Made by a program: the position numbers and the translations under genes. 64,000 bases of DNA from NCBI GenBank assembly GCA_003280345.1, contig QCFB01000003.1, forward strand, positions 1 through 64,000. The letters are read 5' to 3'. The notes below the pieces were generated by a model. It was not told the DNA's origin. It did no database searches and worked only from the letters and a program-made list of their open reading frames with translations. Source of the stretch: Prochlorococcus sp. AG-363-A16. GTDB lineage: Bacteria > Cyanobacteriota > Cyanobacteriia > PCC-6307 > Cyanobiaceae. Below are positions 1 to 64,000 of this stretch, piece after piece (position 1 is the stretch's first letter; each line of letters starts with the position of its first letter).

Positions 1-342
1 GCAAACGAAGGGATCTAAAAGTAAGACTAAATGCTTATTAGAATCAATGTCCTGGAAGATATTTCCCACATTAAGTTCTTATATTGAAAGCAGATTATTC
101 GATATGAATTGACCAAAAATCTGCCTACTTATTGGTCAATTTAAATAATCCTGATAACCAAATGTCTTCAATATATCAATCCAAACTAGAATCAATATGA
201 AAATCTGCGGCTGGTCTCAGATAATTAAATTAGTGTATATAAGGCAAGTAAGCACAATCCATGCTGAATTATTTTATTTAAGATGCAAGAATATTGACAC
301 TTTCCAAAAGCTAGCCTCTTCATAAGACGAGCAATTCTAAAG
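1..342. other. Left-edge non-coding stretch
   Basis: No convincing gene is seen before rluB. The stretch is AT-rich and carries a perfect 10-bp inverted repeat (107-116 with 132-141). A 32-codon minus-strand frame (start near 320) lacks a ribosome site and antisenses the rluB leader, so it is not called. Confidence 0.5.
107..141. repeat. 10-bp perfect inverted repeat
   Basis: AATTGACCAA at 107-116 pairs exactly with TTGGTCAATT at 132-141 around a 15-nt loop. There is no T-tract after either arm, so it is not a canonical terminator. It may end an upstream transcript or bind a dimeric regulator; the function is unknown. Confidence 0.45.
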
Positions 343-1080
343 ATGCCAACACATCGTCTACAAAAGTTGATTGCAGCGTCAGGGATGTGCTCAAGAAGAC
401 ATGCAGAGAAATTGTTAGTCGATTCACGTGTAAAGGTCAACGGGAAAGTGGCAAATCTAGGAGACAAAGCAGATCCAATCATGGATGAAGTTTTGGTCGA
501 CAACTCTCCAATTCCTCAAGCAAATGAATGCAAAGTAATTCTTTTAAATAAACCACTTGGAGTTATATGTAGTTGCCATGACCCTCACAACAGAAAAACA
601 GTTCTAGACCTCATTCCAAATAGATTACGCAAAGGTCTTTATCCTGTAGGGAGATTAGACCGTGATAGCAGAGGAGCGATTCTACTTACCAATATTGGAG
701 ATCTAACTCTTCGTTTAACTCATCCTAGATACTTACATTTAAAAACTTACAATGTTTGGCTCGAAGGAATTCCCTCAGACGAATCTCTAGACAAATGGAG
801 AAAAGGCTTAATCCTTGATGGGCGTCCAACAATGCCAGCCAAGATTGAAGTACTGCGATTCAAAAAGGCTCAAAGCCTGATAAAAGTTGTACTAGGTGAA
901 GGAAGAAATAGACAAATTCGAAGGATTGCTAGTCAGTTAGGTCATCCAGTAATTGACCTTAAAAGAACTGGAATTGCCAGTTTTAACCTTAATGACTTAA
1001 AAGAAGGTGAATGGAGAGACGTAGAACCAAATGAATGGCATCCCATCATCAGTCCTATAAAAACAAAAATGTCAGATTAA
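343..1080 (+). CDS. rluB: RsuA/RluB-family pseudouridine synthase
   Basis: Isomerises a specific uridine in rRNA to pseudouridine, most likely in 23S rRNA (RluB type). The 245-residue protein starts with an S4 RNA-binding domain (residues 3-50, LQKLIAASGMCSRRHAE) followed by the catalytic domain. The family GRLD motif, with the catalytic Asp near residue 106, is intact, as are the LLTN and LTHPRYLHLKTY segments. The length is normal for the family. Its stop overlaps the next start (TAATG at 1078-1082), so translational coupling to the RodZ-like gene is likely. RsuA (16S) specificity cannot be excluded from sequence alone. Confidence 0.88.
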   Translation: MPTHRLQKLIAASGMCSRRHAEKLLVDSRVKVNGKVANLGDKADPIMDEVLVDNSPIPQANECKVILLNKPLGVICSCHDPHNRKTVLDLIPNRLRKGLYPVGRLDRDSRGAILLTNIGDLTLRLTHPRYLHLKTYNVWLEGIPSDESLDKWRKGLILDGRPTMPAKIEVLRFKKAQSLIKVVLGEGRNRQIRRIASQLGHPVIDLKRTGIASFNLNDLKEGEWRDVEPNEWHPIISPIKTKMSD

Positions 1081-2003
1081 TGAGAATTAATTCGCCATGG
1101 CTGAACCGAAAAAACAAATCAATGGATGAAAATAATTCGCCAAAAATTTTAGAAAATTCATTTTTGAAAGCTGGTCAAATATTAAAGCGACGAAGACTTG
1201 AATATGGAATTAGCCGCAATGATCTTGGAGTTAAAACACGTATTTCTACGACAGTATTAGAAGCCATAGAGGAAGGTTGGGTTAATAAACTTCCAGAGAG
1301 GGCTTACTTAGCCTCAATGCTAATCATTCTCGAAAATCAACTAAATCTTGAAAGAGGCAGTCTCAAAGGAGCTCTAATAGAAACGAAAGAGGCAAAGGAA
1401 GCAACAATTGTAAGAACATTTATACCTGAAAGTATTGATTTATTTACAACCTGGCAAGGATCTGCAGCTTACATTTCTCTAATGCTTTTAAGCATATTAT
1501 TGCTAAATAATCATCAAAGAAATATAGCCATCTCGAATAATCAAACAATAAGCCCTATCATGCAAACAAAGAAACATATAGCCAGTTCAAAACAAGTTAT
1601 ATCTAATCAAGAGTCTAAACAACCAATCAATCAAATACCAAAAACTAAGAGGTTTACTCCATGGATAGTCTTCAAAAATATGTTTAATAAAGCTTTAAAT
1701 TTAAACAAAACCGAAACTTTAATAATTAATTTAATTAATCCAAGCAAGTTAACTGTAAAAGAGTTAAAAGGAGGGTATCAAGCTAATTTAAGCAGAGTAA
1801 GTGGTGAAATTAAATTAAATATAACACCACCAGTAGTCATCACTGTAAATCCCCCTCCAACTTCCAAAGACTCTATTACTTGGAAAGGTAGCAGATACAT
1901 TCCAAGTTCTAATGATGAAGGTGTCTATAGGCTCGACGAAAATTTTAATAAAGAAGCTGCATCATCAAAGCTTCTACCCCAAAAAATACCTCGCTCACCA
2001 TAA
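1080..2003 (+). CDS. RodZ-like helix-turn-helix membrane protein
   Basis: The 307-residue protein has an N-terminal HTH_25-type domain (about residues 30-95, with GQILKRRRLEYGISRNDLG), one membrane segment (SAAYISLMLLSILLL) and a C-terminal region resembling the DUF4115 beta domain of RodZ. In other bacteria RodZ links the cytoskeleton to the cell wall machinery; that role is inferred here. I chose the ATG at 1080 because it overlaps the rluB stop; a frame extends 15 codons upstream, but inside rluB. The last 79 bases overlap the 3' end of convergent malQ, which is unusual even for a compact genome. Confidence 0.7.
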   Translation: MRINSPWLNRKNKSMDENNSPKILENSFLKAGQILKRRRLEYGISRNDLGVKTRISTTVLEAIEEGWVNKLPERAYLASMLIILENQLNLERGSLKGALIETKEAKEATIVRTFIPESIDLFTTWQGSAAYISLMLLSILLLNNHQRNIAISNNQTISPIMQTKKHIASSKQVISNQESKQPINQIPKTKRFTPWIVFKNMFNKALNLNKTETLIINLINPSKLTVKELKGGYQANLSRVSGEIKLNITPPVVITVNPPPTSKDSITWKGSRYIPSSNDEGVYRLDENFNKEAASSKLLPQKIPRSP

Positions 2004-3487
2004 AGTTTTAACGAGTCAAAAAAGTAAGCATTAAAAGCATCTAATCGCCATCGCCAATTGCTTACAATTGAGCCGGGTTTATTAAACCGGGCATCATCAT
2101 CTAGACAAAGTATATCCTGTAAAGGAGCGACAAATAATTTAGCTTTTGACGCTAAGCCAATCTCAAGCAACTGCCAACATGGCTGACCAAATTCATTCTT
2201 AATTTCTTCAAATACTCTCTCCCGAACTTCTTCATTGAGACTTTTCCACCAACCAAGAGTTGTGGGGTTGTCGTGAGTCCCTGTATAAGCAACCCAAGCA
2301 TTCCCATGGAAATTCTCAGGAAGGTGCGGGTTACATAAGTCTCCATCAAAAGCGAACTGAAGTATCTTCATTCCAGGAAGAGAGAATTGAGTTCTTAACT
2401 CTTCGACGCCTGAAGTAATTATTCCCAAATCTTCGGCAACTAAAGGGATTCTCCCATTACAGTCATCTCTTAACAGCTCAAGCAACTCTGAACCAGGAGA
2501 AGGCAACCACTCCCCATCTTCAGCAGTTTCTTTATCTCCTGGTACTGACCAATACGAATATAAAGCTCGAAAATGATCAAGGCGCAACAAGTCCATTTGC
2601 TGCCAATGGCGAGCAAATCTGCTTCTCCACCAACGAAATTCTGAATTTTGGTGGTTTTTCCAACGATAAACAGGAGTTCCCCACAGCTGACCTGTATTTG
2701 AGAAATAATCTGGCGGAACTCCGCTTTGAAATTCTAATTCTCCTTCTGGAAAAACTGAAAAGAGTGAGCGATTACTCCAAACATCTGCACTATCTCTAGA
2801 AACGTAAAAAGGCAAATCTCCAAATAGCAAAACACCAAGTTCTCTTGCCTGCATCCTTAAAACCTGCCATTGCCTATCAAGATGCCACTGCAACAAACGA
2901 TGCTCTAACAAATTATTCTGATGCTGATTTTTCCAGCTATTCAAAGAACTCTCTTCACGCAAAGAAAACTTTTCAGGCCACTGCCACCATGGCAACCCTT
3001 GAAACTGACGACGTAACTCCATAAAAGAGGCATGATCTTCAAGCCAAAACTGTTCACGACACCAATCATCAAAAGCCAAGTGTCTTTCAGAACCTTGATT
3101 AGCCCAACCTTCTAGCAGTAGACGTCCCAATGTTTTGCTGCGTAAATCTGCCAAATCAAAATCAACGAAATGTGTTTGCCCCTCTAAAGCAACAGGAAGT
3201 TCATCCATTAGAGATGAATCGAGGAATCCCTGTTCAACAAGATCATCTACATCTAAGAACCATGGGTTGTAAGCAAAACTTGAAGGAGAGCTATATGGAG
3301 AGCCTGTTGAATCGGGTGGGGCAAGGGGCAAAAATTGCCAAACACCAATTCCATTGCAAGCTAGATATTTCAACCAATTGCGTGCAGGCGCACCAAAGCT
3401 TCCACATACTGGACTATTAGGTAAAGCAGTTGGATGGAGAAGAACTCCGGTAGCACCTGCTAATACTTGATTGGACTCAACCATCAT
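1925..3487 (-). CDS. malQ: 4-alpha-glucanotransferase (GH77, amylomaltase)
   Basis: Transfers alpha-1,4-glucan segments between maltodextrins during glycogen turnover in the cytoplasm. The 520-residue protein is typical GH77. The nucleophile Asp lies in LRLDHFRALY (about D304), the acid/base Glu in AEDLGII (about E352) and the third acidic residue in YTGTHDNPTT (about D406). The N-terminal block GVLLHPTALPN and PYSSPSSFAYNPWF are also characteristic. The start is an ATG-ATG pair (3487/3484). The 3' end overlaps the convergent RodZ-like gene by 79 bp. A GH57 glycogen branching enzyme lies at 27 kb, so glycogen metabolism is represented twice in the window. Confidence 0.93.
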   Translation of the reverse strand: MMVESNQVLAGATGVLLHPTALPNSPVCGSFGAPARNWLKYLACNGIGVWQFLPLAPPDSTGSPYSSPSSFAYNPWFLDVDDLVEQGFLDSSLMDELPVALEGQTHFVDFDLADLRSKTLGRLLLEGWANQGSERHLAFDDWCREQFWLEDHASFMELRRQFQGLPWWQWPEKFSLREESSLNSWKNQHQNNLLEHRLLQWHLDRQWQVLRMQARELGVLLFGDLPFYVSRDSADVWSNRSLFSVFPEGELEFQSGVPPDYFSNTGQLWGTPVYRWKNHQNSEFRWWRSRFARHWQQMDLLRLDHFRALYSYWSVPGDKETAEDGEWLPSPGSELLELLRDDCNGRIPLVAEDLGIITSGVEELRTQFSLPGMKILQFAFDGDLCNPHLPENFHGNAWVAYTGTHDNPTTLGWWKSLNEEVRERVFEEIKNEFGQPCWQLLEIGLASKAKLFVAPLQDILCLDDDARFNKPGSIVSNWRWRLDAFNAYFFDSLKLYGERGIFWGRSFDDAASLLKFSSSL

Positions 3488-3570
3488 GAATTAGAAGAAA
3501 AAGAAAATCAAAGACAATCAAATAGAGTCTGTATTCTCTATGTTATTTAAACTCAATTGGAGAAGCTTTT

Positions 3571-3591
3571 TATGCCAATGATAATGGCGTA
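3571..3591. repeat. Small hairpin between malQ and LCP-like gene
   Basis: TATGCCA (3571-3577) and TGGCGTA (3585-3591) pair with one G-U around a 7-nt loop. It lies in the 235-bp divergent gap between malQ and the LCP-like gene. The stem is weak and its function is unknown. Confidence 0.3.
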
Positions 3592-3722
3592 GAAGCTCTT
3601 GGCTGGGTTATTTCGTCAAAAATAGTCAAATCAAAACCAGTCAGGAAAATAATTTTCCAAATTTATCTAATTAATTCCATGGTCATGAATATTTGAGGTA
3701 ATTAAAACTTAAAATCAAAAGT

Positions 3723-4694
3723 ATGAAGGAAACTGCTCGCAAGAATACAAAGCCGCTGACTCCATCCATTCCTTGGTTGGGTAACTATCCAGGTCGAGCA
3801 CTTCATCGTATTGGAACTGCGCTCGCAGGGGCTTGGATTGTAAGCACAACATTGAACATAATATGGCCAGTCCCTGACCAAGTTGAAATTATCGGATCTA
3901 GCATTGAAAGAAATATAAGAAACACCCCCATTCCCTCAGAACCAATAAGTATCCTACTAATTTTGACAAACAACAAAAGCATTGAAAACCTGAATAATAA
4001 ATCAGGAAAAAATAGCATAGACAAAATAGATAGCTTATTACTAATAAAGTTTGAACCCAAAGGAATAATAACTGTAATCCAAGTTCCAACTGATGCTGAA
4101 ATCACCCTTCCAGAAGAAGAAGATTTCGGCTTACTTTCTTCAGCATATAACAATGGTGGAGTTGCTCTTACAGCTGATTTGATAAAGCTAGCAGTCGATC
4201 TCTCACCAAAGGCACCTCAACGTTATGCAGTTACAAATATAGAAGTCCTTAGAGAAATTGTAGAGGGCCTTGGAGGAATAAAAGTTGAGTTGAAACCAGA
4301 ATTATTGAAGGAGGCTATTAAAGATCAAAATAGTATAGAGGTTTCTACTGTGACTAAAAAAATTGACGGAGATTTTGCAAAGAATCTATATATATTAAGA
4401 GACAAACTATATTCTCCAATCACAAAGTTAAATAGGAGAGAGGCTATAATAAAAGGAATTTTAATTAAAATAACAACGTCAAGAGGTCTAGGCAAACTAA
4501 AACTTATTCAACGAAAAGTTTCCAAAAAAATCAAAACAAATCTTACAAAAAATGAATTCAATAGTTTACTTTCAATTGCATTAAATAAAAATAGGTCTAT
4601 TGTTTTCCGCCAGATTCCTCTAGTAAAGATAAATATAACAAGGGAAAAACTTAAAGATATAAATAGATTTAGCGAGCAAAGATTGTCTCAGTGA
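3723..4694 (+). CDS. LytR-CpsA-Psr (LCP) family protein, divergent
   Basis: LCP proteins transfer lipid-linked glycopolymers to the cell envelope. The 323-residue protein has one N-terminal membrane segment (about residues 27-48) and an LCP-like core: the region around LLIKFEPKGIITVIQVPTDA, the AYNNGG element, and IEVLREIVEGLGGIKVEL matching the conserved LCP core. In most family members the strand before the PRDT motif begins with a DNILLVGxDxR-type motif and PRDT supplies a catalytic Arg. Here these read SILLILTNNKS and VPTDA, so key charged residues are missing. It is probably an LCP homologue with altered or lost transferase activity. The C-terminal half is lysine-rich and AT-biased. Confidence 0.72.
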   Translation: MKETARKNTKPLTPSIPWLGNYPGRALHRIGTALAGAWIVSTTLNIIWPVPDQVEIIGSSIERNIRNTPIPSEPISILLILTNNKSIENLNNKSGKNSIDKIDSLLLIKFEPKGIITVIQVPTDAEITLPEEEDFGLLSSAYNNGGVALTADLIKLAVDLSPKAPQRYAVTNIEVLREIVEGLGGIKVELKPELLKEAIKDQNSIEVSTVTKKIDGDFAKNLYILRDKLYSPITKLNRREAIIKGILIKITTSRGLGKLKLIQRKVSKKIKTNLTKNEFNSLLSIALNKNRSIVFRQIPLVKINITREKLKDINRFSEQRLSQ

Positions 4695-4703
4695 AGACAC
4701 ACT

Positions 4704-5243
4704 CTAATTATCCATCAATTTATAGAACCTAGAACGAGCTATAGAGACTACATGCTCGAGATTAGTATCATCTGTAGGAACAAAGATATGTTGAGATTTA
4801 TCATCAGCTTGATAGTCACCTGCAAGGCAACCGCACCAAGGCAAGCCATCTAGCCTTCGGTCATGTTGTCTCCAAGTTCCTCCGATTTGCAAAATTCCTA
4901 TAAGAGGCACAGAAAGCACTTTGCAAAGAGCCACATAGGCTGCCGCCATCCCAGGAATATCTCCAGTATCTAATGGGGAGACCATCAATAGCGTTGGCTG
5001 TCGCCATGCAGCCAGTGCCTCTAACCAGCTTCCTTCATCGGGGATCAAAAGGGCAGGATCACCAACCAACTGAACCAAGCCCTCTTCATTAGGCAAGCAA
5101 TTCAGGACTTGCTTAGGAGAAGAAGAGCATGAAAATTGGATAAGATCTCCTCCCCAGGACTGGGAAAGAGCACTCCTTCCGGCCCTCATTTGATGACTTG
5201 GCCAGTTTCCAGTGCTAACTAAAAAAGGTTTATGAGGCATCAT
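4704..5243 (-). CDS. Conserved picocyanobacterial protein, unknown function
   Basis: A soluble 179-residue protein without signal peptide or membrane segment. I do not recognise a domain. It has the character of a real protein: a hydrophobic core (PTLLMVSPLD, VALCKVLSVPLIGILQIGGTW) and coding composition along its whole length. It is convergent with the LCP-like gene (9-bp gap) and divergent from prs (about 97 bp). The start is an ATG-ATG pair at 5243/5240. The Rossmann-like alternation of strands and helices hints at a nucleotide- or ligand-binding fold, but no binding motif is visible. Confidence 0.7.
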   Translation of the reverse strand: MMPHKPFLVSTGNWPSHQMRAGRSALSQSWGGDLIQFSCSSSPKQVLNCLPNEEGLVQLVGDPALLIPDEGSWLEALAAWRQPTLLMVSPLDTGDIPGMAAAYVALCKVLSVPLIGILQIGGTWRQHDRRLDGLPWCGCLAGDYQADDKSQHIFVPTDDTNLEHVVSIARSRFYKLMDN

Positions 5244-5339
5244 CTTTTCAAAATAACCATAACGTGATTAAAAAAAAATTGTTGTTGTAGCCATCACAGC
5301 ACTACGATTGGTATACAGCAGATATTGCTTGCGGGCACC

Positions 5340-6338
5340 GTGACAATTTTTCAAACCGCAGCACGTACTGATCAGGAGAACCTCAGCCATAACGACACAA
5401 GAAGGCTGAGGATCTTCAGCGGAACATCAAACCCTCATTTAGCTAAAGAGATAGCTCATTATTTAGGGATTACTGATGGACCTCTTGTTTGCAAAAGATT
5501 TGCTGATGGTGAGCTTTACGTACAAATACAACAATCAATTCGTGGTTGTGATGTCTTTCTAATACAACCTACATGTGCGCCAGTTAATGACAACCTAATG
5601 GAGCTCATGATCATGGTCGATGCATGTAAACGTGCATCAGCAAGACAGATAACTGCTGTAATCCCTTATTACGGATATGCACGGGCGGATCGCAAAACAG
5701 CTGGTAGAGAATCAATAACCGCGAAACTTACTGCCAACCTACTTGTTTCGTCTGGAGTAGATCGAGTTCTTGCAATGGACCTCCATTCAGCACAAATCCA
5801 GGGATATTTTGACATCCCTTGTGACCATATTTATGGGTCTCCGGTATTAGTTGACTATCTCTCAACAAAAGACTTGGGAGAGATCGTAGTTGTATCTCCT
5901 GATGTAGGAGGAGTTGCAAGAGCTAGAGCTTTTGCAAAACAAATGAAAGATGCTCCATTGGCAATTATTGACAAACGTCGATCAGCTCACAACGTTGCAG
6001 AAAGTCTCACAGTTATTGGAGATGTAGCAGGAAAAACAGCAATACTTATCGACGACATGATTGATACTGGAGGAACCATTTGTAATGGAGCAGAACTTCT
6101 TAGGAAAGAAGGTGCCAAAAGAGTAATAGCATGCGCCTCTCATGCTGTATTTTCTCCACCTGCAAGTGAAAGATTATCTAAAGAAGGCCTATTTGAAAAA
6201 GTTATAGTTACTAATAGTATTCCAATTAAACAAAAACAAAATTTTCAACAATTAGAGGTATTGTCAGTAGCAAATATGTTGGGTGAAGCAATTTGGCGAA
6301 TTCATGAGGAAAGCTCAGTAAGCTCAATGTTTCGCTAA
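5340..6338 (+). CDS. prs: Ribose-phosphate pyrophosphokinase
   Basis: Makes PRPP from ribose 5-phosphate and ATP for purine, pyrimidine, His and Trp synthesis. The 332-residue protein carries the family landmarks: RIFSGTSNPHLAKEIA at the N terminus, PYYGYARADRK (ATP loop), DLHSAQIQGYFD (metal/ATP site), and the PRPP-binding signature LIDDMIDTGGTI. The frame is open from a TTG at 5325, but the GTG at 5340 gives the usual short N terminus before the conserved block and is preferred. It is transcribed divergently from the unknown gene at 4704. The pathway fits hisH at 35 kb, which uses PRPP-derived intermediates. Confidence 0.93.
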   Translation: MTIFQTAARTDQENLSHNDTRRLRIFSGTSNPHLAKEIAHYLGITDGPLVCKRFADGELYVQIQQSIRGCDVFLIQPTCAPVNDNLMELMIMVDACKRASARQITAVIPYYGYARADRKTAGRESITAKLTANLLVSSGVDRVLAMDLHSAQIQGYFDIPCDHIYGSPVLVDYLSTKDLGEIVVVSPDVGGVARARAFAKQMKDAPLAIIDKRRSAHNVAESLTVIGDVAGKTAILIDDMIDTGGTICNGAELLRKEGAKRVIACASHAVFSPPASERLSKEGLFEKVIVTNSIPIKQKQNFQQLEVLSVANMLGEAIWRIHEESSVSSMFR

Positions 6339-6430
6339 ATCAAAGAATTAGTTATCCAATAAAATGGAAATATTCTCGGAATAGTCGAACTGATTTTCTG
6401 TAAAAATGAAACCACTTAATAATATTTAGA

Positions 6431-9052
6431 TCATGAATCTATTAAATCAACTACTTCTCTAGTATTTGAAGATAGGTTTTCCTTAGAAAGCTTTCTAATT
6501 GCTTTAGACATAGCATTTCGATTTATAGGGACATAACTCCGCCACCGACTAAAAACTTTTGCCAAGCGAGAGGCCGTAATTGGGTTTCTGCTATCAATAG
6601 AACAAATTTGCTCAGCCATAAACATATATCCACTTCCATCTTGTGAATGAAAAGCCTTTGTATTTGAGGCGAATCCGCCTAATACTGCGCGAATTGAATT
6701 TGGAGCAATTGGATCAAATCTAGGATGTGATAATAAGGATCTAACTCGATCCAAAGCATCTGGCCTTGGAGTGGAAGCTTCTAAGGCAAACCAAGTATCA
6801 AGAATTATCGGATGATTTTTCCAACGCCTATAAAAGTTATTAAAAGCAATTTCCCTTTCATTGCAATCAATTGGTTGCAATGCGTTTAGAGCAGCTCTAG
6901 CCAAAGTCATCGATCCACTATCTATCGCATTTAACGCTTGTTTGCGAATTTCATGGTCTCCAGCCAATGCTAGCCAACTCCAAAAGATCTCATTAATCTT
7001 TCTCTCTCCACATCCATGTGGCCACTCAAAACTTATTGCTAAAAGGTTTCTATCTAACAACGGGCTCAAAGAATCTAAAAGTTTCTTTCCTAGAAATGAT
7101 TTAAAATATATTATTGCCTCATACAAACCAATTGGATCAGCTGGTTGTTGAAAAGCTTCCAATTCAGATAATCCAGGAATTTGGAGCAAAGTGGCTAGGG
7201 TAGTCTGATCTTGATTTGACATTGTTTGTATAAGTTTCTCAAAGACTTTATATAAACTCTCCTCTAGTTTATATTCAGGAGTGGAATTTGCTCTGGCAAT
7301 AATTACTTCTCGAATAAGTGACTGTGCAGCTTCCCAGCGAGAAAATGGATCATCATCTGACTGCAATAAGAGTAAAGATTCTTCTCGGGAAAGATCAGAT
7401 TTCCATTTAACTGGAGCAGTAAAATTCCTAAAGGCTGATACAACAGGGGCAGATGATGTTTTAGGTAGACCTTCAATTATCAACTCTTGTTTAGGTTTAT
7501 CCAAAACAAACAATTTTGCCTCTCCAATCCGCCCATTGGAATTAACTAAAGCAAAAGCTACCGGAATTACAAATGAATCTTCCTTACTCTTATTCTTGTC
7601 TTGTAAAGATGGTGCAAATTGCTGAAAGGTTAAGGTTAATTGCCCTTCCTGCGCATCCCAATTTCTACTAATAGAAACTTGTGGGGTTCCAGGTTGAGAA
7701 TACCAAAGAAAAAACTGATCAATATCAAAATTAAGCTCCTCATTAAAATTACAAGCCCCATCCACTATGGCTTTTACAAAATCTTCTGTTGTAACAGCAC
7801 ATCCATCAAAACGTTCTATAAAAAGTTCAATACCTGCCATAAATCCTTCTGCACCAATCAATGTCTGAAGCATTCGAATCAACTCTGCTCCTTTCTCATA
7901 AATAGTTGTCGTATAAAAGTTATCAATCGCTACATATTTAGTTGGCTTCACAGGATGAGCAGTTGGTCCAGCATCTTCACGAAATTGAGTATTCCTAAGA
8001 AATCGAACATCTTGTATACGTTTTACAGAAGCTGAATGCATATCTGACGTAAAACACTGATCTCTAAATACTGTCAGTCCTTCCTTTAAAGAAAGCTGAA
8101 ACCAATCTCTACATGTAATTCTATTGCCAGTCCAATTATGGAAATATTCATGGGCTATTACTCCTTCAATCCTTTCAAGTTCATCGTCAGTAGCGATTTC
8201 CGAATTAGCTAAAACAAGTTTCGAATTAAATATATTTAAGCTTTTATTCTCCATTGCACCCATATTAAAATGTCTAACAGCGACAATATTATATTCATCT
8301 AAATCATACTCAAGACCATATACCAATTCATCCCATTTCATCGCTCTAATTAAAGATTCTATAGCATGTTGTGTATATTTTTCATCGCCATGTTCAACAT
8401 ACAAATTAATAGATATTCGCCTCCCAGATTTAGATTTATATTCCGCACTGACATCAATAAGATCTGCCGCAACCAAAGCAAATAGATAAGAAGGTTTTGG
8501 GAAAGGGTCCTCCCAATAAACCTCATGTCTGGACGAATTATTTTTTACTGCTCTTGCATAGATTTGGTTGCCATTTGATATAAGTACAGGGTATTTCTCC
8601 CTCTCAGCTTCTATTCTGACCTTATAAGTGCTTAATACGTCTGGCCTATCAGGGTGAAAACAAATTCTCCTGAATCCCTCAGCCTCACACTGTGTAGTCA
8701 ACATTTTGTCGCTAGAGTAAAGCCCTTCCAGTGAAGTATTACTAAAAGGGTCTAACCTTGTTTTTAAATTGAGCTTAAATGGCTTTTCTGGAGTTTTAAG
8801 TATAACCAACTTGTCACTGTCTATAAAATAAGAATCACACTCCAAGTCAATTCCATTTAACGATATTGAATCTAATTGCAAGTCAACTCCTTGTAAGATT
8901 AGTGGCTGTAAAGTACAAAATAAAGGCTCTATATATAAAGTGCTCTCTACATCAACATGCTTTTCATGTAGAGAGAAATCTAGCTCAATCTTAGGGATTA
9001 GAAATGGATATGGAGCGTAATCGGAAAGGCTGATTGCTTTTTTCTTTGACAT
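6431..9052 (-). CDS. pepN: Aminopeptidase N (M1 zinc metallopeptidase)
   Basis: Removes N-terminal residues from peptides in the cytoplasm. The 873-residue length matches bacterial PepN. The exopeptidase motif GAMENKSLNIFN and the zinc site HEYFHNWTGNR, followed by KEGLTVFRDQ (third zinc ligand Glu), are complete, so the enzyme should be active. DUF3458-type C-terminal helical domains follow. An upstream TTG (9070) keeps the frame open, but the ATG at 9052 is preferred. Three strong hairpins lie between it and the upstream lipoprotein gene, which makes a shared operon uncertain. Confidence 0.93.
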   Translation of the reverse strand: MSKKKAISLSDYAPYPFLIPKIELDFSLHEKHVDVESTLYIEPLFCTLQPLILQGVDLQLDSISLNGIDLECDSYFIDSDKLVILKTPEKPFKLNLKTRLDPFSNTSLEGLYSSDKMLTTQCEAEGFRRICFHPDRPDVLSTYKVRIEAEREKYPVLISNGNQIYARAVKNNSSRHEVYWEDPFPKPSYLFALVAADLIDVSAEYKSKSGRRISINLYVEHGDEKYTQHAIESLIRAMKWDELVYGLEYDLDEYNIVAVRHFNMGAMENKSLNIFNSKLVLANSEIATDDELERIEGVIAHEYFHNWTGNRITCRDWFQLSLKEGLTVFRDQCFTSDMHSASVKRIQDVRFLRNTQFREDAGPTAHPVKPTKYVAIDNFYTTTIYEKGAELIRMLQTLIGAEGFMAGIELFIERFDGCAVTTEDFVKAIVDGACNFNEELNFDIDQFFLWYSQPGTPQVSISRNWDAQEGQLTLTFQQFAPSLQDKNKSKEDSFVIPVAFALVNSNGRIGEAKLFVLDKPKQELIIEGLPKTSSAPVVSAFRNFTAPVKWKSDLSREESLLLLQSDDDPFSRWEAAQSLIREVIIARANSTPEYKLEESLYKVFEKLIQTMSNQDQTTLATLLQIPGLSELEAFQQPADPIGLYEAIIYFKSFLGKKLLDSLSPLLDRNLLAISFEWPHGCGERKINEIFWSWLALAGDHEIRKQALNAIDSGSMTLARAALNALQPIDCNEREIAFNNFYRRWKNHPIILDTWFALEASTPRPDALDRVRSLLSHPRFDPIAPNSIRAVLGGFASNTKAFHSQDGSGYMFMAEQICSIDSRNPITASRLAKVFSRWRSYVPINRNAMSKAIRKLSKENLSSNTREVVDLIDS

Positions 9053-9085
9053 ATACTTAAGCTGGGGCAAAAAGCAAGGAATAAC

Positions 9086-9206
9086 AATCTTTTGAATTGA
9101 TTTTAATCAAAAGATTATAAGATAATTGAACAAATAGTTCAATTATCTGTATTTAAAGGTCCAAGTAAATACTTTGTCTTGATTTTCATCAAGACAAAGT
9201 ATTTAT
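9086..9206. repeat. Three consecutive perfect hairpins
   Basis: Hairpin 1: 9086-9095 with 9107-9116 (10 bp). Hairpin 2: 9121-9131 with 9137-9147 (11 bp, 5-nt loop). Hairpin 3: 9166-9183 with 9188-9205 (18 bp, 4-nt loop), plus a flanking G-T pair. All stems are perfect. Hairpin 3 covers the stop codon (9203-9205) of the lipoprotein gene. Neither strand shows a long T-tract after the stems. They may stabilise the upstream mRNA 3' end or insulate pepN. Confidence 0.75.
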
Positions 9207-9640
9207 AATTTTCCACCCTCATTTTGTTTTCGAAGTGCGTCCTGAACCTTTTCCTTTACATCGTCTGGGACCTGTTTAGGGCAGTACTGCAAAGCACCAG
9301 TAACTATCTGGAACTCAGCTCCACTAAAAAGCTGTTTATTAGTTAGTTTCTCTTCTCCTGCAGAAACAACGAAGCCTCCATGCCTACCATTTAGAACTTG
9401 TGCATAAGTTGCTGCTGCAATACCAACCGCCTTAGGGAACTCAATCCCTGCAGATCTAGCATTACAAAGATATGAGGCGCCAATACCCCTATACAAGAAA
9501 ATTTCCTCTGTGGTTGCAGGCGATAGCTTTTTAGAATTAGCTTCTGACTGGGCCGAGGAGCCACAGCTTGCAAGGGCTAAAGGAACTAGTAAAAAAGGAG
9601 TTGCTAGTACCTTGCCTAGACGACTTGAAAAGGTTCCCAA
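9203..9640 (-). CDS. Small predicted lipoprotein, unknown function
   Basis: The 145-residue protein begins with a lipoprotein signal peptide: ATPFLLVPLALASC contains a lipobox (LASC) with the acceptor Cys near residue 26. The mature part holds two further Cys (in SYLCNARS and ALQYCPKQ), which could form a disulfide in the periplasm. I do not recognise the domain. Similar small exported proteins are common in marine picocyanobacteria. The only start available before the signal peptide is TTG (9640). The stop codon lies inside an 18-bp hairpin. Confidence 0.65.
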   Translation of the reverse strand: MGTFSSRLGKVLATPFLLVPLALASCGSSAQSEANSKKLSPATTEEIFLYRGIGASYLCNARSAGIEFPKAVGIAAATYAQVLNGRHGGFVVSAGEEKLTNKQLFSGAEFQIVTGALQYCPKQVPDDVKEKVQDALRKQNEGGKL

Positions 9641-9955
9641 CGGATTGAAAGTGAATATTCAGTAATGGTGGCTAAACCCACCAATGTTTAGCTCAACAAT
9701 GATTACATGTTTTTCGAAATAGGTCTATTCGGAAAGCTAGCCAATGAAAGAGATGACATGAATCAAATTAATTTATAGATTAATGGTTGATCAACTAATT
9801 ACAACCTTAGAAGAAATTTGCTCTGAACTAATGGGTTACCACTGCCTCATTAAGGCTAAATTCAGGAAAATAATCTTCAACAATCCATTAATTGTTCTAT
9901 AAATCGATACAAAGCCCGATAATGTATCTCTCAACTTTGAAAGGCGTTTGACGCT
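9641..9955. other. Divergent gap upstream of sasA
   Basis: This gap separates the lipoprotein gene from sasA. It contains a small GGTGG/CCACC hairpin (9667-9682). A 39-codon plus-strand frame at 9783-9902 (ATG start) has no ribosome site and no recognisable product, so it is not called as a gene. Confidence 0.45.
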
Positions 9956-11101
9956 TTGGATGGGGTCAAAGTAAATAAGCGGCAGCACCTACAGCTGCTA
10001 CTTGTGGCAGCTCGCCACCATCTCTCAAGAGGAGATTTGAGATCGCTTGTTCAATATCTTGAGAACGAAGAGTGTGGTTTCGATGTAACTCTCCAAGTCT
10101 CAGAGCCAAGCGAGAATCCAGAACTACTCGAACTCCATAGATTAGTAGCTATCCCTGCTCTAATAAAACTTTCACCAGGTCCCAAGCAAATTTTTGCAGG
10201 TAGTAGCATTTCTCAGCAAGTCAGAAGTTGGTTGCCAAGATGGCAACAAGAAAGAGTAATTAGCAGGTTAGGGCTTAGTTTGAGACCTACAGAACTAGAT
10301 GGGCGAAGAACTCAAAAGGAATTACAATTAGAAGATGAGTTGTTGGGATTGAAACAAGAGAATGAGACTCTGATCAACCGAATAAATTCTCAGGAAAGTC
10401 TGTTAAGGATGGTTGCGCATGAATTGAGGACTCCTCTTACGGCAGCCGCCTTAGCTGTTCAAAGTCAACAACTAGGTCAAATTGATACTAAAAAATTTCA
10501 AGATGTCATTAAGAGGCGTCTTGATGAAATAGAGGTGCTCTCTAAGGACCTTCTAGAAGTTGGGAGCACCAAATGGGAAGATCTTTTCAACCCTCAAAGT
10601 CTTGATTTAGCCAATGTTTCTGCAGAAGCAATCCTTGAGCTGGAGAAACTATGGCTAAAAAGAGGAATTGGCATAAATACGGATATTCCCTTAGACCTGC
10701 CCAAAGTTTTTGCAGATCAACGTCGAATGAAGCAGGTTTTATTGAACCTCATTGAAAACGCCCTGAAATTTACAGAAAGTGGTGGGAAAATCTCAATAAA
10801 GATGTTGCACAGAACGAGTCAATGGGTAGAGGTAAGTGTTTGTGATAATGGGCCAGGAGTGCCCCTAGAAGAACAGCAAAGAATATTTCTTGATCGAGTT
10901 CGGCTGCCTCAAACATCAACCCTCACGAAAGGCTTTGGGATTGGTCTTTCTGTCTGCAGACGGTTAGTAGAAGTGCATGGTGGAAGAATTTGGGTTGTAT
11001 CCCAACCTGGGGAAGGAGCCTGCTTTTACTTCACTGTTCCAGTTTGGCAAGGACAAAGCAAGGAAGAGTTGGCCTTGACGGAGGGTGATCCTGGCCCGTA
11101 A
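9956..11101 (+). CDS. sasA: Clock-output histidine kinase SasA
   Basis: Transmits the KaiC circadian state to the regulator RpaA. The 381-residue protein has a KaiB-like thioredoxin-fold sensor (about residues 8-97), a short coiled coil (125-147), an H-box [10 protein letters not shown] (phosphorylated His about 155) and a HATPase domain with N box ([11 protein letters not shown]), G1 (DNGPGVP) and G2 (GFGIGL). The only start in the open frame after an upstream TGA is TTG at 9956. The kai genes are not in this window. Prochlorococcus clocks are reduced (KaiA lost), so SasA may receive only part of the usual signal. Confidence 0.92.
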
Positions 11102-11150
11102 CTTCAAGTGTGATCTTAGGGACACTTGTCTCTAAAAAGATCACGGCCTC

Positions 11151-11223
11151 GCCCCCATCGTCTAGAGGCCTAGGACACCTCCCTTTCACGGAGGCGACAG
11201 GGGTTCGAATCCCCTTGGGGGTA
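11151..11223 (+). tRNA. trnE: tRNA-Glu (UUC)
   Basis: A 73-nt cloverleaf. The acceptor GCCCCCA pairs with TGGGGGT and discriminator A follows. The anticodon stem CCTCC/GGAGG encloses a 7-nt loop with anticodon TTC, and a T-arm with GGTTCGAATCC is present. The CCA end is not encoded. In cyanobacteria this tRNA also feeds tetrapyrrole synthesis through glutamyl-tRNA reductase. Confidence 0.97.
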
Positions 11224-11340
11224 TTTTCTCAACTTATGATTAAGAAAAAACTTTTAAATTTTTTCCTTAAGCAATTTAGCCAATTACCAAAATTGTTAGA
11301 GGTTTCATGAAAAGTTGCCATTTGCCTATCCTCAAAATAT

Positions 11341-11913
11341 TCACATGTTGAGCGCTGCTTCATAAGCAGATTGCTCAACAGCCAAAAGATTTGCAGAGAG
11401 GTCTTCTCTAAGGCGCCTTTCAATAAGAGCAACTGGCATCCCAATACAACCTTGAACGATTAGTTCGTAAAGCAACCAACTTCCTTTCCCTTCTGGAAGC
11501 TCTTTCATCCTCCATGAACCTTCGAATCGCCTGAAATCACCTTTAAGCAGATGAAACCGCAATATTCCATTCGAGAGGTCTTCCTCTAACTCCAAATGAA
11601 CCTCAGCCGAAAACTTAAATCCCATTAATGTTTGAGATCCAACCTGCTTTAAACGAACTCGGTTCGAGTCCCTTGAAAGCAAAGTACTGCTAGCAAGGTT
11701 GGGAATAAAATCACTCAGGTGATCGTAGTCAGTAAGTACTTTCCATAAAAAATCGATGCCAATAGGTGTGCAAACTTGAGCAGCAAGCCTCCTGACTCCA
11801 TTGGGTAGTTTCTCCATCGTTTGTTCAATGGTGCGATTCTTTAAATATTTATCTCCAACATGCTTCAAAGAGTTTGATCCAGAAGGACTCTGAAGGGCTG
11901 CAAGAGATTCCAA
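11341..11913 (-). CDS. SRPBCC (START/polyketide-cyclase-like) family protein
   Basis: The 190-residue soluble protein carries an SRPBCC fold: APIGIDFLWKVLTDYDHLSDFIPN-like block near residues 50-72, then alternating strands (RVRLKQVGSQ, FSAEVHLEL) and a C-terminal helix (EDLSANLLAVEQ). These proteins bind hydrophobic ligands; in cyanobacteria many paralogues are uncharacterised. The frame opens with TTG at 11913; the ATG at codon 33 would remove a weak N-terminal extension, so the start is uncertain. It lies next to tRNA-Glu on the opposite strand. Confidence 0.72.
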   Translation of the reverse strand: MESLAALQSPSGSNSLKHVGDKYLKNRTIEQTMEKLPNGVRRLAAQVCTPIGIDFLWKVLTDYDHLSDFIPNLASSTLLSRDSNRVRLKQVGSQTLMGFKFSAEVHLELEEDLSNGILRFHLLKGDFRRFEGSWRMKELPEGKGSWLLYELIVQGCIGMPVALIERRLREDLSANLLAVEQSAYEAALNM

Positions 11914-12046
11914 CTGGGAAGCATTTGAATGAAAAGGAACTATATAGAAGAAGCTCTAAAAACGCTTGTTAAATTGGACGCCTTAACTGTGCCAATCCCA
12001 AAACGTGAACTGTGAAGACTTGCTGAGCAACCAAATCAAGCAATGA

Positions 12047-13147
<1,101 letters not shown>

Positions 13148-13168
13148 GAACCAAGCAAAAAATATTAA

Positions 13169-13228
13169 CTAGCAACTAAAAGCTCTTGAAAGACCAAAAT
13201 TGTTTTTTCAAGAGCTTTTAGTTGCTAG
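13169..13228. terminator. 23-bp perfect hairpin downstream of petH
   Basis: The arm at 13169-13191 pairs without mismatch with 13206-13228 around a 14-nt loop. It begins 21 bp after the petH stop. It lacks a downstream T-tract, so it may work as an mRNA 3' stabiliser or processing site rather than as a simple terminator. It separates petH from zwf. Confidence 0.6.
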
Positions 13229-13348
13229 AACAACCTATGAAATTTCAATATGGTTTTTGGGCATCCGACCACAAAACATGGCGATATGCGTCTTAGGACT
13301 TTGAATTTATACATTCTTGATTAATCCATCGGCGGAGGTCCGTTTTAA

Positions 13349-14872
13349 ATGAGCTCGCCGATCACGAACCCATTGAGGGTAGGGCTCCGCCAAGAGAGAG
13401 TTATACCACCTCAGTGCCTAGTTATTTTTGGTGCAAGTGGAGACCTAACTCACCGAAAACTAGTCCCTTCTCTATTTGAACTATATAAACAACGTCGTTT
13501 ACCAAGTGAATTTGCTCTGCTTGGATGTGCTCGCAGGCCTTGGAGCGACCATGATTTTAGACAGAAAATGGCGGCCAGTCTGTCCGATAAAATTAAGGAA
13601 AGTCCCATTGAATGGGATGAATTCTGTAAAGGTTTATTTTATGAGCCTGTAAATATCACTCATCGAGAAGATCTTATAAAGCTTGGACAAAGGCTGGAGG
13701 AAATTGATCGTTTACGCGCAACCCACAGCAACCGCACCTTCTATCTTTCTATATCGCCAGAGTTCTACGGCATCGCATGTAGATCTTTAGCAGAAGCAAA
13801 CTTACTTAAAGACCCTAAACGTAGTCGTGTAGTAATTGAAAAGCCTTTTGGGAGAGACTATAGAAGTGCTCAAGCGCTCAACAAATTAGTCCAAAACTAC
13901 TGTCAAGAAAGTCAGGTTTTCCGAATTGACCACTACCTCGGCAAGGAAACAGTTCAAAACATACTTGTACTGAGATTTGCTAACACAATTTTTGAGCCAA
14001 TTTGGAATCGGAATTACATTTCAAGCATACAAATCACAGCAGCAGAAACCGTAGGAGTTGAAGAGCGTGCTGGATATTACGAAAGCTCTGGGGCACTCCG
14101 AGACATGGTTCAGAACCATTTAACACAAATGCTTTCAATTACCGCAATGGAACCACCTGGACACTTTGACCCAGAAGCAATCCGGAATGAGAAAGCCAAA
14201 GTTTTACAAGCGGCTCGCATTGCAGATGAAATTGAACCTTGGAAATGTTGTATACGAGGACAATACGGAAGAGGAGGTAACAAAGAAGAACCTCTGCTTG
14301 GATATCGAGAAGAATCAGGTGTTAGTCCAAGTAGTACAACTGAGACGTATGTAGCGATAAAGCTATTTATTGACAATTGGCGTTGGCAAGGCGTGCCGTT
14401 TTATATACGTACAGGGAAGCGATTGCCAAAACGCGTTAGCGAAGTAGTACTTACCTTCAGAGAAGCTCCAGTTCACCTTTTTGATGCGGCTGGAGGTAGT
14501 CCTACTTCAAATCAACTGATTCTGAGGATTCAACCTGATGAAGGAGCTGTATTTCGTTTTGATGTTAAATCTCCTGGTTCTGGAATGCGTAGTCGCCCAG
14601 TAGAGATGGACTTTTCCTATGAACAATCTTTTGGAGAACCCTCTGATGAAGGTTATGTGCGCCTACTAGCAGATGCCATGCTTGGCGATCCAACACTTTT
14701 TACACGAAGTGACGAAGTTGAAGCAGCTTGGCGGCTATACACACCTCTTCTTGAACTAATAGAGGACAAACCTTGGCAATTACCTATTCATCAATATGAA
14801 TCCAGAACATGGGGGCCAGCTGCAGCGGATGTTCTTCTGGCTAGAGATGAGCTTCTTTGGCGCCGCCCTTGA
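13349..14872 (+). CDS. zwf: Glucose-6-phosphate 1-dehydrogenase
   Basis: First enzyme of the oxidative pentose phosphate pathway, supplying NADPH in the dark. The 507-residue protein has the NADP-binding GASGDLT (residues 28-34), the active-site RIDHYLGKE (192-200) and the conserved FYIRTGKRLP. The length is standard. It is followed 38 bp later by opcA, its redox-dependent effector, and then by cobB, all on the same strand, so zwf-opcA is very likely one transcript. Confidence 0.97.
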   Translation: MSSPITNPLRVGLRQERVIPPQCLVIFGASGDLTHRKLVPSLFELYKQRRLPSEFALLGCARRPWSDHDFRQKMAASLSDKIKESPIEWDEFCKGLFYEPVNITHREDLIKLGQRLEEIDRLRATHSNRTFYLSISPEFYGIACRSLAEANLLKDPKRSRVVIEKPFGRDYRSAQALNKLVQNYCQESQVFRIDHYLGKETVQNILVLRFANTIFEPIWNRNYISSIQITAAETVGVEERAGYYESSGALRDMVQNHLTQMLSITAMEPPGHFDPEAIRNEKAKVLQAARIADEIEPWKCCIRGQYGRGGNKEEPLLGYREESGVSPSSTTETYVAIKLFIDNWRWQGVPFYIRTGKRLPKRVSEVVLTFREAPVHLFDAAGGSPTSNQLILRIQPDEGAVFRFDVKSPGSGMRSRPVEMDFSYEQSFGEPSDEGYVRLLADAMLGDPTLFTRSDEVEAAWRLYTPLLELIEDKPWQLPIHQYESRTWGPAAADVLLARDELLWRRP

Positions 14873-14910
14873 ACTTTTAAATACTTTAATTCTTTTTATT
14901 TGGCCGAATC

Positions 14911-16233
14911 ATGTCTCCTCAATTAACACTTCAGACACCTCTTCAACTTCCCCCCGATGAAATACCAAGCTATCTAGATCAACTTTGGGAAAAAGATCAA
15001 CCTGGGAATTCAGGAGCAAACACTTTTTGCTTACTTGTTTGGCAACCTGCCTGGATTGAACAAGAACTTGTTCGTGTAGGAAAAATCAAAGCCCCAATTC
15101 TTGGAACACAACGTAATGAGCTTATTGAAGCTGCTCGTCAGATTGTTTTAAAAGGAGATTTACCTCATAGCACTCCTCCCTTCGATAAAAGAGTTGTCGA
15201 ATCCCTATCAGAGCTAAGTGGTAAAGAACAGAAAGATGACCTAAGAGGACAACATGTTGATTCAGCAATTAGTGCATTACAACCAAGACGCCTAATCACA
15301 CTTGCTCCAACTCTTGACAAAAATCATGCCTTAGAAGCTCTTGTGGCAGCATATTGTCCCCTTCCAGAAGAAGGTGGGGGTAATTCTGCCTGTGGGGATG
15401 TAGTCGTCCTGCGAGGCAGCATTAATTCCTTAGAAAAAGGACTAGATATTCTTGATGGACTTTTACCAGAAGAACTACCCGCCTGGCTTTGGTGGAATGG
15501 CAATCTCGATGAAGCCCCCAACCTTCTCTCCCAACTTGCTTTACCTAAGCAAAGGCTTGTTATAGATACTGCCCTAGGAGAGCCAATGAAATGTCTTGAT
15601 CTACTTAAAGGGAAAGTGACCTCAGGACAAGCTGTAAATGATTTGAATTGGTTAAGGCTTAGGACGTGGAGAGAAACTCTGGCAATGGTTTTCGACCCAC
15701 CTTCTAGAAGAAATGCTCTAAACAACATAGTGAAATTAGATATAGATATAGAAGGGAAAAATCCAGTGCAAGGCTTACTACTAGCAGCCTGGATTGCAGA
15801 GCGCCTTAACTGGAAACTTCAAGAAAGTAATTTGCTAAATAATGAAAGTATTGAGGCAAAGTTTCGGCGGCCTGATGGAATTATCGCGAACTTCCGATTG
15901 GTTCATTTACCAATTGGGAAGCCAAGCATTCACCCTGGTCAAATTGTTGGAATTAGATTGATATGCAAGCCATATCAAAACCCAAGGCAAGGTATGTGCG
16001 TAATACTGGCCTCAGAATCTGGTGAATGCATGCGACTTGAAGCTGGTGGGATGGCAAATATGGAACTTGTCGAAGAGGTAGTTCCTATACAAAATAATTC
16101 GGTGGAGATGGATGTCGCTCGACTACTTAGCACTAGTCGAGGAAGTACTAGTCCCCTACTTGAGAGAGCTGCCCCGATAGCTACAAAGATGCTTAGTTTG
16201 TCCCAAAGTTCCAACTCGGCCAAATTCAACTAA
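14911..16233 (+). CDS. opcA: G6PDH effector/assembly protein OpcA
   Basis: OpcA binds and activates cyanobacterial glucose-6-phosphate dehydrogenase and links its activity to thioredoxin redox state. The 440-residue product matches the family in length and in its position directly after zwf. The N-terminal part includes NTFCLLVWQPAWIEQELVR and the middle contains RPRRLITLAP-like and WWNGNLDEAP segments. No catalytic motif is expected. The thioredoxin gene at 34.7 kb could be its redox partner (inference). Confidence 0.92.
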   Translation: MSPQLTLQTPLQLPPDEIPSYLDQLWEKDQPGNSGANTFCLLVWQPAWIEQELVRVGKIKAPILGTQRNELIEAARQIVLKGDLPHSTPPFDKRVVESLSELSGKEQKDDLRGQHVDSAISALQPRRLITLAPTLDKNHALEALVAAYCPLPEEGGGNSACGDVVVLRGSINSLEKGLDILDGLLPEELPAWLWWNGNLDEAPNLLSQLALPKQRLVIDTALGEPMKCLDLLKGKVTSGQAVNDLNWLRLRTWRETLAMVFDPPSRRNALNNIVKLDIDIEGKNPVQGLLLAAWIAERLNWKLQESNLLNNESIEAKFRRPDGIIANFRLVHLPIGKPSIHPGQIVGIRLICKPYQNPRQGMCVILASESGECMRLEAGGMANMELVEEVVPIQNNSVEMDVARLLSTSRGSTSPLLERAAPIATKMLSLSQSSNSAKFN

Positions 16234-16246
16234 AAGTTCAGCTCCT

Positions 16247-17668
16247 ATGGCTTGTGTAATTGCTGCTCCAACAAGTGGAAGTGGTAAAACCTTACTAAGC
16301 CTTCTCCTCGCATCTTGGGCTCGTTGTAATGGCCAAAGCCTTCAAACCTTTAAAACAGGACCAGATTATCTAGACCCACAGCAACTTACAGCCGTCTCTA
16401 AAAGGCCTTGTCGCAATCTAGATATCAAACTCTGCGGTAATAACTGGGTAAAAGATAGCTTTCATGGCTTTGGCGGGTCTGCAGACCTAGCTCTAGTTGA
16501 AGGAGTTATGGGTTTATTTGACGGGGTTGGTAGCTCTACAGAAGGAAGCACCGCAAACCTAGCCCGTTTTCTTAAACTGCCAATAGTTCTAATAATTGAT
16601 GCAAGAGGTCAAGCTGCCTCATTGGCAGCTTTAGTAAAGGGGTTCAGAGACCATGATTCTTCTATTGAACTTGCCGGAGTAGTCCTCAATCAAGTAAGCA
16701 CTAAACGTCATAAGGATTTACTAATAGAAGTGCTTAATGGAATTAATGTACAAATATTGGGTTGTCTTTTCAAGAATCCTGAACTGAACTTATCCAGCAG
16801 ATATTTAGGTCTGGCACCCGCTCACGAAATTAAAAATCTCAATACGAAGATTCATTTATGGGCAAAGATAGCAAAATCGAATCTTGATCTCGAAAAATTC
16901 GAGCAGCTTCTTCAAGCTCCAACACCATCAAAAACTCCTATAGAGAAAATAATTAATAACAGAGAGAAAAGTCATGAATTAAAAAAGTTCCCAATTGCAA
17001 TTGCTCAAGACAAAGCTTTTCATTTTCGTTATCCAGAAACCAAAGAATTTCTTGAAGCCTTTGGAATGCCCTGCATTAATTGGAAGCCACTTGAAAACGA
17101 AAAAATACCTTTTGAGGCAAAAGGTTTAATTATTCCAGGAGGTTTTCCAGAGCAATATGCAAAAGAAATTAGCAATTCTGATATAAGCAGAAAAGAGCTT
17201 TGGAGGTTTATTAGAAAGCATCCAATATACGCAGAATGTGGAGGGATGTTATTTCTAGGGAATTCAATTACAGACTTAAATGGAGAAACCTACCCTATGA
17301 GCGGCCTACTTCCATTTAATGCACGTGAAGGAAAACTTGTTGTTGGATATAGAGAGATCGAAGCAATAAATAATAATCCTATTTTAACGAAGGGAGATAG
17401 GCTTATTGGCCATGAGTTCCACAAATGGGAAGTTATAAATGCCAATAGTATATATTTAATTGATAAAAAAAGGCATAGTGGAAATTCTTCACTAAACAAA
17501 GAATATAAACCTTCATGGAATTTAAAAGGCTGGAAAATAGAACAAAGAGAAGAAGGGTGGAGCAGCAAATTCTTACATGCAAGCTGGGTGCATTTACACT
17601 GGCCGAGCCAACCAAAGATTTTAACTCGTTGGCGTAAAACTATAGAATCTTCAATTGAAAATAGTTGA
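16247..17668 (+). CDS. cobB: Cobyrinate a,c-diamide synthase
   Basis: Amidates cobyrinic acid in (pseudo)cobalamin synthesis, using glutamine and ATP. The 473-residue protein starts with a P-loop (APTSGSGKTLLSLLLA, residues 7-22) and the DxxK-type TFKTGPDYLDP motif. It ends with a GATase_3 domain whose catalytic Cys is in YAECGGMLFLG. The C-terminal HASWVHLHW supplies the expected His. It starts 13 bp after opcA on the same strand, so co-transcription is likely, although the pathways are unrelated. Confidence 0.93.
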   Translation: MACVIAAPTSGSGKTLLSLLLASWARCNGQSLQTFKTGPDYLDPQQLTAVSKRPCRNLDIKLCGNNWVKDSFHGFGGSADLALVEGVMGLFDGVGSSTEGSTANLARFLKLPIVLIIDARGQAASLAALVKGFRDHDSSIELAGVVLNQVSTKRHKDLLIEVLNGINVQILGCLFKNPELNLSSRYLGLAPAHEIKNLNTKIHLWAKIAKSNLDLEKFEQLLQAPTPSKTPIEKIINNREKSHELKKFPIAIAQDKAFHFRYPETKEFLEAFGMPCINWKPLENEKIPFEAKGLIIPGGFPEQYAKEISNSDISRKELWRFIRKHPIYAECGGMLFLGNSITDLNGETYPMSGLLPFNAREGKLVVGYREIEAINNNPILTKGDRLIGHEFHKWEVINANSIYLIDKKRHSGNSSLNKEYKPSWNLKGWKIEQREEGWSSKFLHASWVHLHWPSQPKILTRWRKTIESSIENS

Positions 17669-17704
17669 TTAAATTTAGGGCATTCAATCTCTTTAATTAG
17701 AAAT

Positions 17705-17728
17705 TTTTTGAAAATATATTTTCAAAAA
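17705..17728. terminator. Bidirectional terminator between cobB and recD-like gene
   Basis: A perfect 24-bp palindrome (12-bp arms, 17705-17716 and 17717-17728) rich in A and T with T-runs on both strands. It lies between two convergent genes and covers the recD-like stop codon. Its position and its symmetry suggest termination of both transcripts. Confidence 0.6.
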
Positions 17729-19194
17729 CCTTCCGATTTTTTAAATTGTTTAAGCCAATAAGATTGAACTAATTCCCCTTGGTCTTTGCTTGCCAACCAC
17801 ACACAATCACTTGCCCTCGTAACAGCAACGTAAACCAACTGCTTACGCAACAACAAGTCCTTAGGCCAAAAGACATCTGGAGCTATAAATACCTCTCTGA
17901 AGGTACTGCCCTGACTTCGGTGAACTGTCAAAACAGATGCAGGTCCTAAAGAGGCAAATGCATCACGGATAAAAAAGAACTTTCGCCAAAGAGAACGTCC
18001 CTCTTTTTTGCCTGCCTCTTTCGCCTGTCCTCGAAGCCTTTGCAAGGTCAGATCAAGTTGATTTCTCGCAGAAGTTCCTACCGGAGGAGCAAGTCGCAGA
18101 GAAACTTCAAGCTCCCCAGCTCTAACTTTCACCATCAATGTTTCAATAACTGGAGCTGTCCAATCCATCTCTGATGAAAGGCCAAAATCTCCGAGGTCAC
18201 ATCTTTCAGGGGAAACATCTCTTACCAAAAGCTCCCTATTTGAGCCAAGAACCATGTCAGGCTCTTCGCCCATATCGCTTCCATTTATAGATGCTGGTGC
18301 CATAACTGCATTTCGACTAATCAAAACTTCTCCTGGCAAAACAGGTAACTGATCAGCCATTTCTCCATGTATTGCTCTTCTTGCATGAGGAACCAAGCTT
18401 TCTAATGTGCGATTGGTATAGCAAAGAATGCGAGCTGCATCGGGATTATCTTGCTCGGCCGCAACTTTCAAAGCCGTAGTTGCTCTTGCTAACCAACTCT
18501 TCGTTTCAATACATCCAACTAAACCTTTTTCTGTTTGGATTACAGGCAAGCATGGAGGCCTCTGACATTTAAGACTTCCATCTCTAAGAAGACTCGCGAG
18601 ATGAAGGACTGGACCTTGATGTCTTACTACATCTTTTAAATGTGCTTTAGCTGCTCTCTTAATTGAAAAAACAGGACTTTGGCTCTCTCCTATTGGCGGA
18701 AGCTGCTCAGGGTCTCCTACAAAAACAAGTCGAGTCTTAAAAGGTTGAGCACACTCTAGAGCTATTGCCAAAAGGGTGCTATCAACCATGGAAGCCTCAT
18801 CTATAAGCACCAAACCCAACTGTTCCAAAGAGTTAGCTGTCTGATCTGTTCTCTCACAAATCTCCGCATCCCCTTTCCTCCTTAATTTCAACCGAAGCAA
18901 TCTATGAATAGTGGAGGGGTACCAACTCGGCTTTAACTCTTCAAGTTCCAACTCTCTTCGCAAAACACCAACAGCTTTATGAGTTGGAGCAACGACAGTC
19001 CAACAAAGCCCAGTTGCTTCTACCAAGCGGAGCAATCTAATAGAAAGAAATGTCTTTCCACTTCCTGCATATCCGCTTAAGACGAAAGGTTCTCCTAATT
19101 GTTTTTTTTCTAACCAATCTCTGAAAGAAATGACCGCCTTGTTTTGGTCGAGAGTTAAGCCTCTAGAACCGATTTCATCTGAAAGTTCAGTCAC
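17722..19194 (-). CDS. RecD-like superfamily 1 DNA helicase
   Basis: ATP-dependent 5'-3' helicase of the RecD/Pif1-like group. The 490-residue protein shows Walker A (GYAGSGKTFLS), Walker B (VLIDEASMVD), motif III (GDPEQLPPIG) and a C-terminal UvrD_C_2 block (TVHRSQGSTFREVFI, then YVAVTRAS). There is no N-terminal RecB-binding domain, so it is a short stand-alone helicase. The GTG start overlaps the upstream PAP2 stop by 4 bp (GTGA), the last link of a folD-crtE-PAP2-recD operon. Confidence 0.85.
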   Translation of the reverse strand: MTELSDEIGSRGLTLDQNKAVISFRDWLEKKQLGEPFVLSGYAGSGKTFLSIRLLRLVEATGLCWTVVAPTHKAVGVLRRELELEELKPSWYPSTIHRLLRLKLRRKGDAEICERTDQTANSLEQLGLVLIDEASMVDSTLLAIALECAQPFKTRLVFVGDPEQLPPIGESQSPVFSIKRAAKAHLKDVVRHQGPVLHLASLLRDGSLKCQRPPCLPVIQTEKGLVGCIETKSWLARATTALKVAAEQDNPDAARILCYTNRTLESLVPHARRAIHGEMADQLPVLPGEVLISRNAVMAPASINGSDMGEEPDMVLGSNRELLVRDVSPERCDLGDFGLSSEMDWTAPVIETLMVKVRAGELEVSLRLAPPVGTSARNQLDLTLQRLRGQAKEAGKKEGRSLWRKFFFIRDAFASLGPASVLTVHRSQGSTFREVFIAPDVFWPKDLLLRKQLVYVAVTRASDCVWLASKDQGELVQSYWLKQFKKSEGF

Positions 19195-19703
19195 CCCAAA
19201 CCAAAGCCAAATATTTGAGCCAAATGAAGCGGTGAACCTACAAAAATAATTCCAGGCAAAGCCACTGCTGGGCCAAAGAGACTACCAATAAATACTTCAA
19301 GTCGAGTATGTCCCAAACTTTCTTTCAGAGGTTTCTGTGGTGTTATCGGCCAATTCTCAATAGGAAGTTCGTTGACCCTAGTAGCAATCAATCCCGAAGC
19401 TCTTCTTATTCCACTAGCGTCATACATAACAACTAACGCCACTGTGGAAGCTATTGCAAAGGCTGGGTGCCCAAAACCAAGCTCAATTCCCACTCCTGAA
19501 GCAGTACCCGTAACAAGAGCAGAATGACTTGAAGGCATCCCACCCGTTTCAAGTAAAACCGATGGACGCCATTGACGATGTTGAACAAGCTCCACAAATA
19601 ATTTGGACAATTGAGCCAATCCACAAGCAACAAGTGCCCAAGCAAGAACTGCGTTATCAAAAAACTCCATTACAGGATTAGTTGAAATCTCAGCAAAGAT
19701 CAT
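19191..19703 (-). CDS. Divergent PAP2 (DUF212/YuiD) family membrane protein
   Basis: The 170-residue membrane protein belongs to the divergent PAP2 family related to acid phosphatase/vanadium haloperoxidase. Landmarks are [10 protein letters not shown], the [15 protein letters not shown] phosphatase-like motif with PSSHS, and [16 protein letters not shown]-terminal [14 protein letters not shown] is also typical. Its substrate is unknown; a lipid pyrophosphate is plausible because it sits 4 bp inside the end of crtE (ATGA overlap), which makes geranylgeranyl diphosphate. An ATG at codon 12 is an alternative start. Confidence 0.85.
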
Positions 19704-20602
19704 CTGTCTCTATTTGTTATGTAATCAGCCAAAGCGAGTAGGGGAGCAGAGTTATTCTTCCATGGCTCCAATGCTGCTTTAGCTTCTTTTACAAGATCAT
19801 CAGCTCTTCTTCGTGATTCATCCAATCCAAGAAGCTTTGGATAAGTAGTTTTGTCTGCAATCAAGTCTTTACCAGCTGTCTTCCCAAGCACATCGCTACT
19901 AGCCGTGACATCTAAAATGTCATCGATTATCTGAAAGGCCAACCCAATCCCTCTCGCATAAACACGCAACGCTTCTAATAGGTCTTCTGAAGCACCACCA
20001 ATAAGAGCGCCACATGTAACACATGCTTTAAGCAAAGAACCCGTCTTGTGTAGGTGAATGAACTCCAAAGTCTCAAGGTCGACTTCTTTCCCTTCACATT
20101 CAAGGTCAGCCACCTGACCCCCAACTAATCCAGGTGCACCAGCTACCAAAGATAATTCTCCAACAACCTTCAAAAGTCGCTCTTTAGGTACATCATTGCT
20201 TCTCAAAGAAACCATCTCAAATGCCCGAGTCAGCAATGCATCCCCTGCCAAGATCGCTATTGCATCTCCATAAACTTTGTGATTAGTAGGGCGTCCACGG
20301 CGCAGATCATCATTATCCATGGCAGGCAAGTCATCATGAATAAGTGACATCGTATGAATCATCTCAAGAGCAACTGCCGTAGGAAGAGCCTTTTGAGGGT
20401 TCCCACCAGCAAGCTCGCATGCTGCAAGACAAAGAATTGGCCTCAGCCTTTTACCCCCAGCGAGTAGTGAATATCTCATCGCTTCTCGAAGATGCTCTGG
20501 TCTCTCTGGACCAAGAGAATCATCTAAAGCAGCTTCAACGCTAACTCTGGCTTGAGCCAGATAAGCGGAAAAGTCGAAATTAGAATTGACTGATTCCGCC
20601 AT
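19700..20602 (-). CDS. crtE: Geranylgeranyl diphosphate synthase
   Basis: Condenses isopentenyl diphosphate to GGPP for carotenoids, the phytol tail of chlorophyll and quinones. The 300-residue protein has both aspartate-rich motifs: [17 protein letters not shown] (first, DDxxxxD form) and FQIIDDILD (second), with GGKRLRPIL upstream. It lies in the operon folD-crtE-PAP2-recD. The pathway connects to crtL at 29 kb. Confidence 0.96.
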
Positions 20603-20644
20603 GAAGATTTTCCACCCCTCCGAATTCTCTCAGGCTCAACTGCT

Positions 20645-21553
20645 TCATGGGAGCAAATCACCCAGGCTGAAAGATAAACCGCAATGCTGTTGCCATCGAG
20701 AAAGAGTATTAACAAGAAGCATTGCGACTGTCATCGGCCCCACGCCCCCTGGGACTGGAGTAATAGCACTAGCAATAGAAGCTACTTCATCAAATCGAAC
20801 ATCTCCACAAAGTTTTGGCTTTGAGCCTTCCTTAAATGGAAGTGATGAGGGAATTCTATGAATACCAATATCCACTACAACTGTTCCAGGACTTACATGT
20901 TCACTACCAATCATCTGAGGACGCCCAGCTGCTACAACAAGCAAGTCAGCTTGCCTAGTCAAATCAGTCAATTCCTTTGTGAATGAATGAGCAACACTCA
21001 CAGTTGCATTGGCAGCTTGAAGCATCAGCGCCATTGGTTTCCCCACAAGAATGCTTCTGCCAATAACCACTGCTCTCTTTTCTTTAATTGGGATCTGATA
21101 ATGATCCAACAAAGTCATAACCCCCGCAGGAGTGCATGATCTTGGCCCAGTCTCACCCTTAACCAATCTACCTAAGTTCAAAGTATGTAAACCATCTGCA
21201 TCTTTGTCTGGGTCAATAAGTTTGAGCAAAGAAGCTTCATCAATTTCCCTTGGAAGTGGAAGCTGTAAAAGAATGCCATCAACATTCTCATCAGCATTCA
21301 ATGCTTTTATCTTGAGCGCAATCTCTTCATATGAAGAGTCCCCAGACAAATGTGCTCCATAATTAGCCACTCCAATACGTGCACAAGCCTTTTCCTTATG
21401 CGAAACATAAACTCCACTAGCAGGATCATCTCCTACTCGAATCACTGCTAGGCCAGGGGGACGTTTAGCGTATGCAAGACCACTAGAAATCTCTTGCTGC
21501 AGTCTCTTCTCGATTTCCTGAGCAAGCTTCTTACCATCGAGCCGAAGAGCCAT
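20645..21553 (-). CDS. folD: Methylenetetrahydrofolate dehydrogenase/cyclohydrolase
   Basis: Interconverts methylene-, methenyl- and formyl-tetrahydrofolate for one-carbon metabolism. The 302-residue protein carries the catalytic [13 protein letters not shown] (Lys and Tyr), the PLP-like [15 protein letters not shown]-type [13 protein letters not shown], and the NADP-binding [14 protein letters not shown]. It is the first gene of the minus-strand operon (42-bp gap to crtE). Another one-carbon gene, 5-formyl-THF cyclo-ligase, lies at 40 kb. Confidence 0.96.
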
Positions 21554-21623
21554 GCAAAAAAATTACGCTAAATACAGCATGCCTTGAATTGAGAGCTAGC
21601 GTTATCCATAGGTATCAAATTCT

Positions 21624-23720
21624 GTGAAAAGAATTCCAAGCTTTAATAAGATCTGGCGAAACTGGTTACGCAACGAATCTCCCAGGCGCTCAGTAATTCA
21701 ATGGTCTGCCCCATACAAAGCAGGCCTTTTAGTTATTTGTTTTGTTGTTGCAATTATTTCAAGCTGGCACTTACTAGTTGAACCAGATTTACGCCCAGGA
21801 ATCCTTGCCCCTTTTGAAGCAATAGCTCCAAAAGATGCTCTTGTAGAAGATAGCCAAGCACTACAACAAAAACGTTCTGATCTAGTTCCTCGAACATTCG
21901 TTCAAATAATTGATCAGGAATCATCCAATCAACTTAGAGAACTCCTCACAAGACAACTAGAGGAACTTGAGCTTGTAGCCATTAGTGAAGATGCTGACCG
22001 CATTGGCCCTGTAAACCTCAACAAACAAGAGCGCAATTGGCTAACAAAACGCTCCAAATCTTCTAGAAAAAAATGGGAAAGAGATGTCAAACAGGCTTCC
22101 GAAAGAATGCTTAGCCAGGGATTAATCAAAACTCTTGCCTTTGATCAACTAAAAGATGCAGCCTCTCTTCATTTGTCTCTACTTGGGGAAAGTGAAAGTC
22201 CTGCAAGAAGCCTTGGAAGCAAATTAATTACCAATACCTTTCATGGGAAAAGCAACCTTCGCATGGACCCAGCAAGGAGCCAGCGTCTTTTAGAGGAACT
22301 AATTACCAAGCAAGGGATCCCAAAAATTCAAGTAAAAAGAGGTGATTTGATTACTAGAAAAGGTGAACCAATAAGCACTCAAGCCTATGAAGTTTTAGAT
22401 CACTTCGGAATGGTCAGTCGAAGTCCTCGACCAATTACCTGGCTATGTGGTTTTGGAGAAGCTTTAGCCAGTTGCGGTGTTTTGTTATTGATTATGAGAA
22501 GAGAGAAGCCATGTCTACAAGCTAGGCATGGGCTATTAGCCCTAACTCTGCTCTTAATAAGCCAAATAAGCAAAGTTTGGTTTGGAGCAGCAGTTAGTCC
22601 ATTGGCAGTAATTGTCCCTCCTACATTATTAATTTCTCAAGGCATTGGAACAACATCTGCACTTGCTTGGATGGCCATTGCAAGCCTTCAATGGCCTGTC
22701 TCTGTTAACGGAATCGGAGAAGGAAGATTAATTGTTGCTTGTGCAGCGGCAACATTAGTAGCTTTTCAAGGAGGGCACATAAGAAGTCGCGCGCAACTTC
22801 TACAAATGGTCATCTTGTTGCCTTTTGGTGCACTTATAAGCGAATGGATACTTCTTCGAAGTCAAATAGCACCTGCTCTAAGTGCTTGGGGAAAATTAGC
22901 CCCAAATTCTGAGGAACTGATTCATGAAGCTCTATTTTTAGGGGCAATGTTAATGCTAACGATACTAGTTATACCAATACTTGAAAGCACTTTCGGCCTA
23001 ATAACAAGAGCAAGACTAATGGAACTCGCCGACCAAGAAAGACCTCTATTGAGAAGACTTTCTAGAGAAGCTCCAGGCACCTTCGAGCACACAATGATGA
23101 TCTGTGGACTAGCAGAAGAAGGCGCTCGCTCCATAGGAGCTGATGTGGATTTAATTAGGACAGGCGCTTTATATCACGACATTGGCAAATTACATGCCCC
23201 AAATTGGTTCATAGAAAATCAAAAAGATGGTGAAAACCCACATGACAAAATAAACAACCCTTATACCAGCGCAGATGTATTACAAGCACATGTAGATGAA
23301 GGTTTAAAACTCGCACGCAAACATCGACTGCCTCGCCCAATTTCAGACTTTATTCCTGAACATCAAGGGACCTTAAAAATGGGTTATTTCCTTCATCTGG
23401 CACGTAAAAATGACCCTTCTGTACCAGAATCAAGGTTTCGCTATCACGGACCAATTCCTCGGTCAAGAGAAACTGCAATACTTATGCTTGCTGATGGTTG
23501 TGAGGCAGCACTTAGAGCCCTCGCTCAATCAAGTACTGATGAAGAAGCCTGTTCAACTGTTCGTACAATTATCGAGTCCAGGCAACTTGATGGTCAACTC
23601 AACGAAAGCAGCCTTACTAGAGCAGAAATTGAATTAGTAGTTCGTTCTTTTGTAAGTGTTTGGAGGAGAATGCGACACAGGCGCATTGCATATCCAATGC
23701 CAACCTCCATTAAAAAGTAA
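21624..23720 (+). CDS. PgpH-type 7TM-HD phosphohydrolase (c-di-AMP phosphodiesterase candidate)
   Basis: The 698-residue protein has an N-terminal membrane segment (about residues 30-50), an extracytoplasmic 7TMR-HDED region (80-260), a block of seven membrane helices (275-470) and a C-terminal HD domain with EHTMMICGLAEEGA and YHDIGKLHAPNWF, then HVDEGLKLARKHRLP and EHQGT. This is the architecture of PgpH, which hydrolyses cyclic di-AMP in Firmicutes. All metal-binding His/Asp residues look intact. The substrate in this organism is inferred. It is divergent from folD (70-bp gap). Confidence 0.85.
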   Translation: MKRIPSFNKIWRNWLRNESPRRSVIQWSAPYKAGLLVICFVVAIISSWHLLVEPDLRPGILAPFEAIAPKDALVEDSQALQQKRSDLVPRTFVQIIDQESSNQLRELLTRQLEELELVAISEDADRIGPVNLNKQERNWLTKRSKSSRKKWERDVKQASERMLSQGLIKTLAFDQLKDAASLHLSLLGESESPARSLGSKLITNTFHGKSNLRMDPARSQRLLEELITKQGIPKIQVKRGDLITRKGEPISTQAYEVLDHFGMVSRSPRPITWLCGFGEALASCGVLLLIMRREKPCLQARHGLLALTLLLISQISKVWFGAAVSPLAVIVPPTLLISQGIGTTSALAWMAIASLQWPVSVNGIGEGRLIVACAAATLVAFQGGHIRSRAQLLQMVILLPFGALISEWILLRSQIAPALSAWGKLAPNSEELIHEALFLGAMLMLTILVIPILESTFGLITRARLMELADQERPLLRRLSREAPGTFEHTMMICGLAEEGARSIGADVDLIRTGALYHDIGKLHAPNWFIENQKDGENPHDKINNPYTSADVLQAHVDEGLKLARKHRLPRPISDFIPEHQGTLKMGYFLHLARKNDPSVPESRFRYHGPIPRSRETAILMLADGCEAALRALAQSSTDEEACSTVRTIIESRQLDGQLNESSLTRAEIELVVRSFVSVWRRMRHRRIAYPMPTSIKK

Positions 23721-23859
23721 TAATTAACTCTCATGTAACTAAATAAATAGTAATTACTCGATTTTTAAATTCCTGTTCTTAAGTTTTTAGAATTTGAAAA
23801 CTCAATGAAACTCTAGAGGGCAAAACATTTTTGCACACAAAACAACAACAAAGTGATGG

Positions 23860-24252
23860 TTAAAGCCTCACACTTTTTCTATGAGCTGGCCTACACCAAT
23901 AAATCAAGGCAAGCAAATTAAATATCGCCATTAACAATGAAAGCCCACTTAAAGCGTGAGGATCTCTAACAAGGACTAGTCGCACAATTCCATATGGTAA
24001 TGATGCTGACAATGCCATAGACAAAGCAACTATTGCCAAAATGACTCCCCAACGGCGCTCTGCCAGGAGCCCAGCAGAAGCTACGATTCCAACAATGGCA
24101 GCTGGCCAAGCAAGACTTATTGCCAAGCTTATATTTGCTGCTTGCAAAGGTGGTCCTGCAAATGCAACCAATCCAATTACTGGTAGCGCCGCAACATTAG
24201 CCAACAAACCAATCCAAGTAAGGAGCCAATAACCGCGCACACCTTTACTCAT
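23860..24252 (-). CDS. Four-helix membrane protein, unknown function
   Basis: The 130-residue protein is almost entirely hydrophobic with four predicted membrane helices (about residues 8-30, 40-60, 68-88, 101-120) and a positively charged C terminus. I do not recognise a family. The ATG at 24252 is preferred over a GTG one codon upstream. It is convergent with the HD hydrolase. Confidence 0.6.
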   Translation of the reverse strand: MSKGVRGYWLLTWIGLLANVAALPVIGLVAFAGPPLQAANISLAISLAWPAAIVGIVASAGLLAERRWGVILAIVALSMALSASLPYGIVRLVLVRDPHALSGLSLLMAIFNLLALIYWCRPAHRKSVRL

Positions 24253-24381
24253 CACTTAAAAGTATCACTACTTACCAAAGTAAACATATATCTTCCCAAT
24301 GTTTAGAAAGTCCATTTGAATTATTAACGAGAGTTATTTAAGACAATCCAACGAAAGTCCTTCTTACAGAGAAAGAATATT

Positions 24382-24690
24382 TCAAGTCTCTAAAGAAAGT
24401 GAAGAGATTACATTGGGAACCTTTTCCCGAAATGACTGATTTCTGTCTATGCGAGTATTCACTTTCAAAGTTGTATAAATCCTTGTAGCACCCAGACTAT
24501 GCACAGCTTCATGACAAGCCTTAACGCAATCAAAAACTTTTTCCCACTCACCCTCTATCGCGGTACCACTTGGACCAAGTTCATAATCAAGACCTGTTTT
24601 TTCAATAACCTTTTGACAAGCGGCAACAAAGGGTGAAAGGGAAATACCTACGCCTAAAGGCACCACACAAAGATCAACGCTTACCCACAT
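24382..24690 (-). CDS. MTH1187/YkoF-family thiamine-binding protein
   Basis: The 102-residue soluble protein fits the MTH1187 (DUF77) fold: VDLCVVPLGVGISLSPFV at the N terminus, YELGPSGTAIEGEW in the centre and CHEAVHSLGATRIYTTLKV near the end. Family members bind thiamine or related small ligands as multimers. The role in this organism is not known. It lies upstream of the 80-residue conserved gene on the same strand order. Confidence 0.8.
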   Translation of the reverse strand: MWVSVDLCVVPLGVGISLSPFVAACQKVIEKTGLDYELGPSGTAIEGEWEKVFDCVKACHEAVHSLGATRIYTTLKVNTRIDRNQSFREKVPNVISSLSLET

Positions 24691-24719
24691 TTATTTTTTA
24701 AATCCAAAGGACATAGTTT

Positions 24720-24962
24720 TCAACACCCCAATCCTGAGCTCAAGCAATTAGTGGGATATCTAACTGTCCTCCAAGCTCCACTTCTTGTCATCACCTCAAC
24801 CCCAATAGCTCTTTGACTAAGAGAGCAGTTATGACCTTGTCCATCACACCAGTTCTGAGCCGCCACCATTGCCGCTTCTATTGATTCATAGGGCATATCT
24901 AAAACTGGATGAGGCCTACCATCAAGTCCAGCCAATCTATAAAGCTTTTGCTTTAACGCCAT
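24720..24962 (-). CDS. Small conserved cyanobacterial protein, unknown function
   Basis: The 80-residue soluble protein has no recognised domain. It shows a compact pattern (KLYRLAGLDGRPHPVLDMPY, then WCDGQGHNCSLSQRAIGVEV) with paired Cys at about 39 and 46. Coding composition is good over its whole length. It lies 85 bp downstream of leuA on the same strand. Confidence 0.65.
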   Translation of the reverse strand: MALKQKLYRLAGLDGRPHPVLDMPYESIEAAMVAAQNWCDGQGHNCSLSQRAIGVEVMTRSGAWRTVRYPTNCLSSGLGC

Positions 24963-25047
24963 CTATTGTCCAATTACAAAATCGTCCTTCCATGATCTCA
25001 TGAAGAAGTGCGGCATGCCAAATGGGACATATTTAGTTTTGATATCT

Positions 25048-26670
25048 TCAGATGCTTGGTCGTGTATCTGACTGAACAAGATCTCGCTGAGGATGAATGG
25101 AATTTTTCTCATCTGCAAAAACAAGCCTATTTAGGGCATTTACGTATGCCTGTGCAGCAGCTACCACAACATCAGTATCTGCCGAATGACCAGAGTAAAG
25201 CTTGCCATTACGCCTAAGGCGAATGGTGACCTCCCCCATAGCATCAATGCCTTCAGTTACCGATTTCACTGAAAATTCAACTAATTCATTAGGCTCATCT
25301 GCAAGAGAGTTCAATGCACTACATACTGCATCAACTGGTCCAGTGCCTAAGCAAACAGCAGTTTCTTCTTTACCCTCATGATCTAAAAGTGTAACTGTAG
25401 CCGTTGGTTTCAGAGAACTACCACAACTTACCTGAACAAGTTTTAGTTGGAACCTTGCCTCTGGCTGTTGAACTTGTTCACTTACTATTGCTTCAAGATC
25501 TCTATCAGTAATATCCCGTTTCCTATCAGCTAAATCTTTAAATCGAGCAAATGCCTCATTGAGATCATCTCTATTGAGGTCATAACCAAGTTCCTCCAGC
25601 CTTGCTCTAACCGCACTCCTACCACTTAGTTTTCCTAATGAAATCCTATTATCAGTCAAACCAACTGTTTGAGCGTCAACAATTTCATATGTAAGGCGAT
25701 TTTTAAGGACGCCATCTTGATGTATTCCAGATTCATGAGCAAAAGCATTCGCTCCAACAATTGCCTTGTTGGGTTGAACCACCATCCCAGTAAGGTTTGA
25801 AACTAATCGAGAAGTTTTAGTTATCTCTTCAGTTCTTACAGCAGTCAAAGGTGTAGGACTTTCAGGGTCTTTCCCAAAAAAGGGATTGAAATAACGCCTA
25901 CGTACATGTAACCCCATAACTAATTCTTCTAACGCTGCGTTCCCTGCACGCTCACCGATACCATTTATTGTGCATTCAAGTTGTCTGGCTCCATTTTTTA
26001 CGGCTTCAAGAAAATTCGCAACAGCCAAGCCTAAATCATTGTGGCCATGTACTGATAAAACAGCATCATTAATATTCGGCACATTTTTATTAATTCCAGC
26101 AATCAAACCACCAAATTCTGAGGGGGTTGTATATCCAACAGTGTCAGGAATATTGATTGTTCCTGCACCTGCAGAAATTGCAAGTTCTATAACCTCATAA
26201 AGGAATTCAGGGTCACTTCTCCCAGCATCTTCACAGGAGAATTCAACATCATTAACGAATGTTTTTGCATATTGAACCATTTCAGGAACAATCTCAAGTA
26301 CATCTGATCGTGATTTTCGAAGCTTATGTTCTAAATGTATATCGCTCGTCGCGATAAATGTATGAATACGGCTTCTAGGAGCAGGGTTAACAGCTTCTGC
26401 TGCAGCTTTAATATCAGCACGAGAAGCACGTGCAAGGCCACAAATAATCGGCCCATCTCCACCACCCACCTGCTCAGCAATCCTCTGAACTGCTGCAAAA
26501 TCACCTTGACTAGCAAAAGGGAAACCTGCTTCTATTACATCTACGCCAAGTCTTGCCAGCTGAAGAGCAATAGCAAGTTTTTCTTCAAGGTTAAGACTTG
26601 CCCCTGGGGACTGCTCTCCATCTCTAAGTGTGGTGTCAAAAATCAGAACTCGCCCTGGATCCTTAGCCAT
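25048..26670 (-). CDS. leuA: 2-isopropylmalate synthase
   Basis: Condenses acetyl-CoA with 2-oxoisovalerate, the first committed step of leucine synthesis. The 540-residue protein shows the HMGL-like catalytic domain ([15 protein letters not shown] near residue 12, [16 protein letters not shown] metal site, [17 protein letters not shown]) and a C-terminal LeuA dimer/regulatory domain where leucine feedback acts. The length is normal. The upstream 361-bp gap to the GH57 gene contains only weak frames. Confidence 0.96.
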
Positions 26671-27031
26671 AAATGAATCTTTAGAGAAAATTGACCAATT
26701 TGATTAATTAATCAAATTCTAATTCAAATTTGACTAGAAATAAACAAAAACAACCTAATAATCAATTTCATAAGAATTCCAGTAAATAGCCATATAAAAA
26801 TCTCTTAGAAAACTCATACCCATAATGAGTAAATTTACATAGACATATTCTACCTTTTTAAAGTCTTTTTTATTCCAAAAAATCTATGTTTTCAGGGCAA
26901 GCAATACTCATTTTGAAAACTAATTTCCCAACCAAGCTTTTGAAAATCAGTCCTAACCTCAAAAAACGATAGGACCAGGGCTTTAAAAAGCACAAAAATC
27001 ATTATAAATTTAGCGAACCGGTGCTCAGAAC
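26671..27031. other. Divergent gap leuA / GH57
   Basis: An AT-rich divergent promoter region. A 36-codon minus-strand frame (26892-27002, ATG) starts near the GH57 start, but it has no ribosome site. I see no RNA gene or strong hairpin. Confidence 0.45.
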
Positions 27032-28603
27032 TTGTCCAAAGGCGAAATAGCCCTGGTTTTACATGCTCACCTTCCTTACGTGAAATCGGCAAAGGCCGGT
27101 TCATTGGAAGAAGATTGGTTTTTTCAGGCTCTGATGGAGTGCTATCTCCCTCTGCTGAACATCCTTGAGGGAACATCAAGCAATTCAAAATATCTGGCAA
27201 AGATCACCATTGGATTATCTCCAACACTCCTATCACTACTTGAAGATCAAGAGCTAAAAGATCGCTTTCCAAAATGGGTAAACCTTCGTCTAAAGCTATT
27301 AACCAATGCACCAAAACACCAAGAAAGCGCCGCAAGACATCTTTGGGAAAGAATCCAAAGCCAATTACAACATTGGAATTCCTGCAAAGGAGACCTTGTT
27401 GAACGCTTCAGAGCACTCCAGGTTTCCGGTGTAGTCGATCTGCTGACATGCGCTGCAACTCATGGATACCTTCCTCTCCTGCGCGAGAACCCCGAAGCAG
27501 TAAGGGGACAATTAAATACTGCTGTTAGAGAGCACCATCGTTTATTGGGACTTCAGCCAAGAGGGATTTGGTTGCCAGAATGCGCCTATTACGAAGGCCT
27601 CGACAAACTTTTGCAAGAGGCTGGTCTCAAATATGCAGTGCTTGATGGACATGGGCTTCTAAATGCGCATCCACGCCCTAGATATGGAATATATGCTCCA
27701 ATTTGCAGTAGAAATGCTATTGCCTTTTTTGGGCGGGATGGGGAATCTACGCTACCAATTTGGTCAGCAAAAGATGGATATCCAGGCGATCCTGAATATC
27801 GTGAGTTTCATCGAGATATGGGATGGGATTTACCAATTGAAAAGCTCCATGAAATCGGACTAAATGAACCCAGACCTCTCGGGATAAAGCTACACAAGGT
27901 CACAAGTCAAAAAACTTCTCTAAATGAAAAGGAAACTTACGAGCCAGATCTTGCAGCAAAAAAAATCAAAGAGCACGCCAAGGATTATTTAAATAAACGG
28001 CGAATTCAATTAAAAATATTAAACACCACAATGACAAATAAACCCTTGCTAGTAGCTCCATTTGATGCAGAGCTATTTGGGCATTGGTGGTTCGAAGGTC
28101 CCTACTTTCTTGCAGAATTATTCCAAGAAGCAGAAAAACAAGACATCAAATTCACACGACTGCTTGATGTGCTTATGGAAGAGCCACAACTTCAACTATG
28201 TGACCCAAGCCCCTCTAGCTGGGGGCAAGGTGGGTATCACAATTACTGGCTTAATGAGACAAATGCCTGGATTGTTCACGAATGGAGTAAAGCAAGTAAA
28301 GCAATGATTAAATTTTGCAGTCAGACTTCAATCCAAAAGATTCAAGAAAGAGTCCTTAAACAAGCTGGAAGAGAATTACTGCTTTCTCAATCATCAGATT
28401 GGAGCTTTATTTTACGTTCTAAAACAACAACTGAGCTCGCGAAAGAACGAATAAATCTTCATTTAAAAAGATTCTGGACTTTAATTAGCCTCTTAGAGAA
28501 AGAAGAGGAAGTACCAATAGAATTATTATCTAAACTTGAAAAGGAAGATCATCTATTTCCCTTAATTGATATAAAAGACTGGTCTAAAAAACTAGAGGGT
28601 TAA
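27032..28603 (+). CDS. GH57 1,4-alpha-glucan branching enzyme-type protein
   Basis: The 523-residue protein starts with the GH57 signature LVLHAHLPYV, has the nucleophile Glu in WLPECAYYEG, the acid/base Asp in FDAELFGHWWFEG, and a DUF1957-type C-terminal helical domain. Such enzymes introduce alpha-1,6 branches in glycogen. The only start between the upstream stop (TAG at 27011) and the conserved block is TTG at 27032. Together with malQ it supports glycogen storage and use. Confidence 0.88.
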   Translation: MSKGEIALVLHAHLPYVKSAKAGSLEEDWFFQALMECYLPLLNILEGTSSNSKYLAKITIGLSPTLLSLLEDQELKDRFPKWVNLRLKLLTNAPKHQESAARHLWERIQSQLQHWNSCKGDLVERFRALQVSGVVDLLTCAATHGYLPLLRENPEAVRGQLNTAVREHHRLLGLQPRGIWLPECAYYEGLDKLLQEAGLKYAVLDGHGLLNAHPRPRYGIYAPICSRNAIAFFGRDGESTLPIWSAKDGYPGDPEYREFHRDMGWDLPIEKLHEIGLNEPRPLGIKLHKVTSQKTSLNEKETYEPDLAAKKIKEHAKDYLNKRRIQLKILNTTMTNKPLLVAPFDAELFGHWWFEGPYFLAELFQEAEKQDIKFTRLLDVLMEEPQLQLCDPSPSSWGQGGYHNYWLNETNAWIVHEWSKASKAMIKFCSQTSIQKIQERVLKQAGRELLLSQSSDWSFILRSKTTTELAKERINLHLKRFWTLISLLEKEEEVPIELLSKLEKEDHLFPLIDIKDWSKKLEG

Positions 28604-29823
28604 GAATCAAGAAAACCAACCATACCTAATCTTACTCTCCAAGGAGAAATTAAAAACAATTTCATCATAACAATCAAAAGCCTTGGCAAAGGAAGCGTAT
28701 TTGCTAAAAATCCTGACCAATCTTCACGAGGTAATTTAAAAAAATTAGAAAAAAAGCATCGCAAAAGAGTCTCATCAAAGCTCATTAAACGGCTCAAGCC
28801 AAACTGATAAAGACGATGACGTTGTACTAACTCTGGAGTCCATAAAGCCTTCCATCCTTCCTGAGCTATAGAAGCCGAGTCCATGGCAGGTTCTTTTGCT
28901 AGGGCATTAGCCAAATGCCTAGCCAATGCCGGTGCCCTCCTTAACAAAGCACCAACCATATAACCAGAAGCTGGGTGAACCATGCTCGCTGCACCACCAA
29001 AGGCAAGCACAGGTTGTGTACGAATTGGCAAAGGCAAGTTCATTGGGAACAAACAATTTTCTTCATGAATCACCTCCTCAACCTCAACACCACGATGAGA
29101 CAAGCGTTTATACAATCTTTCTTTCAAAATGCTCGAAGAAAGTGGCGGGGTACAGGCAAGAGATGTCTCCTCCACAAAAAAAACTCCTCCTCCAAAATCC
29201 ATTGCATATAAAAAAGTAGGTGGTTCATTTAATTCAGCTTTGCTCAGATGGTCAGGTCGAAAGTCCATCAAAACGAATTGACCTTTCTCTACTGGCGGCG
29301 AACTAAAACGTCCAACTACTCCATAAGCAGCCTGCTGAGCAACAGGTCCATGATCAGGCCGCTTTATAAAAATGCTTCTATGTCCACTGGCATCAATAAC
29401 AACTCTTCCTCTATATGTTTTTCCTGATCTACAAACAACCTCAGTATTAGAGCCTACAAGCTCAATTTTTTCGGCAGTCTCAACACACCAATTGGTGTCT
29501 TTACATCTAAGAAGTAAGGATTTTTGCAACGCTTCTTGGTCAAAGAGACCGTAATCAAAATGGTGTTTTATTGGTGCAACACCTTCTTCTCCTTGACCAT
29601 CACCAAAAAAGCTAACTGTATTAGTCCAACGATGACCTAATAATGAAGCCATTCCTAATGACTCCAACTCTTCAGCCCAGATTCCATAGGTGTTCGGCCA
29701 TGGTTTGTCTGGGACATGAGAAGCAAGAGCTGTTACGACTAAACCTTGCTCAACTAACTCCGCAACGATGCACTGAGCGGAGGGTCCTGCGCCTAAAACA
29801 AGTACATCAGAAAAATTGACCAA
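28600..29823 (-). CDS. crtL: Lycopene cyclase (CrtL type)
   Basis: Cyclises lycopene to beta-carotene (or a mixture with epsilon rings) for photosynthetic carotenoids. The 407-residue flavoprotein has the dinucleotide-binding VLVLGAGPSAQCIVAEL, the YGIWAEEL element and the C-terminal FGGAASMVHPASGYMVG typical of plant-type CrtL. Prochlorococcus encodes two paralogues, beta and epsilon; the position beside gyrA suggests the beta form, but sequence alone does not prove this. The TTG start lies 3 bp after the gyrA stop, so the two are probably co-transcribed. It is convergent with GH57 (4-bp overlap). Confidence 0.88.
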   Translation of the reverse strand: MVNFSDVLVLGAGPSAQCIVAELVEQGLVVTALASHVPDKPWPNTYGIWAEELESLGMASLLGHRWTNTVSFFGDGQGEEGVAPIKHHFDYGLFDQEALQKSLLLRCKDTNWCVETAEKIELVGSNTEVVCRSGKTYRGRVVIDASGHRSIFIKRPDHGPVAQQAAYGVVGRFSSPPVEKGQFVLMDFRPDHLSKAELNEPPTFLYAMDFGGGVFFVEETSLACTPPLSSSILKERLYKRLSHRGVEVEEVIHEENCLFPMNLPLPIRTQPVLAFGGAASMVHPASGYMVGALLRRAPALARHLANALAKEPAMDSASIAQEGWKALWTPELVQRHRLYQFGLSRLMSFDETLLRCFFSNFFKLPREDWSGFLANTLPLPRLLIVMMKLFLISPWRVRLGMVGFLDS

Positions 29824-29826
29824 TTT

Positions 29827-32448
29827 TCAAATAGAGGGAGTCTCATCTTTCCCTGGAACCTCAATGGACTCATCAGGTGGCTGAGGGTTACTTTGATCTT
29901 CGGCCTCAGGTGGAACCAATACAACCTCTGAGAGCCTGTCACCAGAATCAAGACGTTGGACCCTAACACCAGTTGCAGCACGAGATTGCTGCGGAATTTG
30001 ATCAGCACTTGTTCTAACGATCACCCCACGCTCGCTGACCAGCAATAGTTCTTCTCCCAGGCCTAAAACTCTCAATCCAACCAATTCATCCCCGTCTCGC
30101 CTGAACTTAATTGCACGCAAACCCATACCAGCTCTCTTCTGCAATCGAAACTGAGTTACAGGGACACGTTTGCCCAAGCCTGTTGCAGATGCAACCAAAA
30201 CCCAGGGTCCTTCAGTAACACTATCAACTCCACCCTCTATTTCTTCCTCAGAACAACTAGCGATTTGATCAGCTAATTCTGTAGGCAATACATCCATGCT
30301 TACCAAAGAGTCGCCAGGTCGCAAATTCATTGATCTCACACCTCTTGCAGTTCTTCCAAGAGGCCTTAGTTCATCATCATTAATTCGAAAGTGGATTGTC
30401 ATGCCAGCCTTTGAACCAATCAAAACACTGTCATCAGAAGCCGCCAGCCTTACCCAAGTAAGCGCATCGCCCTGCTCAAGACCAATTGCTATAAGACCAT
30501 TAGAACGAATCTTGCTAAAAGCTGATACAGAGGTTCTCTTGATAAAACCTCCTTTAGTAAGCATTAATAAATGAGTGTCATCGTCAAAAGACGTCACTGA
30601 TAGCAATGACGTAATTGCTTCTTCGCGAGGAATAGGCAATAGCTGTACTACAGGGGTACCTTTAGCAGTACGGCTACATTGAGGTACCCGGTAAGCGGGA
30701 AGAGCGTATGCAACTCCACGATCGCTGAAAAGAAGAAGAGTGTCGTGGTCATTGCAGCTAATAAATAACCTCACCGCTTCCTCTCCCTGACTTCGAGTAC
30801 CAGCCTTTCCCCTAGTACCTCTACTGGTTGCAACAAATTCACTTACAGGCATACGCTTTAAATAACCCGTCTCTGTAAGCAAGACAACTGAACGTTCATT
30901 AGCTATAAGGTCAATATCTTCAAGCCCTCCTCCAAGGTCAAGAATTTCGGTACGGCGTGGAGAAAAATATCTTTCACGTAACTTGCCTAATTCATCGTTA
31001 ATAAGTGTCAAGACTCTCTCTCTGTTTTCTAAAATATCTTTGAAATCGGCAATCTTCTTTACAAGATCTTCATGTTCAAGTTTTATCTTGTCAGCCTCTA
31101 AAGCAGTTAAGCGCCTTAGCTGCATTTGCAAGATTGAATCTGCCTGAATATCAGTTAAGCCATGAAGATCCTGGAGTTTTTGTTTTGCACTTGCAGTATC
31201 TGAGGCGGCACGAATTAATGCAATTATTGGGTCGATCTGATCAAGAGCAAGAAGGAGTCCTAATAAAATATGATCACGTTCCTCCGCTTTACGTAGTAAA
31301 TAACGAGTCCTTCTTTCAATTGTTGCAATTCGAAAATCTAAAAAAACCTGCAACATTTTACGTAGAGTTAATAGAACAGGTTCACCATCAACTAATGCCA
31401 ACATATTCGCACTAAAATTACTTTGTATAGGCGTAAGTTTAAAAAGATTGTTGAGAACAACTTGAGGATATGCGTCTCGTCGTAACTCAACTACCACTCT
31501 CATTCCATCTCGATCACTTTCATCTCTGATATCAGAAATTCCTTCCAACTTCTTATCATTCACCATATCGGCAATACGTTCTATAAGAGCTGCTTTATTT
31601 GTTTGATAAGGAAGCTGAGTAATAATCACTGCATCCCTATCCGGCCTTCCAGGAGATTCAATAGTCTCGATTTCTGCAACGCCCCTCATTGTCACTGAAC
31701 CTCTACCAGTAAGGTATGTTTCTCGAATTCCTTTTCTGCCTAAAATTTGCCCACCAGTAGGGAAATCTGGCCCAGTTATTATGCCCATCAATTCCTGATC
31801 ATTTAACTCTGGATTAGAAATAAGCGCCTTAAGTCCATCAATTAATTCACCCAGGTTATGAGGTGGGATATTGGTAGCCATCCCAACAGCTATTCCAGAA
31901 GAACCATTCAGCAATAACTGAGGAATACGAGCTGGTAAAACAGTTGGCTCCTGCTGTGAGCCATCAAAATTGTCAGAGAAATCAACCGTTTCTGCCTCAA
32001 TATCTTCTAAAAGACTGTCTGTAGTAAGTGCCTGCAATCGCGATTCTGTATATCTCATTGCAGCTGGAGGATCATTATCAATAGATCCAAAATTGCCATG
32101 CCCGTCTATCAAGGGCATTTGCATTGAAAAGTCCTGAGCCATGCGCACCAGTGCGTCATACACGGCTGTATCGCCATGCGGGTGATACTTACCAAGCACC
32201 TCACCCACAACACGAGCACACTTTCTATAAGGCCTTTCACTGGTAAGGCCAAGCTCATACATCGCATAAAGAATGCGCCTATGAACTGGCTTAAGGCCAT
32301 CTCTCGCGTCTGGCAAAGCGCGGCCCACTATTACGCTCATCGCGTACTCCAAGTAGGAGCGCGACATCTCATTCCTCAAGTCTGTCTGGATGATCCGATC
32401 GTCGGACTCTCCGGGAGCACCGCTACCGGGTCCCAAAGGATCAGCCAT
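29827..32448 (-). CDS. gyrA: DNA gyrase subunit A
   Basis: Breakage-reunion subunit that introduces negative supercoils. The protein has the N-terminal helical block ([20 protein letters not shown]), the catalytic Tyr in [10 protein letters not shown], and the C-terminal beta-pinwheel repeats with a GyrA-box-like segment (SRGTRGKAG). The ATG at 32448 (873 residues) is preferred; the frame is open to a TTG at 32466. It is followed directly by crtL. Confidence 0.96.
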
Positions 32449-32602
32449 AGAAGAGACGGTTGCCAAACCTAAGGTTATCTCGGCATCTGATCACTTGCCG
32501 ATACAAACCAAGTGAACATTTGCTCTATTAGCGCTTAATACAGCCATCTACTCAGTGGTGAACTTGCCTTTTAAAATCAAGAAATTATTTTAGATGTAGG
32601 TT

Positions 32603-33268
32603 ATGGGCTCGTCAGAGGAATCAAAACCAGAAGAGACATCCAACCTTTCAGGCGCACCCCAATCCGCTGACACAAAAGGAATGTCAGAAAAAAATGCTGA
32701 GTCCAAAACTCAGGGAGCTGCTTCTTTTTCTATCAAATCAGATCCTCCAGGATCTTCAGAAGTGAAAGCAAATAGCAATCAAACAGAGGAAATTAGGCCT
32801 AAAGCTTCTTACTTCCAAGAAGCTTTAGGGACAAGTACGTCTTCAGTTCCTGACAATTCATCCATCAATGAAATTTCATCTAACGAAAAAACTTCTCAAA
32901 ATTCAAGTTTCAATTCACCACTCGAAGGCAACTCAGTAAAGGGAGGTGAATGGGAGTTACTGAAAGGCAAAATCTCAGAATTGTGGGAGCGCAATCAACT
33001 TCCTAGCCAAATGAACCAATTAATCCAACCTTTAAGGGTTCTGCTGGGGCTAGTAGGACTATTACTTGTAGTTCAATTATATGGAATTATTTTGGGTACA
33101 ATTGCTAAATTCCCTTTAGCCCCAAGGCTTTTCGAATTAGCAGGAATAATATGGCTCGTCAAGTTTTCCAGTAATAATTTAGTTCGGAGTAAAGATAGAG
33201 AAGATGTGATGACTGGAATAAAAAGTCGATGGAGCAAGTTCAGCAATGGTTCAAAAAGCGATGGATAA
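32603..33268 (+). CDS. CAAD-domain (CURT1-like) thylakoid membrane protein
   Basis: The 221-residue protein has a long low-complexity N terminus (residues 1-110, rich in Ser, Glu, Lys) and a C-terminal CAAD/CURT1 domain: an amphipathic helix (WELLKGKISELWERN), two membrane helices (LRVLLGLVGLLLVVQLYG and FELAGIIWLVKF) and a C-terminal basic helix. The domain is known from cyanobacterial aminoacyl-tRNA synthetase insertions and from thylakoid curvature proteins. Here it is stand-alone. A role in thylakoid shape is plausible but inferred. Confidence 0.75.
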   Translation: MGSSEESKPEETSNLSGAPQSADTKGMSEKNAESKTQGAASFSIKSDPPGSSEVKANSNQTEEIRPKASYFQEALGTSTSSVPDNSSINEISSNEKTSQNSSFNSPLEGNSVKGGEWELLKGKISELWERNQLPSQMNQLIQPLRVLLGLVGLLLVVQLYGIILGTIAKFPLAPRLFELAGIIWLVKFSSNNLVRSKDREDVMTGIKSRWSKFSNGSKSDG

Positions 33269-33343
33269 ATCCCTCTATCCATACACGAATTCGGTTTTAG
33301 ACACCCAAGTTGGTATTTTGGCTGGACTTTAATAAAGCATGCG

Positions 33344-34507
33344 GTGAATATTCAGCTCGGACGCTCCAAAGTTGTTCGAAGGGCCTATGGCATCGACGAA
33401 ATCGCCCTAGTGCCTGGTGGAAAAACAGTGGATCCAGAAATTACTGATGCAAGCTGGGAAATAGGAGGAATCAAACGGGAAGTCCCAATCATTGCAAGCG
33501 CAATGGATGGAGTAGTCGACGTCAGAACAGCAGTAAAACTATCAAATTTGGGAGCACTTGGAGTCCTCAATCTGGAAGGCATCCATACAAGGTATGAAGA
33601 CCCAAGCCCCCTTCTAGAAAAGATTTCATCTGTTGGGAAGGACGAATTCGTCCCTTTAATGCAAGACATTTACAACCAGCCAATCAAAGAGGAACTAATT
33701 ACAAAACGGATTCAAGAAATTAAATCTCAAGGAGGTATTCCTGCTGTTAGTGGAACTCCTATTGCAGCAATACGCTTTAGCAAAACTATTGCTGAAGCTG
33801 GAGCAAGCCTTTTCTTTGTTCAAGCAACAGTAGTTTCTACAGAACACGTTGGACCTGAGGGGAAAGCAAGCCTTGACCTAACCAAACTTTGCAAGGAGAT
33901 GGGCATTCCTGTCGTAATAGGTAATTGCGTGACCTATGAAGTTGCAATTCAACTTATGAGAGCAGGCGCTTCAGGTGTAATGGTTGGGATCGGGCCTGGT
34001 GCGGCTTGTACTTCCAGAGGGGTTCTAGGGGTTGGGATTCCTCAAGCAACAGCTGTAGCAGACTGTGCTGCTGCTAGGGATGACTATCAGAAAGAAAGTG
34101 GACGATATGTACCAATAATTGCTGATGGAGGAATCGTGAATGGTGGAGACATTTGCAAATGCATTGCTTGCGGAGCGAATGCAGTGATGATTGGATCTCC
34201 TATTGCAAAAGCGGAAGAAGCTCCTGGGAGAGGCTTTCACTGGGGCATGGCAACGCCTAGCCCATTACTACCCCGTGGAACAAGAATAAAAGTTGGTTCT
34301 TCAGGCAGCCTCAAAGAAATAATTCTTGGTCCTGCAAAGCTCGATGATGGGACTCAAAACCTATTAGGTGCAATAAAAACTTCTATGGGGACCCTAGGAG
34401 CAAGCACAATCAAAGAAATGCAACAGGTCGAGGTAGTTGTAGCGCCATCACTACTTACAGAAGGCAAGGTTTATCAAAAAGCCCAACAACTAGGAATGGG
34501 CAAATAA
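33344..34507 (+). CDS. guaB: IMP dehydrogenase-related protein (GuaB3 type)
   Basis: Converts IMP to XMP in GTP synthesis, or carries a related function. The 387-residue protein is a TIM barrel with the catalytic Cys in GIGPGAACTSRGVLG and phosphate-binding segments (IADGGIVNGGD, VMIGSPIAK). It lacks the CBS domains of classical GuaB, matching the shorter GuaB3 type common in cyanobacteria and actinobacteria. The start is GTG at 33344. Yfr1 and trxA follow on the same strand, the order known for Prochlorococcus. Confidence 0.88.
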   Translation: MNIQLGRSKVVRRAYGIDEIALVPGGKTVDPEITDASWEIGGIKREVPIIASAMDGVVDVRTAVKLSNLGALGVLNLEGIHTRYEDPSPLLEKISSVGKDEFVPLMQDIYNQPIKEELITKRIQEIKSQGGIPAVSGTPIAAIRFSKTIAEAGASLFFVQATVVSTEHVGPEGKASLDLTKLCKEMGIPVVIGNCVTYEVAIQLMRAGASGVMVGIGPGAACTSRGVLGVGIPQATAVADCAAARDDYQKESGRYVPIIADGGIVNGGDICKCIACGANAVMIGSPIAKAEEAPGRGFHWGMATPSPLLPRGTRIKVGSSGSLKEIILGPAKLDDGTQNLLGAIKTSMGTLGASTIKEMQQVEVVVAPSLLTEGKVYQKAQQLGMGK

Positions 34508-34540
34508 ATTTTCAAACCAGAAATACTGATAAGACAGAGT

Positions 34541-34546
34541 TAATAT
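34541..34546 (+). promoter_or_regulatory. -10 element of Yfr1
   Basis: TAATAT lies 6-7 nt before the expected Yfr1 5' end (about 34553). No clear -35 box is seen, as is common in Prochlorococcus. Confidence 0.6.
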
Positions 34547-34552
34547 CAAATC

Positions 34553-34611
34553 GTGAGAGTTTCGGCTCCCACACTCCTCACACCACCAGCCCGACGAGCT
34601 CGGGCTTTTTG
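34553..34611 (+). ncRNA. yfr1: Yfr1 small regulatory RNA
   Basis: Trans-acting sRNA of cyanobacteria. The sequence shows a 5' hairpin (GTGAGAG at 34553-34559 with CTCCCAC at 34566-34572, one mismatch), the family's invariant unpaired motif ACTCCTCACAC (34573-34583) and a 3' terminator hairpin (AGCCCGA/TCGGGCT, 34588-34606) ending in T5. The guaB-Yfr1-trxA setting is also the known one. In Prochlorococcus the motif pairs with mRNAs, including those of porins. Confidence 0.95.
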
Positions 34612-34714
34612 TTTTGACCATTACACGACCGTCACATTTCACACACTCTTTGCTCTAAAGCGTTTACTAAGCAAACACGGTTGCTAAATTTCACGAGACA
34701 AGACGTTTTAAGGT

Positions 34715-35038
34715 ATGTCAAACGCCGCTGCAGTAACTGATTCTTCTTTTGAACAGGAAGTCCTCCAGAGTGACGTACCAGTACTTGTTGACTTCTGGGC
34801 TCCCTGGTGTGGACCTTGTCGAATGGTCTCTCCCATTGTGGAAGAGATCTCCAAGGAGTTTGAAGGCAAAATCAAAGTCTTCAAATTAAATACTGATGAA
34901 AACCCTAATGTTGCAAGCCAATACGGCATTCGCAGCATCCCAACATTAATGATTTTCAAAGGAGGGCAAAAAGTTGACACAGTTGTAGGTGCTGTCCCTA
35001 AAGCAACACTTTCCGGGACAATATCTAAGCACCTCTAA
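34715..35038 (+). CDS. trxA: Thioredoxin (m type)
   Basis: Reduces target disulfides with electrons from ferredoxin-thioredoxin reductase. The 107-residue protein has the active site [11 protein letters not shown] (Cys at about 32 and 35), the cis-Pro segment [11 protein letters not shown], and standard length. It sits just downstream of Yfr1. Candidate targets in this window include the G6PDH/OpcA pair. Confidence 0.97.
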
Positions 35039-35132
35039 AAACCTATCTAAATAAGGCGTTTTCCTCCAAAAAAAACAAGTTCTCTCAAGCAAGCAATGGT
35101 ACTGATTCAATACCAGTTTGAGATTTAATGAC

Positions 35133-35759
35133 GTGGCAACTAACATCGGCCTGATTGATTACGGTATGGGCAATTTGCACTCTGTGCAAAAAGCTTTTAA
35201 ACGAATTGGCCAACCACTAAGAATTGTTAGCAATCCGCAAGAACTAAATGGATGTGATGCATTGATCTTGCCAGGAGTAGGTGCATTTGATCCAGCAATG
35301 GAACAACTCAAGCAAACAAAATTAATTCCTTGTTTAACAAAATGGGGAGAAGAAGATAAACCTCTCCTAGGGATATGCCTTGGTCTGCAGTTGTTATTCG
35401 AATCAAGCGATGAGGGTTCTTCAAAAGGATTAGGGATTTTGAAAGGCAATGTTCATCGACTCCCAAAAGGTCAAGGGGAAAGGATTCCTCACATGGGATG
35501 GGCTCTTCTAAACCATCAAAATAACTGCCCACTAATCGACAACAATGATCAACAAAACTGGATGTATTTCGTCCATTCCTATGCAGCTGTCCCAATAGAA
35601 AAGGGTGACTTAGCCGCAACTGCAAAGTTTGGACAAACCGAAGTCACTGCAATGGTTTGGAAGGGAAGAATTGGCGCTTGTCAATTTCATCCTGAGAAAT
35701 CTGCAAAGGCAGGTCAAAGACTTCTGATTCGTTGGCTCAAATGGCTAAATGATGGATAA
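35133..35759 (+). CDS. hisH: Imidazole glycerol phosphate synthase, glutaminase subunit
   Basis: Releases ammonia from glutamine for HisF in histidine synthesis. The 208-residue class I amidotransferase has the nucleophile Cys in LLGICLGLQLLF and the His-Glu pair in CQFHPEKS, with GLIDYGMGNLHSV at the N terminus. The GTG at 35133 places the start just before that block; a TTG at 35118 extends it by five codons. HisF is not in the window. Confidence 0.95.
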   Translation: MATNIGLIDYGMGNLHSVQKAFKRIGQPLRIVSNPQELNGCDALILPGVGAFDPAMEQLKQTKLIPCLTKWGEEDKPLLGICLGLQLLFESSDEGSSKGLGILKGNVHRLPKGQGERIPHMGWALLNHQNNCPLIDNNDQQNWMYFVHSYAAVPIEKGDLAATAKFGQTEVTAMVWKGRIGACQFHPEKSAKAGQRLLIRWLKWLNDG

Positions 35760-35768
35760 ACACTTGTT

Positions 35769-36419
35769 ATGAAAGGGACTCTAAGAATCTCTGGAGGGAA
35801 ACGCATAAAAAGTCCATCAGGCCTAACCACAAGGCCAACAACTTCAATGGTTAGAGAAGCCGTAATGAACCTTGTTGGGAGAATGTTAGAAAATTGCCAT
35901 TGGCTAGATCTATTTAGTGGAAGCGGAGTTATGGGATGCGAAGCTCTACAGAGAGGAGCAAAAAAAGTGATTGCAATTGAAAGCAACAAGAAGACAGCTC
36001 AAATATGCAAAACAAACCTTATCTCTATAACAAGAAGCCTATCTAATAGAAAACATATTCAGGTTCTAAACCATGATGTAATTACCTTGCTAAACAAAGG
36101 GTTTCATTCAATAAATATCAAAGAAACCTCTGACAAAAAAGAAAAAGACCCTCGTTTTAACCTGATTTATTTAGACCCTCCATATGGGTCAAATCTTTAT
36201 TCATCAGTTTTTGAAAGTTTGCAAAAAGGGAATTGGCTAACAAATGATGCAATTGTTATATGCGAACACTCTTCTGAAGTGCCTATAAGGACTCCTAATG
36301 GATGGACAGAGCAAAAAAGACGTAAATATGGCAAAAGTGCCTTGCTTTTAATCAGCCCCCCAAAGGAGTACTCCTACGATATTGATTCCAAGCAGCGACA
36401 AAAAGGCCCAAAAGCGTGA
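35769..36419 (+). CDS. rsmD: 16S rRNA (guanine-N2)-methyltransferase RsmD
   Basis: Methylates G966 (E. coli numbering) of 16S rRNA. The 216-residue protein has an SAM-binding motif [16 protein letters not shown] and the catalytic [10 protein letters not shown]. The N-terminal [11 protein letters not shown] and [13 protein letters not shown] are typical. The start is 9 bp after hisH. Its last 68 bases overlap petG, which is encoded on the opposite strand. Confidence 0.92.
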
Positions 36420-36465
36420 CAGAGACTAGACCTAAAACAATTCCACAAAGTAGAGGTTCAATCAT
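36352..36465 (-). CDS. petG: Cytochrome b6f complex subunit V (PetG)
   Basis: Single-helix subunit needed for assembly of the cytochrome b6f complex in the thylakoid. The minus-strand frame gives 37 residues beginning [13 protein letters not shown] and continuing with [14 protein letters not shown], nearly identical to PetG in other cyanobacteria. ATG at 36463-36465, TGA at 36352-36354. It is shorter than 60 residues and its 3' 68 bp overlap the rsmD 3' end, so standard gene callers can miss it. It is divergent from the cytochrome c gene that follows. Confidence 0.96.
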
Positions 36466-36521
36466 TTGCGTAATTCAGCTATGACTATTAAGCATAATTC
36501 TTTCATGCGTTAGAAGTTCCT

Positions 36522-36917
36522 GTGTCGAGCCCGTCATCAAATGCTGCAAGTGAGGCTAAAAACAAGGGTGGGCTCATTAGAGCTCTGATCGTTTTCGCTA
36601 CCTTATCTTGCACAGTTTTAGTCCTATGGGCGCTAAGGACATCACAAATAGATCCATACGTAAAAGCTACGGTGAACCTCCAAGGCTCTATCGAAAAAGG
36701 AAGTCGTCTTTTCAGAATGAACTGTGCTGGATGTCATGGTATTAATGCACAAGGACTTGTCGGGCCAAATCTACAAAAAGTCAGTTCCAAATTCACTAAA
36801 GCCCAAATTATTAATCAAGTCGTCAAAGGAAACACTCCTCCGATGCCTAGTTTTCAATTAGAGCCCCAATCAATGGCCGATTTACTGGCCTATCTAAATG
36901 CCGCTGGGCAATCGTGA
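36522..36917 (+). CDS. Membrane-anchored class I cytochrome c (CytM-like)
   Basis: The 131-residue protein has one N-terminal membrane helix (about residues 20-42, LIRALIVFATLSCTVLVLW) that probably acts as an uncleaved anchor, and a haem-binding MNCAGCHGINAQG (CxxCH), with the axial Met in TPPMPSF. The anchor plus small c domain resembles cytochrome cM. The start is GTG. It is divergent from petG (56-bp gap), so both may respond to the same promoter region in electron-transport control. Confidence 0.82.
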   Translation: MSSPSSNAASEAKNKGGLIRALIVFATLSCTVLVLWALRTSQIDPYVKATVNLQGSIEKGSRLFRMNCAGCHGINAQGLVGPNLQKVSSKFTKAQIINQVVKGNTPPMPSFQLEPQSMADLLAYLNAAGQS

Positions 36918-37660
36918 ACAGTTGGGCTAATCCAATAAAATTAGTTCTCGTGGAACCTTCTGGGACACTGAATTTAGGAAGTGTTGCAAGGCTCTGTGAA
37001 AATTTCGGAATTCAGGAATTACGTTTAGTTGAACCAAGATGCAATCCCGTCGATACCGAAGCAATAAAAATGGCAGTGAGAGGGGCGAAGCTGCTAGAAA
37101 CCGCTTCTCAATTTTCTTGCTTAATTGATGCAATTGCAGATTGCAGTCGAGTAATTGCAACCTGTGGCAGGATTGATCATGGGGAAATCCCTCTACATCA
37201 ATCAGAAGACGCTCTGAAATGGCTATTAGAGAGTTGCAGCTCATCTCCTGTTGCCCTCGTTTTTGGAAGAGAAGATAGAGGACTTACAAATCAGGAGCTT
37301 CTCCTTGCTCAAAAGGTCATTACACTTCAAACACAACCAAGTTATCCATCTTTAAACCTCTCGCATGCAGTAGCAATCGTGCTGCATGAATTACAAAGGT
37401 GTAAACAGAATGTCTCAAAAAAAGGCTTTGAAAAAGCAAAAAAAAACGATCCTGCTTCACCTACTCAAATAAATGACTGCCTTATCGATGCACAAAACCT
37501 ATTGCTTGAAATTGGATTCCTTCAGAAACATACTGCTGAGTCTCGTATGAACAAATTCAAAGGATTACTTCAACGAGCGCAAGTCCGTCCTGAAGAAGTT
37601 TCATTAATAAGAGGTGTTTTGAGACAAATGCGTTGGGCAATTAAGTCATGCAACTCCTAA
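36914..37660 (+). CDS. TrmJ/TrmH-type SPOUT RNA methyltransferase
   Basis: The 248-residue protein has the SPOUT methyltransferase motifs of the TrmH/TrmJ group: LVEPSGTLNLGSVARLCENF at the start, ALVFGREDRGLTNQEL and PSYPSLNLSHAVAIVL (knot motifs). It probably 2'-O-methylates tRNA or rRNA. The GTG start overlaps the cytochrome c stop by 4 bp (GTGA), so the two are translationally coupled. The target nucleotide cannot be read from sequence. Confidence 0.87.
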   Translation: MNSWANPIKLVLVEPSGTLNLGSVARLCENFGIQELRLVEPRCNPVDTEAIKMAVRGAKLLETASQFSCLIDAIADCSRVIATCGRIDHGEIPLHQSEDALKWLLESCSSSPVALVFGREDRGLTNQELLLAQKVITLQTQPSYPSLNLSHAVAIVLHELQRCKQNVSKKGFEKAKKNDPASPTQINDCLIDAQNLLLEIGFLQKHTAESRMNKFKGLLQRAQVRPEEVSLIRGVLRQMRWAIKSCNS

Positions 37661-37690
37661 CCTCAGTCGAAATAAGAGCGCACATTTCAA

Positions 37691-38788
37691 TTGGCAATTA
37701 ATCGCCCTAAACAAACCGGCTCGATCTTGGCAAGAAGCTTGAGAATGTTTCTTCATCTAACTTTTTTAGGGGTAGGTCTAGGAGTAATAACTGGCTCAAC
37801 ACTTAAATCAATCTCCTTGCATGAGAATGGACTGCAATCAATACTTTCAAACTGGATCTCAACCAAAAAAAATCCGCTTGTGAGAGGGAAAAAACATGGC
37901 CGGGTTTATAAGAAAAGTCATATTAATAAACTATTAAAACAGGCAAATAGTCAAAAAGCAATTAAAGAATTAAATGAAAAATGGATGCAAATTGCTAACC
38001 TTCAAAAAGATTTACAAGCAAGTGCTTATCTCTTATCTCTAGATGATGGTAGATATGCAGAACTAAATCCAAATACAAGTTTACCTGCTGCTAGTTCTAT
38101 AAAAATAGCAATACTGCTTGCAGCTCTTGAATTAGTTGATTCAGGAGAATTACGCTGGAACGAACCACTCAAATTGACAAAAGAATTAAGAGGAAGTGGA
38201 GCAGGATGGATGGCATATCAACCTTTAGGGAAAAGCTTCCCTGCCCACGAAGTGGCTACAGAAATGATCAGAGTTAGTGATAATACTGCTACTAATCTTC
38301 TAATTGATCGTATAGGTGGATTTCAGGTTTTAAATGAACGTTTTAGATCACTTGGTCTTAACTCAACTGTCTTAAATAACTGGTTGCCAGACTTAGGTGG
38401 AACCAACACAACTAGTGCCAAAGACCTAGCCCTTTCAATTGCAATGGTTGACGAAGGAGAAATCCTTCAACAAAGGACAAGAGATCTATTTAGAGAAATA
38501 ATGAGCACATCAACAAGCAACCGTATGCTTCCTAGTGGCCTATTAAGAGGTTTAGGTGTTTCTAGTGGCGACCCTGACTACAACTTATTAATTAAGGGTT
38601 ATCGTGTTTACAATAAAACTGGAGATATTGGGATTTCATATGCTGATGCAGGATTAATACAACTTCCAAACAACACTCGGTTCGTAGCTGGCTTTATCGT
38701 GAAAGGTCCATTTAACGACCCTCGTTCTCCAAGGTTAATTTACGAGCTTTCTGCTGCTATGGCTCCTGTACTTCAAGCATTCGATTAG
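37691..38788 (+). CDS. Serine hydrolase of the class A beta-lactamase fold
   Basis: The 365-residue protein has a basic N terminus, a hydrophobic segment (about residues 19-35), a linker with coiled-coil propensity and a beta-lactamase-2 type domain: SxxK motif SSIK (135-138), SDN in RVSDNTATNLL and KTG in YNKTGDIG. All three active-site motifs are present. In cyanobacteria such proteins may be carboxypeptidases or beta-lactamase-like envelope enzymes; resistance is not implied. TTG at 37691 or ATG at 37745 are possible starts. Confidence 0.8.
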   Translation: MAINRPKQTGSILARSLRMFLHLTFLGVGLGVITGSTLKSISLHENGLQSILSNWISTKKNPLVRGKKHGRVYKKSHINKLLKQANSQKAIKELNEKWMQIANLQKDLQASAYLLSLDDGRYAELNPNTSLPAASSIKIAILLAALELVDSGELRWNEPLKLTKELRGSGAGWMAYQPLGKSFPAHEVATEMIRVSDNTATNLLIDRIGGFQVLNERFRSLGLNSTVLNNWLPDLGGTNTTSAKDLALSIAMVDEGEILQQRTRDLFREIMSTSTSNRMLPSGLLRGLGVSSGDPDYNLLIKGYRVYNKTGDIGISYADAGLIQLPNNTRFVAGFIVKGPFNDPRSPRLIYELSAAMAPVLQAFD

Positions 38789-38851
38789 TGCCTTCGAAGG
38801 TCTGAGGTCTGACTATTATGTAGCAATCCAAAACAACATCAAATATCGCTC

Positions 38852-39940
38852 GTGGTTTCAACTAGGAAGCGCAGGGTCTTCCCCTTCACCGCAGTTATTG
38901 GCCAAGAGGAGATGAAATTAGCCCTCCTCCTAAATGTAATAGATCCTCGTATTGGCGGGGTAATGATCATGGGAGATCGAGGAACAGGCAAGTCAACAAC
39001 AATCCGAGCACTTGCAGATCTACTCCCAGGCATTGATGTTGTTTCTGGTGACCCATATAACAGTTCGCCAGTAGATCCTGATCTACAAAGCAGTGAGGTA
39101 AGACAACTCATCGATAATGGTGGAGATCTAGAAACAGAAGAGAGGAAGGTTCCAATGGTGGACCTCCCTCTTGGTGCAACAGAAGATCGCCTTTGTGGAA
39201 CTATTGATATCGAAAAGGCTCTAAGCGAAGGAGTAAGAGCTTTCGAGCCAGGGCTATTAGCAAAGGCAAACAGAGGTTTGCTCTATGTAGACGAAGTGAA
39301 CTTGCTTGATGACCATCTTGTTGACGTTTTACTGGATTCTGCTGCTTCTGGCTGGAATACTGTTGAACGAGAGGGGGTTTCAGTCAGACATCCTGCAAGA
39401 TTCGTTCTCATTGGCTCAGGGAATCCTGAAGAAGGCGAACTAAGGCCTCAACTGCTCGACCGCTTCGGAATGAGTGTAGAAGTCCGCACAGTTAGAGATC
39501 CAGAGCTGCGAGTGAAAGTCGTTGATCAACGCACAGCCTTTGATAGTGATCCCGATTCTTTCTCCGTCTCTTCAGAATCAGACCAACAGTCACTTCAGAA
39601 AAAAGTCGTTGAAGCACAAGAGCGTCTTCAAAAAGTCAAGATGGATGATGATCTAAGGCTAAGTATTTCCGCAGTATGTAGCGAACTTGATGTTGACGGT
39701 TTACGGGGAGATATTGTTACAAATAGAGCCGCAAGAGCCTTGGCAGCCTTTGAAAGTCGAACAGAAGTCTCTGAAGAAGATGTAGCACGTGTCATCTCAT
39801 GCTCCTTAAGGCATAGACTAAGAAAAGACCCTCTTGAGCAAGTAGATTCTGGAGACAGAGTAGTCAAAGCCTTTTGCAAGATTTTTGAGAGAAGCGAAAA
39901 TAATGATCTTTCAGATTTTGAATTATCGGCTGTGGAGTAA
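38852..39940 (+). CDS. chlI: Magnesium chelatase ATPase subunit I
   Basis: AAA+ subunit that with ChlD and ChlH inserts Mg2+ into protoporphyrin IX, the first committed step to chlorophyll. The 362-residue protein begins [19 protein letters not shown], has Walker [12 protein letters not shown], Walker [13 protein letters not shown] and sensor block [20 protein letters not shown]. The start is GTG at 38852. It lies 4 bp before ruvC. Confidence 0.96.
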
Positions 39941-39944
39941 TTTC

Positions 39945-40409
39945 TTGCGAATCCTAGGCATAGATCCAGGGCTAGCAAGAGTTGGCTATGGAGTCATCGA
40001 CACAAGCCAAGGAGAGCAAAAAATGCTTGATTGTGGAATCATCCGCACTGATCCAAAGCAAACTGAAGGGGAGCGAATGGTTGAAATAGCTGATGATCTT
40101 AACCAATTAATGATGGAATGGAATCCAAAGCTTGCAGCGGTAGAAAAATTCTTTTTCTACCGTTCAAGCACAACTATTAGTGTTGTTCAAGCTCGAGGTG
40201 TAGTGATGATGACCCTTGCAAGATTCAAAGTGCAAACTGTGGAATTTCCACCAATGCAAATCAAAATGGCTTTAACAGGTTCGGGGAAAGCTGATAAAAG
40301 TGATGTCTTAAATGCAGTGATGCGTGAATTAAACCTCGATCATCCACCTCGCCCCGACGATGCATCTGATGCTCTTGCAATAGCACTTACGGGCTGGTTC
40401 CAACGCTAA
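39945..40409 (+). CDS. ruvC: Holliday junction endonuclease RuvC
   Basis: Resolves Holliday junctions. The 154-residue protein begins [16 protein letters not shown] (first catalytic Asp), continues with AVEKFFFY (Glu) and ends with [15 protein letters not shown] (Asp pair). The frame is open inside chlI, but the TTG at 39945, four bases after the chlI stop and 7 nt after a GGAG at 39934-39937, gives the usual N terminus and is preferred. Confidence 0.94.
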
Positions 40410-40464
40410 ATACTGGAAGAAAACTTTCCATAAATTTTCAATTTCTCAAATAGGAAGTTAACCA

Positions 40465-41043
40465 ATGAAAATGAGCACAAATAGCCTCAAGAAGAATCAT
40501 CGCCTTAAGTACAAAGCAATAAGGGAAAAGGTGTTACCAAAAGTAGAGGAGCTAATACTTAATCAAGTAACAAAAAAACTACAGAATCTTCTTATCCATG
40601 GGGAACTAAATGGCTACCTGGGACTATACTGGCCTTTAAAAGGTGAAGTCGACCTACTTAAACTAAAGAGCAAGTTAAAGACGCCAATAGCACTACCAGC
40701 AAGTCAAAAAGATAGAACATTAAGCTACCACCCCTGGAAACAAAGCCCACTAAAAAAAGACTTTTGCGGCATCCCCGCGCCACTTGACGAACCAATTCTT
40801 ATGCCAAAAGAAATATCTTTACTCCTTGTACCTGCTCTAGCTGTAGATCTATATGGACAACGCCTTGGATATGGTGGGGGTTTCTATGATCGCCTTAGAA
40901 AGGATCCAATTTGGAGAACAGTCAAGGCATTAATCGTACTTCCACAAGAATGTGTAGCTATCGAACCATTGCCTCATGAGGATTGGGATGTGCCCTTTGA
41001 TGGCTGGATAAGTGAAAAAGGAGCATTCAACCCTTGTTATTAA
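40465..41043 (+). CDS. fthC: 5-formyltetrahydrofolate cyclo-ligase
   Basis: Converts 5-formyl-THF to methenyl-THF with ATP. The 192-residue protein has the family's nucleotide-binding GYGGGFYDRL near the C terminus, and an N-terminal basic helix with YKAIREKVLPK. The length is normal. It follows ruvC by 55 bp on the same strand. An ATG two codons downstream is an alternative start. Confidence 0.88.
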   Translation: MKMSTNSLKKNHRLKYKAIREKVLPKVEELILNQVTKKLQNLLIHGELNGYLGLYWPLKGEVDLLKLKSKLKTPIALPASQKDRTLSYHPWKQSPLKKDFCGIPAPLDEPILMPKEISLLLVPALAVDLYGQRLGYGGGFYDRLRKDPIWRTVKALIVLPQECVAIEPLPHEDWDVPFDGWISEKGAFNPCY

Positions 41044-41250
41044 CTAAAAAAGGATCAAAAATCGAATCTTGTTGGTCATTTTCAAAATTTCCTTAAAGGA
41101 ATTCTGGAGAATACGAATTTTTAGTAATAGAAACCAATGGAAATTTCTTCAAGAGGAAGGTTTTAGAATTAATTCTAGAAAATCTGTCAGCATTAAATAC
41201 ATTGCTTTAAGCTGATCGATAATTTTTCATTCATTGCCTGAGATCTTTCC

Positions 41251-41718
41251 ATGACTGAGGTTTCCACCTCCTCCTCTTCAAAAAAGTATGGCAGTGCAGT
41301 AATTGATGAAATAGTCGAAAAACTCCGTTCAACAACTGATCCTCGTAGAAGGTACGAATACGTGCTTTGGCTAGGGAAAAAACTTCCGCTGTTACCTAAA
41401 GAGTCTTTGAACGAAGCAATCAAAGTTAAAGGTTGCGTTTCAAGCGTTTATGTTCTTGGAGAGCTTGAGGACGGCAGAATTAACTGGAAAGGATTCTCCG
41501 ACTCGTTAATCACTAAAGGGTTACTAGCATTACTTGTAAAAGGTCTCTCCAACCTCACACCAGAGCAAGTATCTGAAGTAGACGTTCATTTTATTGAAGA
41601 GACTGGGCTTAGAGGCAGCCTCACCCCATCGCGAGCTAATGGCTTCCTTAATATTCTTCTAAATATGAAAGCCCAAGCTCGATCATTGGCCAAACAAGAA
41701 GCACCAACTAATTTATAG
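41251..41718 (+). CDS. sufE: SufE sulfur-transfer protein
   Basis: Accepts sulfane sulfur from the SufS cysteine desulfurase for Fe-S cluster assembly. The 155-residue protein has the reactive Cys near residue 62 in VKGCVSSVYVLGE, and the LVKGLSNLTPEQV element. The N-terminal SerThr-rich tail is slightly longer than usual. sufS and sufBCD are not in the window. The 207-bp gap upstream shows no gene. Confidence 0.93.
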   Translation: MTEVSTSSSSKKYGSAVIDEIVEKLRSTTDPRRRYEYVLWLGKKLPLLPKESLNEAIKVKGCVSSVYVLGELEDGRINWKGFSDSLITKGLLALLVKGLSNLTPEQVSEVDVHFIEETGLRGSLTPSRANGFLNILLNMKAQARSLAKQEAPTNL

Positions 41719-41755
41719 ATACGCGTGAGAGACTAATCATCTTAAATAATCAACT

Positions 41756-43072
41756 ATGAGGAAAAAAATTGGCATAGGTCTGCTTGGCCTTGGAACAGTA
41801 GGAACTGGTGTTGCAAAGATCATCCAAAAATCTCAGGGGCGAAATCCTCTTGTTTCAGAAATAGAAATAGTCCGAATAGGTGTTAGGGAACTAAACCGTC
41901 CAAGATCAATTGAATTACCACAGCATTTACTAACTCAAAAACCAGAGGAAGTTATAGATGATCCTTCAGTAGAAGTTGTAGTTGAAATGATGGGGGGTAT
42001 AGAACCAGCCAGAACATTAATTCTTAGAGCTATATCCGCAGGGAAATCAGTTGTTACTGCAAACAAAGCTGTTATAGCAAGATACGGTGAAGAGATTTCT
42101 TCTGCTGCAAATAAAGCAGGGGTTTACGTTCTTATTGAAGCAGCGGTTGGTGGTGGAATACCAATTATTGAGCCATTAAAGCAATCTCTTGGTGGAAATA
42201 GAATTCAAAGAATCAGCGGAATTATCAACGGAACTACTAATTACATTCTTAGCAGAATGGCAAAAGAAGGCACCTCATATAAAAACGTATTACAAGATGC
42301 ACAAAAACTTGGTTATGCAGAAGCCGATCCATCAGCAGACATTGAAGGAGGTGATGCTGCAGATAAAATCGCAATCCTTTGCGGATTAGCTTTTGGAGGA
42401 CGAATCGAGCGCTCAAAAATCCCCACCCAAGGTATTAAGAACGTAGAGATTCGAGATATTGAATACGCCGCCCAACTTGGTTACAGCGTAAAGCTTCTTG
42501 CTATAGCAACCTCTTTCGAAACAAAATCTACTAATAAATCCTCTATCCCCTTAGCTGCATGGGTGCAGCCCACTCTTGTTGCTAACGAACATCCATTGTC
42601 ACGAGTAAATGGCGTAAATAACGCAATTCTTGTTGAAGGAGATCCAATTGGGGAAGTAATGTTTTATGGACCTGGAGCAGGAGCGGGGCCAACCGCTTCA
42701 GCTGTTGTTGCAGATATCCTCAATATCGCTGGCATCCATTCACTAGGATCTACAAACAATTCCTTAGACCCCTTACTTGCCGCCAGCAGTTGGAGAAACT
42801 GCCATCTTGTTGAGCCTAGCGAAATAATTCAAAGGAACTATGTTCGTCTCAATGCAAAAGACACCCCAGGTGTAATAGGTCTAATCGGAAATCAATTCGG
42901 CAATCATGGCGTCTCAATTCAGTCAATTGTTCAATTTGATGCAAGTGCGAATGATGCAGAAATCGTTGTCATTACTCATGAAGTAACTAAAGGTCAAGCC
43001 ATGAAAGCACTATCAGCTATCAAAAATTTACCGGAAATCAATAGCATTACAGCGCATATGGGCTGCCTATAA
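41756..43072 (+). CDS. hom: Homoserine dehydrogenase
   Basis: Reduces aspartate semialdehyde to homoserine for Thr and Met synthesis. The 438-residue protein has the NAD(P)-binding GLLGLGTVGTGVAKI, the SVVTANKAVIA and INGTTNYILSRM segments of the catalytic domain, and a C-terminal ACT domain (about residues 365-438) for feedback control. The 37-bp gap to sufE allows co-transcription. Confidence 0.96.
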   Translation: MRKKIGIGLLGLGTVGTGVAKIIQKSQGRNPLVSEIEIVRIGVRELNRPRSIELPQHLLTQKPEEVIDDPSVEVVVEMMGGIEPARTLILRAISAGKSVVTANKAVIARYGEEISSAANKAGVYVLIEAAVGGGIPIIEPLKQSLGGNRIQRISGIINGTTNYILSRMAKEGTSYKNVLQDAQKLGYAEADPSADIEGGDAADKIAILCGLAFGGRIERSKIPTQGIKNVEIRDIEYAAQLGYSVKLLAIATSFETKSTNKSSIPLAAWVQPTLVANEHPLSRVNGVNNAILVEGDPIGEVMFYGPGAGAGPTASAVVADILNIAGIHSLGSTNNSLDPLLAASSWRNCHLVEPSEIIQRNYVRLNAKDTPGVIGLIGNQFGNHGVSIQSIVQFDASANDAEIVVITHEVTKGQAMKALSAIKNLPEINSITAHMGCL

Positions 43073-43094
43073 AAATTCCGCATAAGACAAGCAT

Positions 43095-43193
43095 TTAATT
43101 TCTCTGTACCAAATCAAAAAAATCTAAAGACCCTGACTTGTCCTCCTCAAAGTGCTCCATCAGCGCTTCAATTAATTCAATAGAAACCTTCAT
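43095..43193 (-). CDS. Candidate 32-codon small ORF, minus strand
   Basis: The frame gives MKVSIELIEALMEHFEED followed by KSGSLDFFDLVQRN. It looks protein-like (amphipathic helix, acidic) and the same frame is open a further 18 codons upstream of the ATG, antisense to the 62-residue gene. No SD is seen. It could be a small gene or the remnant of a longer one. Low confidence. Confidence 0.3.
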   Translation of the reverse strand: MKVSIELIEALMEHFEEDKSGSLDFFDLVQRN

Positions 43194-43213
43194 CTCATAA
43201 GGACATCCGAAAT

Positions 43214-43402
43214 ATGGGGGATCTCCATCAGGGTGACTGCATTCAACTAATCACAGGGGAGACATTATTCCAAGTGATAGGAGTAGATGAAAAACATCAA
43301 AGATGTTGGGTGAGGCATTGGCCCCTCCTACCAAAAGGATCTCCTGTTTTTGAGGTATCAATACAACAAATTGCTGGACTTTCCAAAAGTGAGCAATTAT
43401 GA
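43214..43402 (+). CDS. Small conserved protein, unknown function
   Basis: The 62-residue protein (MGDLHQGDCIQLITGETLF…) is beta-rich, with HQRCWVRHWPLLPKGSPVFE, and may form a small barrel. It has no signal or membrane segment. A weak ribosome-site-like GGACAT is upstream. It precedes the ABC-transporter pair by 12 bp on the same strand; a functional link is not shown. Confidence 0.6.
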   Translation: MGDLHQGDCIQLITGETLFQVIGVDEKHQRCWVRHWPLLPKGSPVFEVSIQQIAGLSKSEQL

Positions 43403-43413
43403 ATTAATACACC

Positions 43414-45036
43414 TTGATCATAAGGCCCCTTATAAAAGACTTGATTCTCCCTAAATCCAATTTTAGGAAAGGTCCAAGGTGTGCTTTTTGGATATCTATT
43501 TTATTAATCGCATTAACTCAAACATCTTGTAGGCCTACCAGGAAAAGTTCTCGTATAATTGTTGCGAGCGCAGGAAAAATCACATCGCTAGACCCTGCTC
43601 AGGCAAGTACTTATCATTCTCTCCAAATAATAAGTGCATTAGGCGATACCCTTTATAAGCTAGGGCCAAACGGCTTAATAAAACCAAACTTAGCCAAAGC
43701 ACTTCCGCAAGTTAATGACGAAGGTCTAACAATCACTATTCCACTTCGAGAAGATGTGATCTTTCACGATAAGACTCGTTTCGACGCAAAAGCAATGGCA
43801 TTTAGCATAAGGCGCTTTAGAGAAATAGGAACACTAAATTATATTTTAGATGGGCGAATAGCTGCTATAGAAACCCCAGAGAAATTTGTCCTCAGGCTCC
43901 GGTTAACAAGGCCATCAAGTTCAATCAATGGATTGCTAACATCAATAAACCTCACTCCTATTTCTCCTAAAGCATATAAAAATTACAAGGATAGGTTCCT
44001 TAACAAAAAGTTCATAGGTACAGGTCCATATAAACTTGTAAGCTTCAACTCTCAACAACAAATACTTAAGCCATTCGATCTATACTGGGGTAGTCCAGCA
44101 AGAAATTCAGGGATAAATTTTATAAATCTTAGCAACTCAATATCTCTTTTTTCAGCCATGAAAAGTGGCGAGGTTGATGTTCTTCTCTCTAATTCAATTG
44201 ATGAAGATCAAAGACATTACCTCCATAAGATGTCCAAGCAAAATATGTTCAAAGAAGGTGAAGGTTCTGCTATGGAAATTGGGTACATAACCTTCCTAAG
44301 TAACACTCCGCCGCTTAACCAACAAATTCTAAGAAAAGCTCTTACTTATAGCATTGATAGAAATCTAATTAGCAAGAGAGTTAGTTATGGCTTAAGAGCA
44401 CCTCTACGTTCATTAATCCCTCCAAGGTTGAAAACTATCGATAGCAATCCCTGGCCTCTATATAATCCAAGTCATGCAAGATTTTTATTTCAAAAAGCTG
44501 GTTATTGTGGCACAAAAAAAATTACAGTCCCATTAACTTTCAGATCAAATGTACCTGCTGACAAACTGTTAGCACTTACATGGCAAGCACAGGTAAAAAG
44601 AGACCTTTCAGATTGCCTTATATTGAGCCTTAATGGAGTCGAATCTACAACTATCTATAGACAATTAGGAGAAGGAGCTTTTCAGGCTGTAATGCTCGAC
44701 TGGAGAGGTGCTTATCCCGACCCAGAGGCCTATCTTTCTCCTTTCCTTAGCTGTAAAAAAATCAATAAGAATATCTGCGAAAAGGGGGAGTCCGTTAGCA
44801 GTGGCAGTTTCTGGGCCGACTCATTTATTGAAAAGAACTTAAGGGAAAGCGATCAACTTATTGGAACAAAACGATTGGAAAGACTATATAAAGTCGAAAG
44901 AATTGCAGCAGAAGGAGCTGCCTATCTTCCTATTTGGCTAGTTAAACCTCGGGCCTGGAGCCAACTTGATTTGCAAAGGCCAGAATTCGATGCAAGCGGC
45001 CAATTGCGTCTAGATCGACTCAGGAAAATAAAATAA
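43414..45036 (+). CDS. ABC transporter substrate-binding protein, family 5 (peptide/nickel type)
   Basis: Periplasmic binding lipoprotein for peptides or similar solutes. The 540-residue protein has a signal segment (WISILLIALTQTSC) with lipobox Cys, then the SBP_bac_5 core: SLDPAQASTYHSL, FHDKTRFDAKAMAFSIRR, GTGPYKLVSF, and DWRGAYPDPEAYLSPFLSC. The start appears to be TTG at 43414. The matching permease follows after 3 bp, but no second permease or ATPase is found nearby, so the transporter is completed by genes elsewhere or is shared. Confidence 0.88.
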   Translation: MIIRPLIKDLILPKSNFRKGPRCAFWISILLIALTQTSCRPTRKSSRIIVASAGKITSLDPAQASTYHSLQIISALGDTLYKLGPNGLIKPNLAKALPQVNDEGLTITIPLREDVIFHDKTRFDAKAMAFSIRRFREIGTLNYILDGRIAAIETPEKFVLRLRLTRPSSSINGLLTSINLTPISPKAYKNYKDRFLNKKFIGTGPYKLVSFNSQQQILKPFDLYWGSPARNSGINFINLSNSISLFSAMKSGEVDVLLSNSIDEDQRHYLHKMSKQNMFKEGEGSAMEIGYITFLSNTPPLNQQILRKALTYSIDRNLISKRVSYGLRAPLRSLIPPRLKTIDSNPWPLYNPSHARFLFQKAGYCGTKKITVPLTFRSNVPADKLLALTWQAQVKRDLSDCLILSLNGVESTTIYRQLGEGAFQAVMLDWRGAYPDPEAYLSPFLSCKKINKNICEKGESVSSGSFWADSFIEKNLRESDQLIGTKRLERLYKVERIAAEGAAYLPIWLVKPRAWSQLDLQRPEFDASGQLRLDRLRKIK

Positions 45037-45039
45037 ATA

Positions 45040-46059
45040 ATGAGTAGAAAAAAAGCACTACTTCAATACAGCGTAACTCGTTTGGCACTGATTCCCATAA
45101 TGCTTTGGCTTATCTCAAGCATGGTTTTTGTCCTACTACGAATTGCCCCTGGAGACCCTGTGGATGCAATACTTGGGAATAGAGCAAATGCAATTGCAAG
45201 GGAAACTTTAAGAGCGAAGCTGGGATTAGACCAGCCTCTATTAAATCAATATTTAAACTTTATTAATGGACTAAGTCATGGTGATCTAGGAGAAGCCCTT
45301 GTTAATCAAGAGCCAGTTTCAGAAATAATTTCAAAAGCTCTTCCCGCAAGTATTGAACTTGGAGTCTGTTCACTAATAATTGCAATAGCACTCGGATTAT
45401 TGGTTGGGTTTAGTGGACTTGCAAAAGCCGAAGGAAAAATAGATCTACTTGCACGGATATACGGGATAAGCACCTATGCGATGCCACCATTCTGGGCAGC
45501 AATACTTGTTCAACTTCTATTTTCAGTGGCGCTAGGATGGCTTCCTGTTGGAGGCCGATTCCCACCAGGTTTGATTCAACCTGAAGGAAGCGGATTCTTG
45601 CTCTTAGACAGCATTTGCACTGGAAATTTACCAGCTTTACAAGGGACAATTAGACACTTAATTCTTCCTGCTAGCACTCTTGGGGTACTTCTTAGCGGAA
45701 TCTTCAGTAGATCTCTAAGGATAAACCTAGGCAGAATGCTTGAAGCAGATCATATAGAGGCTGCAAGAAGTAGAGGAATTAATGAGTCTCGCGTAGTTCT
45801 TTATCATGCACTCCCAAATGCACTATTACCTGTACTTACTATTGCAGGGATAACAATAGCTTCATTAATTGGTGGAGCTCTACTTATAGAGGTCACATTT
45901 TCTTGGCCTGGTATAGCATTAAGGCTTCAAGAAGCAATTAATCAACGTGATTACCCTGTAGTTCAAGGAATTGTTGTTGTTGTTGCAAGCCTAGTTGTTT
46001 TATTAAGTGTAGTAGTTGATCTTTTAGTTGCTTCTATTGACCCTCGAATTCGCTATTAG
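45040..46059 (+). CDS. ABC transporter permease (DppB type)
   Basis: The 339-residue inner-membrane protein has the DppB/OppB pattern: first helix LALIPIMLWLISSMVFVLLR, conserved RIAPGDPVDAILG, a periplasmic LGLDQPLLNQYLNFINGLSHGDLG, and the EAA loop LEADHIEAARSRGINESRV. Six helices are expected. It starts 3 bp after the binding protein. The 3' end overlaps the convergent hydrolase gene by 26 bp. Confidence 0.9.
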   Translation: MSRKKALLQYSVTRLALIPIMLWLISSMVFVLLRIAPGDPVDAILGNRANAIARETLRAKLGLDQPLLNQYLNFINGLSHGDLGEALVNQEPVSEIISKALPASIELGVCSLIIAIALGLLVGFSGLAKAEGKIDLLARIYGISTYAMPPFWAAILVQLLFSVALGWLPVGGRFPPGLIQPEGSGFLLLDSICTGNLPALQGTIRHLILPASTLGVLLSGIFSRSLRINLGRMLEADHIEAARSRGINESRVVLYHALPNALLPVLTIAGITIASLIGGALLIEVTFSWPGIALRLQEAINQRDYPVVQGIVVVVASLVVLLSVVVDLLVASIDPRIRY

Positions 46060-47695
46060 ATTTTATAAGGTTCTTTATTGTAGAGCGGTCTAGGATATGA
46101 AAATGTAGACCTTTTTTTTCATTCCCAAAAAACTTACTAAGTCCTTTGCCAGCTTCGAAGTTCTCCAAGAAGCTGATTATTTCTTTTGCTAATAAACTCT
46201 GTACGGCAAGAGGTTGGAAACCTACTAACGCCTCACCAAGCTGAAAAAGGTCATCACCTTGCTGCTGATCAAACTGACTTTCAACACGAACTGGAGAGAA
46301 ATGACTAGCACCTTCAATTAACAAAGTTCGACTGAATTTATTTGGAGTTGTAGCAATCATTAAACCAAGCTGTTCGCTAAGAGCAGGTGTAACCAAGTCA
46401 TAAGTTCCACCTATTAAAAAAACTGGTATAGATAACTTTGCACTTCCCTCACTAGGCCAAAGCAAACTCCCAAAACTATTCAATGCAACTATTGCACTTA
46501 ACTGAGGAATTTCCTTCTGTTTTAATAATGGGTCGTCAATCAACTGGCATTGCAAAAGTTGAGAAAGATTAGTTAAAGAAAGGTCGTCAAGTGCTTCTTC
46601 ACAACGAATAGCAAGACCTGGCTCTGGTGTAGCTCCAGCAGCAAAAAAAGTAGTCAATGCTCCCAATGAATGGCCCATCAAAATCAACTTTTCGCCAGAT
46701 ACATCTAACTCACCTTGCGCTTGCGCTTTTAAGACTTCATAAAGATCTTCCAACCGATCTGGCAGGACTTCAGCACCTGGAACAGTGCTTCTACCTTCCA
46801 ACAAATCTTTTACAGCTTCTGGATCACTGCCTGGATGCTCAAGTAAAACAACTGGCCAACCTTCTCGACTAAGACTCCGAGCTAACCAACGAAAATGTTC
46901 TTGAGCTCCACCTAACCCAGGCATAAATACAACCCAAGCTTTTCTTTGAGTAGCACCTATCGATGGTTTCCATAATTCAAGAGTTAAAGGGGTAGAGCGG
47001 TGGCTAACAAACAAAGGTTGTTTCTCTGAGACAGGAACAGGGAGATTGTTTGTAACCAGAGGAGTCTTTTCAAAAGGTGGGTTCTTTTTAGAAAGGTTTG
47101 AAAGAAAAACCAAAAGTTTTTGCTGATTTTTCAATTCAGTACGCCAACGAGTGGCAATTTTCAATAACGCGTCAAGGTCTAGAAGAATGCTTTCGGCTGG
47201 CAATTCTTTGAGAAGGTCTAAAGTCGAAACTTGAGACTGAGATGCAAGAAGTGATTCCAAAGTACTAAAAACTCTTTGACCACTTCTGTCGTCATCCAAT
47301 CTCACCAAATCACTAACTTCATCTAGCAACTCGCGACCCACCCAACTGCGTAACATCTGTCGAGCCATACTTATATCTTTTATCAGTGGAGCTTGAAGCA
47401 ATTTGACTAAGCCGGCCCTGCTTTCAAGATCAAGCAAGTTCAGCCAAGCAGCTAGCTCAGAATCCATTGTCTTTCCATCTCTAGCCCAATCAGCGAGCTC
47501 TTTAATCGAGTCAGGCAAAGACATTCCTTCTACCCAACTAGTCAACTCCTTTATTGATATAGGTATAGACATATCTTCAAACTGAACTTCAATCCTTTCA
47601 GCAGCTTTTAATTGCATAACTCCTATAGGCCCAAGCATCAGACTCCCTATCAGTCCAATCAAAAATCTTTTTCCTATTGAGCGTCCTAAACGCAA
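46034..47695 (-). CDS. Secreted alpha/beta hydrolase with DUF1400-like N terminus
   Basis: The protein has a signal-like segment (GRSIGKRFLIGLIGSLMLGP), a helical DUF1400-like region (about 40-200) and an alpha/beta hydrolase domain with nucleophile Ser in LMGHSLGALTTFF and a catalytic His region GASHFSPV. Substrate is unknown; lipase/esterase activity is plausible. The frame is open to an ATG at 47806, but that would overlap the divergent MFS gene by 130 bp. A TTG at 47695 sits right before the signal segment and is preferred; start confidence is low. Confidence 0.8.
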   Translation of the reverse strand: MRLGRSIGKRFLIGLIGSLMLGPIGVMQLKAAERIEVQFEDMSIPISIKELTSWVEGMSLPDSIKELADWARDGKTMDSELAAWLNLLDLESRAGLVKLLQAPLIKDISMARQMLRSWVGRELLDEVSDLVRLDDDRSGQRVFSTLESLLASQSQVSTLDLLKELPAESILLDLDALLKIATRWRTELKNQQKLLVFLSNLSKKNPPFEKTPLVTNNLPVPVSEKQPLFVSHRSTPLTLELWKPSIGATQRKAWVVFMPGLGGAQEHFRWLARSLSREGWPVVLLEHPGSDPEAVKDLLEGRSTVPGAEVLPDRLEDLYEVLKAQAQGELDVSGEKLILMGHSLGALTTFFAAGATPEPGLAIRCEEALDDLSLTNLSQLLQCQLIDDPLLKQKEIPQLSAIVALNSFGSLLWPSEGSAKLSIPVFLIGGTYDLVTPALSEQLGLMIATTPNKFSRTLLIEGASHFSPVRVESQFDQQQGDDLFQLGEALVGFQPLAVQSLLAKEIISFLENFEAGKGLSKFFGNEKKGLHFHILDRSTIKNLIKSNSEFEGQ

Positions 47696-48942
47696 AGAGT
47701 AATACCAAACAGTGGTGGAACCATTTTCCCCCAGCACTGCGCGTTTTAACCAGAACACGTCTCTTGGCTTCGTTTGGCGCTGGTGGTGTGATCTATCTTT
47801 CCCCATTGGTTTTTAACCAACTAAATCTTTCTGCAGCCAAAATTGGCAGTGGATTAGCAGCTGCAGCAATTGCAGGAACAATTTCCCGTCTCATAAGCGG
47901 CAGATTGCTTGATATAGGGAAAAGCTCTTCATTCTTAATAAAACTTGCTGCCTTCGTTGCAATTATTGGAGATCTATGGCTCCTAATTGCTCAAAACTAT
48001 TCTGAATACATAGGAGGTCAATTATTTGTAGGCGCTGCAGCAGGACTCTATTGGCCTGCTGTTGAATTAGCCGTACCTGCTAGTTGCACCAACCTTCTAT
48101 CAAGCAAAGGCTTCGCACTAGTTCGTAGTGCAGATGCTCTGGGGACAAGTCTTGGTGCTCTGTTGGGATCAATATCAGCATGGTTAGGCATTATTCGCGC
48201 AATCTATTTAATAGATATCTTTTGCATGCTTTTATTGTTAAGTCTATTGGCCAAACAACCTATAAAGACTCTGCAAAAACCTACAAAAAAACAACTTGCT
48301 AAAATCTCATTCCAAATAAAGAAAGCAACTATTCAAAATAACTTTACATGGTTAAATCTACTCTTTCCGATTCTTGCGCTTAGCCTTCTTTCAACAGGAA
48401 TTTTCTCCCTTCTCCAAAGCACTTTGCCACTTGACCTAGTCAAGGGTGGAATATTAAGGCCTCCACTAAGCGAGGCTTGGAGTGGAAGTCTAATTGCTAT
48501 TCAATTGGGCTTATTAGTCATTTTTCAATGGCCAGTAGGTAATTGGTTAGCTGGAAGAAGTATCAAAGTTGGCTTGAGAATAAGCCTTTTGTGTTTCTCA
48601 TCAGGATGCTTCCTTCTTGGAATATCAGCTCTTTCAAAGTTTGGAATAATCATTGCTTTAGCCTCCCAAGTCCCTTTAGCAGTTGCGTTGGCTGCATTTT
48701 TACCTACTGCAACTGAGGCGATAACTCAAGTCCCCCCAAAAGAACATCGAGGTATTGCAATGGCAATGTATTCACAATGTTTTGCAGTTAGTGCCTTCAT
48801 TGCACCTACTTTCGCTGGGTGGATATTAGATAAGCATGGGAACGGGGTATTTCTTTGGCTATTAATGAGTGCAGCATGCATAATTATGCTTCCAACAGTT
48901 CAAAAAGTCCGTATAAAAAAGAAACCCAACTTTAAACAATAA
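47677..48942 (+). CDS. MFS transporter
   Basis: The 421-residue protein has about 12 predicted membrane helices and the MFS loop pattern (AGTISRLISGRLLDIGKSS between helices 2 and 3). Cargo is unknown; drug/sugar-type exporters look similar. The TTG at 47677 is the start before the first helix (LLASFGAGGVIYLSPLVF). It is divergent from the hydrolase gene and their 5' ends probably overlap. Confidence 0.87.
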   Translation: MSVLNAKSNTKQWWNHFPPALRVLTRTRLLASFGAGGVIYLSPLVFNQLNLSAAKIGSGLAAAAIAGTISRLISGRLLDIGKSSSFLIKLAAFVAIIGDLWLLIAQNYSEYIGGQLFVGAAAGLYWPAVELAVPASCTNLLSSKGFALVRSADALGTSLGALLGSISAWLGIIRAIYLIDIFCMLLLLSLLAKQPIKTLQKPTKKQLAKISFQIKKATIQNNFTWLNLLFPILALSLLSTGIFSLLQSTLPLDLVKGGILRPPLSEAWSGSLIAIQLGLLVIFQWPVGNWLAGRSIKVGLRISLLCFSSGCFLLGISALSKFGIIIALASQVPLAVALAAFLPTATEAITQVPPKEHRGIAMAMYSQCFAVSAFIAPTFAGWILDKHGNGVFLWLLMSAACIIMLPTVQKVRIKKKPNFKQ

Positions 48943-48989
48943 TCAGAGATAGTAAAAAAAATTCCTAACCCTCTATTAAATGTTAATAA

Positions 48990-49340
48990 CTACTCGTTAT
49001 CCAATTCTAAAAGGCGACGCTCCCTCAAGAAAAGAAATAAGGGCGCTCCAAATGCAAATGCAATTGTAAATATGCCAAGAATAACTATCCACAAGTTTTT
49101 CATTTTGAGCCTACGTGACTCAAAAATAATCCAAATTGTTATTGACCCAGCTCCAATAAATAAATCTCTTGAGAGAGACTGTGAGGCAGAGTTTTCATTG
49201 GCAAGTGCAATAAATTTTTGAATATCAAACCCAGGTCCATAGGTTAGAACAAAATCAATATTGGCCAACGTAGGTAAAACTGCGCCTAAAATTGCAAAAA
49301 GCAAGTAAATCCAACTAAGCCAATTTCTTTTAAAATCCAT
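48990..49340 (-). CDS. DUF2834-like small membrane protein
   Basis: The 116-residue protein has three to four predicted helices (about 7-28, 58-75, 82-104) and the pattern WIYLLFAILGAVLPTLANIDFV with RDLFIGAGSITIWIIFESRR, which resembles DUF2834. The function is unknown. It is convergent with the MFS gene and divergent from the PfkB kinase. Confidence 0.7.
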   Translation of the reverse strand: MDFKRNWLSWIYLLFAILGAVLPTLANIDFVLTYGPGFDIQKFIALANENSASQSLSRDLFIGAGSITIWIIFESRRLKMKNLWIVILGIFTIAFAFGAPLFLFLRERRLLELDNE

Positions 49341-49407
49341 TTAATGTTTAATACTCGTATTACTAAGCTTCATCTAATCGAGCTAAATATGTCAACAGTT
49401 AAATTAT

Positions 49408-49443
49408 TGTGGCTTAATAATATAACTGCTTATTTAAGCCACA
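49408..49443. promoter_or_regulatory. 10-bp hairpin before the PfkB kinase gene
   Basis: TGTGGCTTAA (49408-49417) pairs perfectly with TTAAGCCACA (49434-49443), ending 19 bp before the ATG. No T-tract follows, so it is more likely a 5' leader element or operator than a terminator. Confidence 0.45.
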
Positions 49444-49462
49444 GAACAACTATTTAATTTAA

Positions 49463-50314
49463 ATGAAACAGTGGCATCTTAAAGATCTACCAAAACTACA
49501 AAAGCTAAAGCTTGCAGTTGTAGGACATGTGGAATGGGTAACTTTTTCAAAAGTAAACAAACTTCCTACAGCTGGCGTTATATGCCATGGTAATGAAATC
49601 CTAGAAGAGCCTGCGGGAGGAGGTGCAGTAACTGCTATTGAACTAGCAAGGCTTACTGGAGATTCAGTGCATTTAATCACTAGTCTTGGCAATGATTTAT
49701 ATGGTAAAAAAAGCGCTCAAAGGCTAGAAGAACTTGGACTAAAACTTAGTGTTGCTTGGAGGGAGACTCCAACAAGAAGAGGCATCAGTCTTGTGGCCCC
49801 TGACGGCGAAAGGGCTATTACTGTTATTGGGAAACGACTACAACCATCTTCAACAGACCTTTTACCTTGGAGAGAATTGGCTAATTACGATGGGGTTTTC
49901 ATAACAGCAACCGATTCAGCATCCATACAATTTTGCAGACAGGCAAATGTACTAGTAGCCACTCCTCGAGTAGGACTAAAGGTTCTTAGAGACTCCAACG
50001 TAAAGCTTGATGCACTAATAGGAAGTGGCCTAGACCCTGATGAAAAAATAACAAGTGCAAACTGTCTGCCTGCTCACAACCTCAGGATCGCAACGGAAGG
50101 CGCGCAAGGAGGTGAGGCCTGGCCTGGAGGGCGTTTTAAAGCATTCCAACTAAAATCAAAACCAATAGATGCATATGGATGCGGCGATAGTTTTGCCGCT
50201 GGGGTTACTGCTGGCTTGGCGTCAGGATGGAGTGTTGAGCAATCAATAAATCTGGGAGCACACTGCGGAGCACACTGCGCAGCTCGTTTCGGGCCCTATG
50301 CTAGAAGAAACTAA
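49463..50314 (+). CDS. PfkB/ribokinase-family carbohydrate kinase
   Basis: The 283-residue protein has the PfkB signatures: EEPAGGGAVTAIELARLTGD near residues 48-67 and the catalytic DAYGCGDSFAAGVTAGL (Asp base in the GxGD motif) near 235. It lacks a clear lid insert. Substrate is unknown; sugars or nucleosides are possible. This is the last recognised core gene before the small-protein tract. Confidence 0.87.
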   Translation: MKQWHLKDLPKLQKLKLAVVGHVEWVTFSKVNKLPTAGVICHGNEILEEPAGGGAVTAIELARLTGDSVHLITSLGNDLYGKKSAQRLEELGLKLSVAWRETPTRRGISLVAPDGERAITVIGKRLQPSSTDLLPWRELANYDGVFITATDSASIQFCRQANVLVATPRVGLKVLRDSNVKLDALIGSGLDPDEKITSANCLPAHNLRIATEGAQGGEAWPGGRFKAFQLKSKPIDAYGCGDSFAAGVTAGLASGWSVEQSINLGAHCGAHCAARFGPYARRN

Positions 50315-50383
50315 GCCAAAACAGTCTTTTTACTCCTAGCTCCGCTTTTGAACATTCAACAATTTATTTAGGTGGTCTGAATA

Positions 50384-50578
50384 ATGAGTGACAATAAGAC
50401 AATCAAAAGAGCAAACCTTAGTCATAAGTCAATCTTTGCTGGAATAGTGATGACAATTCTCTTAGTTGATTCAGTAATCACAATTCTTTCTATATTTAAA
50501 AATGGCATCAGAAAAAAAGAGATACTTTCCTCAAAAACAACTTATGGGTTTGACTTTGACATTGTTATAAAGCCTTAA
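50384..50578 (+). CDS. Small single-pass membrane protein, unknown
   Basis: The 64-residue protein has a basic N terminus (MSDNKTIKRANLSHKS), one membrane helix (IFAGIVMTILLVDSVITILSIF, residues 18-39) and a short C-terminal tail. The ATG has no strong SD. It marks the start of the accessory tract of small genes. Confidence 0.55.
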   Translation: MSDNKTIKRANLSHKSIFAGIVMTILLVDSVITILSIFKNGIRKKEILSSKTTYGFDFDIVIKP

Positions 50579-50665
50579 AAAGCTTTACTTTCTAAAGACG
50601 AACCTTTTCCATTTTTCGACATGGGAGTAATTGAGTAATATTAGCTATCGCAAGAAGGAATTTAC

Positions 50666-50749
50666 ATGGCTTTAATTGTATTGATGTTAAGTCAATTTTA
50701 TCAATGCTTGTTCAAGCTACTCAAACTTCAGAAGAGAAAGTGGCTATGA
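50666..50749 (+). CDS. Candidate 27-residue membrane ORF
   Basis: ATG at 50666 preceded by AAGGAA with good spacing. The product MALIVLMLSQFYQCLFKLLK and tail is a hydrophobic helix with a basic end. It overlaps the 50-residue frame at 50704 in another phase, so only one may be real, or the two could be one frameshifted gene. Confidence 0.35.
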   Translation: MALIVLMLSQFYQCLFKLLKLQKRKWL

Positions 50750-50856
50750 ATGAAAAGCACTACCAAGCAATAATGCAAGCATACAGTGAAGGGCTACTTT
50801 GGCCAAGCAACAGAAAAACAAGGTCAAAGTTTCTATTCCTTAAAGAAGATGAATAG
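50704..50856 (+). CDS. Candidate 50-residue soluble ORF
   Basis: The frame gives MLVQATQTSEEKVAMNEKHY, then QAIMQAYSEGLLWPSNRK and a lysine-rich end. Composition is protein-like (amphipathic helices, Trp). It overlaps the 27-residue frame and lacks its own SD; translation may start after coupling. Confidence 0.4.
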   Translation: MLVQATQTSEEKVAMNEKHYQAIMQAYSEGLLWPSNRKTRSKFLFLKEDE

Positions 50857-51020
50857 AAGAGAATCAAAAATAGCTAATAAAAGTAATTTTTAGATCTCCT
50901 ATGAGTACATACTCTTTTAGAAAGATTATGTTTTACTAATAGAGTATGGATTTATATTTATCAGACTAGCGAAATACAAAGATTTTGCTTTAATATTATT
51001 AGACATTATATAATGCCAGA

Positions 51021-51377
51021 ATGATTATCATCATTAGTTCAATAATAATTTTTATATTTATTGGCATTATGATATTTTCAACCAACAAGAAGTCTCAATC
51101 AAGGCTAGTAATAAGGTTTAAAAATAGATTTAAAGATAAAAACCATCATAGAGAGAAATTAAAACTTTTGGTTTCAGACTCACTAATGAATGACCCTGAA
51201 AGCAATATAAAAATCTACAGTTGGGATTCTGAATCGGATTTACGCGAAAAGGCCGACATACACCGTGCAAGACTCCACAGATATGGTCGGTCAAAGATGA
51301 ATGGGAAAATGCTTTTCATGGGTCCAAAGGGTGGGGTTTATCTCTTCACCCAAAGTGGGAACAGAAAATATCTTTAA
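51021..51377 (+). CDS. Membrane-anchored basic protein, unknown
   Basis: The 118-residue protein has an N-terminal membrane helix (residues 1-19, mostly Ile) and a basic cytoplasmic part that ends with KMLFMGPKGGVYLFTQSGNRKYL, which has a beta-hairpin look. No recognised domain. AT-biased codons match the surrounding tract. The 164-bp gap upstream shows no other gene. Confidence 0.6.
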   Translation: MIIIISSIIIFIFIGIMIFSTNKKSQSRLVIRFKNRFKDKNHHREKLKLLVSDSLMNDPESNIKIYSWDSESDLREKADIHRARLHRYGRSKMNGKMLFMGPKGGVYLFTQSGNRKYL

Positions 51378-51598
51378 AATTCATCAATTTTCTATTAATT
51401 CAACATAAGTGTTCGCTCTAGAGAAAATCAATAACCCTATCTAAAACTATGCTTTATTCAATAATAATTATAAGAAACAAAAGAAAATCAAAACCACCAC
51501 CTATACGAAGCAGAAACAACTAACATTTAAGTAGGTATCTTTTTCTTACTAAAAAGCTAGGCGAAGCTCCTCATTTGGTCCTACATAAACTAAATATC

Positions 51599-51769
51599 AT
51601 GAATCAGCTAAATTATTGCACAATGATTACAATGAGTCCTTTAAACAGTCTATTGCTATTAATGGTGGCTCTAGGACTTGCCTTTCTAATGCTTGTAATT
51701 TTCCTCGACAACAACGAAGGCTTTGCCCTGAAAAGGGATTGGAGGGAAAAAGAAACTGAGAAAAAATAG
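51599..51769 (+). CDS. Small membrane protein, unknown
   Basis: From ATG 51599 it is 56 residues, with one helix (NSLLLLMVALGLAFLMLVIFL) and a charged tail DNNEGFALKRDWREKETEKK. A TTG at 51575 and an ATG at 51632 are alternative starts. Its stop overlaps the GTG of the next small frame (taGTG). Confidence 0.5.
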   Translation: MNQLNYCTMITMSPLNSLLLLMVALGLAFLMLVIFLDNNEGFALKRDWREKETEKK

Positions 51770-51873
51770 TGGCCGAAAATACTCATAAATCACAAGATTT
51801 CTTGCCTGCAATAGTCCTATTGGCCTTAAATTTATATCTTATAGTTTTACTTATCATATTCTTTATAACTTAA
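51769..51873 (+). CDS. Coupled 34-residue membrane ORF
   Basis: GTG at 51769 shares its G with the previous stop (TAG), a classic coupling arrangement. The product is MAENTHKSQDFLPAIVLLAL, then LYLIVLLIIFFIT: a short polar N terminus and one helix. The two adjacent single-helix proteins may form a pair. Too short to be found by normal thresholds. Confidence 0.45.
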   Translation: MAENTHKSQDFLPAIVLLALNLYLIVLLIIFFIT

Positions 51874-52077
51874 GTATTTGCATATTTAGCCAAAAGATTA
51901 CCTGAGTAAAAAATATTAGCCAAAAAGGAGTTTCAAGAGAAAGTCTAAAATTACATGTAATAAATTTAACATAAAATAGCTAAAAGTAGAAATAACAAGG
52001 TGCAAAGAACATTAATATTGGATTACTTGCTATATCATTGACTTGCCAAGTACAACAGGACTCACCAATTTAAAGCC

Positions 52078-52416
52078 ATGCCACTAATCAACTTAATGAC
52101 CTCTGCAAATAAAAGCAAAGGACAGGAAAAATTACTGGAAGAGATGTCTGCTGAGTTAGCCCAACTTACTGGAAAGCCAGAGCAGTATGTAATGATAATT
52201 ATACAAAATAATGTTCCTATGATCTTTGCCGGTGACCGGGAAGACTGTTGCTATATAGAAGTGAAATCTATAGGATCACTTAGTCCAAGCAAAATGTCTA
52301 AAGTTCTAAGTAATCTAATTCACTCAAGGCTCGGAATCTCAGCAAATAGGGTTTATATAAATTTCGAAGATATTGATGCAAGTAAATGGGGTTTCAATGG
52401 AAATACCTTTGGGTAA
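52078..52416 (+). CDS. MIF-like tautomerase family protein
   Basis: The 112-residue protein matches the macrophage migration inhibitory factor/D-dopachrome tautomerase family: Pro directly after the initiator Met (catalytic Pro-1), VMIIIQNNVPMIFAGD near residues 38-53 and AYIEVKSIG-like strand. MIF homologues are known in Prochlorococcus and have tautomerase activity in vitro. The physiological substrate is unknown. It stands alone on the + strand in the accessory tract. Confidence 0.88.
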   Translation: MPLINLMTSANKSKGQEKLLEEMSAELAQLTGKPEQYVMIIIQNNVPMIFAGDREDCCYIEVKSIGSLSPSKMSKVLSNLIHSRLGISANRVYINFEDIDASKWGFNGNTFG

Positions 52417-52475
52417 AAAACACTTGCTATTATTTATTTAATATAAAGCCTTTTATTTAAGTATAGCGTATATGT

Positions 52476-53132
52476 TCACAAGAAGGTGCATATCATCTTT
52501 CTGTTTGCAGTTGGTGTCATACAAAGTTCGTCTAAGCAAGTCAAGTAGATACCATCATGATATAAATTACTTTGATAAGATAGTCTTAATTCTTGCTCAA
52601 ACTTTTTTTGATCTTCAAAAGGATTTTTTGAAAATCCAAGTGTAGTATGAGGCCTAACCAATCCAACCTTGGCCTTATATTGATAATCTAAAGCATTAAT
52701 TATATTCAATGGCTTATTTTCACTCCCTTCTAGATATAGAGTATTAATATCTGAAAAAGAAAGCAATAATTGATTTAACTCCAACTCTTCGCCTAAAGAA
52801 ATAGACAAATAACTTAAAAAATTTGCATATTTATAACTTAAGCAAATTGCAGAAAGATTTGAATCGCAGCCTTCAATATAAACCCCTTCAATGCCCTTGT
52901 AGCATTTGTCCCATAGAGAAAGCGCATTTTTTGTTTTTATTTGATTGATTACACTTTCCCCAGACAAGAACCATCCCAATAAACCTTCCATAGATTGAGA
53001 TACACCCTGAAAGACTGAAGTATGGAGAAATGCCTCGCATCCTTCAGCAGTTTTATACAGTCCATCAGTTATTGGCTTTAGAGCTCTTTGACTATCTTCA
53101 GAAAGGCCTAAGCTCAGACAAAAAACAAACAT
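52476..53132 (-). CDS. Putative 2H phosphoesterase-like protein
   Basis: The 218-residue protein has two H-x-[ST]-h motifs, HTSV (residues 37-40) and HTTL (162-165), the signature of 2H phosphoesterases, which act on cyclic phosphates or RNA ends. The 125-residue spacing is longer than the usual 75-90 residues, so the assignment is tentative. There is no signal peptide cleavage motif. It is convergent with the MIF gene (59-bp gap). Confidence 0.5.
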   Translation of the reverse strand: MFVFCLSLGLSEDSQRALKPITDGLYKTAEGCEAFLHTSVFQGVSQSMEGLLGWFLSGESVINQIKTKNALSLWDKCYKGIEGVYIEGCDSNLSAICLSYKYANFLSYLSISLGEELELNQLLLSFSDINTLYLEGSENKPLNIINALDYQYKAKVGLVRPHTTLGFSKNPFEDQKKFEQELRLSYQSNLYHDGIYLTCLDELCMTPTANRKMICTFL

Positions 53133-53372
53133 AAGATCCTCCTCATTAATCTATTGATTAAGAACAATCTCAAGCTTAGAATAAATATCTGGAATCCAAA
53201 CAAAAATTAAAAGCAGTTAGTTATCGAGCTTAAGCCTACAAATAAAGTTGATAAAACTCCTTAGTCTAGAAATAATCTTTTAGGAATAACCTTCTAAAAG
53301 ACAACTTTAGTGTTATTATTATACCGTTAAGATGAACTAGCTAAAAGGGCTCCAGACCCTTAACTCAAAAAA

Positions 53373-53585
53373 ATGACTGCAAGAGAGTTTATCAGGAATC
53401 ATGCTTACCCAGTGTTGGCAACTGCAAGCACATTGAGCTTTATTTTGATTGCTATTTCTTTATTACCTATAGCTCATTGGGCAAGAAACCAAAATGACTG
53501 CATTGAAAGAACTTTTAGATCAGATGGAACTAATAATGCAGGAATGCCTTCAAAAGTCTGGAGCTGTAATGGAGGCGGAAACTAA
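53373..53585 (+). CDS. Small membrane protein with C-terminal Cys pair
   Basis: The 70-residue protein has a basic N terminus (MTAREFIRNHAYPV), one helix (ASTLSFILIAISLLPIAHW) and an extracytoplasmic tail with two Cys (DCIER and WSCNGG), which could form a disulfide. Unknown function. Similar short proteins occur in marine picocyanobacteria. Confidence 0.6.
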   Translation: MTAREFIRNHAYPVLATASTLSFILIAISLLPIAHWARNQNDCIERTFRSDGTNNAGMPSKVWSCNGGGN

Positions 53586-54046
53586 AGCAATTACCAATTA
53601 TTCTAAACTCTTAAGTCATGTTAAAATAGTAAATAGAAGAAATTAATTATTTTCCTACATATAGATTCTTTCCTAAAATTTAGGTTTATTAAACACAGTT
53701 AACACCTTTAAGCTTTAAGAGACATTCTCAAATCACTTTAATTATTGATTGGCTAATTTCAAGGTTTTAAGAGGACAATCCCTCTAGGAAAGAGACAACT
53801 TCAAAATTAGAATAGAACTATGCTCGAGCGCCCATCATCTTTTTACTATTTCCAAGAACATCCATATATGGGACCCTCGCAAAAAGTTTTGCATTTGATA
53901 AGACAAGTGAGCTCATGGAATTGTTAACAATGCAATTAATTTCAAAAAGGCACTTAATTCACTAAAGAATCCCTGTGTTAAGCGCTCAAAACCCAATCAT
54001 TGCAACCCTTCTCAAGGAATAGGATAGGTCTCCGAACAAAGTGTCT
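53586..54046. other. Gap with a candidate minus-strand small gene
   Basis: No gene above 60 residues. It contains the 32-residue frame at 53818-53916 (minus) and leads into a terminator-like hairpin at 54047-54075 on the + strand, so a + strand RNA could cover the right half. Confidence 0.4.
53818..53916 (-). CDS. Candidate 32-residue small protein
   Basis: ATG at 53916, TAG at 53818. The product begins MSSLVLSNAKLFARVPYMDV and ends LGNSKKMMGARA. It is not a hydrophobic stretch and looks like a folded or peptide-like segment. No clear SD. Function unknown. Confidence 0.4.
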   Translation of the reverse strand: MSSLVLSNAKLFARVPYMDVLGNSKKMMGARA

Positions 54047-54075
54047 TGAATATGCCTATAAGGCTATTCATTTTT
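54047..54075 (+). terminator. Rho-independent terminator-like hairpin
   Basis: TGAATA (54047-54052) pairs with TATTCA (54065-54070) and GCC (54054-54056) with GGC (54062-54064) around a TATAA loop, followed by T5. It lies about 460 bp beyond the nearest + strand gene, so it may end a small RNA. Confidence 0.5.
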
Positions 54076-54168
54076 CAAGATGCAACAGAGACTCCCTTGA
54101 TTAAGCACTTCTCGTTTATATATGTCTGACTATCACAAAACAGGGCTTTCAAAGAGCCTCTTTTATTG

Positions 54169-54489
54169 ATGATTGACTTAAACCACATCATTGATTTCGC
54201 CACACAACTACCTCACCCTTCTGATATCGGATTAGTCAAGCCAGGTAATGGGTTTTCACTAGTACCAGCCATCTTTGGCCTAATCGCTCTCTTCCAAGTA
54301 AGTCAGTTCATTTGGTATGGATTACCCCAAAACGAACCAAAAGAAGGTTGGGGACTAAGTTCTGATTCTTCCACTTTCTCTTATCGCTGGAAACAGTTCA
54401 CTGGTGTACAAATTTTCGTTGTCCTAGTAGCTTGTTCAGTAATTCTTGCTGGACCAGAACTCATCTTCTTTCCTTTAGGTCTGAAGTAA
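54169..54489 (+). CDS. Two-helix membrane protein, unknown
   Basis: The 106-residue protein has two predicted helices (about residues 27-47, SLVPAIFGLIALFQVSQFIW, and 78-98, VQIFVVLVACSVILAGPELI) with a polar loop (PQNEPKEGWGLSSDSSTFSY). The ATG at 54169 is preferred over TTG at 54166. No family recognised. Confidence 0.6.
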   Translation: MIDLNHIIDFATQLPHPSDIGLVKPGNGFSLVPAIFGLIALFQVSQFIWYGLPQNEPKEGWGLSSDSSTFSYRWKQFTGVQIFVVLVACSVILAGPELIFFPLGLK

Positions 54490-54681
54490 TTGAGTTTAGA
54501 ATTTTGAGAAAAAATGAAGAGAGCCAAGCATTTCTTTATTGTTTGGCTTTCCATTAAAACAAATCTAAAAATATTCAAACATACTTGAAAGTAAATTATT
54601 TTTAATTTGGCCTTAATTTTGTTGATTTTTATTCAATTAAAGATTCATTATATATTAGGCTAATAAAAATACAAATAATTC

Positions 54682-54831
54682 TTATCTCCACCTAATCCTT
54701 TCAGGGTATTTCTTTTCAATTCTCTTTATTATTAATATGAGCAAGGCAATTGTTATTGGGCCAATTAAACCCACAGAAAAAATAAATATCTTTATCTCTG
54801 GAGTTAGAGCTGAAAGCAAAAAGTAGCTCAT
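54682..54831 (-). CDS. Third small ORF of a micro-operon (membrane)
   Basis: A 49-residue protein: MSYFLLSALTPEIKIFIFSV, one or two helices (GLIGPITIALLILIIKR) and a basic tail (EKKYPERIRWR). Its ATG overlaps the stop of the upstream frame (ATGA, 54828-54831). Too short for common cut-offs. Unknown function. Confidence 0.6.
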   Translation of the reverse strand: MSYFLLSALTPEIKIFIFSVGLIGPITIALLILIIKRIEKKYPERIRWR

Positions 54832-54959
54832 TGCAGCAAGAATTGAAAAATATTATTTAAATTTAAATTCCCAAAAGGAGGTAATTCATAAATACATCTC
54901 ATTTCTTTAGCCTTTTTGAAATCAATCGAACTTAAAGCTTTAGGCCATTCCAATTGCAA
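54828..54959 (-). CDS. Second small ORF of a micro-operon
   Basis: From TTG 54959 it is 43 residues (LEWPKALSSIDFKKAKEMRC and IYELPPFGNLNLNNIFQF). It starts 7 bp after the stop of the 56-residue gene, with GGAG upstream, and ends in ATGA overlap with the next. Alternatively it is the C-terminal part of the 56-residue gene separated by one frameshift, since the joint reads PMEWSDSLLQLEW smoothly. Confidence 0.45.
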   Translation of the reverse strand: MQLEWPKALSSIDFKKAKEMRCIYELPPFGNLNLNNIFQFLLQ

Positions 54960-54966
54960 TAAACTA

Positions 54967-55137
54967 TCACTCCATTGGCTTGTCTAAACGAGCCTGATAG
55001 TTTCCCTGTAAGCCTAACAATCCATTTAAGAAGGTTTGGGGTGCCTCATTGAGCATGAGTATTGAGCATGTAGCAACAAACCTAATCACACTTAGAGTGG
55101 CTAGCCCTGGAAGCCAATAGAGCTGCACTACAAACAT
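54967..55137 (-). CDS. First small ORF of a micro-operon (membrane)
   Basis: A 56-residue protein with hydrophobic N-terminal half (MFVVQLYWLPGLATLSVIRF) and a polar end (GNYQARLDKPME). A strong SD (GGAGG with 5-nt spacing) precedes the ATG at 55137. No known family. This is the best-supported member of the three-frame group. Confidence 0.6.
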   Translation of the reverse strand: MFVVQLYWLPGLATLSVIRFVATCSILMLNEAPQTFLNGLLGLQGNYQARLDKPME

Positions 55138-55448
55138 GATTCCTCCGAGCTTTTAACCTCGAACTGAAGGACTAAGAATTTAACGTGCCATGTTTCAAAG
55201 CTACTTCCGACTCACCTGGGAAGAAGGGGTGACTTGTCTTGCATAAATTAGCTCATAAAACTGGTCATCAGGATATCTGTGGATCTAATCTAGTTGTCTA
55301 TTTTCAATAGTGTCTTTTGTAATTAATAAGACAGGCTGTTTCCCAGTTCGATTAAATGAATCAGGGTTGCAATAATAAAAGCTAAACGAGACTATCTTCT
55401 TTTATCCAAGCATAGAAATAACTAAATTTGTAATGGCATATAGATTAA
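55138..55448. other. Gap upstream of the micro-operon
   Basis: I see no gene on either strand. An 18-codon + strand frame (MFQSYFRLTWEEGVTCLA, ATG at 55190) is noted but not called. The region may hold the promoter of the minus-strand micro-operon. Confidence 0.4.
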
Positions 55449-55622
55449 TTATTTCTGGCATAGAGAATGCCTCGCTATAGACCTGTGTCCAGATGTGTCA
55501 GCAAAATACCAGCCAATTGCTTTTTCTTCTATGCAGTTTGCCTTAGCTGTCATTTGATTTGAACTCAGAAAAGAGATCGGAGTACCTACAAGAAGAAATA
55601 ACAAAAATAACTTTAGTCGCAT
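55449..55622 (-). CDS. Small secreted protein, unknown
   Basis: A 57-residue protein with a Sec-type signal peptide (MRLKLFLLFLLVGTPISFLS, cleavage likely after AKA near residue 28) and a mature part of about 30 residues with two Cys (ANCIEEK, HSLCQK) likely to form a disulfide. The start is ATG 55622. It is divergent from the frame at 55645. Confidence 0.6.
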   Translation of the reverse strand: MRLKLFLLFLLVGTPISFLSSNQMTAKANCIEEKAIGWYFADTSGHRSIARHSLCQK

Positions 55623-55644
55623 CGATGAATCCTATTCAAAATTC

Positions 55645-55884
55645 ATGTCCTTACAAATAAGGCCTTCTTTAGTTTTAGCTCAGCAATCGAATAGATTTCA
55701 ATCCCTTTATCTTTCATTTATTTTTTCCGTTGCAATACATAACGAGTCTAGAGATGAACTCATATTGATTATGGAGTTTCATAACAAATTTCTTAATTGC
55801 AATCAAGCAGAATTAAAGCCCTTAAAAGTTATCTTGAGTTTTTTGCAGCAAAAATATTTTTTCTATCTCGAGCAATTTAATTAG
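55645..55884 (+). CDS. Hypothetical protein, 79 residues
   Basis: The frame begins MSLQIRPSLVLAQQSNRFQS and has an amphipathic C-terminal helix (LKPLKVILSFLQQKYFFYLE). No domain is recognised and no strong SD is seen. Composition is plausible but not convincing. Confidence 0.4.
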   Translation: MSLQIRPSLVLAQQSNRFQSLYLSFIFSVAIHNESRDELILIMEFHNKFLNCNQAELKPLKVILSFLQQKYFFYLEQFN

Positions 55885-56244
55885 GAATTAGCGGCTAAAA
55901 AAAGATTATCGATTCAATCAGCATTTATAACTACATACAACATAGGAACTTATAGGTATAAAGGATTAGTAATTAATTAAAGGAATGTCTTTCCATAGGT
56001 TAAGCCTCCTAGAGATTTATTACGGGAGGTTTGCAATGGTAATTATAATGTCATTAATATTAATTGGGCTATTTAAAATCCAATAGACTATATTCATTTG
56101 AGACCAAATTGAGTTACGCTGTTTTTAGATAGGGAGTTCAGAAGTTTTTTCTATTCTTTAGAATATTAGATAATTTATTTATAAAAAATAATCATTTTAA
56201 TATTTTTAAGAATTAATTTAGTGCTTCATGGTATTTGATTAGTT
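55885..56244. other. AT-rich gap with an SD-like motif
   Basis: No clear gene. A 7-bp inverted repeat lies at 56003-56032 (AGCCTCC with GGAGGTT, one G-T pair). The right arm contains an SD-like GGAGG before a 16-codon + strand frame (ATG 56036), which is not called. Confidence 0.35.
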
Positions 56245-56451
56245 TTATTCAACTCCTTTACTGAGAGTATTGATAGCAGCTTCTTTTGATAAGAGAATTA
56301 GCTGAGTAAGCCTTGCAACAATTCCCTGCCCTAATCCAGACTTAGATAACTTTTCAAAAGTGTCTAGATAGGTCTTATCTAGGCTTTCAAGTAATTCCTT
56401 TTGGATCTCTCTTGCGATTTCCAGCTGTTCTTGTCTATCTTTTTGAGGCAT
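56245..56451 (-). CDS. Small helical protein, unknown
   Basis: The 68-residue protein is charged and helical (DRQEQLEIAREIQKELLESL, then LSKSGLGQGIVARLTQLILL). It could form a coiled coil. No signal or membrane helix. No recognised family. Confidence 0.6.
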   Translation of the reverse strand: MPQKDRQEQLEIAREIQKELLESLDKTYLDTFEKLSKSGLGQGIVARLTQLILLSKEAAINTLSKGVE

Positions 56452-56597
56452 TTCTTTAAAGATAAAATGTAAGTTTATCTACTATTCTTGTGTAATATAC
56501 TATAAACCTAAGAAAACTTCCGCCAAAGCAAATTTCTTCTCTATTTTATCTTATTTTTTCGAATCAAATTTTACATTCAAAAAATCATTCTTTGATT

Positions 56598-56924
56598 ATG
56601 ACTAAATATCATTGTCCATATTGTAACTACAAGTTTGTAATAACAAAAGAAGAGGTTGGGCGCTCAATGTTATGCAGTGCTTGTGGAGAGCCTCTTGTTA
56701 AGACAGGCTTTTTCAGTCTAACTCGTTGCTTTGCTTTAATAAGTGTTCTCACATTCATAACACCTTTAGTACTTATGGTATTTGCATTAATCAAAGACCA
56801 ACAAGAATCAAGGAACCAAGATCCAATTTCTTATGTCGGGCTTGATAGAAACCCGGTTCAATTATCAACCTCATTTAATTCAAATCAGAATCAGAATCAG
56901 AATCAGAATCATTCTTGGTTTTAA
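56598..56924 (+). CDS. Zinc-ribbon membrane protein with NQ repeat tail
   Basis: From ATG 56598 it is 108 residues: a zinc ribbon with two CxxC (YHCPYCNY, MLCSACGE), one helix (ALISVLTFITPLVLMVFALI) and a C-terminal NQNQNQNQNH tail encoded by a hexamer repeat. The 3' 50 bp overlap the convergent gene, where the same repeat encodes Asp-Ser. A TTG at 56592 is an alternative start. Confidence 0.65.
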   Translation: MTKYHCPYCNYKFVITKEEVGRSMLCSACGEPLVKTGFFSLTRCFALISVLTFITPLVLMVFALIKDQQESRNQDPISYVGLDRNPVQLSTSFNSNQNQNQNQNHSWF

Positions 56925-57537
56925 TTGTTTGATTATAGTCGCTAACTTCACTTGAATCTTTCTCCTTTTTAAATATTTGGCTGTAGTCATTTATCTCACT
57001 TAAATCTTGATTCTTATTGTTTTCCCCAATATCATTGGCCTCAGTTGATCGTTTATTTTGATTAATCTCCTCAATTTGAATAGCTTCATTAATTAATTTT
57101 GATTCTATTTTAGCTTCTTCTTTACTAGCTTCCTTATTTAAGGTTGATTCTGGCTTAGCTTCTTCTTTACTAGCTTCCTTATTTAAGGTTGATTCTGGTG
57201 GCTCTTCTTCCTGATTAACTTCTTTCTTATCATTAACCACTAATGAAATTTCCTTGACTGCTGGTACTTCTACAGTCTCTAATTCAACTGAAATATCTTC
57301 TTCCTTTTTATCACTAGCATCAGCATTTGTATCTTGGAGATTTTCCTCGGTTTCCGCCTGAATTAGATCTTTGAGAACAATTAATAGGTCTTTAAAATTA
57401 ACAAATAAGTTTTTTAGATTAGTAAAAATTTCTTTTAAAATCGTTTTAATTTCATCAGACTTTGGACCTGAGTAAAACCAAAGGATTGCTGAGCCTACTA
57501 CCAAAGCAATGAGCAAAAAAAGGAAAACAGCAACCAT
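56875..57537 (-). CDS. Membrane-anchored acidic repeat protein
   Basis: The 220-residue protein has an N-terminal helix (MVAVFLFLLIALVVGSAIL), an amphipathic region (residues 25-62), then a long Glu/Lys/Asp-rich low-complexity tail. The tail has two 15-residue copies ESTLNKEASKEEAK plus a diverged third, and ends DSDSDSDSDLN. It is probably disordered. The function is unknown; a membrane-tethered flexible protein is the most that can be said. Confidence 0.65.
   Translation of the reverse strand: MVAVFLFLLIALVVGSAILWFYSGPKSDEIKTILKEIFTNLKNLFVNFKDLLIVLKDLIQAETEENLQDTNADASDKKEEDISVELETVEVPAVKEISLVVNDKKEVNQEEEPPESTLNKEASKEEAKPESTLNKEASKEEAKIESKLINEAIQIEEINQNKRSTEANDIGENNKNQDLSEINDYSQIFKKEKDSSEVSDYNQTIKTKNDSDSDSDSDLN
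56883..56911. repeat. AATCAG hexamer tandem repeat in two overlapping genes
   Basis: Four full copies of AATCAG and a partial fifth. On + it encodes Asn-Gln, on - Asp-Ser. It lies in the 50-bp overlap of the two convergent genes and could vary by slippage without breaking either frame (6-bp unit). Confidence 0.9.
57110..57199 (-). repeat. 45-bp tandem duplication inside the acidic repeat gene
   Basis: Units 57110-57154 and 57155-57199 are identical except for the last base. Each encodes 15 residues. The near-identity points to a recent duplication. Confidence 0.92.
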
Positions 57538-58007
57538 GGGTTAAATCTGCATCAGCTACCCACAATCCCATCAAATCACATACAAAACAAGAGATCGCAA
57601 TAAACCTCTCGATTGCTCATCCCAATTCATCAAAAGAAAGCTTCAAATTTCTTTTAAGCCCAAATAAAGCAAAAGAACAAAATTAGACGATCAAAATCAC
57701 AAAGCCAAGTTTGACAAAGACCTTTTAAAAAGAGCCTCTCGCAAAGCTTGTCATGGCAAATACTAGATAAACGTTATCAAACTTGCTCAGTCAAAAGCCA
57801 AGTTCCCCACTACCCACAGTGTGCAAAGTTAAACTTTGATTAAGCGAAATCTATATCTAGTGTTACGAACAGCCACTCACTCATTTACCTTCGTTACTCT
57901 CACCCCATGGCCGGGTGATGGGGATCAATCGGTCGTTAACTCACGGAGTACGGCCTTCATCCCTGAATTCGAAGGTTCACTCCTCTCTTTAGTTATTTCT
58001 CAAAACC
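57538..58007. other. Gap with a GC-richer structured segment
   Basis: The left part (57538-57830) shows no gene. The right part (about 57860-57985) is clearly GC-richer than its surroundings and contains hairpins: TCACCC with GGGTGA (57899-57917) and CCTTC with GAAGG (about 57954-57975). A 65-codon + strand frame across it looks non-protein-like. A structured RNA or an acquired remnant is possible. Confidence 0.4.
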
Positions 58008-58181
58008 ATGAACCTAGGGATCCTTTTTCTTGAAACTCTCTCATCCGGAGTAATTACACCAGAAGAGATGGATTGGGTTGCCAATCATCAGCGAGATTTC
58101 TCACGTATTGAAGAGGCAACTGCACTGAAGCTAGGGAGGTTGCTAGATAGAGGCCTTATTCAGCTTGGTTGTCGCATCTAA
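58008..58181 (+). CDS. Small conserved protein, 57 residues
   Basis: MNLGILFLETLSSGVITPEE followed by MDWVANHQRDFSRIEEATAL and KLGRLLDRGLIQLGCRI. It has a clear helical, soluble, protein-like composition with GC-richer codons than nearby genes. I believe related short proteins occur in marine Synechococcus, but this was not searched. It is followed by a large hairpin (58234-58271). Confidence 0.65.
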   Translation: MNLGILFLETLSSGVITPEEMDWVANHQRDFSRIEEATALKLGRLLDRGLIQLGCRI

Positions 58182-58663
58182 TAGCGATTAGGGCCATATA
58201 AATAAGCCCAAATGGCTATGCAATAAATCAACAATAAGGAGAAGCCCAAATAGCTTTGGACTTCTCCTTATGATTAAGCAAGCATCCTCTTCAGCTTTTA
58301 AAGTCCATATAAACAAAGCTGTTCATGAAATTCCTGTTTAAACCGTTTTCTCTCTTATCCCTTGTTAACCCTTAACAAGAACAATTACATAAGAACTAAA
58401 CAGACTTCAGGAACTTCGCTAGTAAACTGTGTTTTCTCTATAGCCATTAGGTCTCATTAGAGCTATTGATGGGACTGAAAAGAGATAAAATCGCTCTCTG
58501 CTTCTCATCTCTGAAGCGAAAGGAACGAATGATCTAACCAAACGCAATTAATGAAAAAGAAAGTTTTTGATCGAAATCAGTTTATATCTATTAATTCCTG
58601 AAGCAAAGAGTTCAAAATTGCCAAGTCAAAGACTTAGAATTGTTCTCTGGTTAGAAAAAGACT
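58182..58663. other. Long leader region before acsF
   Basis: No gene is seen in 482 bp. It contains the 58234-58271 hairpin, an 8-bp hairpin CTTGTTAA/TTAACAAG (58361-58379, 3-nt loop) and AT-rich stretches suitable for the acsF promoter. Confidence 0.45.
58234..58271. terminator. Large imperfect hairpin after the 58008 gene
   Basis: An 11-bp outer stem (58234-58244 with 58261-58271) and a 5-bp inner stem with a 4-nt loop, separated by one mismatch. No T-tract follows. A 14-bp near-direct repeat (58205-58218 and 58243-58256) partly overlaps it. Confidence 0.5.
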
Positions 58664-59707
58664 ATGACAGCTACTGCTACTACACCCAAAATGAGAGGAG
58701 CTGGAAGAAATGAGCTTCCTCCTCACCTCGACGAAAACCTTCTAACCCCACGTTTTTATACAACTGAATTCGACAAAGCAGCCAAAACAGATCTTGAGAT
58801 AGCTCGAAAAGATTTTGAGGCCATGTTCAAGGAGATGGAAAACGACTACAACCTCAAGCACTTCGACCGCAAAGCTTCTCTTGATCGACTGAATGAGCTT
58901 TCTCCTAAAGACAAATCAGTTTACGAGAGTTACCTAGTTCGCTCAGTCGTATCCGAATTTTCTGGATTTTTACTATTTAAGGAAATATCTAATCGGTTTA
59001 AGAAAGCAGGCAGACAAGAACTAGGCCAGTTTTTTCAATTTTTGGCTAGAGATGAAGCCAGGCATGCTGGTTTCCTAGGCAGAGCGTTAAAAGCCGAAGG
59101 TATAAATGTTGACCTCCCAAACTTAGGCAACAAGCGAGCAGCGACATTTTTTCCTCTTAGTTGGGTTCTCTATTCGTTATACCTTTCTGAAAAAATTGGA
59201 TATTGGCGTTACATATTGATTAATCGGCACCTAAAAGCGAATCCAGATAAGGCTTGTGCACCCTTGTTTGACTTCTTTGAACCTTGGTGTCAAGACGAAA
59301 ACCGCCATGGAGACTGCATCAACTTAATGATGCGCTGCTGGCCAGGAATGACTAAAGGTTTCAGGGGAAAAATGCTTAGTCGTTTTTTCCTTTGGACCGT
59401 TTTCCTTACCCACACACTAACTGTTTGCGAGAGAGGAGATTTTTATGAAATGTTAGGCATAGACCCTGTGCTTTTTGATGAAGAGGTAATCATCCAAACA
59501 AATAACACTTCTCGAAACGCATTCCCTTGGGTTTATAAGTTTAATGATGGCAAGTTCCTCGAAATGCGAATTCAAATCTTAACTGCATTCCGCAAATGGA
59601 GAGATAGCTCTGGCTTTTCTAAACCATTAGCTCTAGGCAAATTCATCTCACTAATGCTTAAGCAATTTGCATTACCAATGGAAAAGACCAATGCTGTGCG
59701 TTATTGA
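58664..59707 (+). CDS. acsF: Mg-protoporphyrin IX monomethyl ester oxidative cyclase
   Basis: The aerobic diiron enzyme that forms the isocyclic E ring of chlorophyll. The 347-residue protein shows the diiron ligands in RDEARHAGFLGRAL and DENRHGD, with an upstream Glu helix (VRSVVSEFSGFLLFKEI). The length matches the family. The product requires O2 and reducing equivalents. The convergent ferredoxin and ycf54 homologue downstream suggest a local module for this step. Confidence 0.95.
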   Translation: MTATATTPKMRGAGRNELPPHLDENLLTPRFYTTEFDKAAKTDLEIARKDFEAMFKEMENDYNLKHFDRKASLDRLNELSPKDKSVYESYLVRSVVSEFSGFLLFKEISNRFKKAGRQELGQFFQFLARDEARHAGFLGRALKAEGINVDLPNLGNKRAATFFPLSWVLYSLYLSEKIGYWRYILINRHLKANPDKACAPLFDFFEPWCQDENRHGDCINLMMRCWPGMTKGFRGKMLSRFFLWTVFLTHTLTVCERGDFYEMLGIDPVLFDEEVIIQTNNTSRNAFPWVYKFNDGKFLEMRIQILTAFRKWRDSSGFSKPLALGKFISLMLKQFALPMEKTNAVRY

Positions 59708-59835
59708 TAAATAAATTTTCTTCTTTAGGTATAGTAAAAGTCGATTGATAACTAAATAAACCCGAAATTAAGTCTATATGAATTAATATTTTTGAAGCAA
59801 TTACTATATTTACTTGTTTAATTATATTTTCAAGT

Positions 59836-60210
59836 TTATATATCAAACGGACTACCTGCTTGAGCTTTTGCTTTTTCTAAGTATTTACCAAACTGCATTT
59901 CATAAACCTCGTCTTCATCCTGAGTCTCAAGCTCTAATGGGCCGATAGCCTTAGCAACACAAAGAAGACCATAACCCAATGCCTGCATCTCTTTTGAAAG
60001 ACCTATGCCATCATTTTGATCCATTTCACCAGACAAAACCTTGACCGCACAAGTTGTACAACAGCCATTTCTACATGAAAAAGGCAGTTCCTCTCCATGC
60101 GACTCGAAGCAACGAAGGATGTATTCACCCTCTGGTACTTCAAAAGTTATTGTTCGGCCTACTTGCCGGTGATGGATAGTTACCTTATGAAGAGGTTTCA
60201 TCTGATTCAC
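59836..60210 (-). CDS. [2Fe-2S] ferredoxin with C-terminal extension (FdC-like)
   Basis: The 124-residue plant-type ferredoxin has the cluster ligands C46-x4-C51-x2-C54 and C84 (in SCRNGCCTTCAVKV and LLCVAKA), with an extra Cys at 50. A C-terminal extension of about 20 residues (FGKYLEKAKAQAGSPFDI) follows, as in the FdC2 type. Plant FdC2 mutants are affected in chlorophyll synthesis at the cyclase step, and here the gene is next to acsF. An ATG at codon 4 is an alternative start. Confidence 0.87.
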   Translation of the reverse strand: MNQMKPLHKVTIHHRQVGRTITFEVPEGEYILRCFESHGEELPFSCRNGCCTTCAVKVLSGEMDQNDGIGLSKEMQALGYGLLCVAKAIGPLELETQDEDEVYEMQFGKYLEKAKAQAGSPFDI

Positions 60211-60292
60211 ATTGGAAAAAGTTGATTTTGTTTTTAGGTGTTTTCTTCTATTGAAATAGCTCTTTTAAAAAAGCCTAAGCGACCTTAAGCTC

Positions 60293-60625
60293 CTAATTAC
60301 TTCCTACAACGCCTATATCCCTGTTAATTGGTCCAGGTGGAAGGGCCTTTGCATGTTCATGTAATTGATTTACATCAAGTTGCGCAGTGCAGCTCTCACC
60401 TCCAAAACGAAGCTTGAGCCAATTGATGGATGTAGATTCTGCTGCAACTACCGCTTCAACATCTTGTCCAGGAAGTTCGAATTTCTCTACTAATTCTGGG
60501 GATAAGTACCAAAACGGAACATCGTCCCCTTTACGCTTTCTGCGTTCTAAAACTGTTTCACGTAACTGCCCATTCCCGCTGAGCTGGCCAACAGGGGCTA
60601 AAAGTGCATAAAGAGTCTCTGACAT
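60293..60625 (-). CDS. ycf54: Ycf54 homologue (DUF2488), cyclase assembly factor
   Basis: The 110-residue protein shows the Ycf54 pattern: LYALLAP at the N terminus, TVLERRKRKGDDVPFWYLSP in the middle and SINWLKLRFG near residues 66-75, corresponding by memory to ITWLKLR in the Synechocystis protein. Ycf54 is required for normal activity and accumulation of the cyclase. It is in the same orientation as the ferredoxin (82-bp gap), with acsF on the other side. Confidence 0.8.
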   Translation of the reverse strand: MSETLYALLAPVGQLSGNGQLRETVLERRKRKGDDVPFWYLSPELVEKFELPGQDVEAVVAAESTSINWLKLRFGGESCTAQLDVNQLHEHAKALPPGPINRDIGVVGSN

Positions 60626-60801
60626 AGAGAAGAGGTCTGATTTAAATCCTCAAATACAAATTATAGTCAATTTAATGCTATATCAATCAAATTACTAGAA
60701 AGATAATTCCTACGTTGAAGCTATCGAAGGAGCCTAAAAAGTTTTTATTAATTCGAACTTGACTCAAAAGGGAAAAAAAATAGTAATGATGTTAAACAAA
60801 A

Positions 60802-60829
60802 AAAGGCGATGATTTAAATCACCGCCTTT
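60802..60829 (-). terminator. Terminator of the barrel-protein gene
   Basis: AAAGGCG (60802-60808) pairs with CGCCTTT (60823-60829); the internal palindrome GATTTAAATC extends the stem. Read on the minus strand it ends in a run of seven T, placed 21 bp after the stop of the outer-membrane protein gene. Confidence 0.8.
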
Positions 60830-60849
60830 CTTTTTGTTTATTGAGTGAA

Positions 60850-61521
60850 TCAGAAAAGGAGTCTTATTCCAAGTTGACCTTTAACTGCGCTCATTCCATC
60901 AAAATCCTTATGACCTAAATAAGTATCAGAGACAATACTGTGGTAACTGACTTCACCAAAAAGATCAGTGTTATGCCACATAGGATATGAAAGACCTGTT
61001 TTGACTATCCAAGTTTGGGTGCTGTCTTCCTGTGGTCCAGTTTTTGGCTGAGATGTACCTGCATGATGAACTGCGTCAGTACTCAAAGTGGAATACCCCC
61101 ATCCGGCGCCAACGTAAGGGACAATCTGACCTCCTAGAAGTTCAGGCATGTCGTAATAAGCATTGATCATGTATGAACTTGCGTTCACATTGTTAATGTC
61201 AAAATATGGATGGCTTGTATCTTCAAGCCAGAAAGAAGTTTGGCTATAAGAAATTTCAGTCCTTAGGTTCTCATTTACACGATAACCAAGTCCAATTTCA
61301 CCATTTATGACGTTGTCTGTATCCAAACTTTTGTCTAGTGTTCCCGTTTCTTTGAAATTTATTTCATCCATAGCTAAAGCTGAACCAGCGCCAATAGATG
61401 CATAGAAACCAGAGGAATCTTCACCTGCTTTAACTGGTGAAATATCAGCAAGGCCAGGAGTGGCAATTGCAGAAAAAGCAAGTCCTGCTGCAAGCAAGGT
61501 TGACTTGAGATTAACGCCCAT
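60850..61521 (-). CDS. Outer-membrane beta-barrel protein (OmpW/surface antigen-like)
   Basis: From ATG 61521 the 223-residue protein has a Sec signal peptide (STLLAAGLAFSAIATPGLA) and an eight-stranded barrel pattern: FYASIGAGSALA, GEIGLGYRVNENLRTEISY, SYMINAYYDMP, IVPYVGAGWGYSTL, TWIVKTGLSYPMW, FGEVSYHSIV and the C-terminal VKGQLGIRLLF with terminal Phe. The frame is open to 61584, but the inner start gives a normal signal peptide. Confidence 0.85.
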   Translation of the reverse strand: MGVNLKSTLLAAGLAFSAIATPGLADISPVKAGEDSSGFYASIGAGSALAMDEINFKETGTLDKSLDTDNVINGEIGLGYRVNENLRTEISYSQTSFWLEDTSHPYFDINNVNASSYMINAYYDMPELLGGQIVPYVGAGWGYSTLSTDAVHHAGTSQPKTGPQEDSTQTWIVKTGLSYPMWHNTDLFGEVSYHSIVSDTYLGHKDFDGMSAVKGQLGIRLLF

Positions 61522-62109
61522 TTTATGCAGAAAATGCAAATTTTTACTGAGTTTAAATGATATAGTCTTTCTAGCTGATATCAATTCGAAATTAACCGCT
61601 TCCTAGATTGGCATACGATCACGCAGTGAATGTGCGTGGGTCAGGCGGTTTTTTCTATTTCTTAAATTAGAAGAAAAATATAAAGTATTAAAAAAGCATT
61701 AAAGTTATTTCAAGCTAAAAGAAAAAGTGTATTTTGAGCAGCGATTAGGCCAATCAAGACGCTATCCATCTATTAGGCAAAGGCAAAGAATCTGAATTAT
61801 TAGTTTTTTTCTTCAAAGCAACGCTCAAAGGAACTAGTAAAAATTTAAAAGCCCAGCTTTCTCAACAGTAGGTTTTTTAATAGGTTATAGCAAAATATTG
61901 GCTAAGTTTAACTGATCTTGCTCCCACACTGTTTTACCAAAGTAATACTTACTTAAAATTCTCAAACAAGCTTGAGTAGGTGAGGTAGTTCAATTTGTAG
62001 CTAATGGAGCTCGAAAACATTAAAGAATTTCTTTTTCGCACATAAGGTATTGATTTAATAAGTTTAAGTGTGATCCTTTGGGATGTATGCCTAATCAAAA
62101 AACAAATTT
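61522..62109. other. 588-bp intergenic region with a candidate small RNA
   Basis: No gene above 20 residues is convincing. The left part carries a candidate + strand small RNA (about 61573-61655). The rest is AT-rich and contains short inverted repeats such as CTCAA/TTGAG (61961-61976). Confidence 0.4.
61573..61655 (+). ncRNA. Candidate small RNA with nested terminator hairpin
   Basis: A TATAGT box at 61561-61566 would place a 5' end near 61573. AACCGC (61594-61599) pairs with GCGGTT (61645-61650); inside, CACGCA (61620-61625) pairs with TGCGTG (61633-61638), and the outer stem ends in T6 (61649-61654). There is no + strand gene upstream that would need this terminator. Confidence 0.45.
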
Positions 62110-62370
62110 ATGGCTGCCTTCCCAAAAAACCTATTCAATCCAAATGGTTTCTTATCAAGCTATCTTTTAGATCTAATCAATAATGAAGGCCAAGCAAAAA
62201 ATGAGGAAACGGCCTTAAGCCTCTCTACAAATGCCTCACAAGATATTTTGGAGTCGGAAGGAATTGATAATGTCACAAGCGTTTCTGAAGCCAATGAAGA
62301 AACAACAGATGATCTAGAAAAATGCACTGTTCTAGAAATCAATCCTGATATTGAGCAAAATGCTGCCTAA
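62110..62370 (+). CDS. Acidic small protein, unknown
   Basis: The 86-residue protein starts MAAFPKNLFNPNGFLSSYLL and continues with an acidic, probably disordered part (EESEGIDN-type and EETTDDLEK segments). No signal peptide or membrane segment. It is convergent with pcb. Confidence 0.6.
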   Translation: MAAFPKNLFNPNGFLSSYLLDLINNEGQAKNEETALSLSTNASQDILESEGIDNVTSVSEANEETTDDLEKCTVLEINPDIEQNAA

Positions 62371-62447
62371 GAGCAGATCTAGATCATGTTGAGGCCTCTC
62401 TAAGGTGTCTCTTTTAAAAAGCTCCCTAAATCTTTTCACTCAAAAAA

Positions 62448-62472
62448 AAGCCTTGTCTTAATGACAAGGCTT
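62448..62472 (-). terminator. Terminator of pcb
   Basis: A perfect 10-bp stem (AAGCCTTGTC with GACAAGGCTT, loop 62458-62462) followed by T8 on the minus strand. It resembles the second terminator at 63859-63885. Confidence 0.88.
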
Positions 62473-62537
62473 AAATAATTTAATCGACTTTGAAAGTAGG
62501 GCTAAATCAAATAAATGTTTAGACCTCTTTCTAATCC

Positions 62538-63587
62538 TTAGGAAGGATTCAAGTTTGCAAGGGTTTGGGGTATACGTCTGAAATCAAAGCCCGCTGCACG
62601 AAGTGCATGCCATAAATGACCTTGAATGCAGAAGAAGCCAAAGTAATACTGAACATTGACTAGAGCTGCACGAGTTGTGTGGCCCAAAAAGTACTTGCAA
62701 TCTGATATATCGCCAGTATCAACCCAATAAGGAGAAATACCAAACTTCAATGATAGGGGTTCTCCATACCACTCGATTGGATAAACCGTAGTGTTTTGAG
62801 AAGCCCAGAAAGCTACAAGAATTCCCATCCAACCTAAGCCAGCAAGAGACCAAGAAAGAACAGCCTCTGCAGAAAGAAGGCCTGAGCCTTTGAATTTGGT
62901 GTACTCACCAATTTGCCTAGTTGCAATATGGAAAGCTCCACCACTGATCTGTAGGAAAGCCAAGAATGCATGACCACTCATGACATCCTCAAGATTGTCA
63001 ATGGTTAGAAAATCAAATTGATGGCCTAAAAGCATCCCAAAATCGCCATATCCAGGGAAAACTGTTCTTACAGCTCCTATAGCTGGGTCGTAGATTCCAT
63101 GGACTCTGGCCCATTCAACGAACCAGATATTCGCGACACCAAGGAAGATCAAATGATGGCCAAGGATAAAAGTCAGATTGTCTGGGTTATCCCATTCCAA
63201 TTTGAACTTTTTAGTTTGAGGGATAGGGCCACCTTCAAGATCTCCATCAAAAAGAAGAGAGTGCAATAAGCCAGCTCCCCCATAGACCATTGAAAAGATC
63301 AAGTGGAAAATGGCAATTGTTGAAACTCCAACACCTGTCCACACACCAGCTTCATCAAATCCAATTCCTAAAGAAGCCAAATGGGATAGGTATATCGAGC
63401 TCTGATGCCCCATTGACACCGAGGGGTCAAAGCGTGCTAGCTCCCAAAGGCAGCTTGCACCAGTTGCGAAGCAAATCAATCCTGTATGCGCAACATGCGA
63501 GCCAATGAAACGGCCCGCTCTATTGGTCACCACAGAATTACCAACCCACCACCCATAGGTGACGTCTGGGTTTCCGTAGGTCTGCAT
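62538..63587 (-). CDS. pcb: Pcb chlorophyll a/b-binding antenna protein
   Basis: A six-helix light-harvesting protein of the CP43/IsiA group that binds divinyl chlorophylls a and b around the photosystems. The 349-residue protein starts MQTYGNPDVTYGWWVGNSVV and has His-rich helices (GSHVAHTGLICF, LGHHLIFLG, SGHAFLAFLQISGGAFH) and the C-terminal FFCIQGHLWHALRAAGFDF. The large luminal loop of CP43 is absent, as expected for Pcb. The ATG 63587 is preferred over an upstream start (63632). Which Pcb (A-H) it is cannot be decided. Confidence 0.96.
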   Translation of the reverse strand: MQTYGNPDVTYGWWVGNSVVTNRAGRFIGSHVAHTGLICFATGASCLWELARFDPSVSMGHQSSIYLSHLASLGIGFDEAGVWTGVGVSTIAIFHLIFSMVYGGAGLLHSLLFDGDLEGGPIPQTKKFKLEWDNPDNLTFILGHHLIFLGVANIWFVEWARVHGIYDPAIGAVRTVFPGYGDFGMLLGHQFDFLTIDNLEDVMSGHAFLAFLQISGGAFHIATRQIGEYTKFKGSGLLSAEAVLSWSLAGLGWMGILVAFWASQNTTVYPIEWYGEPLSLKFGISPYWVDTGDISDCKYFLGHTTRAALVNVQYYFGFFCIQGHLWHALRAAGFDFRRIPQTLANLNPS

Positions 63588-63936
63588 AATTAAGAGTTCA
63601 AGACGGTAATACGCTTCGAAGACTACACTCAACTGGAGCTGGAACGGTTAAGCAGTTCAGCATCCGTAAAAGTCTGCGGTATTTGAGAATTGCCAAAGTT
63701 CATATTTTTCCAAAAGAAAAAGGTCTTTAGAAATTTTTTTTGCCTTTTTTTCGATAAATAAAAGTCAAGAAGGATCCATCATTGCCATAGGTCCAAAGAA
63801 GAGGTTGCTACTGAAGTTTGGAAATAATTTTCAAGATGATTCAAAAATAAAAGAAAAAAAAGCCTCGTCACAATGACGAGGCTTTCAAACTGACTAAAAG
63901 GATCTCTTCAAAATAGTTGAATGAGCTTACCTTAAT
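63588..63936. other. pcb upstream region
   Basis: No gene is seen. It contains the pcb promoter area and, at its right end, the terminator of the gene that enters from the right edge. Confidence 0.5.
63859..63885 (-). terminator. Terminator of the right-edge gene
   Basis: A perfect 11-bp stem (63859-63869 with 63875-63885, loop ACAAT) with a T-run on the minus strand. It is closely similar to the pcb terminator, with the same GTC/GAC core and AAT-containing loop. Confidence 0.87.
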
Positions 63937-64000
63937 TCAGTTCTTACCAGCATTTACGGCTGTATTGTCGAGATTCCCTACAGCATTAAGAATGCTCTTG
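63937..64000 (-). CDS. Partial CDS entering from the right edge
   Basis: The minus-strand frame ends KSILNAVGNLDNTAVNAGKN before TGA at 63937-63939. The terminator 52 bp downstream supports a real gene end. The product is not identifiable from 20 residues; it is not obviously a Pcb C terminus. Confidence 0.5.
   Translation of the reverse strand, partial: KSILNAVGNLDNTAVNAGKN

Follow-up and report, generated by a model that had tools for sequence, protein, structure and literature searches.

What stops at a transcription terminator into which no protein-coding gene appears to read? The question is raised by the intergenic DNA that lies upstream of an outer-membrane beta-barrel gene in the window, i.e., the whole 64,000-nucleotide stretch of Prochlorococcus sp. 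AG-363-A16 that was analyzed. The DNA is cyanobacterial, of Prochlorococcus kind, with a GC content of 39.7%; its assembly comprises 1.74 Mb in 47 contigs and its family is one of small genomes with many pcb antenna genes. An earlier note had proposed an unannotated small RNA on the + strand, beginning after a -10-like hexamer and ending in a nested hairpin with six Ts. The motifs are indeed found where it placed them, but its statements on the fold, the T-run, the promoter and the upstream genes needed correction; the sequence gives good support to a + strand terminator that serves no protein-coding gene, while the promoter is the weak half of the proposal. It is considered probable that a discrete, short, non-coding and lineage-specific RNA of ~80 nt is made from the + strand, the candidate spanning 61573-61655 with its start placed from the -10 hexamer and its end from the T-run.

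The hairpin is the stronger half. All four arms that had been described are present, namely AACCGC (61594-61599) and GCGGTT (61645-61650) for the outer stem and CACGCA (61620-61625) and TGCGTG (61633-61638) for the inner one, but the nesting as drawn, at only -12.6 kcal/mol, is not the preferred fold. The minimum-energy structure is an irregular rod of -21.4 kcal/mol closed by the same outer stem, and pairing probabilities are 0.59-1.0 in this stem and 0.05-0.32 in the inner CACGCA/TGCGTG stem. A branched alternative, in which most of the inner stem is kept, falls 1.1 kcal/mol short of the rod in stability. Likewise, TTTTTT does occupy 61649-61654, although two of its six Ts are inside the outer stem, so that the free tail is TTTT-C-T. 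In sequence, intrinsic terminators are characterized by a stable, G+C-containing hairpin with a T tract right behind it, and the element at 61594-61654 (+) is an intrinsic (Rho-independent) terminator-like element at which termination is predicted.

When every T tract on both strands was scanned, this element proved to be the strongest intergenic site of the window combining a hairpin with a T-run (-21.3 kcal/mol); the two sites of lower energy are both located within genes. When the whole intergenic DNA (11.2 kb, both strands) was shuffled 300 times with dinucleotide composition preserved, 2.3% of the shuffles produced a site of equal strength, a figure that is optimistic for a feature selected by a reader out of many, and the z-score of the 61-nt hairpin is -2.78. 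The element is absent from the list of a simple terminator scan because that scan demands a short loop and an uninterrupted stem. It is oriented along the + strand, since the reverse complement folds clearly worse (-15.7 vs. -21.8 kcal/mol) and has no T tract. Elsewhere in the window, a long symmetric hairpin at 13181-13216 is flanked on either side by A and T tracts (-18.3 kcal/mol on the + strand and -15.9 on the - strand) and is likely a bidirectional terminator.

The claim that no + strand gene lies upstream is true locally, but acsF, 1.85 kb away, ends at 59707, and another hairpin (60793-60840) stands between the two. This second hairpin, A/T-flanked and 88% self-complementary over 50 nt, is flagged by terminator scans on the minus strand only; it resembles a terminator of the beta-barrel gene and, by eye, might stop + strand transcription as well. 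That the terminator has no other protein-coding client is well supported: the neighbors beyond the hairpin either point away or are 1.85 kb distant, the + strand gene downstream has a leader of its own, and pcb, on the minus strand, has its own terminator at 62472-62448.

Regarding the promoter, TATAGT is present on the + strand at 61561-61566 and ranks in the top 0.17% of positions as a -10 hexamer. The distance also agrees with the earlier estimate of about 80 nt, with ~82 nt between the inferred start (~61573) and the end of the T-run. However, the hexamer alone is weak evidence, because such motifs are frequent in the intergenic DNA (8 TATAGT and 31 TATANT in 10.7 kb, both strands), because no -35 element accompanies it (score -5.2, the total promoter score being matched or beaten at 6.6% of positions) and because the same bases take part in a much better promoter on the minus strand. 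The latter, TTGATA-16-TATCAT (61557-61584, -), has a score reached by ~0.0016% of window positions, is predicted to start transcription at ~61550 and faces the divergent beta-barrel gene (60850-61521, -; start codon at 61521), which encodes a 223-aa outer-membrane protein (PF13505, E 2.5e-13). Its TATCAT (61562-61557) overlaps TATAGT so that the central TA is common to both, the pair of hexamers reading ATGATATAGT at 61557-61566, with promoter activity on either strand predicted from these motifs. Most likely, the -10 hexamer belongs first to the outer-membrane gene, and for the small RNA it would act only as the opposite side of a promoter working in both directions. Applying the usual 7-bp distance to the two -10 elements places the starts at 61573 and 61550, 23 bp apart and within the 7-25 bp criterion for bidirectional promoters, although this geometry is drawn from the sequence and the starts themselves are predictions. 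In E. coli, the commonest start spacing of such promoters is 18 bp, and spacings of 10 and 23 bp are common too (PMC12825309). The overlapping geometry is no proof by itself, since six double -10 elements with at least 5/6 matches per strand occur in the window.

No trace of the element was recovered from relatives. Rfam yielded no match to it at gathering or relaxed thresholds, and BLAST returned only short chance matches beyond its own locus, whether run against 60 relatives, against the single genome of the genus or against 400 genomes of the family. An 18-mer of the candidate occurs twice in one genome (G195), inside a repetitive stretch that by eye looks like repeat-protein coding sequence. 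A single-sequence covariance model (Infernal with stricter filters) detected no credible homologue among the 400 family genomes; its sole match, with an E-value of 0.047 per genome, is at chance level over 400 genomes, has coding-like flanks by eye and was rejected. Exact-pattern scans of ~85,000 species genomes hit five unrelated bacteria, with no cyanobacterium and no homologue among them, and the candidate was not found in viral contigs. While the order acsF, ferredoxin, 110-aa gene and pcb is recognizable in three relatives (G080, G075, and G018), both the beta-barrel gene and the candidate are missing there from the locus. The beta-barrel gene, which sits between the 110-aa gene and pcb and whose protein has relatives of at most 42% identity, with no relative found in a pattern scan of the species-genome collection, looks from these comparisons like a lineage-specific insertion or a very fast-evolving gene. 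The regions upstream of 29 homologues of its protein, read by eye, contain no similar element. Because of this absence from syntenic relatives, the low identity of the barrel relatives and the lack of anything similar upstream of the 29 homologues, gene and candidate together give the impression of a unit specific to this lineage. What is observed is the terminator-like element with its strand, its neighborhood and its absence from relatives; the start site, the sharing of the promoter and the existence of the RNA are what we infer from the motifs.

In the RNA as predicted, open reading frames extend over at most ~20 codons, from a TTG, and none is credible in the frames read. RNA polymerase would start at ~61573 from the + side of a pseudo-symmetric promoter, the stronger minus side of which would drive the outer-membrane gene, and the enzyme would halt at the terminator at 61594-61654, giving an RNA with an unpaired 5′ tail of ~20 nt (61573-61593, +; predicted unpaired with the exception of a weak GAAA/UUUC closing helix) followed by a stable terminator hairpin. 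If the RNA were regulatory, this tail would be its pairing part. That it is a trans-acting regulator is possible but less likely than not, and a further reading, that a trans-acting, lineage-specific RNA is coupled through the bidirectional promoter to the beta-barrel gene, so that the ratio of protein to regulator is fixed or their synthesis mutually exclusive, is considered quite improbable. When targets were predicted among the sequences of the window from duplex energy and accessibility, none was convincing (best net energy -2.4 kcal/mol), the beta-barrel mRNA ranking 22nd out of 56, and no net pairing was predicted with the Yfr1 of the window.

The main rival, somewhat short of an even chance, is that the terminator does no more than cut short pointless divergent transcription from the barrel promoter, shielding the + strand gene downstream, and that the RNA is a by-product with no regulatory function. 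This would agree with the better promoter being on the minus strand, with the lack of conservation of the candidate and of a convincing target in the window, and with the fact that bacterial promoters commonly yield non-coding RNAs in the divergent direction (PMC10268837). However, so strong a hairpin exceeds any obvious need for containment, and the RNA would exist anyway and could act; as the short RNA is part of both readings, they overlap. It is less probable, and on balance unlikely, that hairpin and -10-like hexamer have nothing to do with each other and that no RNA is made. The frequency of -10-like hexamers and the absence of conservation speak for such a coincidence, and a window-wide chance of 2.3% is modest for a feature chosen by eye, but strength, strand polarity, T-run and a position facing the promoter would all have to coincide.

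Far less probable is a role of the hairpin as 5′-leader attenuator, where transcription from 61573 would either stop at the hairpin or read into the next + strand gene (62110-62370), which has the same orientation and lies 459 nt further on. The two folds of near-equal energy could have suggested such a switch, but they are not a terminator/antiterminator pair, because both keep the outer stem of the terminator. Moreover, a proximal leader (62048-62107) belongs to the downstream gene itself; a 61-nt match to it in G010, a relative, shows 74% identity, and neither the hairpin nor a beta-barrel gene was found upstream there. As a non-coding element, this 61-nt leader is better conserved than the candidate small RNA; the gene behind it encodes a small 86-aa protein without Pfam match, 32% identical to its relative in G010. 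Least probable of all is that the structure belongs to the 5′ leader of the outer-membrane mRNA. The hairpin does sit a short way ahead of that gene, but transcription from the best minus promoter would begin downstream of the hairpin, and the minus strand folds worse (-15.7 kcal/mol).

The simplest reading is a short transcript, because a + strand terminator is seen that appears to have no protein-coding client. Hairpin strength, strand polarity, the clientless terminator, the good -10 hexamer, the divergent starts 23 bp apart and the small RNAs known from Prochlorococcus were counted in its favor; the + promoter lacking a -35, the missing homologues, the six -10 pairs and the want of a convincing target in the window were counted against it.

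With regard to known systems, the cyanobacterial small RNA Yfr1 (RF01116), which targets porin mRNAs, is likewise short and terminator-ended. An outer-membrane protein gene is involved here too, but only as a neighbor of the candidate, in which comparison with Yfr1 and other Rfam families revealed no Yfr1 motif and no covariance-model match; the window has a Yfr1 of its own at 34553-34608 (+; RF01116, 58.2 bits). The overlap of opposite-strand -10 elements, with predicted starts 23 bp apart, is like that in the bacterial bidirectional promoters of Warman, Grainger and colleagues, which are defined by mapped starts whereas those of the candidate are predicted. If transcribed, the locus would be a compact case of a small RNA and an outer-membrane gene on one symmetric promoter, and would add one more lineage-specific small RNA to the repertoire of a cyanobacterial group that is streamlined and has few protein regulators, leaving general understanding unchanged. 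Even if real, the candidate would be unsurprising, because clade- and strain-specific small RNAs are common in Prochlorococcus and ones of such size are documented there, namely Yfr8-Yfr21, Yfr28, Yfr29, and Yfr106-108 (PMC2518516; PMC7368042); Yfr28 is 72 nt long, several others are 76-89 nt, and Yfr29 is reported in MED4 only (PMC2518516; PMC7368042). These were detected by Northern blotting or RACE, whereas the candidate is known from its sequence. It resembles them in size, intergenic position and narrow distribution, a likeness drawn by description, the candidate itself having been searched against the family genomes. It is plausible that this ordinary orphan small-RNA candidate is a further member of the lineage-specific small RNAs of Prochlorococcus.
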